A stretch of DNA of 40,375 nt from the NCBI GenBank assembly GCA_016218865.1, contig JACRCU010000354.1, forward strand, positions 1 through 40,375. Reading direction: 5' to 3'. The notes under the pieces were generated by a model. That model saw only the letters and a program-made list of their open reading frames with translations, made no database searches and had not been told where the DNA came from. This DNA is from Deltaproteobacteria bacterium. Lineage in GTDB: Bacteria > Myxococcota_A > UBA9042. Shown one piece after another: positions 1 through 40,375 of this stretch (positions within the stretch are counted from its first letter, which is position 1; the number at the start of each line of letters is the position of its first letter). A program made the translations under genes and the position numbers.

Positions 1-883
1 AGACCGGCGGGCGGAGAGTCCAACTGATACGGCTTCCGACATCGTGGGTCAACGGCAGGTCTTTGGTGGCCGACATATGGCAGGTGGCGCAGGTGGGGGC
101 GGCCGAGTAGTCCTCGCCCACGATCCACTTGGCCGAGTCCAGGTTCATCTTGCCCACGTTGGCGGCAAAGGCGATGCCGTGCTTGCTCTCTTCGTAGATC
201 TCCTTTTGCGGGTGGTCCGGGCCCAGGTGGCACTTGCCGCAAGTGTTGGGGTGGCGGGCCTGGGCGGCCGAGAAGTCATGGCGCATGTGGCACGAAGCGC
301 ACGAGCCCTCGCTGCCGTCGGGGTTCAGCCGGCCGACGCCGCTGTTGGGCCACGACGCCGCGTCGAGCTTGCCGTCCTTGACCTTGACCGGCGAGCCGTG
401 GCACTGCCAGCAACCATTGACGGCTGCAGCAGAATTGCCGCCAGGGAAGCCCGGGGTCTTGAAGGCGCGGTTGCCCTCGACCACTTCGGCCAGGGTGTTG
501 TCGAGCGAGCCGATGATCTGCCCGGCCTTGCTGTGGCGCGACCCGGCGAACTCCGCGACTTCGCGGGCGTGGCAGCGGCTGCAATCCTTGGGCGTGACGA
601 GCACCGAGATGGTGAAGCCGTTGTGGTCCAGAGCGTCCGCGTCGCCCTTCTCGGCGCGGTGGCACTCGTAGCAGCCGACGTTGGCGCGGTAGTGCTTGCT
701 CTGGCCCCACTGCTGGTACTGGGCCGGCGAGTCGTCTTTGTGGCAGCCGAGGCACTCCTTGGTCTCGGCCGTGATCGAGGTGGGCAGGCCGCTGGTGACG
801 GCGGGGCCGCGCGCGGGTGCGGGGCCGGCGGCAAAGGCGGTGCTGGCCATGCAAGTGAGCGTGAGTGCAACTAGAAATCGCAT
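1..883 (-). CDS. Multiheme cytochrome c, hydroxylamine oxidoreductase (HAO)-like family; 3' end truncated by window edge
   Basis: Open minus frame from ATG at 883 to the window edge, absent from the ORF track because it has no stop in the window. Reads MRFLVALTLTCMASTAFAAG...ECLGCHKDDSPAQYQQWGQSKHY...GCYECHRA...DCSRCH...GCWQCHGS...WPNSGVGRLNPDGSEGSCASCHMRHDFSAAQARHPNTCGKCHLGPDHPQKEIYEESKHGIAF...TCATCHMSAT. Seven CXXCH motifs and a signal peptide; text matches the HAO-like octaheme family. Confidence 0.85.
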   Translation of the reverse strand, partial: MRFLVALTLTCMASTAFAAGPAPARGPAVTSGLPTSITAETKECLGCHKDDSPAQYQQWGQSKHYRANVGCYECHRAEKGDADALDHNGFTISVLVTPKDCSRCHAREVAEFAGSRHSKAGQIIGSLDNTLAEVVEGNRAFKTPGFPGGNSAAAVNGCWQCHGSPVKVKDGKLDAASWPNSGVGRLNPDGSEGSCASCHMRHDFSAAQARHPNTCGKCHLGPDHPQKEIYEESKHGIAFAANVGKMNLDSAKWIVGEDYSAAPTCATCHMSATKDLPLTHDVGSRISWTLRPPV

Positions 884-899
884 GATGGAACTCCTTGCC

Positions 900-2219
900 T
901 TAGAAGGCCGTATTCAGCGTCAGGGCGCCGTAGTGCTCGGTCGTCAATTCCACAGTGTCGGCGTACTTCTTGATGCCGCGCATGGCCTCGCCGGGCAGGA
1001 ACATGCCGTACAGCAGGTGCAGCGAGGCGCCGGGCGCGAACTTCCACAGGGCGCGCACGTCCACTTCCTGGCCCACGTCGGTCTTGGGCTGCACGTCCTT
1101 GGCGTCGGTCAGGGCTTTGCCGGCCAGGGCGTGGCTGGCGAACATATGGAAGTCCACGCCCACGCTCAGGTCCTTGAGCGGAGTCGCCGCCAGGGTGACG
1201 CCAAAGTCGCGCAGGCCGCGGTTGGCGGTGTGCTTGGGGATGTTCAGGAACAGGTCGACTTCGCCGTAGAACTTGTGGTTGGTGGCGTACAGGGTGTCGA
1301 AGGCGTTCTCGGCGTTGCCGTCGCCCGAGACCTCGTCGAAGAACAGACCCACGGTGGGGGTGGCGACCACCGGCAGACCGTAGGCCAGGCGCGCGGTGCC
1401 CAGCCAGGCGCTGATGTCCTTGGCGCCCATGTGGCCGAACTGCTGATAGAACTCGGCGCTGTACGTCAGGCCGGCCGCCTTGCCATCGGCGTAGAGGCCG
1501 GCGGTGTGGCGCAGCTCGTTGCTGGTGGCGACCGCGCTGTCGTTCTTGCGCGCCAGCCACAGCAGCGAGACCCGCGCGGCGTCGCTCACGGCGTAGCGCC
1601 CGTGCAGGCCGCCGAACCAGATGTCGCCCGCCGACACGCCCACGTGGCCGTCGGCGTCGCCCATGTCGCGCTCGGTCAGGACCGTGGCGATCGCGCTGAC
1701 GTCGAGCGGGCCCTGGTTCCAGCGGAGGCGCGCACCGTCGAAGCGCCGCGCCCGCTGCACCCAGTCCAGGGCGCCCACCAGGCGCTGGGCGTCCAGGTTG
1801 ATTTCCTGGCGCCCGGCCTGCAGGGTCAGCTGGGGCATGCCCAGCGGAATCAGGACATAGGCCTCGTGGATGTCCATGCCCATGGCGGTGGTGGTCTGGG
1901 TGCCGCCGCCCAGCGGATCGGTCTCTTCGCCCCACACCCGCGTGTCCTGGAAGCGCAGCACCAGCTTGGGGCCGCCCGCGCGCTCGGCCGTGACGCCCAG
2001 GCGCGCCCGGTGCGACAGCCACTCGCGCTCCAGCGCCTCGGTGCCCTTGACGTCCTTGCCGCTGTCGACCTGGCCGCGCAGCCGGTACTGGCCGTCGAAG
2101 CCCAGGCGCCAATCAGACGACTCGATAGTCGGATGATTCTCCGCAGCCGCAGTCCCGGCCGCAGCAGCACTGACCGCGATGGCCATAAGTAGCATCCGTA
2201 CATTGCTAGAAGTTCTCAT
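900..2219 (-). CDS. Outer-membrane beta-barrel porin (alginate-export-like)
   Basis: ORF 900..2306; likely start MRTSSNVRMLLMAIAVSAAAAGTAAAENHP (signal peptide) at 2219. Body has amphipathic strand repeats (WRLGFDGQYRLRGQVDSG..., LQAGRQEINLDAQRLVG) and ends LNTAF with a C-terminal Phe. Confidence 0.75.
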   Translation of the reverse strand: MRTSSNVRMLLMAIAVSAAAAGTAAAENHPTIESSDWRLGFDGQYRLRGQVDSGKDVKGTEALEREWLSHRARLGVTAERAGGPKLVLRFQDTRVWGEETDPLGGGTQTTTAMGMDIHEAYVLIPLGMPQLTLQAGRQEINLDAQRLVGALDWVQRARRFDGARLRWNQGPLDVSAIATVLTERDMGDADGHVGVSAGDIWFGGLHGRYAVSDAARVSLLWLARKNDSAVATSNELRHTAGLYADGKAAGLTYSAEFYQQFGHMGAKDISAWLGTARLAYGLPVVATPTVGLFFDEVSGDGNAENAFDTLYATNHKFYGEVDLFLNIPKHTANRGLRDFGVTLAATPLKDLSVGVDFHMFASHALAGKALTDAKDVQPKTDVGQEVDVRALWKFAPGASLHLLYGMFLPGEAMRGIKKYADTVELTTEHYGALTLNTAF

Positions 2220-2600
2220 GTTTATCCTTGGTTCTGGTTCTGCAGATGGCGTCCAGCTCTCCCCCTGGGCCAAGTGCATGCTCGCGCTGGTTGCTCGGCA
2301 GGGCAAGAAGTCAATGGATATGAGAATCCATAATATGTCACAGAATTGTCAGAGATGGCCGGCCGAAGTTGAGGTGGGTCAGTTGTGGCCGGGCTCGGCC
2401 GGTGCCCGCACGGGACCGATCCCGACCGAGATCAGCCGACTGTGGGGCGGACTGCGGCGGTTGGTCGGCGGCCAAGCTGCGGGCCGGCCGCGACGGGGCC
2501 GTGACACAAGCGCGGGACGGTCAATCCGGCGTGATTCGTCGTTGTTGCATCGGGTGGCTGCGCCCGTCGGTGGCTGGTGTGACCTGCGTCAACCCGGGGC

Positions 2601-2614
2601 TTGACCCCGATCAA
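2601..2614. promoter_or_regulatory. Candidate FNR/DNR-type (CRP-FNR superfamily) binding site
   Basis: TTGACCCCGATCAA against consensus TTGAT-N4-ATCAA: 9 of 10 half-site positions. Lies in the divergent intergenic region, about 150-175 bp upstream of the giant cytochrome. Confidence 0.4.
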
Positions 2615-2759
2615 GGATGCAGCTTGCCGGTCGGAGCATGTTGTGTACGCGGCCCGCGCTCGGGGGAGATCGGACCGCGGTTCCAGGTCATCCATTCTCA
2701 CCCGTCGAATGTTCGCGCCACCGCCCCCGCCTGGCCGCGGCACCGACGCAGAGTGAACC

Positions 2760-5700
2760 ATGCAACGGCCAGCCCGAATGTCCACGCTGAATTCATTGAA
2801 TTGCCACGCATATCTCTGGCGCGGCTTGGCTCTGCTGGGTGGATGGGCGCTGGTGGCCAGCCTTGCCGCCTGCGGCGACAACTTGGCGACCGACGAGCCG
2901 AGCCAGAGCGCCAAGGCGGACGCCAAGGACGACTCGAGCGTGGGCCTGGCCGATGCGCACGCGGACGCGGACGACGTCGGTGCGGCCGACGCCAGCCAGG
3001 GCGATGGCGTGGCGGGCGACGGCCAGGTCGGCGACGGTCAGGTGGGCGACGGGCAAGTCAGTGAAGTCGCAGATGAAGATGGGCAGGCAGACGGCGCCGA
3101 CCAACTCGACGCCGCCGCCGACGACGACGCCGCCGACGCCGCCGACGACGACGCCGCGGATGGCGACGCTGGCGAAGACACCGACGACGGCAAGGATGGC
3201 ATAGGTCCGCTGCCCGATCTGCCGATCTGGCCCGACACCGCGGTCGACGATCAAACCCAGCAGCCCGACGAGACCGTCGCCGATGCCGCCGCCCCCAGCG
3301 ACACCGAGCCGGCCGACGTGGCCGTGACCGACACCGTGGACGACGTGGCGACCCCCGACGCCGCGGCCGACGCGGGCGCCGCAGACGCAGCCGCCGACAC
3401 GGGCGGCGACACCGCGACCCAGGATGCCGGCAGCGATGCCAAGCCCTTCGAGCCGCCGCCAATCGACTGGGCGCCCGTGTGCTTCTACTGCCACGGCGAC
3501 GCCGCCCTGAAGACCCCGGCGCCGCCAGTGGACACCAAGGGCCAGGTCGACACCAAGCAACACGGCGTGGGCGCGCATGCCTCGCACGTGGGCGTGGCCA
3601 ATTGGCACAAGACCGTGGCGTGCGCCGAGTGCCACAAGGTGCCCAAAGTGTTCCTGGATCCCGATACGCCCAGCCACCTCAACGGGGCCACCGACCTCAT
3701 GTGGGGTCCGCTGGCCAAGCAAGGCGACTACAACTTTGGCGACCTGGCCTGTGGCAACACCTACTGCCACGGCGCCAGCCTGAAGCCGGACTTTGCCGGC
3801 GAGACCACAGTCCGCAAGCCAACTTGGACCACCCTGGACGGCAGCCAGGAAGCCTGCGGCAGCGCTTGCCACACCAACCCGCCCGGCGGCGCCCACCCAC
3901 CCGGCAAGGCCTGCCAGCTCTGCCACACTGCAGCGCTCAAGAGCTACGACGCCGCCGCCAAGACCGCGGTGTGGAACAACGCCAACTTGCACATCGACGG
4001 CAAGGTCGACGTGGAATTGGGCGCCACCTGCACCAGCTGCCACGGCGACCCCGCCAGCAAGAACCCGGCGCCACCGCTGGGCACCAAGGGCGAGACCAAG
4101 ACCAGCGACGTGGCCGTAGGCGCCCACGCCAAGCACCTGCAGGGCGGCACCCAAGGAAGCACCTGGCACCGCGCCGTGCAGTGCCGCGACTGCCACACCG
4201 TGCCCGTGCAGATTCCCCATGCCAACGGCGCGGTGGAGCTGAATTGGAGCCCGGTCGCCGCCTCGGGGGGCACCATCGGCACCTGGGACGAGGCGAACTC
4301 GGCCTGCGCCAACACGTGGTGCCACGGCGGCAACCAGGTCGGCGCCAAGGCCGGCGGCACGACCAACACCAAGCCGGTCTGGACCAAGGTCGACGGCAGC
4401 CAGGCCGCCTGTGGCACAACGTGTCACACCAACCCGCCGGGCGGCATGCACCCCAAGGCGAGCAACTGCGCGGCCTGCCACGGCCCCGTGATCGCCAGCT
4501 ACGACCCGACCAGCGGCGTGGCCAGCTGGGCCAACGCCAACCTGCACGTCGACGGCAAGGTCGACACCGCCAACCTGGGCTGCACCACCTGCCACGGCGA
4601 CGAGGCCACCAAGAACCCCGCGCCGCCCAAGGGCACCCAGGGCGAGACGGCCACCACCTCGCCTGCGGTGGGCGCACATGCCGCGCACTTGGGCGCCAGC
4701 GCCTGGCACCGCGCCGGCGAGTGCACCGACTGCCACAGCGTGCCGTCGGACCCGATGCACGCCAACGACAAGGTCGAGCTGAACTGGGGCGCGCTGGCCA
4801 AGACCAGCGGCGCCAAGCCGGATTTCGACGCCGCCAAGCTGACTTGCAACGCCAGCTACTGCCACGGCGCCACGCTGGAGCCGGCCAAGTCGGGCGGCAC
4901 CGTGATGCGCCAGCCGCAGTGGACCAAGGTCGACGGCAGCCAGGACACTTGTGGCACCACGTGTCACACCAACCCGCCCGGCGCCGGCCACCCCGCCAGC
5001 ACCGCCTGCGGCACCTGCCACGGCGACGTCGTCAAGACCTTCGACCCCGCCAGCGGCCAGACCACCTGGACCAACGCGGCCTTGCACATCGACGGCAAGC
5101 TGCAGATCGCCAGCATGGATTGCACCACCTGCCACGGCGACAAGGTGAGCAACAACCCCGCGCCGCCCAAAGGCAGCAAGGGCGAGACCGCCACCACCGC
5201 CCGCGCCGTCGGCGCCCACGCCGCCCACCTGACCGCCGCCGACTGGCACCGCGACACCGCCTGCACCGACTGCCACGCCGTGCCCAAGAGCAACCTGCAC
5301 AGCGACGGCACCGTGGACCTGGCCTGGGGCGCGCTCGCCCAGAGCGGCGGCGCTCAGACTACCTGGGATACCAATAAGTTGCAGTGCTCGGGCAACTACT
5401 GCCACGGCGCCACCCTGGCCCCGGCCAAGACCGGCGGCAGCAAGCTGGCGGCGCCCACCTGGACCACGGTGGACAACAGCCAGGACAAGTGCGGCGCGAC
5501 CTGCCACACCAACCCGCCCGGCGGCAAGCACGCCCAGGTCGACAACTGCCAGGCCTGCCACGGCGCGGTGATCAAGGCCTGGAACGCGACCACCGGCGTC
5601 GCCACCTGGCAGAACGGCAAGCTCCACGTCGACGGCACCGTGCAAGTGGCCAACGCCGACTGCACCACCTGCCACGGCGACGCCACCACCAAGAACCCCG

Positions 5701-8700
5701 CGCCGCCCAAGGGCACCAAGGGCGAGACCGCCACCACCACCGCCGCCGTCGGCGCCCACACCGCCCACCTTGGCACCAGCACCTGGCACCGCGCCGGGCA
5801 GTGCACCGACTGCCACGCCGTGCCGACCCAGATGAGCCACGCCGACAGCAAGATCGACTTTGCCTGGGGTTCGCTGACCCAGACCGGCGGCACCAGCACC
5901 AACTTTGACCTGACCGCGCTGAGCTGCACCGGCTCGTACTGCCACGGCGCCACCCTGGGCCCGGCCAAGAGCGGCGGCACCACCATGGTCAAGCCGACCT
6001 GGAACAAGGTCGACGGCAGCCAGGCCGCCTGTGGCACGACGTGTCACACCAACCCGCCCGGCGGCGGCCACTCGCCCAGCACGGCGTGCGCCACCTGCCA
6101 CACCGACGTGATCAAGAGCTACGACGCCGCCACCGGCCAGGCCACCTGGGCCAACGCGGCCCTGCACGTGGACGGCAAGGTGCAAGTGGCCGGCATGGAC
6201 TGCACCACCTGCCACGGCGACGCCACCACCAAGAACCCCGCGCCGCCCAAGGGCAGCAAGGGCGAGACCGCCACCACCGCCCGCGCCGTCGGCGCCCACG
6301 CCGCCCACCTGACCGCCGCCGACTGGCACCGCGACACCCTGTGCACCGACTGCCACAGCGTGCCCAGCAGCAACCTGCACAGCAACAACCAGGTCGACCT
6401 GGCCTGGGGCGCAGTCGCGCAAAGCAGTGGCGCCAAGACCACTTGGGACACCACCAAGCTGCAGTGCTCGGGCAACTACTGCCACGGCGCCACCCTGGCC
6501 CCGGCCAAGACCGGCGGCAGCAAGCTGGCGGCGCCCACCTGGACCACGGTAGACAACAGCCAGGACAAGTGCGGCTCGACCTGCCACACCAACCCGCCCG
6601 GCGGCGGCCACGCGCACGTCGACAACTGCCAGGCCTGCCACGGCGAGGTGATCAAGGCTTGGAACCCCAGCACCGGCGTCGCCACCTGGCAGAACGGCAA
6701 GCTCCACGTCGACGGCACTATCCAGGTCGGCAATGCCGACTGCACCACCTGCCACGGCGACGCGGCGACCAACAACCCCGCGCCGCCCAAGGGCACCAAG
6801 GGCGAGACGGCCACCACCGCCGCCGCGGTCGGCGCCCACCGCGTCCACCTGGGTGCGACCACCTGGCACCGCGCAGGCCAGTGCACCGACTGCCATACCA
6901 TCCCGACCTCGATGAGCCACGCCAACAACGTGTTGGACCTGGCCTGGGGCTCGCTGACCCAGACCGGCGGCGCCAACACCAATTTCGAGCCGTCGACACT
7001 GGGTTGCACCGGCTCGTACTGCCACGGCGCCACCCTGATGCCCGCCAAGGCCGGCGGCACCACCCTGGCCAAGCCGATCTGGAACAAGGTCGACGGCAGC
7101 CAGGACGCCTGCGGCTCGACCTGCCACACCAACCCGCCCGGCGGCAGCCACCCGGCCAGCACCGCCTGCGCCACCTGCCACGGCGCCAGCATCAAGACCT
7201 TTGACGCCGCCACCGGTCAGGCCACCTGGACCAACGCCAATTTGCACGTCAACGGCAAGGTCGAGCTGTCGCAGCTCGCCTGCACCAGCTGCCACGGCGA
7301 TCCGGTCACCGGCGCCGCCAACCCGCCGCTGGGCACGCAAGGCCAGACCCAGACGACGCAAAAGGCCGTGGGCGCCCACCAGGCCCACCTGGGCAGCGGC
7401 GGCTGGCACCGCGCCGGCCAGTGCGCCGACTGCCACACCGTGCCGACCTCGATGACCCACACCGACGGCAAGGTCGACCTGGCCTGGAGCAGCCTGGCCC
7501 AGACCGGCACCGCCAACCCCACCTGGGACGGCAGCGCCGCCACCTGCAGCGGGAACTACTGCCACGGCAGCACCCTGGCCCCGGCCAAGACCGGCGGCCA
7601 GGTCCAGCGCACCCCCGCCTGGACCAAGGTCGACGGCAGCCAGGACGCTTGTGGCACAACGTGTCACACCAACCCGCCGGGCGCCAGCCACCCCAAGAGC
7701 GCCACCTGCAACCTGTGCCACGACGCGGTGATCAGCAGCTTCGACCCCGCCAAGAACACCGCGGTGTGGAAGAACCCGCTGCTGCACGTCAACGGCAACA
7801 TCGAGGTCAAAGCGCTGGATTGCACCACCTGCCACGGCGACGCGACCAGCAAGAACCCGGCGCCGCCCGTGGACACGCTGGGCAACACGGCCACCACCGC
7901 CGCCGGCGTGGGCGCGCACGCTCAGCACCTGGGCGCCAGCACCTGGCACCGCGCCGGTCAGTGCGCCGACTGCCACACCGCGCCCACCTCGAACCTGCAC
8001 GCCAACGGTGCGCTGGATCTGGCCTGGGGCACGGTGCCGCTGAGCGACGCCGCCAAGCCGGCCTACGACCAGTCGATCCTGACCTGCACCGGCTCGTACT
8101 GCCACGGCACCACCCTGATGGGCGCCAAGAGCGGCGGCGGCACCAACCGCCAGCCGATCTGGAACGTGGTCAACAACACCTTCGACGCCTGCGGCAGCAC
8201 CTGCCACACCAACCCGCCCGGCGGCACCCACCCGGCCAGCGCGGCGTGCGCCACCTGCCATCCGGCCACCATCGCCGCGTACAACGCCACCACAAACGTC
8301 GCCACCTTCAAAGACGCGACCTTGCACATCAACGGCAAGGTCGACGTGGTCGGCCTGGCCTGCACCACCTGCCACGGCGACGCCGCCAGCAACAACCCGG
8401 CGCCGCCGCTGGGCACCAAGGGCGAGACCGCCACCACCACCAAGGCCGTGGGCGCCCACGCCAAGCACGGCGGCAGCAGCACTTGGCACCGCGACGTGGC
8501 CTGCACCGACTGCCACAGCGTCCCCGCGTCGATGACCCACAGCAACGGCAGCGTGGACCTGAGCTGGAGCAGCGTGGCCAGCGCCGACCAGAGCGTGCCG
8601 GCGTGGAACAGCGCGACCACCACCTGCTCGGGCAACTACTGCCACGGCAGCAGCTTGCTGGGCGCCAAGGCCGGCGGCACCGTGATGCGCACGCCCGTTT

Positions 8701-11700
8701 GGACCAAGGTCGACGGCAGCCAGGCCGCTTGTGGCACAACGTGTCACACGCTGCCGCCCGGCGGTACCCACCCGCAAAACAACCAGTGCGCCACCTGCCA
8801 CACCACCGTGATCGCCAGCAACGACCCGGCCACCACCCCGGTCAAGTGGGCCGACCGCAAGCTGCACATCGACGGCAAGATCGATGTGGGTACGCTGACG
8901 TGCACCAGCTGCCACGGCGACAAGGCCAGCAACAACCCGGCGCCGCCGGTCGGCACCAAGGGCGAGACGGCCACCAGCAGCGTCGCCGTCGGCGCGCACG
9001 CCCAGCACCTGGGTGCCAGCAGCTCGCACCGCCCCGGCCAGTGCACCGACTGCCACGTGGTACCCGTGTCACTGCAACACGGCAACGGGACTACTGAAAT
9101 GACCTGGGGCGCCCTGCCCAAGACCGCCAGCCAGACGCCGCTGTGGGACAAGACCACCGCCACCTGCGCCGGCAACTACTGCCACGGCACCAGCCTGGAG
9201 CCCGCCAAGGCCGGCGGCACCACCATGCGCACGCCCAAGTGGACCCAGGTCGACGGCAGCCAGGGCAAGTGCGGCAGCACCTGTCACACCAACCCGCCCG
9301 GCGGCCCGCACCCGGCCAGCGACAAGTGCGCAATGTGCCACAGCGCCGTGATCAGCGGCTACGACACGGCGGCGGCCACGGCGACCTGGAAGGATCCGGG
9401 CTTGCACGTGGACGGCACCCTGCAGGTGACCACCTTGACCTGCACCAGCTGCCACGGCACCGCCAGCACCAACGACCCGATGCCGCCCAAGGGCACGCTA
9501 GGCGAGACCGCCACCACCACCAAGGCGGTCGGCGCACACAAGCAGCACCTGGGCTCCAGCGCCTGGCACCGCGCCGGCGCGTGCGTCGACTGCCACACCG
9601 TGCCGACCTCGCAGACCCACACCAACAACACCGTGGATCTGGCGTGGGGCAGCGTGGCCACCGCCGGCACCGCCCAGCCGGCCTGGAACACCACCGCCGC
9701 CACCTGCTCGGGCAACTGGTGCCACGGCGGCAAGCTGCCTGGCGCCAACGCCGGCGGCACCGTGATGCAGACGCCCAAGTGGACCCTGGTCGACGGCAGC
9801 CAGGCGGCCTGTGGCACCACGTGTCACACCAACCCGCCCGGCGGCAGCCACCCGCAGAGCACCAACTGCAACCTGTGCCACGCCGGCGTGATTGCCAGCT
9901 ACGACGCCAACGCCAAGACCGCGGTGTGGAAGAACGCGACCCTGCACGTCGACGGCAACGTGGACGTGGTGGGCATGAGCTGCACCAGCTGCCACGGCGA
10001 TGCGGCGGCCAACGATCCGTCGCCGCCGCTGGGCACCAAGGGCGAGACCCAGACCACCCAGGTCGCGGTCGGCGCGCACGCCCAGCACATGGGCCCGTCG
10101 AACTGGCGCGGCGCAGTGCTGTGCAGCGACTGCCACACGGTGCCGACGTCGATGACCCACACCAACGGCACCGTCGACGTCAACTTTGCCGGCCTGTCCG
10201 TGGCCGACACCGCCAACCCGACCTGGAGCAAGAGCACCGTCACCTGCAGCGGCAGCTACTGCCACGGCGCCACCCTGATGCCGGCGGCGACCGGCGGCAC
10301 GGTCAACCACAACCCGCTGTGGACCAAGGTCGACGGCAGCCAAGACGCCTGCGGCAGCACCTGCCACACCAACCCGCCGGGCGGCACTCACCCGCCGAAC
10401 ACCGCCTGCAACCTGTGCCACAACCAGGTGATCGGCGGCTACGACGCGGCGGCCAAGACCGCGACCTGGGCCGACCCGACCCTGCACATCAACGGCAAGG
10501 TCGAGGTCAAGACCCTGACCTGCACCAGCTGCCACGGCGACACCGCCAGCAACAACCCCGCGCCGCCGCTGGGCACCAAGGGCGAGACCCAGACCAGTCA
10601 GGCCGCTGTGGGCGCCCATGCCCAGCACCTGGCCACCAGCACCTGGCACCGCAACGGCCAGTGCACCGACTGCCACAGCGTGCCGGTCTCGGTCGGCCAC
10701 GCCAACGGCAGCACCGACTTCAGCTGGGGCGGGCCGTCTGCGCTCAATGGCGCCAACCCGCAGTTCGCGGCCGGCAACGTGAGCTGCAGCGGCGCCTACT
10801 GCCACGGCAACACCCTGTACGGGCCCAAGCCCGGCGGCTCGGTCGCGCGCACGCCGGTGTGGACCACCGTCAACGGCAGCTGGGACGCTTGTGGCACGAC
10901 GTGTCACACCCTGCCGCCGGCGGCGCCGCACCCGCAGAACGAGAACTGCGCGCAGTGCCACGCTGCGGTGGTGACGTCGATCGTCTTGGGCACGCCGCCC
11001 ACGGTGGTGTGGCAGGATGCGCAGTTGCACATCGACGGCAAGATCGACACCGGCACCGTGACCTGCACCAGCTGTCACGGCGACAAGGTGGCCAACAACC
11101 CGGCGCCGCCGATCGGCAGCAAGGGCGAGACCCAGACCACCCAGAAGGCGGTCGGCGCGCACGCGGTGCACCTGGCGGCGGGCTCGACCTGGCACCGCGA
11201 CGGCCAGTGCACCGACTGCCACACGGTACCGGTCTCGATGACCCACGCCAACGGCACCAGCGACCTGAACTGGAGCGCGCCCAGCAACGTCGGCAACCTG
11301 TCGCCGAGCTACGCCATCGACGCCAAGTGCAGCAACAACTGGTGCCACGGCTCGGGCCTGGGCGCGGCCAAGACCGGGGGCACGCTGAACCGCACGCCGT
11401 TGTGGACCCAGGTCGACGGTACGCAGGACGCTTGTGGCACAACGTGTCACACCAACCCGCCCGGCGGCGGCCACGTGGCCCACACCGACTGCACCATCTG
11501 CCACACCGCGGTGGTGGCGGCCTTCAACCCGGCCAACAACGCCACCACCTGGACGGACCGCACGCTGCACGTCAATGGTGTCAAGGAGTCGAACAAGTAT
11601 CACGACTTGGGTGGCTGGACCACGCCGAAGTTCGGCACCAACCACCACGGCAGCAACTACTTCGTGCGCAACCAGCAGCGCGACGAGCACAACGTGTCCT

Positions 11701-12461
11701 GCACGCAGTGCCACGGTGCCGACTTGCTGGGCGGCACGGTCGGCGTCTCGTGCGCCAACAGCAGCTGCCACGGCGGCGACTGGAAGTCCTGCGACTTCTG
11801 CCACGGCACCAAGGGCGGCAGCGCCGCCCCGCCGATCGGTGTGGCCAACGAGGGCACCACGGCCACCAACACCCTGGCCGTCGGCCGCCACACCGCGCAC
11901 TTGACGGCCTCGACCACCCACGTGGCCTTTGCCTGCACCACCTGCCACACCGTGCCGGCCACGGGCGACCTCGCCCACGCCATGCAGTACGTGTACTCGG
12001 CGAACCTGACCACCGCCGGCCACCACGGCGACGTCACCTTCGCCGGCGGCACCGCCAACGGCATGACCTTCAACGTCGCCGCCACCACCGGCAACCCGGT
12101 CACCGCCCGCGGCACTTGCGTGGGCACCTGCCACAGCAACGGCCGCGGCGGACCGCCGGTCACCACGCCCTACTGGGCCGGCGGCAACTGGAACAAGGGC
12201 AGCTGCGGCACCTGCCACGCGGCCATGCCCAACACCGGCGAGCACGACAAGCACGTCAACGGCGAGAACATGACCTGCGTCGAGTGCCACCCGGCCGCCA
12301 CCGCCGCGACCCACATGAACGGTAGCCGCGACGTGCTGGCCACCATCAAACCGGCCAGCGGCTCGGGCTCGACCACCACCAGCCCGGCGTCGGGCAACTG
12401 CACCACCCGCCGCTGCTCGGGCAGCTGCCACGGCGAGAACCACAGCAGCCGCTGCTGGTAG
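2760..12461 (+). CDS. Giant repetitive multiheme c-type cytochrome lipoprotein (Geobacter CxxxxCH...CXXCH-type domains)
   Basis: 3233-aa ORF; alternative start ATG at 2778 (MSTLNSLN). Lipobox-like LAAC, an Asp/Ala-rich linker, then 15 pentaheme units each with CXXCH-GD, CXXCH-VP, CX4CH-G, CX3CH-TNPPGG and CXXCH, plus an 8-motif tail. Confidence 0.95.
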   Translation: MQRPARMSTLNSLNCHAYLWRGLALLGGWALVASLAACGDNLATDEPSQSAKADAKDDSSVGLADAHADADDVGAADASQGDGVAGDGQVGDGQVGDGQVSEVADEDGQADGADQLDAAADDDAADAADDDAADGDAGEDTDDGKDGIGPLPDLPIWPDTAVDDQTQQPDETVADAAAPSDTEPADVAVTDTVDDVATPDAAADAGAADAAADTGGDTATQDAGSDAKPFEPPPIDWAPVCFYCHGDAALKTPAPPVDTKGQVDTKQHGVGAHASHVGVANWHKTVACAECHKVPKVFLDPDTPSHLNGATDLMWGPLAKQGDYNFGDLACGNTYCHGASLKPDFAGETTVRKPTWTTLDGSQEACGSACHTNPPGGAHPPGKACQLCHTAALKSYDAAAKTAVWNNANLHIDGKVDVELGATCTSCHGDPASKNPAPPLGTKGETKTSDVAVGAHAKHLQGGTQGSTWHRAVQCRDCHTVPVQIPHANGAVELNWSPVAASGGTIGTWDEANSACANTWCHGGNQVGAKAGGTTNTKPVWTKVDGSQAACGTTCHTNPPGGMHPKASNCAACHGPVIASYDPTSGVASWANANLHVDGKVDTANLGCTTCHGDEATKNPAPPKGTQGETATTSPAVGAHAAHLGASAWHRAGECTDCHSVPSDPMHANDKVELNWGALAKTSGAKPDFDAAKLTCNASYCHGATLEPAKSGGTVMRQPQWTKVDGSQDTCGTTCHTNPPGAGHPASTACGTCHGDVVKTFDPASGQTTWTNAALHIDGKLQIASMDCTTCHGDKVSNNPAPPKGSKGETATTARAVGAHAAHLTAADWHRDTACTDCHAVPKSNLHSDGTVDLAWGALAQSGGAQTTWDTNKLQCSGNYCHGATLAPAKTGGSKLAAPTWTTVDNSQDKCGATCHTNPPGGKHAQVDNCQACHGAVIKAWNATTGVATWQNGKLHVDGTVQVANADCTTCHGDATTKNPAPPKGTKGETATTTAAVGAHTAHLGTSTWHRAGQCTDCHAVPTQMSHADSKIDFAWGSLTQTGGTSTNFDLTALSCTGSYCHGATLGPAKSGGTTMVKPTWNKVDGSQAACGTTCHTNPPGGGHSPSTACATCHTDVIKSYDAATGQATWANAALHVDGKVQVAGMDCTTCHGDATTKNPAPPKGSKGETATTARAVGAHAAHLTAADWHRDTLCTDCHSVPSSNLHSNNQVDLAWGAVAQSSGAKTTWDTTKLQCSGNYCHGATLAPAKTGGSKLAAPTWTTVDNSQDKCGSTCHTNPPGGGHAHVDNCQACHGEVIKAWNPSTGVATWQNGKLHVDGTIQVGNADCTTCHGDAATNNPAPPKGTKGETATTAAAVGAHRVHLGATTWHRAGQCTDCHTIPTSMSHANNVLDLAWGSLTQTGGANTNFEPSTLGCTGSYCHGATLMPAKAGGTTLAKPIWNKVDGSQDACGSTCHTNPPGGSHPASTACATCHGASIKTFDAATGQATWTNANLHVNGKVELSQLACTSCHGDPVTGAANPPLGTQGQTQTTQKAVGAHQAHLGSGGWHRAGQCADCHTVPTSMTHTDGKVDLAWSSLAQTGTANPTWDGSAATCSGNYCHGSTLAPAKTGGQVQRTPAWTKVDGSQDACGTTCHTNPPGASHPKSATCNLCHDAVISSFDPAKNTAVWKNPLLHVNGNIEVKALDCTTCHGDATSKNPAPPVDTLGNTATTAAGVGAHAQHLGASTWHRAGQCADCHTAPTSNLHANGALDLAWGTVPLSDAAKPAYDQSILTCTGSYCHGTTLMGAKSGGGTNRQPIWNVVNNTFDACGSTCHTNPPGGTHPASAACATCHPATIAAYNATTNVATFKDATLHINGKVDVVGLACTTCHGDAASNNPAPPLGTKGETATTTKAVGAHAKHGGSSTWHRDVACTDCHSVPASMTHSNGSVDLSWSSVASADQSVPAWNSATTTCSGNYCHGSSLLGAKAGGTVMRTPVWTKVDGSQAACGTTCHTLPPGGTHPQNNQCATCHTTVIASNDPATTPVKWADRKLHIDGKIDVGTLTCTSCHGDKASNNPAPPVGTKGETATSSVAVGAHAQHLGASSSHRPGQCTDCHVVPVSLQHGNGTTEMTWGALPKTASQTPLWDKTTATCAGNYCHGTSLEPAKAGGTTMRTPKWTQVDGSQGKCGSTCHTNPPGGPHPASDKCAMCHSAVISGYDTAAATATWKDPGLHVDGTLQVTTLTCTSCHGTASTNDPMPPKGTLGETATTTKAVGAHKQHLGSSAWHRAGACVDCHTVPTSQTHTNNTVDLAWGSVATAGTAQPAWNTTAATCSGNWCHGGKLPGANAGGTVMQTPKWTLVDGSQAACGTTCHTNPPGGSHPQSTNCNLCHAGVIASYDANAKTAVWKNATLHVDGNVDVVGMSCTSCHGDAAANDPSPPLGTKGETQTTQVAVGAHAQHMGPSNWRGAVLCSDCHTVPTSMTHTNGTVDVNFAGLSVADTANPTWSKSTVTCSGSYCHGATLMPAATGGTVNHNPLWTKVDGSQDACGSTCHTNPPGGTHPPNTACNLCHNQVIGGYDAAAKTATWADPTLHINGKVEVKTLTCTSCHGDTASNNPAPPLGTKGETQTSQAAVGAHAQHLATSTWHRNGQCTDCHSVPVSVGHANGSTDFSWGGPSALNGANPQFAAGNVSCSGAYCHGNTLYGPKPGGSVARTPVWTTVNGSWDACGTTCHTLPPAAPHPQNENCAQCHAAVVTSIVLGTPPTVVWQDAQLHIDGKIDTGTVTCTSCHGDKVANNPAPPIGSKGETQTTQKAVGAHAVHLAAGSTWHRDGQCTDCHTVPVSMTHANGTSDLNWSAPSNVGNLSPSYAIDAKCSNNWCHGSGLGAAKTGGTLNRTPLWTQVDGTQDACGTTCHTNPPGGGHVAHTDCTICHTAVVAAFNPANNATTWTDRTLHVNGVKESNKYHDLGGWTTPKFGTNHHGSNYFVRNQQRDEHNVSCTQCHGADLLGGTVGVSCANSSCHGGDWKSCDFCHGTKGGSAAPPIGVANEGTTATNTLAVGRHTAHLTASTTHVAFACTTCHTVPATGDLAHAMQYVYSANLTTAGHHGDVTFAGGTANGMTFNVAATTGNPVTARGTCVGTCHSNGRGGPPVTTPYWAGGNWNKGSCGTCHAAMPNTGEHDKHVNGENMTCVECHPAATAATHMNGSRDVLATIKPASGSGSTTTSPASGNCTTRRCSGSCHGENHSSRCW
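3019..3200 (+). repeat. Asp/Ala/Gly low-complexity linker, including 15-bp (VGDGQ)n repeats
   Basis: VGDGQVGDGQVGDGQV followed by DAAADDDAADAADDDAADGDAGED, directly after the lipoprotein N-terminus. Confidence 0.8.
3480..11603 (+). repeat. 15 tandem pentaheme units; units starting 4581 to 10521 have exact 540-bp spacing
   Basis: First Cys codon of the CT[TS]CHG motif at 4029, 4581, 5121, 5661, 6201, 6741, 7281, 7821, 8361, 8901, 9441, 9981, 10521 and 11064. First unit begins with CFYCH near 3480. Confidence 0.95.
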
Positions 12462-12489
12462 TCGAGCGCCATTGCAGGGCTGAGCCTTG

Positions 12490-12513
12490 CCGGCGGTTCA
12501 CCGGAGCCGCCGG
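12490..12513. terminator. Strong GC hairpin downstream of the giant cytochrome
   Basis: CCGGCGGTTC-ACCG-GAGCCGCCGG: 10-bp stem with one G-T wobble, 28 bp after the stop; no T-tract. Confidence 0.45.
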
Positions 12514-12653
12514 TCGGCCGGCCGCGCGGAAGGTGCGGTCGTCGCCCGGAACACCCAGCCAAGCCAGCGCCTCGGCTGCCCAAAGTGCGGAAAACAACGC
12601 CGTGTATCGGGACGGGTGAGCGACGGCCGGCGGCAGTGGACCGCTCTGCCTGG

Positions 12654-13274
12654 CTACGCCGGCTGGCGGCGCGGCAAGGTGGCCGCCACGAACGGCATGG
12701 CGGCGGCAGAGGACGCCTGCAGCACCGGAGTGGCGAACAGCCGCTCGCGATAGGCCGCCATGAAATCGGGCACTTCCAACCCTTCGGTCTGGGCGTAGTG
12801 CAGCGCCACCGCGGCCGCCAGGTCGCCAAGGGTGATGGCCGGGCCGCAGACGAACGACCGGCCATCGGCCAGCGCTGCCTGCCACACGCCAAAGGCCTTG
12901 CCCATGGTCGCCTCGGTGGCGGTGCGGACCTCGGGCTGCTTGTTCCAGAAGAATTTGCCAATCGGATCGAGCAAATATAGATCGCCCAGCCGGTCGAAGT
13001 GGCGGGCCTGGCGCTCCTGGCCGGGCGGCAGCAGCACCCGCGGTCCCCGCTCTTCCAGGTACTCCAAGATCGAGGTCGACTCGAAGATGGCGCTGCCGTC
13101 CTCCAGTTCGAGCACCGGCATCTTGCCGAAGGGATTCAGCTGCAAATACGCGGGGGTCTTCAGGCCGCCGGCGAATGCGTCGACGGTGACCAGCGGCACG
13201 GGATCCCCGCGCAAGCCGATGCCGATGGCGGCCTTGCGCGAGTACGACGACAGTGGGTGGTAGTGGAGCTTCAT
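12654..13274 (-). CDS. Glutathione S-transferase family protein
   Basis: MKLHYHPLSSYSRKAAIGIG...NPFGKMPVLELEDGSAIFESTSILEYLEER: thioredoxin-like GST N-terminal domain. Confidence 0.88.
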   Translation of the reverse strand: MKLHYHPLSSYSRKAAIGIGLRGDPVPLVTVDAFAGGLKTPAYLQLNPFGKMPVLELEDGSAIFESTSILEYLEERGPRVLLPPGQERQARHFDRLGDLYLLDPIGKFFWNKQPEVRTATEATMGKAFGVWQAALADGRSFVCGPAITLGDLAAAVALHYAQTEGLEVPDFMAAYRERLFATPVLQASSAAAMPFVAATLPRRQPA

Positions 13275-13343
13275 GGCCGCATCCGACCCCGACTGTGGGA
13301 AATTGTCAAGCCGGGGTCGGAGGCGTTGTCGGGTGCGACGCAG

Positions 13344-13811
13344 CTACTTGCCGTGGCAGGCCTTGCACTTGTCGATGCCAGCTTTCTGGGGATTGGCCTT
13401 GGCGACGGCCTTGTGGCAGTCCAGGCAGGTCTTGTGGAAGACCACCGTGCCCTTGTCGAAGTCGTCGCCCTTGGCGGTGGCGAGCACGGGCGCCTTCTTG
13501 CCGCCGAACTCCTTCTGCGGCTGGCCGTCGGCCACGTGGCAGTCGCCGCAACCCTTGATGTCCTTGGCGCTTTTTGGCTCACCCTTTTCGGTGTGGTGAC
13601 AGGTTTTGCAGCCGATGGCGCCGCCTTTGGCGTCTTTGAACTCGCTGGCGTGCTTGGCGTGGGCGAACTTGACCGCGCCCTTCTTGCCCTTGATCAGGTC
13701 GAGCTTGATTTCTGCTTTGTCCTTGGGCACTTCGGTTGCGAGCGCCACACCCAGGAATGAGCCGAGACTGAAAAGAACCGCGACCAACCATGCGCTGCGC
13801 TTGTTCCACAT
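13344..13811 (-). CDS. Tetraheme class III (c3-type) cytochrome
   Basis: Signal peptide; CKTCHH, CGDCH, CLDCH and CKACH; upstream FAHAKH and FHKTC histidines; 155 aa. Confidence 0.85.
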   Translation of the reverse strand: MWNKRSAWLVAVLFSLGSFLGVALATEVPKDKAEIKLDLIKGKKGAVKFAHAKHASEFKDAKGGAIGCKTCHHTEKGEPKSAKDIKGCGDCHVADGQPQKEFGGKKAPVLATAKGDDFDKGTVVFHKTCLDCHKAVAKANPQKAGIDKCKACHGK

Positions 13812-14201
13812 GACCTGAACCTCCGGCGCGACCTAGGCGCCCTGCTGGGGTGTGCGTGGCAAGGGAGCTTGCCAACTTCGACCGCAGCCGGCGTTCGTGA
13901 ACGTGCCGGCGCGGATATCCAGACTACGCGCCGACCGGCGCGCGCATTCAAGGGCGCCGTCCGTCAACCGCGCAAGAACAGACGGTTTGTGACGGAACCG
14001 TGGCGAATACCGGGGCCGGTCAAGTCCGCGCGGCCCGCGCTTGCCGACCGTGCCGGCGCTGGCTATGCTGCAACCGGCCCTGGGGATTCCCCGCCCCGCG
14101 GCCGTTCCCGCGTTCCCCCGCGCCCCATGTCTGCCCAGCGTGTCGCTCGCCTTGTGCTGGCGGCGCCGCGTGTTCTTGCCCCAAGGTCGCCGAGGGTCGC
14201 C

Positions 14202-14753
14202 ATGTCGAACATTCGTCCCATTCAGGTGCAGGTGGTTGGCCTGCATCCAGAATTCAACCAGCTTCTGGTGATCCGCGTGGAGTTGGAGCCGCAGCCCAGC
14301 CCGCTGTGGATCCGGCTTTTCAGCGATTTCCGCCAAGACGGTCCCACCCTGGCCGGCTTTGCGCCGGTCATCCGCGACGGCGTGGTCGAGATCCACCCCA
14401 GCGACGAGCAGTTGGAGACGTTCCTGCTGGCCCTGGAGCGGCGCATTCGCCACGTGAACGTGGACCACGCCGCTACCATTGGCCGGGCCGACCCGGTGCG
14501 ACCCGTGCGGCGGCGACCGACCTCTGAATTCCTGGCCGACGGCTTTTCGGTGGATGTGCGCGACCGCATCGTCAAGGCGCACAAGGCCGCCGAGCGGGTG
14601 TCCGGCATGTTCCAGGCGCAGCAGTGGGAGCCGCTGGAGGTCACCAACCTGGACCGGCCGCCCACCCGCGACACCCTGCTGGACATCGAGCCGCCGCAGG
14701 TGCCGCGCGGACGCAAGCCGCGGCCGGCCAATCCCGAGGTGGCGTCCGAGTAG
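14202..14753 (+). CDS. Conserved hypothetical protein
   Basis: ATG at 14202 inside ORF 13869..14753: MSNIRPIQVQVVGLHPEFNQLLVIRVELEPQPSPLWIRLFSDF..., protein-like composition; no family recognised. Confidence 0.55.
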   Translation: MSNIRPIQVQVVGLHPEFNQLLVIRVELEPQPSPLWIRLFSDFRQDGPTLAGFAPVIRDGVVEIHPSDEQLETFLLALERRIRHVNVDHAATIGRADPVRPVRRRPTSEFLADGFSVDVRDRIVKAHKAAERVSGMFQAQQWEPLEVTNLDRPPTRDTLLDIEPPQVPRGRKPRPANPEVASE

Positions 14754-14860
14754 TGCGGCGGCCCCGTGGACCTGGTGAAACCGGCCAATTGTCACGCGAC
14801 TCAAGTCGGCACTTGGCGCGGCGAGTCGCTGCGGGCGCTCGCTTGCGCCCCACATGGCAG

Positions 14861-14922
14861 CTAGAGACTGGACAGGACGCCAAAGTACTGAACAAATATT
14901 CAGTACTTGGCCAAGTCTCTAG
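14861..14922. other. 62-bp nested palindrome between convergent genes; possible bidirectional terminator or small mobile remnant
   Basis: Outer arms CTAGAGACT (14861-14869) and AGTCTCTAG (14914-14922); inner CCAAAGTACTGAA-caaata-TTCAGTACTTGG with one bulged A. Confidence 0.6.
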
Positions 14923-16832
14923 GGCACGCACGCCCCCAGCTGGGCCCGGCAGCGGCCCTGGCTGGTACAGGCGATGCTGGCCGCGCAGCTGCCGTCGTCA
15001 AAGGCGATGCAACCACCGCCCTTTGCGGTGCACAAACCGTCGGTCGAGCAGGCGCTGCCCTTGCGGCAGTCCCCGTCGCCGCCGACCACGCACCGCCCGT
15101 CGGACCAGCTGCAGCGCGCATGGGCCCGACAGCTGGGACCCTCAAGACAGCCTGCGGCACTGTGGGCCCGGCAGCGGCCCCGCACCGCTGAGCATTGTCC
15201 GTGGTCGGCGCACAGCGGGCTGGACTGGCAGTCGGCGTCGTTTTGTGCAATGCACGAGCCAGCTTGCGCGGTGCACTGGCCGTCGCGCTGGCAGACGAGC
15301 GCGCTGCGGCAGTCGCCGTCGCCCAGGGGGACGCAGCGCGGACGCACGGCGGCGCTGGCGCGATCGAAGTGGCACAGGCCAAAGGCCGGGCAGCCGCTGA
15401 GCAACCGGCAGGCGAGGTCGGGGCCGGTCAACTTGCTGAACCGCATCAGCTCGTCGACCTCCGGCTCGCCTTGGCCGAGCGCCAGCAGTTGGATGGTGCG
15501 GCCGTCGCTGGCCGTGGCCCAGGCCAGGCCCAGGTCCTCGGCCGTGCACAGCTGTTCGATGCCGGGCAGGAACTGCTGGCGACAGCGCACCTGGACCTGC
15601 TGGCCGCCGACCTCGACGCTGCGTGCTGCGTCGCCCACGTGGCCCATGCTGAAGTAGCGGCCGGCGGCGGTGGTGCTCAGGGCTGGCCCCGGTAGAACCA
15701 GCGTGGCGCGGGCCACTTGCGGCTCGGGCTGATCGGGGCAGCGCGGCAGGCGCCACAGCCCAGACCGGTCCAAGGCGTGGCAGCCCGTCCGCAGAAGCCG
15801 AGGACCATCCACCGGTTGCGGGTCGTCTTCTGCCACGCCGTCGGCGCAGTCCAGGCGCACCAGCGCACCCACCTCGCCGTTCAGCGCGAAGTCGCGGCGC
15901 TGGACTACGCGGCAACGGTGCACCGAGCGCGCTTCGCCGGTGACCGCCCAGGTCATGGACCGGCCGGGGCGGAACAGGTCGTCAAAGGCCGCCGCTTCGG
16001 GCGACGTCTCGGCGCGTCGTGGAGGGGACGGGACTGGGGGCAAGGACAGGACCACGTCGTCGCGCGCCAGCCGCTCGCGAAGTCGCGCCAGCCGCTGTGC
16101 GCCATCCAAGCTGACCTGCAGCCCCAACCCGGTCATGGAGCTACCGCCGACCCAGGCCTGCAGCCCCACGCGGAAGCGTCCCCGCGTCAGGCCCGCACCC
16201 AGCACCGGCGTCTTGTAGACGTCCCAGACCGGCGAGGCCGGGGTGAGGACGGCGTAGCCAAGGTTCCAGTCCAAGATATCGCGGCCGAAAGGCAGGTCCA
16301 TGCCCATGGCGAAGCGCACGGCCGTGGCGTTGGGCAACAGACTGTGGCGCTCGGACCAGCCGGTCTCGAACCACACGGTGTCGACCTGGGCGCGTGCGCG
16401 CACGAAGGGCCCACCGCCGCAGCCGCTGTAGCACGTGTTCGCGCCGCTGGCCCGCAACCCGAAAGGCTCGATCCAACCGAGGTCGGCCGCGAAGTACTTC
16501 GTCCACCCCGAGGCCGCGAGCTCGATGGCGACCGGTGCCCGGGTACCTTCTGAACCCTCGCCAAAGCCGCGGCCGCGCCAGTCCTGCATGGCGCCCAGCA
16601 CGCCGACGTGGACGGCCAGTGCGGGATGCAGGGGGATCTGCGCGCGCACGTCGGTGCCCACGCTGGACACGGTGTGGGAACGGTCATAGGCGAGCCCGAA
16701 GGAATTTCCGAAGCTCATCAGCACCGGGGCAGCTTCATCTTCTTCGGCCTGGACGGATCCCGCCGCCAGCCCCACCGCGGCCATCAGGGCCGCCGCCATT
16801 TTGTGCTTTGCTGTGCCGACTTGCGGGTGCAT
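14919..16832 (-). CDS. Secreted protein: possible outer-membrane domain plus five C-terminal Cys-rich repeats
   Basis: Start MHPQVGTAKHKMAAALMAAVGLAAGSVQAEE (signal peptide). C-terminus has five repeats of about 27 aa with four Cys each (DGDCRSALVCQRDGQCTAQAGSCIA...). Confidence 0.65.
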   Translation of the reverse strand: MHPQVGTAKHKMAAALMAAVGLAAGSVQAEEDEAAPVLMSFGNSFGLAYDRSHTVSSVGTDVRAQIPLHPALAVHVGVLGAMQDWRGRGFGEGSEGTRAPVAIELAASGWTKYFAADLGWIEPFGLRASGANTCYSGCGGGPFVRARAQVDTVWFETGWSERHSLLPNATAVRFAMGMDLPFGRDILDWNLGYAVLTPASPVWDVYKTPVLGAGLTRGRFRVGLQAWVGGSSMTGLGLQVSLDGAQRLARLRERLARDDVVLSLPPVPSPPRRAETSPEAAAFDDLFRPGRSMTWAVTGEARSVHRCRVVQRRDFALNGEVGALVRLDCADGVAEDDPQPVDGPRLLRTGCHALDRSGLWRLPRCPDQPEPQVARATLVLPGPALSTTAAGRYFSMGHVGDAARSVEVGGQQVQVRCRQQFLPGIEQLCTAEDLGLAWATASDGRTIQLLALGQGEPEVDELMRFSKLTGPDLACRLLSGCPAFGLCHFDRASAAVRPRCVPLGDGDCRSALVCQRDGQCTAQAGSCIAQNDADCQSSPLCADHGQCSAVRGRCRAHSAAGCLEGPSCRAHARCSWSDGRCVVGGDGDCRKGSACSTDGLCTAKGGGCIAFDDGSCAASIACTSQGRCRAQLGACVP

Positions 16833-16985
16833 GTCCGATTCCCCCGACGGAGTGCGCAGCATCCTTCACCATGCTCTGGCAAGTGCCCGGGGTCAAGCGA
16901 AAAGCGCCAGCCACCGCAGCGGCTTGGCGGGTCGGGCCGGGCCGTGGCAAGCTGCGGCTGTGCCAGTGCACGCGGACGAGGGCCC

Positions 16986-17390
16986 ATGACCACCGCCAAG
17001 CCCGAGAATACCGACGACTACATCGCGGGTTTCGACCCACCGGTGCAGGCGGCCCTGCAGGCGGTGCGGGCGGCGGTGCGCCAGGCCGCGCCCCAGGCCA
17101 CCGAGCGCATCAGCTACGGCGTGCCGGCGTTCTTCCAGGGCGGCGCGCTGGTCTACTTCGGCGGCTTTCGCCACCACATCGGCTTCTATCCGCCGGTGCG
17201 CGACCCCGAGTTGCAGCGCGAAAGCGCGCGCTACGCCGGCGAAAAAGGCAACCTGCGCTTTCCGCTGTCCGAGCCGATGCCGCTGGAGCTGATCGCCCGG
17301 CTGACGGCGCACCGGTTGCGCGAAAACCTGGCCAAGTCCAAGGCGAGCAAGCGGAAACGCGACGCGGGCGAGCCTGGATCTGGCGATTGA
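16986..17390 (+). CDS. DUF1801 (YdhG/YdeI-like) domain protein
   Basis: MTTAKPENTDDYIAGFDPPVQAALQAVRAAVRQAAPQATERISYGVPAFFQGGALVYFGGFRHHIGFYP: characteristic DUF1801 signature. Confidence 0.85.
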   Translation: MTTAKPENTDDYIAGFDPPVQAALQAVRAAVRQAAPQATERISYGVPAFFQGGALVYFGGFRHHIGFYPPVRDPELQRESARYAGEKGNLRFPLSEPMPLELIARLTAHRLRENLAKSKASKRKRDAGEPGSGD

Positions 17391-17417
17391 CCGTCCACGC
17401 GGCGCGAGGTCGCGCGC

Positions 17418-18062
17418 CTACACAGTGGCGCGGTCCAGCAACCATGCCTGATGCGGCAGCGGCGCCGACCACAGCAGCTCGGGCAGGGCGTTGTCGACGA
17501 GCACGCCGGGCGCCAAGTCCAGGCCCGCCGCCTGATAGCACTGGCAGACAAAGGCCGAGCAGTACACCGCCCGCTGGTCGTCGCGGCCAAAGCGCCGGCC
17601 CAGCTGCCCCTGCTGTAGCGCCAGCCAGGTCGCAAACACCTTGGGGATGCTGTAGCGCGTCAGCGAGCCCAGCAGGCCCAGCGCGGCCGCCAGCACCTGC
17701 TCGGTCTGGCCGGTGTCCAGGCCAAAATCCAGCACCGCCAGAGTGGGGGCCTCGTCCTCGGCACAGTACTTGTCCAGGCGATTTTCCTGCACGCCCAGGC
17801 GGATGAAGTGGCTGTGCAGGTCCAGGTCGCTCTCCAACAGCCAGTGCTCGCCGTCCAACCGGCGGCCCTCGAACAAAAAGGCGTGGCTCCACAGGCTCCA
17901 CTGGCGCGCCGGGTCCAGGCGGCGCTGGCTGCGGCGGATGCGGCGGTCGATCCAGCTGGCCAGACCGACCAGCCCCACCCGCCCCGGGGCTGCGTAAGCG
18001 TCGAAAAACTGGCGGTTGCTCCACTCGGGCGGCGCCAAGGTGACCGGAAACGGCTGGCTCAC
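17418..18062 (-). CDS. Predicted permuted papain-like (YiiX/NlpC-P60-type) protein
   Basis: GTG start at 18062 (VSQPFPVTLAPPEW). His motif (WSHAFLFEG) precedes the Cys motif (VYCSAFVCQCYQAAG), the order expected for a circularly permuted papain-like fold. Confidence 0.5.
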   Translation of the reverse strand: MSQPFPVTLAPPEWSNRQFFDAYAAPGRVGLVGLASWIDRRIRRSQRRLDPARQWSLWSHAFLFEGRRLDGEHWLLESDLDLHSHFIRLGVQENRLDKYCAEDEAPTLAVLDFGLDTGQTEQVLAAALGLLGSLTRYSIPKVFATWLALQQGQLGRRFGRDDQRAVYCSAFVCQCYQAAGLDLAPGVLVDNALPELLWSAPLPHQAWLLDRATV

Positions 18063-18181
18063 GGGCAGGCTCCTGGGCGGGCGGCCGGGCGGCGAGGGCA
18101 GGTCAGTACGGCGGACCGGCGAAGCACAGCAGTTTCCGTTGCGATGACAAGAAGATCCGAAGCAAGACTCATGCCGCGGCC

Positions 18182-19018
18182 TTAGTCGGTGTCGACGCGG
18201 AACCGGCAGCTGCCGACTTCGATGACGTCGCCGGCCCACAGCTCGAACTTTGTCACCACGTCGCCGTTGACGCGCACGGTGCCGAACGAGAGTTCGCTGG
18301 TCAGCTCCCAACTCGCGCCGTTCCAAGCGATCTTGACCTGCCCGTGGACCAGGCCGCGCAGCTTGAGCTGGCCGTCGCGGGCGATCGCCAGCGTCTCGCC
18401 CTCGATCAGATCGAAGCGCTCGCCGCCCGCGGCCCAGTCGTCCAGGCGCACCACGTAGCTGCGCTTGGCGGCCTTGAGGCGGTGGAACGAGTCGCGCACC
18501 TCTTCCATTTCCATGCCCACCGTCGGCTGGCGCCAGCGGGCGTTGTCGAATACCGGCGGCACGTAGGCGTCGGCGGCGTGGAGGGCCTGACTGCCACAGC
18601 GCGGGCACGGGGCGTCGCGGCGGGCAAAGTTGACCATGCCCGTCCACTGGCAACTGGGGCAGCGCATCTTGACGAAGCGCGCCTGCCCCACCTCTTGCAC
18701 GGCCGTCCGCGTCGCCGATTCGCCAAAGATCAGCAGGTGATCGCTGCCGATCAGGATCTCGGAGCCCTCGGGCAGGTAGACCATGTCGTCAATCAGCTTG
18801 CCGTTGACGACCACCGGGTTGGTGTGCGAGGCGCAAGTGATGAACCAGTTGCCGGTCGCCCCCTCCATGTGCACCACCGCGTGCTGGCGTGACACGGTCG
18901 GGCTGTCCAGCACCAGTTCGCAGACCGGGTCGCGGCCGATGCGGAACATCTTGAGCAAGATGGCGGCCTTGCGGGCATCCTGGCCGATTTCGTGAACGGT
19001 GATGGTCGGCACGAGCAC
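18182..19018 (-). CDS. FHA domain protein with central zinc ribbon
   Basis: FRIGRDPVCELVLDSPTVSRQHAVVHME is an FHA core; CPSCQW...CPRCG zinc ribbon; C-terminal FHA-like segment. GTG start near 19018 or 19012. Confidence 0.75.
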   Translation of the reverse strand: MLVPTITVHEIGQDARKAAILLKMFRIGRDPVCELVLDSPTVSRQHAVVHMEGATGNWFITCASHTNPVVVNGKLIDDMVYLPEGSEILIGSDHLLIFGESATRTAVQEVGQARFVKMRCPSCQWTGMVNFARRDAPCPRCGSQALHAADAYVPPVFDNARWRQPTVGMEMEEVRDSFHRLKAAKRSYVVRLDDWAAGGERFDLIEGETLAIARDGQLKLRGLVHGQVKIAWNGASWELTSELSFGTVRVNGDVVTKFELWAGDVIEVGSCRFRVDTD

Positions 19019-19318
19019 TCCTGACAGAAAGGCGTGGGCAGCACAGCTAGGCTTGGGCAGCGCAGACTGGCGCGGACAGCCGAGCACGGCCGCTGCTGCC
19101 GGGAATTGTCTCTGTGCCGGCGGGCGGGCGCAAATTGGCCGGGCCCCGGCCGGGGCAAAAGCAAGAACGCAACCCGACTTGTGGGGCCATGCCGCCACCG
19201 CGCGCCGGGCCGTCCAAACGGAGTCTGCCTGCGGGTCCTGGCGCCCCGCGCGGGATGACCGTGCCGGCTCTTGCGGGAGCGCGCGGCGGCGCAGCCCGCT
19301 ATGGCCGGGGCAAGCGGG

Positions 19319-19426
19319 CTACGAACCCGACTTCGACGCCTGCTTTTCCTTCTTTTTCTGCTGCTTTTCTTTGGTGCTCAGCTTGGGCTTGTTCGATTTG
19401 TCGGGCTTCTCTTGGCCTTTGGGCAT
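19319..19426 (-). CDS. Small lysine-rich protein (35 aa)
   Basis: MPKGQEKPDKSNKPKLSTKEKQQKKKEKQASKSGS; AAAGGAG Shine-Dalgarno six nt before the ATG. Confidence 0.6.
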   Translation of the reverse strand: MPKGQEKPDKSNKPKLSTKEKQQKKKEKQASKSGS

Positions 19427-19593
19427 GGCGTTCTCCTTTGGCAGCGCCCCTGGGACATGGATCGCGGAGCGGGGCACCCCGATAGGATGCCTCTGCCCGC
19501 GGCGGATCGCCAGGGGGGCGCGCGCATTGACCGTGGCCGGCGGAGCGCATAGGCTCGCCAACCCGGCGGCATGGCGCCGCCCAGGCGAGACGG

Positions 19594-20466
19594 ATGCGCA
19601 CTTGTTCGGCTTGTGGCCAGGCCTTGACTGGCGCTGCGTGGCACTGCGACGGGTGTGGCTGGCGCGCCGCCGAGCGCGGAGGTTTTGCCTGCCTGGCTCC
19701 CGAGCTCGCCGCCGGCAACGACGGCTACGACGCCAGCTTGTTTCGCGCGTCGGCCGCGCTGCAGGCCCAGAACTTCTGGTTCGTCGGCCGCAATCGGCTG
19801 TTGGCGCAGCAGCTCGGCAAGCTGCAGCTCAACCCCGCGCGCCTGTTGGAAATCGGCTGCGGCACCGGCTTCGTCCTCAAGATGCTGGGCCAAGTCTATC
19901 CCGAGGCCGAGCTCTGGGGCAGCGACATCTACACCGAAGGGCTGGACTTTGCCGCCGAGGCAGTCCCGCGCGCCCACCTGCTGCAGATGGATGCCACCAC
20001 CCTGCCGTTCCGCGACGAATTCGACCTGATCGGCGCGTTCGACGTCATCGAGCACATCGACGACGACCGCCAGGCGCTGGCAGCGATGGCGGCGGCGCTG
20101 CGCCCGCACGGGCACCTGGTGCTCACCGTGCCGCAGCACCCGGCGCTGTGGAGCCGGATGGACGAGTACGCGCACCACAAGCGACGCTACACTCGCCCGG
20201 AATTGCTAGAGAAAGTCCGTGAGTCCGGTCTGCAGGTGCGCAGCGCGACCTCGTTCGTCAGCCTGCTGGCTCCGGCCATGTGGGCGTCGCGGGTGCTGCA
20301 GCGCAACCGGCCGCCGGTCGCCGACGGCATCGACCCGGATTTGCGCATGAATCCGTCGCTGAACCGGGTGCTGCTGTCTGTGATGGAGCTGGAGCGCGGG
20401 CTGGTGGCGCGCGGCCTGGACCTGCCGGTGGGCGGCTCGCTGCTGCTGGTCGCCCAGCGCGCCTGA
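19594..20466 (+). CDS. Class I SAM-dependent methyltransferase with N-terminal zinc finger
   Basis: CSACG...CDGCGW zinc finger; LLEIGCGTGFVLKML SAM motif; FDVIEHIDDD. Confidence 0.85.
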   Translation: MRTCSACGQALTGAAWHCDGCGWRAAERGGFACLAPELAAGNDGYDASLFRASAALQAQNFWFVGRNRLLAQQLGKLQLNPARLLEIGCGTGFVLKMLGQVYPEAELWGSDIYTEGLDFAAEAVPRAHLLQMDATTLPFRDEFDLIGAFDVIEHIDDDRQALAAMAAALRPHGHLVLTVPQHPALWSRMDEYAHHKRRYTRPELLEKVRESGLQVRSATSFVSLLAPAMWASRVLQRNRPPVADGIDPDLRMNPSLNRVLLSVMELERGLVARGLDLPVGGSLLLVAQRA

Positions 20467-20625
20467 AGGCGGCGACACACCTTGGCGCTGGGGAGGGCTC
20501 GGCGGTGGACACTGCCCCGGGGCTCGCCTATCCTGGTGCCGCCGCGGACGCGACCTCGGCCCGGTGTCCGCCAGCGGCGCAGTAGGGCCGGCGAGCCGTC
20601 CGAGCGGCATCGCGATGGGGTTCAC

Positions 20626-21531
20626 ATGAGTCACTTCAAGGGAATCTTGCTGGCGGGCGGCAAGGGCACGCGCCTGTACCCGGTCACCCAGGTGGCCAGC
20701 AAGCAGCTGCAGCCGATCTACAACAAGCCGATGATCTACTACCCGCTGACCACCCTGCTGGTCGCCGGTGTGCGCGAGGTGCTGATCATCTCGTCGCCCG
20801 AGGACATTGGCCGCTTCGAGGCGCTGCTGGGCGACGGCCGCCGCTGGGGCATCCAGCTGCAGTATGCCGTGCAGGCCGAACCCAAGGGCATTGCGCAAGC
20901 GCTGCAGATCGGGCGGGAATTCGTCGGCAACGACTCGGTGTTCTTGATGCTGGGCGACAACCTTATCTACGGCCGCCTGGACTTCTTGCGGGCGGCGATG
21001 GCGGCCAACGGCGCCGGCGCCACGGTGTTTGCCTACCACGTGCACAACCCGCAAGAGTACGGCGTGGTCGAGTTCGGACCCGACGGCAAGGCGCGCTCGC
21101 TGGAAGAGAAGCCCAAGCAACCCAAGTCGAATTGGGCGGTTCCGGGGTTGTACTTGTACGGGCCGGGCGCGGCGGCCGAGGCCGATGCCGTCACCCCGTC
21201 GGCGCGCGGCGAGCTGGAGATCACCGATCTGAACCGCCGCTACCTGCAGCGCGGCCAGCTGACTGTGATGCCGATGGGCCGCGGCATCGCCTGGCTGGAC
21301 ACCGGCACGCCCGAAAGTCTGCTGGAAGCCTCGAATTTCGTGCACACGCTAGAGACGCGCCAGGGCCTGTTCGTCGGCTCGCCGGAAGAGGCGGCCTTCC
21401 ACATGGGCTTCTTGGACGTCGCCGGCCTGGCCAACTGCATTGCCGCTACGCCGGACGGCCCGTACCGCGCCTACTTGCAGCGGATTTTGGACGGAGCCCA
21501 CCGCGACCTGGCCGCCGGAGGGCGCGGGTGA
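20626..21531 (+). CDS. rfbA: Glucose-1-phosphate thymidylyltransferase
   Basis: MSHFKGILLAGGKGTRLYPVTQVASKQLQPIYNKPMIYYPL...; ATG at 20626. Confidence 0.93.
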   Translation: MSHFKGILLAGGKGTRLYPVTQVASKQLQPIYNKPMIYYPLTTLLVAGVREVLIISSPEDIGRFEALLGDGRRWGIQLQYAVQAEPKGIAQALQIGREFVGNDSVFLMLGDNLIYGRLDFLRAAMAANGAGATVFAYHVHNPQEYGVVEFGPDGKARSLEEKPKQPKSNWAVPGLYLYGPGAAAEADAVTPSARGELEITDLNRRYLQRGQLTVMPMGRGIAWLDTGTPESLLEASNFVHTLETRQGLFVGSPEEAAFHMGFLDVAGLANCIAATPDGPYRAYLQRILDGAHRDLAAGGRG

Positions 21532-22475
21532 GCCGTGCCGCGACCTGCGAGGTGTCGGTCGTCGTACCCGTGTACGGCGGCGAGGCGACCGTGGCCGAGT
21601 TGGCCCAGGGACTGGCGGCGGCCCTGCGCGACCGCGACTGGGAGCTGCTGTTCGTGTGCGATCGGCCGCGCGACGGCTCGTGGGCGCAAGTACAGAAGCT
21701 GGCAGCCGAAAATCCGCGGGTGCGGGCGCTGCTGTTCCGCCGCAACTATGGCCAGCACCCGGCGCTGCTGTGCGGGATTCGCCTGGCGCGCGGCCGCACC
21801 GTGGTCACCATGGACGAGGACCTGCAGCACAACCCGGCCGACGTGCCGGCGCTGGTGGCGGTGGCCGAACAGGAGCAGGCGCTGGTCTACGGCGTCTCGG
21901 CCGAGCTGCACCACGGCGGCTTCCGCAATCTGTCGTCGCGGCTGCTCAAGCGCTTCTTGGCCAGCTACCTGGGCGTGGACTTTGGCCGGAACATGAGCGC
22001 TTTCCGGGCGTTTCCCAGTCAGGCGCGCGAGGCCTTTGCCGACTACCGCTCGGCGATGGTGGCGATCGACGTGCTGCTGAGCTGGGCGGCGCTGCCGGTG
22101 CGGGCCTTGCCGTGTGCGCACGCGCCGCGGCGGGCCGGCGCTTCGGGCTATACTTTCGCCAAGCTGATGAAATTGATGGGTGATGTGGTGCTCGGCTTCT
22201 CGGTGGCGCCGCTGCGGCTGGCGACCTGGGCCGGGCTGGCGGCGATGCTGGGCGCGTTCGCCCTGGCGGCGGTGGTGGGCCTGAACTGGCTGCTCCATGG
22301 CTCGGCGGTGCCGGGTTTTGCCTTCCTGGGCCTGGCCGTGACGCTGCTGGGCGGCGTGCAGCTGTTGGCGCTGGGTCTCTTGGGCGAGTACTTGGGGCGG
22401 CTTTACGGCAGCGCACTGGGGCGCCCCCAATATCTGGTGGCCGAGCGGACGTGGCGCGAGCCCGAGGCGCGGTAA
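21528..22475 (+). CDS. Family 2 glycosyltransferase (ArnC-like), C-terminal TM helices
   Basis: GTG start in a GTGA overlap with the rfbA stop; VSVVVPVYGGE, VVTMDEDLQHNPAD; two C-terminal hydrophobic helices. Confidence 0.88.
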   Translation: MSRAATCEVSVVVPVYGGEATVAELAQGLAAALRDRDWELLFVCDRPRDGSWAQVQKLAAENPRVRALLFRRNYGQHPALLCGIRLARGRTVVTMDEDLQHNPADVPALVAVAEQEQALVYGVSAELHHGGFRNLSSRLLKRFLASYLGVDFGRNMSAFRAFPSQAREAFADYRSAMVAIDVLLSWAALPVRALPCAHAPRRAGASGYTFAKLMKLMGDVVLGFSVAPLRLATWAGLAAMLGAFALAAVVGLNWLLHGSAVPGFAFLGLAVTLLGGVQLLALGLLGEYLGRLYGSALGRPQYLVAERTWREPEAR

Positions 22476-22502
22476 CGGACTCTACCTGCGGAAGGTCTAG
22501 GT

Positions 22503-23633
22503 ATGTTGCGGTTTCATGAACCTTTCTTGACCGGGCGCGAGCAGGGCTACCTGGCCGAGGTGCTGGCGGGCGGCAGCTTTGCCGGCAACGGGCCCTTTGG
22601 CAAGCGCGTCCAGGCCTGGCTGGAGCGCCACACCGGCTGCCCGCACGTGCTGCTCACCCACTCGTGCACCGGCGCCCTGGAGATGGCGGCGCTGCTGGCC
22701 GACCTGCAGCCGGGCGACGAGGTGCTGCTGCCCTCGTTCACCTTTGTCAGCACCGCGACTGCGTTTTTGCGGGCCGGCGCCAAGCTGGTGTTCTGCGAGG
22801 TCGACCCGGCCACCATGACGCTGGATCTGGCCGATGTCGCGCGCCGCCTGACGCCGCGCAGCAAGGTGGTGGTGCCGGTGCACTACGCCGGTCTGAGCTG
22901 CGACATGGTGAAATTGACGGATTTCGCCAAGCAGCACCGGCTCTTTGTCGTGGAGGATGCTGCTCAGGGGCTGGACGCGTCCCGCGACGGCCGCCACCTG
23001 GGCACCTGGGGCAGCCTGGGCACGCTGTCGTTCCACGAGACCAAGAACGTCCACTGCGGGCTGGGCGGCGCGCTGCTCATCCACGACCCGGCGCTGCTGG
23101 AGCGGGCCGAGATCATCTGGGAGCGCGGCACCAACCGCCAAAAGATGTTCAAGGGTTTGGTCGACAAGTACAGCTGGGTCGACGTCGGCTCCAGCTTCTA
23201 CATGACCGAGCTGCAGGCGGCCTTCTTGCTGGCGCAGCTGGAGGCTTTGGCCGACAACACCGCGCTGCGTCTGGGTCAATGGCGCCGCTATGCCGAGCAG
23301 CTGGCGCCGCTGGCGGCCGCGGGCCACGTGCAGCTGGCGCAGGTGCCCGCCACCGCCCAGCCCAATGGCCACTGCTTCTTCGTGCTGGCCCGCAGCGGGG
23401 CCGAGGCGGACGCCCTGCGCGAGTACCTGGTCGGCCACGGCTTCCAGGCCACCATCCACTACGTGCCGCTGCACGCTTCGGAAATGGGCAGGCGGCTCGG
23501 CTATGCCGACGGCGACCTGCCGGTGACGCTGGACGGGGCGGCGCGCCTGCTGCGCCTGCCGCTGCACCACAAGCTGCAGCTGGCCGATCTCGATGCGGTT
23601 GCTGGCGCGGTGCGGCAGTTCTACGGCGCCTGA
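22503..23633 (+). CDS. wecE: dTDP-4-amino-4,6-dideoxygalactose transaminase (DegT/DnrJ/EryC1 family)
   Basis: FHEPFLTGREQGYLAEVLAGGSFAGNGPF..., SFHETKNVHCGLGGAL (PLP-lysine motif). Confidence 0.88.
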   Translation: MLRFHEPFLTGREQGYLAEVLAGGSFAGNGPFGKRVQAWLERHTGCPHVLLTHSCTGALEMAALLADLQPGDEVLLPSFTFVSTATAFLRAGAKLVFCEVDPATMTLDLADVARRLTPRSKVVVPVHYAGLSCDMVKLTDFAKQHRLFVVEDAAQGLDASRDGRHLGTWGSLGTLSFHETKNVHCGLGGALLIHDPALLERAEIIWERGTNRQKMFKGLVDKYSWVDVGSSFYMTELQAAFLLAQLEALADNTALRLGQWRRYAEQLAPLAAAGHVQLAQVPATAQPNGHCFFVLARSGAEADALREYLVGHGFQATIHYVPLHASEMGRRLGYADGDLPVTLDGAARLLRLPLHHKLQLADLDAVAGAVRQFYGA

Positions 23634-23696
23634 GTCGCTTTGTGTGATCCGATGTAGTGCGTAGGGTGTGGTCGGCGTCGAAACGACCCAGGCGCG

Positions 23697-25382
23697 CTAC
23701 GGTGCGGCCTTCTTGGGCAGCGGCCAGCCCACCACCTCGCCCGCCACCAGCCGATTCAGCACGGGCGCCGGGCTGGCGGTCGCCGGCAAGTCGCGCCGCA
23801 CGAATACGTGCCATTGTTGGGTGTAGCCGCCGACGGTGCGATCCCAGCCGCCGGGGCCGTTGAGCGCGCCCACGTAGGCATAGCCGGCCCGCTCGCTCAT
23901 CGCGTCGCGGTGGAATGTGGTGACCACCGCCGCCGGGCGCTGCGCGTCGATCCAGGCCAGGAGTTCGCCGCGGATGCGATCGGCCATGGGCCGCCCGGTC
24001 TTGGGTGCCCCGGACAGGACGGTCAGGCAGGCGTCGGTCGCGAAGAACCGCTGGCCGCTCAAGCGCGCGGTGTAGGGCTCGTCGGGCAGGGCCACGGGCG
24101 CCGGCGCGGCGCGGACCCAGTCGACCAGAGCCTGCCACTCGGCGCGGGCCGCCGGACCCGGCACGACCTTGAAGGGATTGTGAATCATCGCCAGGAGTTG
24201 CAACCCGATGGCCGCCCACAGCAGCCCCAGCTGCCCGCCGGGCGCGCCGCGGCGGGTCAGCGCCACGACCCACTGCTGCACCGCCAGCATCGCCACCACC
24301 CCCAGCACCGCCGTCGCCGGGATCAGGCTGTTCGAGTAGGTACCCTGGGTCAGCAGCAACAGCGACGGCACCAGTCCGGCCAGCAGTACCGCCAGCGCAT
24401 GCACCGCCCGCCGCCGCTCGCCCAGCAGCCACAGCCACGGCGGCGCCGCCAGCGCCAGGGCCACCATACCCACGTCGCGCGCCAACAGCGCCCGCGGCAT
24501 CACCAGCGGCGAGCCGACCGCGTGGGGGTACTCCGACGGCGCCTCGTACAAGAAGTAGCCCATCCACCGGTCGCCCTGCAGCACCGGCAGGCCCACCAGC
24601 AGCCAAGCTACCGCGGCCGTGCTCGCCAGCAGCACCGCCGCGCGCCGCCACTCGACCAGGGCCAGGACCGTTGCCAGCACCATTGCGTAGGGTAAGGCCG
24701 ACTGCTTGACCGCGCACGCCAAGCCGAACAAGGTGCCGGCCAGCAGCGCGCTGAGGACGCCGCGACCGCGCGCCACCGCCAGCATGCCGCCCAGCATCAG
24801 CGCCACCATCAGGCCGTCGCTCTTGCCCACGCCAAAGAAATTCCCTGTCATCTCGCCAGCCAGCAGGGGCCAGGCTGCGGCAACGAGGGCGAGCGGCCGC
24901 GGCAACTGCCAGGTGCGGGCCAGCAGGTAGACCACCACCACCGCGACCGCCATGCCGCCAGCGTTGACCGCGCGCATCGCCTGCAGCGGCGCCACCGAGC
25001 CGCCCAGCAGCCAACTGGCTACCCGCGGCCCCAGCGGCCCGTAGGGCATGGCGATGTAGTCCAGCGAGGGCTCGGCGTACATGGGCAGGCCGGCGGCGGC
25101 GCGCACGGCCATCTCGGCCATGCCGTTCTCCATCGTCTCAATCGGATAGGGGACTTGCACGACCTGACCGGTCGCCAGCGCCACCGCCAGCCCGCCCAGC
25201 ACCGCCGCGGCGGCCAGCAGCCAGGGCGCCCAATGCAGCAGGCGCGGGGATTGCAGCAGTGCCAGACCAGCGGCCAGCGTGGACTGCACAAGTCGGTCGC
25301 TCCACTGCGGAAGCTGCGGCGTGGGCGGCAGCTGCGAAGTGGGCGGAATCTGCGGAGTGTGTGGGTCGTCTGCCATCGCCAT
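23697..25382 (-). CDS. Multi-pass membrane glycosyltransferase (GT39/ArnT-like)
   Basis: Many TM helices, GPLGPRVASWLLGGSV, long hydrophobic core, soluble C-terminus; start MAMADDPHTPQ at 25382. Confidence 0.65.
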   Translation of the reverse strand: MAMADDPHTPQIPPTSQLPPTPQLPQWSDRLVQSTLAAGLALLQSPRLLHWAPWLLAAAAVLGGLAVALATGQVVQVPYPIETMENGMAEMAVRAAAGLPMYAEPSLDYIAMPYGPLGPRVASWLLGGSVAPLQAMRAVNAGGMAVAVVVVYLLARTWQLPRPLALVAAAWPLLAGEMTGNFFGVGKSDGLMVALMLGGMLAVARGRGVLSALLAGTLFGLACAVKQSALPYAMVLATVLALVEWRRAAVLLASTAAVAWLLVGLPVLQGDRWMGYFLYEAPSEYPHAVGSPLVMPRALLARDVGMVALALAAPPWLWLLGERRRAVHALAVLLAGLVPSLLLLTQGTYSNSLIPATAVLGVVAMLAVQQWVVALTRRGAPGGQLGLLWAAIGLQLLAMIHNPFKVVPGPAARAEWQALVDWVRAAPAPVALPDEPYTARLSGQRFFATDACLTVLSGAPKTGRPMADRIRGELLAWIDAQRPAAVVTTFHRDAMSERAGYAYVGALNGPGGWDRTVGGYTQQWHVFVRRDLPATASPAPVLNRLVAGEVVGWPLPKKAAP

Positions 25383-25658
25383 CCCTGCCGTAGGCGTTGC
25401 CCGGTCGGCGGCCGCGACTGTGCCGCAATGGTCCTGGGGGGTCAAGGCGTTGGCGGGCGACCCTGCCGAGGGTGGTGCGGGCTGGGTCGGGCCGGTCGCC
25501 GACGGTTCGGCGGGATGATTTTGCCCCCACCGCAAGACACCTGCCGGCCAGGCTGCGGCGTGGGGACCCTGCGGGAGGGGTGGGCTGGCGTGGGGATTTG
25601 GCGCTCCATGGCCTTCTGGCTGTGTTCACTACATAGCTTTGGAATTACAAGGTAATTG

Positions 25659-27290
25659 TCACTTGCAGATCCTGGATAAGGGATAGCGGTAGCCGTCCCG
25701 GTGGGCGAAGTAGGAGTCCAAGCCACCGAGGGTGACGAAATCCTGATCGGTCAGCACGCTGCTACCGCCACCTGGTCCGTAATCCTGGTCGTCTGGCCAG
25801 CCCCAAATCGGCAATACTGCAAGTGTCAGGTCGTCGCGGATGACCGTGGCCCGCGCCAAAGACGTACTGACGTCGCTGCCAGCCCACCACGCCGGGTATG
25901 CCAGAACCATACCGCAGGGAACCCGATGGCCGGCAGAGCGTTCAGCGTTGCCAACGTCAAACGACGCAGGTACTGGCGCCTCAGTTAGGACCCCATTCGC
26001 CAGCCGCGCGACACTGTCACCTGGATCCCGAACGATTAAGATCGCGCCCGAGTCGTCCACGACCGCCGAATGGACGTGCCCAGAACTCCACTTCTTAGGT
26101 ACCGTCCCAACATCACTCCAAGTCCCAGTGGCCAGATCGTACTTCAGGACATGTCCGACGTCCTTGGCAAAGGTCCCGTCGGGAAACGGCTTTTGCCCGT
26201 TGACCGAGTCGTAGGCGAAGACGGCGTTGGTGTTGGCGAGAATCCGCAATGAGTCTATATAGCCGTCGGCCGGTACAAATGCCGTTGGAAACTGGGCGTC
26301 GACATAGGTCTCTTTGACCGGGTCGATGAGCTGGAGGCGACCGGCAGGCGGGAACCCGGGCTCCGCGATCTTGGCCTCTAGCCGTGCGACCAAATTGCCG
26401 GTGCTGGCGATACGGCCCCAGCCCACGTTGCCCGTTTTCCATTGCGAGGCCGTGTTGGATACGGGGTCGTACAGCACGCGCACCCAGTTGTCGGTGCTGG
26501 CGATGACCACCTTCCCCGCCGCCGCCGCGACCTCGAATTCGGAGTAATGCGCCTCCTGAACGCCCAGTGGAATCTTCTCGAAGCCCTTGCCGCTCTTGGG
26601 ATCCCAGCGCTCGGCGCGGAAGAAGTAACTGTGGTCCCACTTCGACGCGGGGCTGTTGATCACGTGGTCATAAGTAACCGAAACCACCCACTTCCCCGTC
26701 CAAACCGCCTTGCTGTTGAAGTGCGGCTTCTTCAAATCGGGCGTCCGCAACCACGCACACTCCCCGTTGCAGTAGCACGAATACGGCAAGGGACAGTCGC
26801 AGGTACTGCAGCCCACGGCCACCGGCTGCGGCGGCGGCGCACTGCCGCAGGTGAACACGGGGTTCGACACCAGAGGGCCCACGTCGAGCAAAAGCGTCGT
26901 GCCTTCCGGCGGGTACACGGCGGTGCCGGTGCAATCTGCCGGCATGCCGCCGACGTCGAACGTGTCGCTCGTTTTGGTGTCGGCCACGTCGCCGATGTTG
27001 GTACCCGCTTCATCCGCGGGCCAGGTCTCCTGGAAGGCCGCGTCGGGACTGTGGGAGTCCTCGCTGTCGGCGGCGACGCTATCGGCAACGTCGCTCGCCA
27101 AGTCGGTGTTTATGGGAGCAGCGTCCGGCGCGTCCAAGGCTGAGTCTACCACTGCGCCACTCACCGCGGCGTCCGCGGTTGCCGGGCCCGGGCTCGGCGA
27201 ACAGGCCGTCAAGAGCGCCAAAACGCACGCAATCACCAGCCATGCCCAGGTGGTATGGTGCTGGGTCGGTCTGCTGGTGCGGGTCGGCAT
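25659..27290 (-). CDS. Secreted Asp/Ala-rich lipoprotein, possible beta-propeller
   Basis: Lipobox LLTAC, Asp/Ala linker, Cys cluster CSTCDCPLPYSCYCNGEC, then repeated Kelch-like strands. Confidence 0.7.
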   Translation of the reverse strand: MPTRTSRPTQHHTTWAWLVIACVLALLTACSPSPGPATADAAVSGAVVDSALDAPDAAPINTDLASDVADSVAADSEDSHSPDAAFQETWPADEAGTNIGDVADTKTSDTFDVGGMPADCTGTAVYPPEGTTLLLDVGPLVSNPVFTCGSAPPPQPVAVGCSTCDCPLPYSCYCNGECAWLRTPDLKKPHFNSKAVWTGKWVVSVTYDHVINSPASKWDHSYFFRAERWDPKSGKGFEKIPLGVQEAHYSEFEVAAAAGKVVIASTDNWVRVLYDPVSNTASQWKTGNVGWGRIASTGNLVARLEAKIAEPGFPPAGRLQLIDPVKETYVDAQFPTAFVPADGYIDSLRILANTNAVFAYDSVNGQKPFPDGTFAKDVGHVLKYDLATGTWSDVGTVPKKWSSGHVHSAVVDDSGAILIVRDPGDSVARLANGVLTEAPVPASFDVGNAERSAGHRVPCGMVLAYPAWWAGSDVSTSLARATVIRDDLTLAVLPIWGWPDDQDYGPGGGSSVLTDQDFVTLGGLDSYFAHRDGYRYPLSRICK

Positions 27291-27526
27291 GGCGAGGTCC
27301 ACGGGGCGGTCAAGGGCGAGACTGCGTCCGCGGGCGGGCCAAGTCAAGGCGAGATTCTCGGATCACGTGCCCGTCATTCCGTCGTTTGGTCTGCGGAGGC
27401 GAACTTCTCCGCGCGAGTTTGGGTCTTCAGCATGGGTCAACCATGAGCCCGGTTACTCCGCACAGCCACTGGCTTTGGCCACGGACAAACGGCCTGAGCC
27501 AAGCCCCGACGCAACCCCCATGCGCC

Positions 27527-27660
27527 CTACGGCGCCTTGGCGCAGCCCACGCAAACGGTCTTGTAGGTGGTCACGTCGCACATGTGCACCTTGCTGTGGG
27601 TGCCCAGGCAGGGCGAGCCGGTCGCAAAGACCGCCGTGCAGCTGGTCTTGGGGTTGCAGG
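27527..27660 (-). pseudogene. Cys-rich 3' cassette, copy A
   Basis: CNPKTSCTAVFATGSPCLGTHSKVHMCDVTTYKTVCVGCAKAP*, 19 bp past the preceding gene's stop and out of its frame. Confidence 0.6.
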
Positions 27661-27678
27661 TGTGCGGTCGGGCCGTGA

Positions 27679-28293
27679 TCACGGGTCGCCCGAGTCCGCA
27701 GCCGTCGTTGCCGTGACGTCGCAGACTGCCTGGGCGGGGAAGGCTGAGTCGGGGGGCCCGCACATGGTGTCGGCGTAGTACCACGTGTCGCTGTTGATGC
27801 TGTCGAACGGATTGCAGTAGTGGTGGACGCTGCCGTAAAAGACGTGGGGGCATCCAGCGATGCTGCCCAGGCCGGGCTTGGAGTACCCGACCAGCGAGCC
27901 GGCGGCGTCGAACCACCACCATTCGCCGCTTTCGTAGTGGAAGCCCGGTCCAAGGTAGACCAGCCCGACCACGCGGCCGGATCCGCAAGGGATGTCCGAA
28001 CCGTCCCAACAGCCGTCGCAGAGGCCGACGAGCTTGCTGGCGACCTGGCTGTACGTCAGCGCACGCACACTGGCGGGGGCTTGGCTGAGCGGAAAGAAGC
28101 AATCCGACCAGCCGTCTCGGTACGTCCGGTGGCCGTCGGCCTCTTCGCGGTAGATGCCGTACGGTTCGCCGTCAAGGTTGGCGGCGGCCTCCAGCTCGGC
28201 GACGGCCGCCTTGGGCGCTGGGCTGGAACAAGACGCGGCTGCGGAGAGTGCGGCGGCTAGGACGGCGCGGGCTAGAAGTCGATTCGCGGTCAT
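27679..28293 (-). CDS. Secreted lipoprotein, unknown function
   Basis: MTANRLLARAVLAAALSAAASCSSPAPK lipobox; 204 aa, Cys- and aromatic-rich. Confidence 0.65.
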   Translation of the reverse strand: MTANRLLARAVLAAALSAAASCSSPAPKAAVAELEAAANLDGEPYGIYREEADGHRTYRDGWSDCFFPLSQAPASVRALTYSQVASKLVGLCDGCWDGSDIPCGSGRVVGLVYLGPGFHYESGEWWWFDAAGSLVGYSKPGLGSIAGCPHVFYGSVHHYCNPFDSINSDTWYYADTMCGPPDSAFPAQAVCDVTATTAADSGDP

Positions 28294-28466
28294 GTTGTGG
28301 ACCCCTGGGGGAAGTATGGAGCGTGCGCGGACAAGCGGGCAAGCTCTCGCCTAACACAGGATCCGCAACCGCCTTCGCCTCCAGGCCCGACCGGCGTGCT
28401 CAGCGCCACCCGGAACTGCAAGCCGCCGGTGACCTGGAACAGCCCAGTGGCCGCGACCTTCTTGCT

Positions 28467-28914
28467 CGACGCCGAAGCTCAGACGGCGAGACTGACTCTG
28501 CGTAAGCTTCTGAGACGGCTCGGCTTCCGTCACGGGGATCCAGCCACCGGGGCGCACAAGGCAACGCGACGCGCCGCACTGAAGTACTGCGCTGGGTTTC
28601 AAGGACAAGTCCCGTAGGGACTTTGTGCTGCTTAGCGCGGTCACTTGAGTGCCGCGCCGCATGCAAGCGAACCCCTCGCCGCCCACACGCATCGCGGCGA
28701 AATCCAAAATCCGGCTATTGGAACTCGAAATTCCAGTAGGCACCGATCTGAACCGTGGCCACGTGGAAACCAAGGCGCACGAGACTCGGGGGCCACCAGT
28801 ACCGCCGATATCGAAGTCGGGTACATGCCGGGCCTATCCGCTCCGTCACCGTCGCGGTTAATTAGACATTTCAACACCTTGTCCCGTGCTCGACCGGCGA
28901 ATTCGTGTGCACGC
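28467..28914 (-). repeat. Dispersed repeat copy 1 (internally deleted)
   Basis: Near-identical to 32086-32611 (CACGGGGATCCAGCCACCGGGGCGCACAAGGCAACGCGACGCGCCGCACTGAAGTACTGCGCTGGG...; CATGCCGGGCCTATCCGCTCCGTCACCGTCGCGGTTAATTAGAC). Confidence 0.85.
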
Positions 28915-28996
28915 CTCGCCTCGGGGCTTCTGCGGTACGCCGCACCCACAGGCCACCGCGCAGCACCCATCCGCCTGTTCCCTACGGGCCTGTCCC

Positions 28997-29130
28997 CTAC
29001 GGCACCTTTGCACACCCCACGCACACGGTCTTGAACGTCGTCAGGTCGCACATGTGCACCTTGTTGTCGGTGCCCAGGCAGGACGAGCCGGTCGCAAAGG
29101 CCGCCGCGCAGCCGGTCTTGGGGTTGCAGG
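28997..29130 (-). pseudogene. Cys-rich 3' cassette, copy B
   Basis: CNPKTGCAAAFATGSSCLGTDNKVHMCDLTTFKTVCVGCAKVP*; a decayed MopE-like SLELCDNADND lies just upstream in another frame. Confidence 0.6.
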
Positions 29131-29245
29131 CGGTCGTTGTCGGCGTTGTCGCAGAGTTCCAAGCTGCCGGGCACCGCGCTTGGGCCGTCGTCGTCGCGGT
29201 CGCCGCCAACTGCCGCACCGACAAGCAGAAATGCTGCCCGTAGAT

Positions 29246-31558
29246 CTATGGCACCGCAGGCGTCAGCGCCACTGGATCACCGGCAAAGTCCAAGCCTATT
29301 GAGTAGGCGTCCGGGTAGCCATTGCCATCGCTGTCCATGTCGGGCGCGACGCTCTGCAGCAACAGCGCCTTGACGCTGAGCATGTCCAGGCCCGTTTCAG
29401 CATAGAACGATGCCGGAAGGTTATCGACCATCGTGACCAGGTCCATTTTGGTCACCCAGCCGCATAGCGTGCCGGCACTCAGCGCGCTCATAGGTCCGCT
29501 GCCCGGCACCGTCGCTTGGAGGCGAGCGCCCTTGAGCCACCAACGCTTGGAAGTGGGCGCGGCGGTCATCGGCAGTGCCACCACGTAGTAGTCACCGCCC
29601 GCGTACAGCTTGCCGCCGCTGATGTGGGCATTGTTCCATACGGAAACCGGCGGGCAGGCGCTGACGGTGCTGGACAGGTGGTAGGCGCTGACGTCGGGCA
29701 CGAGCGAACAGCTTTGCACGCCTTTCTCAAAGGGTTTGCAGGCCGCGCTGCCGACGGTGGCCAAGCTTGGCAGCAAGTGCAGTGCGAACCCGGATCCCGA
29801 CATGGTGTAGCCGTTGGCGACCAGCGCCATGACAAAAGGTTTGCCGCCGCCAGCGGGCCCTTGGCCGCCCGCCAGGACGATACCGAACATCTTGCCCAGC
29901 GCGTTGTCGACCTTGCCATCGCCGGTCAGGTCGCAGCCGGTACCGCTCTGGGGCTCGGTCCAGTGCAGCCACACGGAATCGGCCGGATAGTTTTTGGGTA
30001 GTGCGCACTTAGGGGTGGCGCAGGCGCCGGCGTTGCAGACCTTGCTGCCGCAGGGCGCCTCGATCCAGGCCATGCCGTCAGTGGCGCAGATGGCGCTGGA
30101 ATTGCCAAAGCAGCCGGTTGTGCCGGCGGTGCACAACTGCGAGATGCATTTGCCTTGGTTGCAGGATTGCCCTTGCATCGCGCAGTCTTGCTGCTGCTTC
30201 CACGCCATGCCATCGGCACTGCAGGTCAGGACGTGCGAGCCGGCGCAGCCGCTGACCCCGGGCGGGCACGGGTACTTGATGCACTGGCTCTGGTAGCAGA
30301 CGCCCATGCCAGACGTCGCGCAATCGCCGCCCTCGACCCAGCCCTTGCCGTCGTTGCAGTACATCCCCTTGCTGCCGTCGCACACCGACTCGTTGGGCTG
30401 GCACACCGGCGCTTGGCAAGTGCCGTTGACGCACAGCAGGCCCTTGGACTTACAGTCCTCGATTGGGGTGATTGCGTTGTTGGGACCGCACTGCACCGCC
30501 ACGTCGGCCTGACACCCAATGCCGCCCGGCAGGCACGGCAAGTCGACGCACGCACCGTTCATGCAGATGCTGTTGCCCTTGGACTGGCAACTGTACGCCT
30601 TGTTCCACGCCGATCCAGACGAGTTGCAGTAGCTGAGGACGGTGCCGGTGCAGGTGGTCTCGCCGGGGAGGCACACCAAATCAACGCATGTACCGTCCGC
30701 GCAGGTCTTTCCTTTGGCTCCGCAATCATCCAACGTGGCGTAACCGCTGGCGATGCACTGGAAGACGTGTTTGTCGGCGCAGCCTATGCTGCTCGGCGGG
30801 CACCACAGCTTCTCGCATTTGCCCCCTGCGCAAAGAGCGCCGTAGATCGAACAGTCAAACGCCCATTGCTGGTGCATGCCGTCGGGTGTGCATGCGAAAC
30901 CCGCGAAGCCTTGGCATGTGACCTGGTTGGGCTTGCAGACCTGTGCTGCGCATTGGCCGGCCAAGCAGCCCAAGCCCTTGGAGGCGCAGTTTTCGAGCAG
31001 GCTGGTGCCCAGGCCGTCAGCACTGCACTTCATTGCCAGGATGCCATCGCAAAAAACCTGTCCTGGAGCGCACTTGCTGGCCAGGCAGGCGCCGTTGCTG
31101 CACACAGTCTTGCCGGAGCAGGCGACGGTTTGCCAGGTCAGGGTGATGGGGTCGCAAACCCGTAGCGCGCTTGGGGACTCGCACACAGGCGCCTGGCCGT
31201 CGCAGCTCTGCTGCGGCAGGCATTGGTGATTCCTGCAAGCGGCGCCGCCGCCGCAGTCGCCGTCGACCAAGCAGGCCACGCAGGCGCCGCTGACGGGATC
31301 GCACTGCAAACCCTTGGCAGTGCAGGTATTTTGAGTGTCACAGGCGACGGTGTCGGTGGCAGCCGGGTCGGCGTCGGCGTCGGCGACGGCGCTGGCGGTT
31401 GCGTCTTGCGCTGCGTCAACGGACTCCGCCGCTGCATCGGTCTGCACGTCGGCGCTAGCGGTTGGCCCAGTCGCACTTTGCGTGGCTTTGGCGGTCCCGC
31501 AGCCCAGGGCCACCGCCACAGTCACGGCAAGGATCCGGGCCGTCTGTCCCTTTGGCAT
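29246..31558 (-). CDS. Asp/Ala-rich lipoprotein with about ten tandem Cys-rich repeats and Ca-binding-like loops
   Basis: AVALGCG lipobox; repeats of the form C.PG...C......C..DG.....DC...G..C..G.C; DLTGDGKVD and DMDSDGNGYPD. Confidence 0.8.
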   Translation of the reverse strand: MPKGQTARILAVTVAVALGCGTAKATQSATGPTASADVQTDAAAESVDAAQDATASAVADADADPAATDTVACDTQNTCTAKGLQCDPVSGACVACLVDGDCGGGAACRNHQCLPQQSCDGQAPVCESPSALRVCDPITLTWQTVACSGKTVCSNGACLASKCAPGQVFCDGILAMKCSADGLGTSLLENCASKGLGCLAGQCAAQVCKPNQVTCQGFAGFACTPDGMHQQWAFDCSIYGALCAGGKCEKLWCPPSSIGCADKHVFQCIASGYATLDDCGAKGKTCADGTCVDLVCLPGETTCTGTVLSYCNSSGSAWNKAYSCQSKGNSICMNGACVDLPCLPGGIGCQADVAVQCGPNNAITPIEDCKSKGLLCVNGTCQAPVCQPNESVCDGSKGMYCNDGKGWVEGGDCATSGMGVCYQSQCIKYPCPPGVSGCAGSHVLTCSADGMAWKQQQDCAMQGQSCNQGKCISQLCTAGTTGCFGNSSAICATDGMAWIEAPCGSKVCNAGACATPKCALPKNYPADSVWLHWTEPQSGTGCDLTGDGKVDNALGKMFGIVLAGGQGPAGGGKPFVMALVANGYTMSGSGFALHLLPSLATVGSAACKPFEKGVQSCSLVPDVSAYHLSSTVSACPPVSVWNNAHISGGKLYAGGDYYVVALPMTAAPTSKRWWLKGARLQATVPGSGPMSALSAGTLCGWVTKMDLVTMVDNLPASFYAETGLDMLSVKALLLQSVAPDMDSDGNGYPDAYSIGLDFAGDPVALTPAVP

Positions 31559-31705
31559 GGTAGCCTCCTTGGCAGAGCATCGCGCTATGCCGGCGAAAGC
31601 TCAACCTCGTCGCGGCAAGCACGCGTAGATCCGCAACCGCCTTCGCCACCGAGCCCGACCTCCGCATCGCCCACCTTGCATCCGCCAAAACCGGACCATC
31701 CGGCC

Positions 31706-32110
31706 TCAGCCAGCGACTCTACGCCCGCGATAGCCCCTCGTCAACGCCAATTTCCCATGAATTTCAAACGAAATTCGCCACCCGGCCAAAGCTCCGCCGC
31801 GCACCGCATTCCAGCCCCTCGCCTGCGCCGCCACGTCATTCACCGGCAGCTCATCCGGGAAATCCACCCCGAAGTCGTCGTCGACCGCCAGGTCATGCCC
31901 GGTCTCGTCGACGTCTTCAGGAAACAGCTCGCCCGGCGGCCCGCGCAAGCGCCAGACCGGCTGGGCTTCCTTCAGGACCACCTCGCTCGGCAAGCCCAAG
32001 TGTTTCAGAATCTTCTTGATGACCTTGGCCTGGGTGATCACCGCGATCAGCCGCCGCTTTCCTCCGCACTCGCAGGTCAAGACGCCGACGCCGAAGCTCA
32101 GACGGAGAGA
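31706..32110 (-). pseudogene. IS91-like (Y2) transposase C-terminal remnant
   Basis: SFGVGVLTCECGGKRRLIAVITQAKVIKKILKHLGLPSEVV...PVWRLRGPPGELFPEDVDE matches the C-terminal zinc-finger region of IS91-family transposases; catalytic N-terminus absent. Confidence 0.6.
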
Positions 32111-32611
32111 CTGACTCCGCGTAAGCTTCTGAGACTTCTCGGCATCCCCCTCCAGCACCCGCGTGACTTCCTCGGCTTCCGTCACGGGGATCCAGCCACC
32201 GGGGCGCACAAGGCAACGCGACGCGCCGCACTGAAGTACTGCGCTGGGATTCAAGGACAAGTCCCGTAGGGACTTTGTGTTGCTTAGCGCGGTCACTTGA
32301 GTGCCGCGCCGCACGCACGCGAACCCCTTGCCGCATGCACGCACCTGGTCCTCCGGGGCGCACGTGCACCCCTCGCCTCACACACGCATCGCGGCTAAAT
32401 CCAAAATCCTGCTATTGGCAGTCAAACTGCCAATAGCGCCCGATCCGAACCGGGGCCACGTGCAAACCAAGGAGCACGAGACCCGGCCACCACCAGTACC
32501 GCCGATGTCGAAGTAGGGTACATGCCGGGCCTATCCGCTCCGTCACCGTCGCGGTTAATTAGACCTTTCAACACCTTGACCCGTGCTCGACCCGCGAAAT
32601 CGTGTGCACGC
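32086..32611 (-). repeat. Dispersed repeat copy 2 (longer copy)
   Basis: Direct repeat of 28467-28914 with two extra blocks of about 40-45 bp; contiguous with the transposase remnant. Confidence 0.85.
32411..32437. other. Perfect 12-bp-stem hairpin inside repeat copy 2
   Basis: GCTATTGGCAGT-CAA-ACTGCCAATAGC. Confidence 0.7.
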
Positions 32612-32836
32612 TGGCTCCGCAATTCGGGATCTGAGCCCACGGCCGTGCCGGCGGCGTCGAACAGGTCGTCGGTGCACGGGTTATTGGCGTCACTGTTGGT
32701 CCTGGTCTTGGGCGTACACTTGCCGGCGGTGCAGACCTCGCCAACAAGCTCGGCCGAAGTTCACCGTTGACCGCAGCCAAAGCCGGCAGTAGCGTTGGCC
32801 GCGGAGCAGGTCAGTTTGGCAGGAGAACCAACGACG

Positions 32837-33568
32837 ATGGCCACCGCTTGGGCCTATTTCATGGTGTGGGGCCTGTCTTGCGCACCGCCCCTGGATGCGG
32901 CGTGGTTGGCCGAGTCCAAGGCCAGCATCGTGGAACTGGCAACCTTTGGTCTCAGCGTGTTGGATGCACTCCGGCAGCCGGCCACGGACTCGCGGCCTTG
33001 GCCTGGGCAGGATGGGTACTGCCGCTCCATGTCTTTTGTGGTTGCCATGAGCAAACGGGCGGAACAGGAGGATAACGCCAAAGATCGACCAGCGCGGTGC
33101 CCCGACGCATCGCCGAGTTGCGAAATCTGCGACCCCAGGGGACCCGCAAGCTGGGCGTGGGACTACGCCCTGTTCGACGCGTGGCACGCTTGCGTCTGGG
33201 CGGCCAACGCCCGGCTCCAGGGGCGTGCACCCACGGACCTCGCGGTGTTTTGGCAGAGCATCGGCCATGGCCCGGGCGGCTATCCCCAGCAGGTCGCTGT
33301 ATCGGCGGTCCTCGACGGCGACACACAGCCCGTGCCCCTCGGATTGCACAACGAACTCGCGGCGTGCTTTCAGAAACAGGCCAATCGGTTGCTGCGCACC
33401 GGCATCCACTGCCTGCACCATTGCCGGCGCCCCAAGACTTGCGACGGGACGTTTCCTCGGCCCCCGGATGTCATCAGCCTTTCGTTGCAGCACCCGCGCA
33501 GCGCGCGCAGAACGCTGAATCGCACCTTCAACTGCGCCCTCCGCTCCGCCGACGGGACTTGGTACTGA
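32837..33568 (+). CDS. Hypothetical protein
   Basis: MATAWAYFMVWGLSCAPPLDAAWLAESKASIVELATFGLSVLD...CPDASPSCEICDP...CLHHCRRPKTC; more protein-like than the overlapping minus ORF. Confidence 0.35.
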   Translation: MATAWAYFMVWGLSCAPPLDAAWLAESKASIVELATFGLSVLDALRQPATDSRPWPGQDGYCRSMSFVVAMSKRAEQEDNAKDRPARCPDASPSCEICDPRGPASWAWDYALFDAWHACVWAANARLQGRAPTDLAVFWQSIGHGPGGYPQQVAVSAVLDGDTQPVPLGLHNELAACFQKQANRLLRTGIHCLHHCRRPKTCDGTFPRPPDVISLSLQHPRSARRTLNRTFNCALRSADGTWY

Positions 33569-33719
33569 CCTTGGCACATGCCGACGACAGTTCCCACGGG
33601 CCATCCCCGTCCACGACGCCCGAACGAAAGCCGACATTGGCAACGCTGCAAATGTCGATATTCGCCACGTCATTCAAATTAACCGATGAATTTTCAATAC
33701 CATAAGCTCGATGGTGTCG

Positions 33720-33959
33720 CTACGGCGTGCGCACCGCGTCGTGCCACACCGTGTCGGGGCACAAGTCGACGTCGTCACTCCAAGCAACCGTGCCGTGGGC
33801 GGCGTGCACGCGGCGAAACTCCGCAGGATCGCGCAATATCCGGAAGACCGGCAAATCCAAGTAGTGCGCGACATCTAGGATGCCACGCTCGCCATTGGCG
33901 AACTCGACCGCCACCTGGGTGTCCGAGATGGCGCGGGCCTGAACAACACGAGGATTCAT
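33720..33959 (-). CDS. DUF2442 domain protein
   Basis: MNPRVVQARAISDTQVAVEFANGERGILDVAHYLDLPVFRILRDPAEFRRVHAAHGTVAWSDDVDLCPDTVWHDAV; GGAGG five nt before the ATG. Confidence 0.8.
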   Translation of the reverse strand: MNPRVVQARAISDTQVAVEFANGERGILDVAHYLDLPVFRILRDPAEFRRVHAAHGTVAWSDDVDLCPDTVWHDAVRTP

Positions 33960-33979
33960 GCTGCCTCCAGCGGGCGGTC

Positions 33980-34249
33980 TTACCGCAAGGGCTCGATGCG
34001 GAAGATCGGCTCGCCGCGACTGGCCAAGCTCCAATCGGCCAGAAGCTCGTCGCGATGGATCTCGACCCAGGCCAGCACGAGCTTGAGCTTGGCCGGCGGC
34101 AACTCGCCATCGATCAACGCGCCGGCAACAATGTCGACCACCGCTTCGGCCCCTTGGTACTCCACATGGACGTGCGGCATGTGGTGCTACTTGTTGTCCA
34201 TGAAGTACATGTAGACGATGATACCGTAGAACATGCTGACGATGGGCAC
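33980..34249 (-). pseudogene. DUF4160 domain protein interrupted by an in-frame amber codon
   Basis: GTG start at 34249 preceded by GGAGGA: VPIVSMFYGIIVYMYFMDNK*HHMPHVHVEYQGAEAVVDIVAGALIDGELPPAKLKLVLAWVEIHRDELLADWSLASRGEPIFRIEPLR; TAG at 34187-34189. Confidence 0.8.
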
Positions 34250-34540
34250 GATTTCCTCCGGTCCAGCCGCGCCTGCGCTCCGGGACCAACGGACAAGCTA
34301 GTGGTGCCCCGGGCCCACGTCAACCTGGGGCTCACCCCATCTCGGAAACCCGTTCGCAACGCAGGCCGGCCTTGTCGACGGTCCACGCAGTGACCTCGGC
34401 TTGAGGGAAATGTGCGCAGCAGATGGGAGGGCGAACAGGCCAAAGCGTGCTCGCCCCGCCTACACAACCTCCGCGCCAACTTCGTCGCCAGCAGCGCCAT
34501 GTGCTCCGCCTCCTCAGCCGCATCTGTAGGCCCGAGTTCA

Positions 34541-34690
34541 CTAGAGCGTCAATCAGAAACCTCCGAGCCCCCGAGCAACGGAACTCCCTTCGGACGAAAG
34601 CTCAAGGATGCTGGGTGGGTCGCAAGCGGGCGCTGCCGCGACCCGCCGCGACGTGAACCCCTAGATTCGGGTTTCTGATCGGTGCTCTAG
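34541..34690. mobile_element. 150-bp MITE-like element with about 22-bp imperfect terminal inverted repeats
   Basis: CTAGAGCGTCAATCAGAAACCT (34541-34562) against the reverse complement of 34669-34690, CTAGAGCACCGATCAGAAACCC: 18 of 22 identical; both ends begin CTAG. Confidence 0.7.
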
Positions 34691-34789
34691 CCGGCCGTCC
34701 CCCGGCGCACCAAGAACCTTTGCTCAACGGCAGCTTGCCGCCTGTCTGCTCGCGGATGGTGGCTTGCACCGCCACCAACAAGCCATCAC

Positions 34790-35222
34790 CCCCGACCCGC
34801 ATCAGGGGTAGCGGCCGTGCCTCCGTGCCGGCCGCCCCACCCCGGCCACTTGCCCAGCGCGCACTTGTCGGTGGTAGACGCCGGGCGGCATTGCCGGTCT
34901 GGGCTGGCTGCCGGCATCGGATGGCCCTTGCCAGTTGTCGCCGTCCCAAACGAACCCCACCGGGTAGCAACCGCGGCCAGCGCGACGAACTTGGTCTGCG
35001 GTGGCGGGCACAGGCCGAGGTCGCACTCGCACCAGCTCTGGCGGGCGTCGCTGACGCCGAGGATCCGCACGCTGACGGCGAAGCCACGGTAAGTCACCTG
35101 CGGCGGGCCGTTGCCCATGTTGGCGTCGTTGGCCCAGACGTTGGCCGTGGCGCTGCCGGAGCCGGTGTCGGCGCTGCTGTCGGTGGTCGCCGGTGCCGGA
35201 GCGCAGCCAGGGGTCGCGGTCG
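34790..35222 (-). pseudogene. Remnant of a secreted protein, frameshifted and without start or signal peptide
   Basis: [84 protein letters not shown], then sense resumes in another frame: [33 protein letters not shown]. Confidence 0.5.
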
Positions 35223-36458
35223 CTACACCCGCTCGAGGATGGTGGCGATGCCCTGTCCGCCGCCGATGCACATGGTCACCAGGGCGGTGGCCAGGCCGCG
35301 GCGCTCCAGCTCGTCGAGCGCGGTGCCGAGCAGCATGGCCCCGGTGGCGCCGAGCGGGTGGCCGAGGGCAATTGCGCCGCCGTTGACGTTGACGCGACTC
35401 GGGTCGATGTTCAGGCGGCGGATGGTCTCGAGCGGCACGACGGCAAAGGCCTCGTTGATCTCCCACAAGTCGATGTCGCCCACGGACATCCCGGCCTGCT
35501 TCAAGGCCTTTTGGCTGGCCGGTGCCGGCGCGGTCAGCATCAGCACCGGCTCGGCCGCCAGCACCGCCATCGCCCGGATGCGCGCCCGCGGCCGCAGCCC
35601 CGATCGCTGGGCAAACGCCTGCGAACCGACCAGCACCGCCGCCGCGCCATCGACGATACCCGAGGAATTGCCCGCGGTATGCACGTGGGCGATCGCCGGG
35701 GTGTCGGGGTAGTTGCGCAGGGCAATCTGGTCGAGACTGGCGCCGTCGGGCCCGGGCACGTGCGCGCCCATCGCCTCGAAGGCGGCCGGCAGCTTGGCCA
35801 GGCTCTCGGCTGTCGTTTCGGGCCGCGGATTCTCGTCGCGGTCCAGCAGCACCGCCCCGGTCGCCGGATCGCGCACGGCAAACAGGCTGCGGCCAAAGCG
35901 GTTTTCGGCCATCGCCGCGCCGGCCTTGCGCTGGGAGTCGGCGGCAAAGGCGTCCAGTTCTTCGCGACGGATCCCTTCGCGGGCCGCGACCAGATCGGCG
36001 CTGATCCCCTGCGGCACCTGGAAGATTTTCTTGCGCAGATTCTCGTGGTTGCCGTCGATGCCCGCGCCGTCGGAGCCGATCGGCTGGCGCGACATGCTCT
36101 CGACGCCGCCGCCGATGACCAAGTCCTGCACGCCGGCCAGCACGCCCATCGCCGCGAAATTGACCGCCTGCTGCCCCGAGCCGCAGAAGCGGTTGAGGGT
36201 CACGCCGGCGACGTGCTGTGGCAACCCCGCGTGCATCACCGCGTTTTTGGCGATGTTGCCGCCCTGCTCGCCGGCCTGCGACACGCAGCCGATGATGACG
36301 TCGTCGATCTGCTGGGCGTCGGCGCCGGTCACCGCCAACAGCTGCTGCAGCGTCTGGGCCAGCAGCTCTTGCGGATGCAGCTGCGACAGGGCGCCCTTGC
36401 CGGCGCGACCGCGGCCGCGCGGCGTGCGCACGGCACCAAAAACATAGGCGTTCGTCAT
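35223..36458 (-). CDS. Thiolase (acetyl-CoA C-acyltransferase)
   Basis: [25 protein letters not shown]...[15 protein letters not shown] (catalytic Cys)...[18 protein letters not shown]...CIGGGQGIA. Confidence 0.93.
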
Positions 36459-36626
36459 CGCTCGCTCCTCCCGGATGGTGGCCTGGGCGCCTGCGTCGGG
36501 GCGCGGCGTAGGTTGGCGCGACTCGGGGGCTTTTGGCAAGGAGCGCTGGCGTCGCGGTCGAGGACGGCGCAACCGCTGGACGAGGTGACGCCCGTGGGCG
36601 GGCTGGCGGTTGGCGGCACGCGCTGC

Positions 36627-37826
36627 TCAGGAACTCGGCGTCGTTTCGAGGTAGTAGAGCGACATCAGCCCCTTGCCCTTGACCTCGACCTCGCCGCGCG
36701 GCTGCAGCGCGAAGCCCTCGCCGAGCAGGGCGGCGGTTTCGGCCGACACCTGGATGCGTCCGGGCTCGCCGTGCGATTCCATGCGGCTGGCGGTATTGAC
36801 CGTGTCGCCCCACAGGTCGTATGCCAGGCGGGCCGTGCCGATGACGCCGGCCACCGCCTGCCCGTAGTGGATGCCGATGCGCAGCCCAAAGGCCGTGCCA
36901 TCCTGGCGGGGGATCGCCGCCGCAACCTCGCGCAGCGCCAAGGCAAAGCGTGCCAGGGCCGCGGCGTGGTCGTGGCGAAAGGTCGGCACACCGGCAGCGA
37001 CCATGTAGGCGTCGCCGATGGTCTTGATTTTCTCGACGCCGTGCTCGGCGGCCAGGGCGTCGAAGCGGCGAAACACGGCGTTGAGGTCCCGGACCAGCTG
37101 GGCGGGGCTGACCTCGGCCGAATACTTGGTAAAGCCAACGATATCGGCGAACAACACGCTGACCTGATCGTGGGCGTCGGCGATGTCGGACGCGCCGGCC
37201 TTGAGCTGGGCGGCGATTCGGCCCGGCAACATGTTGTCGATCAGGTCGTCCGAACGGGCCCGCTCGACCTTGATCCGGTGCATGAACCACGCCGCGGCGG
37301 CGAACACCACCGTCAGCGACGCGCCGATGTTCATCGCATAGAACAGCGAGCGCATGGTGGCGCTGACCGGCAGCGGCGCGCCGAGCAGGGCCGGCTGAGC
37401 GATCACCGAAATCAGCACGATGACCAGGAATTGCGCCAGCCACAGCACCGCGTGGCGCAGCGGCAGGAACATCAGCGCACCGATCGGCCCCAAGAAGCTC
37501 CACGAAATGACGAAGCCCGAGCTGTGGATGCTGCCGATGCTCCAGCCGATGAGCGCCGAAACCCACGTGATGCAGCCGAGTTGTGCGTAGACCAGCAGCT
37601 GATGGTTGCGCCGGCGATGGGCGACGGCGACGGCGGCGCCGACCACGACCACGAAACCGAGCGGCAAGGCCATGGTCAGGCCCCAGCCAAATGCCGCCCA
37701 GTACAGCGCGCTCCACACCAGCCCGCAGCCGCAGCAACTCAGCGCAATGATGAGGATCAGCAGCTTGGCGAAGCGGAGTTCGTCGCTGTCGTCGGGGCGT
37801 CGGGCAAAGGCGGCCAGGCCGGGCAT
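36627..37826 (-). CDS. Class III adenylate/guanylate cyclase with N-terminal membrane domain
   Basis: N-terminal TM helices; VSVLFADIVGFTKYS...VEKIKTIGDAYMVAAGVP...RIGIHYGQAVAGVIG...YDLWGDTVNTASRMES. Confidence 0.92.
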   Translation of the reverse strand: MPGLAAFARRPDDSDELRFAKLLILIIALSCCGCGLVWSALYWAAFGWGLTMALPLGFVVVVGAAVAVAHRRRNHQLLVYAQLGCITWVSALIGWSIGSIHSSGFVISWSFLGPIGALMFLPLRHAVLWLAQFLVIVLISVIAQPALLGAPLPVSATMRSLFYAMNIGASLTVVFAAAAWFMHRIKVERARSDDLIDNMLPGRIAAQLKAGASDIADAHDQVSVLFADIVGFTKYSAEVSPAQLVRDLNAVFRRFDALAAEHGVEKIKTIGDAYMVAAGVPTFRHDHAAALARFALALREVAAAIPRQDGTAFGLRIGIHYGQAVAGVIGTARLAYDLWGDTVNTASRMESHGEPGRIQVSAETAALLGEGFALQPRGEVEVKGKGLMSLYYLETTPSS

Positions 37827-38328
37827 GATTGGGCTCCGAAACGGCGGGGTGGGGTCGCGAACGTGCCATGAAGTCCGCGAATCGTACAGTCGACGCCGTG
37901 GAAGCCGGCGCCACCATTGCACTGCTGCCGACGGCACGCCGTGGCGTCAGGTGCTGCGTCGTCCGCAGGGCCGCGGAGCGAACCGTTTCTCCGCGCTTGC
38001 TTGCTGCGCGCAGGGAACGACGAACCCGGTGGCAGCGTGGTCCATTTCTACGCGTGAAACTGGGCCAATGCCTGGGTCGGCCGAGGACAAAATCAGCGCA
38101 GCTCAGGGAGTTGTGCCACAAGTTGCGGCGCCGCAACTTGTTCGCCGCGGACCGGCAACCGCGCGCAAGGCCGGCGCTGGTGTGCTACCGGCAGGGACGG
38201 GCAGGCCGGCTACGACGGCGTCGCTAGCTGCAGCGCCGCCCGCAGGCCGGGCCTCCGTGCCGGCCGCTCCACCCCGGCCGCTCCACAGCCTAGGTGGAAT
38301 CCAAGCATCGGATCAGAAAGAGTCTCCC

Positions 38329-38568
38329 TTACGGCACCTTGGCACACCCCACGCACACGGTCTTGAACGTCGTCACGTCGCACATGGGCACCTTGTTGTC
38401 GGTGCCCAGGCAGGACGAGCCCGGCGCAAAGGCCGCCGCGCAGCCGGTCTTGGGGTTGCAGTTGTCGGTGGTCTTGTCGCAGCTGTCGTCGGTGCAGACG
38501 TTGGCGTCGGTGCAGGGCTTGGCCGTGCCCGCCTTGCACGCGGCGGCCCGCGCCGAGCAGCCGGGCAA
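38329..38568 (-). pseudogene. Cys-rich 3' cassette, copy C, with additional upstream Cys-rich sequence
   Basis: CKAGTAKPCTDANVCTDDSCDKTTDNCNPKTGCAAAFAPGSSCLGTDNKVPMCDVTTFKTVCVGCAKVP*. Confidence 0.6.
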
Positions 38569-38636
38569 CTGCGTCCGCCAAGTGCAGATACTGCCGACCC
38601 TTTACCAGCGACCCCGGATCCGCTAGCATTTCGCTG

Positions 38637-38651
38637 TTCGCGATTCGCGAA
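38637..38651. promoter_or_regulatory. Candidate operator palindrome upstream of the AbiEi/AbiEii-like pair
   Basis: TTCGCG-ATT-CGCGAA, 14 bp before the GTG start at 38666. Confidence 0.45.
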
Positions 38652-38665
38652 ACGCGAGTGACGAC

Positions 38666-39178
38666 GTGCTGAAGCCGCAAGACATCTTCGCCCTGGTCGG
38701 CCTGCAGGTCCTGGCTACCGCTGGCGAACAGGCTGTACCCCTGCAGCGACTCGCGAGTCTCATCCGCCTCTCTGGGTCGGAGACGCATGCCGCCTTGGCC
38801 CGGCTTGAGCAATGCCAGCTGCTCGCGGCGACCACGCTGCCGCTGCGGGAACCGAATGCCGCAAACTTCTTGGAGTTCGCCGAGCACGGCTTGCGCTACG
38901 TCTTTCCTGCCGAGTACGGGCCGCCTACGCGAGGGGTGCCGACGGCCTCGGCCGCGGTGCCCGGCCTGGCGCCGCCCAACCCGCCGCTGGTGTGGCCGAT
39001 GGAGAGCGGCGATGCGTACGGCCCCGCGCTCAAGCCACTGTACCGGACCGTGCCAGAGGCCTGCTTGCTGGACCCTCGTCTGCATGGGGCCCTGGCCGCC
39101 GTGGACTGCCTGCGGGTGGGGCGCGCACGCGAGCGGCAGGCCGGCATGGCGACGCTGCGGGAGTTGTTCGCGCCATGA
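38666..39178 (+). CDS. Winged-helix regulator, AbiEi-like candidate antitoxin
   Basis: LKPQDIFALVGLQVLATAGEQAVPLQRLASLIRLSGSETHAALARLEQCQLLAA looks like a winged HTH; ATGA overlap with the next gene. Confidence 0.6.
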   Translation: MLKPQDIFALVGLQVLATAGEQAVPLQRLASLIRLSGSETHAALARLEQCQLLAATTLPLREPNAANFLEFAEHGLRYVFPAEYGPPTRGVPTASAAVPGLAPPNPPLVWPMESGDAYGPALKPLYRTVPEACLLDPRLHGALAAVDCLRVGRARERQAGMATLRELFAP

Positions 39179-39867
39179 ACGCAGCCCACTACCTTGGAGC
39201 CGTCGCAGACGCGCTGGCCGCCGCCGGAGTCGACGCCGTGTTTGTGGGCGGAGCGACGATTGGCCTCTACCTGGATCCCGCGGGCGCCGCGGCGGCCCGG
39301 GCAACCGAAGACGTGGACTGCATTGTCGACTGCGCCGCACTGGCCGACTACGACGACGTCAGCGAGAGGCTGCGGGCTGGCGGCTTTTCCCATTGCCTGG
39401 ACGAAGATGCGCCGAACTGCCGGTGGGTGCTCGACGTGGGGCCGGGAGTGCAGGTGATGGTCGATGTCATGCCCACCGGCGATATCCTCGGGTTCGCAAA
39501 TCGCTTTTATCCGGGTGCGGTCGCATCGGCCAAGGCACGCCAGGTTGGCAGGTCGCGCGTGCGTTTGCCGACGGCCGGATTTGCGTTGGCCACCAAGGTG
39601 GCTGCGTGGCAGGGTCGTGGCCGAAATGACCCCTTTGCCAGCAAGGACTTCGAGGACATCATCGCCCTGGCCGACGGGTGCTGGGAGCTCCTGGCGTCGG
39701 TCGACGAACTGCCTGGACCGGTCCGCGCGGAGGTGGCCGCCGAGCTGAGGCGCCTGCTGGGTCGCTCCGACATTCGCGCGCTTGTGCAGGGGACCGTACC
39801 GCAGCCGGCTACCGCGGCACGAGTACAAGGATGCTTGGCGACGCTCCGGGCGATTGCCGCAGGCTAA
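39175..39867 (+). CDS. AbiEii/MNT-like nucleotidyltransferase, candidate toxin
   Basis: AVFVGGATIGLYLD...ATEDVDCIVDC (GG...DxD NTase motif); FALATKVAAWQGRGRNDPFASKDFEDIIAL. Confidence 0.75.
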   Translation: MNAAHYLGAVADALAAAGVDAVFVGGATIGLYLDPAGAAAARATEDVDCIVDCAALADYDDVSERLRAGGFSHCLDEDAPNCRWVLDVGPGVQVMVDVMPTGDILGFANRFYPGAVASAKARQVGRSRVRLPTAGFALATKVAAWQGRGRNDPFASKDFEDIIALADGCWELLASVDELPGPVRAEVAAELRRLLGRSDIRALVQGTVPQPATAARVQGCLATLRAIAAG

Positions 39868-40079
39868 CTCTCAAGCACGGCATGCGACGCGGACCACCGA
39901 ACCCTGGGCCGTAGAAGGCGTGGCTCGACGCAGTTTCCACAGCGGTCGAATTCACCCAGTCCGGGCAACGGCGGCGCGCGGCCTGACGGGGACGAGACGC
40001 CTGCGTTGACTCGGGAGCGGTTCGGGTCCCGGCACCGGCACCGGTTCGGCCCTCCACTGGGCGCCGCAGCTGCAGGCCC

Positions 40080-40250
40080 CGCGCAAAGGCCGCCGCGCAG
40101 CCGGTCTTGGGGTTGCAGGCGTCGGCGGTGCAGCTGCATCCGTCGTTGCACAGTACCGCGGCGCCACCGGCGCACTTGCCCTGCGCGCACACGTCGTTGA
40201 GCGTACAGGGATTGCCGTCGCTGCAGGTGGTGCCCGCAGCACGAATCGGT
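40080..40250 (-). pseudogene. Cys-rich domain remnant (copy D), cassette truncated
   Basis: GTTCSDGNPCTLNDVCAQGKCAGGAAVLCNDGCSCTADACNPKTGCAAAFARG, after which similarity to the 134-bp cassette stops near 40080. Confidence 0.5.
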
Positions 40251-40375
40251 GTCCTTCCGTAACCTTATAGACCAGGTAGGCGCCAATGTCCGTCTCGCGG
40301 TCCCCCACCGTCACGACCCGCGACCACACCGCGTCGAGTCGCTCGCGGACCACCTCGTCGGTTCGCTGCCACTTG

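Follow-up and report, generated by a model that had tools for sequence, protein, structure and literature searches.

The window analyzed here (the whole stretch of DNA, an entire contig of 40,375 bases) belongs to a genome assembly of 5.35 Mb in 576 contigs that is 82% complete. It contains an open reading frame for a giant cytochrome of 3233 amino acids, with an ATG start and no internal stop; an in-frame second ATG at 2778 is a possible true start. An earlier reading made from the letters of the DNA alone (the sequence-only reading) had described the product as a lipoprotein with many haem motifs in a single polypeptide, and the open reading frame, the motif count, and the signal peptide with its lipobox bear this out. 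Repeat units of about 180 amino acids, in which the motif spacings follow the order 2-2-4-3-2 (2 for CXXCH, 3 for CX3CH, and 4 for CX4CH), were placed by motif positions and by profile matches, and the tail was defined from alignments of the tails of 18 proteins. The features are as follows.

1-913, minus strand: multihaem PF13447 cytochrome with 7 CXXCH visible, truncated by the end of the contig and lying immediately downstream of the porin gene
900-2348, minus strand: Alginate_exp-like porin, divergent from the giant cytochrome gene
2760-12461, plus strand: open reading frame of the giant cytochrome
2760..2870, plus strand: signal peptide, residues 1-37, with the hydrophobic stretch GLALLGGWALVASLAA ahead of the lipobox
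2871..2873, plus strand: lipobox cysteine Cys38 (LAAC|G), predicted lipidation site from a pattern match
2874..3479, plus strand: Asp/Ala-rich low-complexity linker, residues 39-240
3480..4028, plus strand: five-haem unit 1 (2-2-4-3-2)
4029..4580, plus strand: five-haem unit 2
4581..5120, plus strand: five-haem unit 3
5121..5660, plus strand: five-haem unit 4, which shares 88% identity with unit 6
5661..6200, plus strand: five-haem unit 5, which shares 75% identity with unit 7
6201..6740, plus strand: five-haem unit 6
6741..7280, plus strand: five-haem unit 7
7281..7820, plus strand: five-haem unit 8
7821..8360, plus strand: five-haem unit 9
8361..8900, plus strand: five-haem unit 10
8901..9440, plus strand: five-haem unit 11
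9441..9980, plus strand: five-haem unit 12
9981..10520, plus strand: five-haem unit 13, without the WHR histidine and with the other five histidines present
10521..11063, plus strand: five-haem unit 14
11064..11615, plus strand: five-haem unit 15
11616..12458, plus strand: C-terminal tail with eight motifs (2-4-2-2-3-2-2-3), ending in SGSCHGENHSSRCW
13344-13832, minus strand: small tetrahaem class III-like cytochrome (PF02085)

The motif tally claimed at the outset is exact: the 83 motifs comprise 50 CXXCH, 17 CX3CH, and 16 CX4CH, with no cysteine shared between motifs, and their positions confirm the layout of 15 consecutive 2-2-4-3-2 units followed by a 2-4-2-2-3-2-2-3 tail. Nearly all cysteines of the protein (166/170) fall inside haem motifs, and the only four that do not are Cys15, the lipobox Cys38, Cys3214, and Cys3232. 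When the protein sequence was shuffled 1000 times, the mean number of motifs was 1.6 and the maximum was 6. The apo mature protein has a mass of approximately 324 kDa, to which 83 haems would add approximately 51 kDa.

Two local features of the protein deserve description. Along 5121-7280 the similarity between units alternates (88% for units 4/6, 75% for units 5/7), which probably marks a mid-array duplication of two units or gene conversion; the same alternation is seen in L024, a gene from a second genome described below. At the C-terminus (window 12399-12458, residues 3214-3233), the extra Cys3214 and Cys3232 flank the last tail motif, and inspection of the tail alignments by eye indicated that their counterparts tend to co-occur or both be missing. 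This pattern suggests that a disulfide between them may close the C-terminus of the giant cytochrome.

Among relatives with a complete N-terminus, most have a lipobox (by pattern) or a Cys after a hydrophobic stretch (by eye). The Gly at +2 and the linker, which contains 51 Asp and 7 Glu in 202 residues, would suggest sorting of the lipoprotein to the outer membrane. The acidic linker noted in the sequence-only reading is thus present, but it is not special to the giant cytochrome: the predicted lipoproteins at 25659-27362 and 29246-31600 (minus strand) carry a similar Asp/Ala-rich stretch close to the N-terminus, so the linker looks like a habit of the lineage rather than a hallmark of the cytochrome.

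Tandem repeats misassemble readily, and units as alike as 4 and 6 raise the question of whether the array is a chimeric assembly of a shorter repeat gene, a refuting outcome that the sequence-only reading had itself named. A separately assembled genome of another species in the same genus (G003; the window's genome is G000) carries the array on contig CAISBR010000066.1 (L024), as an open frame of 3257 codons with the same 50/17/16 motifs in identical order. Every one of the 15 units finds its best match at the same position of the array in L024 (73-88% identity), whereas two units of the same protein are for the most part 50-68% alike. Five further genes in the same family, from other genomes, have 13 units each and are mutually consistent, being largely positional orthologues of one another. 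An assembly artifact is almost certainly not the explanation. Over 2988 aligned codons, the window gene and L024 are 80% identical, with dS 0.54 and dN 0.14 by simple Nei-Gojobori counting, and the aligned residues retain 168/168 Cys and 189/190 His. The one-to-one units in the second species, the agreement of the 13-unit genes, and this conservation indicate that the array is older than these species and is under purifying selection.

The survey of homologues for unit number proposed with the original reading yielded a length series of about 2 to 15 units. Complete or near-complete genes elsewhere have about 2, 3, 4, 5, 6, 12, or 13 units, and the layout of the tail is constant regardless of unit number in the alignments of 18 proteins. 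The motif totals of relatives equal 5n+8 or 5n+7, the latter because a CX6CH (e.g., CNNSTINCH) replaces the CX4CH of the tail. In L030 (12323-12349) and likewise in the tails of L026, L032, L033, L034, L039, L041, L045, L048, L050, and L052, CNNSTINCH or a similar sequence occupies this position with the Cys and His kept; it is possible that this CX6CH is a very wide haem-attachment motif. When the window gene was compared with a gene from another genus (L025), the first and last units matched best and the middle units less clearly, so expansion of the array seems to occur mainly in its middle.

Units of the family were found at E<=1e-20 in 53/379 sampled genomes of the phylum Myxococcota, and the named relatives are mostly uncultured Myxococcales or Deltaproteobacteria. 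Some related arrays depart from the 2-2-4-3-2 pattern. A separate giant on JACRCV010000006.1 (L058:8720-18088) has 3123 codons, 80 motifs, and 14 units of mainly 2-2-4-2-2 pattern, with other multihaem genes close by; several of its units are 80-90% identical, which appears to be the result of recent amplification. In an array from an uncultured Archangium (L065:1469-5641), haem 3 has a CX3CH motif in place of CX4CH (2-2-3-2-2), so changes in attachment spacing are not confined to a single site in the unit. Three further loci (L075, L078, and L079, from genomes G001, G004, and G002) contain arrays of a two-haem repeat of about 55 residues following the start of a 2-2-4-2-2 unit, and ResB-type genes lie on the same contigs.

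The sequence-only reading had counted six conserved non-motif histidines in most units and considered them enough for bis-His ligation of five haems. We aligned 283 units to one profile, among them 211 of the 2-2-4-3-2 pattern and 66 of the 2-2-4-2-2 pattern, which served as an outgroup. Five of the six histidines (unit positions 33, 36, 60, 137, and 169) are invariant in 211/211 units of the 2-2-4-3-2 pattern, a count that does not represent independent trials because the source genomes are related, and the same five are present in 86-100% of the 66 outgroup units, where the misses are mostly alignment edges or small shifts. The sixth, the WHR histidine at position 43, proved dispensable: it occurs in 94% of the 211 units, in 14% of the outgroup units, and in 14/15 units of the giant cytochrome. 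The argument from histidine supply is strengthened by this result, as each five-haem unit has five invariant candidates for the distal His and no more, one candidate ligand for each haem, those of CX3CH and CX4CH included.

The CX3CH of haem 4 aligns with a CXXCH in the outgroup (CGTTCHTNPPG vs CGSCHGAPP), as a canonical site that is one residue longer. Because its counterpart is an ordinary CXXCH, the most fitting interpretation is a derived haem site that is homologous to the canonical motif. In three genomes of the same genus (G001, G002, and G004), the haem 4-5 block exists alone as the repeat of about 55 residues, most copies of which contain exactly two non-motif histidines, equivalent to His137 and His169. 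These free repeats indicate that the unit is composed of a three-haem block and a two-haem block; any pairing of ligands with haems that is finer than this split is presumptive.

Maturation machines are best known for CXXCH, and on this ground one might suppose that haem is attached only at the CXXCH sites (50/83), with CX3CH and CX4CH being degenerate, metal-binding, or disulfide-forming. We consider this quite improbable, because CX3CH and CX4CH keep their Cys and His throughout the 211 units of the defining pattern, the invariant distal histidines number five and not three, CX3CH aligns with the canonical CXXCH of outgroup units, and the TIGR01904 cytochrome domain has CX4CH in its name. 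From these alignments, the loading of all five haems in each unit appears well supported.

We predicted the structure of two units with AlphaFold2 from a 99-row alignment of unit pairs and obtained a confident model (pLDDT 87, pTM 0.70); a prediction from the window's 15 units alone gave a pLDDT of 43. The two-unit model places His33 and His36 in a short helix and the motif of haem 5 at the start of a helix. Sequence and profile searches of the PDB found no relative of the array unit, and a Foldseek search of the two-unit model against the PDB returned no match; Foldseek performs poorly on haem proteins that have little secondary structure, so we do not claim a new fold. For the filament subunits OmcS, OmcE, and OmcZ, neither the PDB sequence searches nor Foldseek, with the same weakness for such proteins, detected a relationship to the unit.

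We also investigated which maturation genes accompany the array. System I genes (CcmF) are present in all five genomes tested, and G000 and G003 additionally encode a CcsBA-like fusion. Within the window's family, ResB was found in 15/15 genomes that the unit profile matched and in 0/7 that it did not match, and in some genomes the ResB gene shares a contig with a unit-family cytochrome. However, ResB had no match in eight genomes with CX3CH arrays that were reached through other loci. ResB is thus not required, and we rejected a dedicated System II maturation for CX3CH sites as a requirement. The correlation between ResB and the unit family may reflect shared ancestry.

On the 3' side of the giant cytochrome gene, a GST gene and the class III cytochrome gene lie on the other strand, and no kinship between the array units and this neighboring cytochrome was detected. 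In the relatives examined, the gene stands alone: no conserved neighborhood was found, and no cytochrome or porin neighbor is kept, the Alginate_exp porin included; the PF13447 cytochrome and this porin possibly form a separate porin-cytochrome pair. A search with the PF11854 family found no MtrB/PioB porin in five genomes. Cytochromes of the OmcA/MtrC family (TIGR03507) are present in the four array genomes tested (G000, G003, G010, and G019) and absent from G005, a genome of the same genus that lacks the array.

We propose, with a probability of roughly 0.6, that the gene encodes an exported, lipid-anchored giant multihaem cytochrome with five bis-His haems per unit that serves as an electron conduit and charge reservoir at the cell surface. 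Each unit of about 180 residues would be one folded module with five covalent bis-histidine haems, divided into a three-haem block (haems 1-3, with His33, His36, and His60) and a two-haem block (haems 4-5, with His137 and His169). Fifteen modules and an eight-haem cap would then carry as many as 83 haems in one covalent chain, which the acidic linker tethers. Electrons may enter from outer-membrane cytochromes or redox partners, hop from haem to haem, and leave to extracellular acceptors, or travel in the reverse direction. The linker end and the cap end, whose layout is constant, would probably provide anchoring and docking, and the number of middle units would set reach and capacity. Low-spin bis-His haems and electron hopping are what the established biochemistry of cytochromes c would lead one to expect, and we infer the surface location and the conduit or capacitor function. 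More tentatively, we suggest that the protein is anchored in the outer membrane with the array outside, that its tail acts as a cap for docking, and that it takes part in extracellular electron exchange or in charge storage. OmcS-like spacing is about 0.8 nm per haem; by way of illustration, 83 haems spaced in this way would span some 60 nm.

Exposed lipoproteins typically have long acidic linkers, and this argues against an array that works inside the periplasm, from the outer membrane inwards, as do its length of nearly 3000 residues, far beyond what the periplasm would be expected to need, and the wide differences in unit number among relatives. Outer-membrane lipoproteins can nevertheless face inwards, and long periplasmic multihaem proteins exist in Gallionellaceae (PCC3) and Geobacter (PMC10734462, PMC10138318). 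We regard a periplasmic array as unlikely.

Alternatively, the cytochrome might chiefly store charge (as a capacitor) or buffer redox state, either on the outer membrane or inside it, and not conduct over long distances; such a role might suit, for example, cells that cross an oxic-anoxic boundary. The large number of haems, the stand-alone gene without conserved conduit partners, the failure to find MtrB in five genomes, and the origin of relatives in environmental metagenome sets with titles including groundwater are all consistent with it, and other giant cytochromes have been proposed to act as capacitors (PMC7399161, PMC11495043). Regular modules, one distal His per haem, and a constant tail fit a directional chain at least as well, and we think storage alone rather improbable.

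The occurrence of the same module at other copy numbers in relatives indicates that the conduit and reservoir proposed above is probably a genetically encoded wire or store for electrons, of a length that evolution has varied. A bolder version is possible, though on the whole doubtful: a covalent nanowire in which a single polypeptide achieves what OmcS-like polymers achieve through assembly. How many five-haem modules it contains would fix its length, which would stay the same in close relatives and differ from lineage to lineage, and the one-residue-longer CX3CH (along with CX6CH in some tails) would be a fixed, fully loaded haem site. The relatives constitute a natural length series built from one five-haem module, in which the scaling of conduction and charge storage with haem number in a covalent chain, and the haem loading of CX3CH, CX4CH, and CX6CH sites, become testable on one scaffold. 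With units in 53 of the sampled genomes, the array also points to a capacity for extracellular electron transfer in uncultured Myxococcota.

To place the protein among known cytochromes, we compared it with family models. In the HMM check for GSu_C4xC__C2xCH that the sequence-only reading had recommended, TIGR01904 matched above its curated cut-off of 27 bits (274.2 bits for the whole protein, 34.5 bits for unit 5 alone), but in hmmscan the whole protein fell below the gathering score of PF09698 (17.4 vs 21.7 bits); a six-frame search with PF09698 gave single stretches of up to 25.8 bits, the best in the tail. The literal TIGR01904 motif, CX4CH followed by CX2CH, is absent, since all 15 units have CX4CH followed by CX3CH; outgroup units do show CX4CH-CXXCH. 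Because of this difference in the second motif, we call the giant cytochrome a variant that is homologous to TIGR01904. The region from haem 3 (CX4CH) to haem 4 is homologous to the TIGR01904/PF09698 cytochromes of Geobacter and relatives, but here the second motif is CX3CH and the region is part of 15 regular five-haem units. PF14522 (cytochrome c7 and related) also scored above its gathering cut-off (196 bits over 24 stretches; 33.9 bits for a single unit), although a match to so broad a haem-motif model is weak evidence of kinship. The TIGR04257 triheme domain had no match to the giant cytochrome and a weak match to the relative L075 only.

Like the decahaem OmcA/MtrC proteins (TIGR03507, PF22113), the giant cytochrome is a multihaem lipoprotein, but it had no match to TIGR03507 in NCBIfam up to E=1, and hhalign against two TIGR03507 proteins gave a weak probability of 15.7%. 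PF22113 passes only when summed over the repeats and fails for single units, and with the failed OmcA/MtrC profile comparison this led us to reject concatenated MtrC/MtrF domains. Geobacter GSU1996-type nanowire cytochromes (tandem c7) share the principle of small haem modules joined covalently in one chain; their modules have three haems, in contrast to the five-haem modules and far longer chain described here.

The suggestion in the sequence-only reading that this could be an undescribed system was overstated, as the repeat is homologous to TIGR01904 and single-protein cytochromes with 86 to 113 motifs have been published: 86 in a Desulfuromonas acetexigens protein that is expressed when electrodes or iron oxide serve as acceptor (PMC12133095), 86 in ANME-2c (PMC9012536), 112 in a Paludibaculum metagenome-assembled genome (PMC11495043), and 113 in Methanoperedenaceae (PMC7082337). 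These giants are likewise single polypeptides, with a comparable or larger number of haems and a presumed role in extracellular electron transfer or storage; they differ in that the archaeal ones have S-layer domains and that the parts of these reports drawn on here mention no regular five-haem 2-2-4-3-2 unit. The giant cytochromes of Burkholderiales and Anaerolineales gain and lose haem-bearing domains in blocks (PMC7399161), and in this block-wise difference between relatives they resemble the family described here. They have 49 haems at approximately 23 residues per haem and lie beside a porin, whereas in the giant cytochrome there are 36 residues to each haem, the block is always one of five haems, and no porin is kept beside the gene in relatives. 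The open-access literature searched yielded no account of a tandem array of five-haem 2-2-4-3-2 units, nor of giant cytochromes from this Myxococcota group. We conclude that giant single-chain cytochromes as such were already known, and that what is new here is the regular, length-variable, mixed-spacing array of five-haem units.
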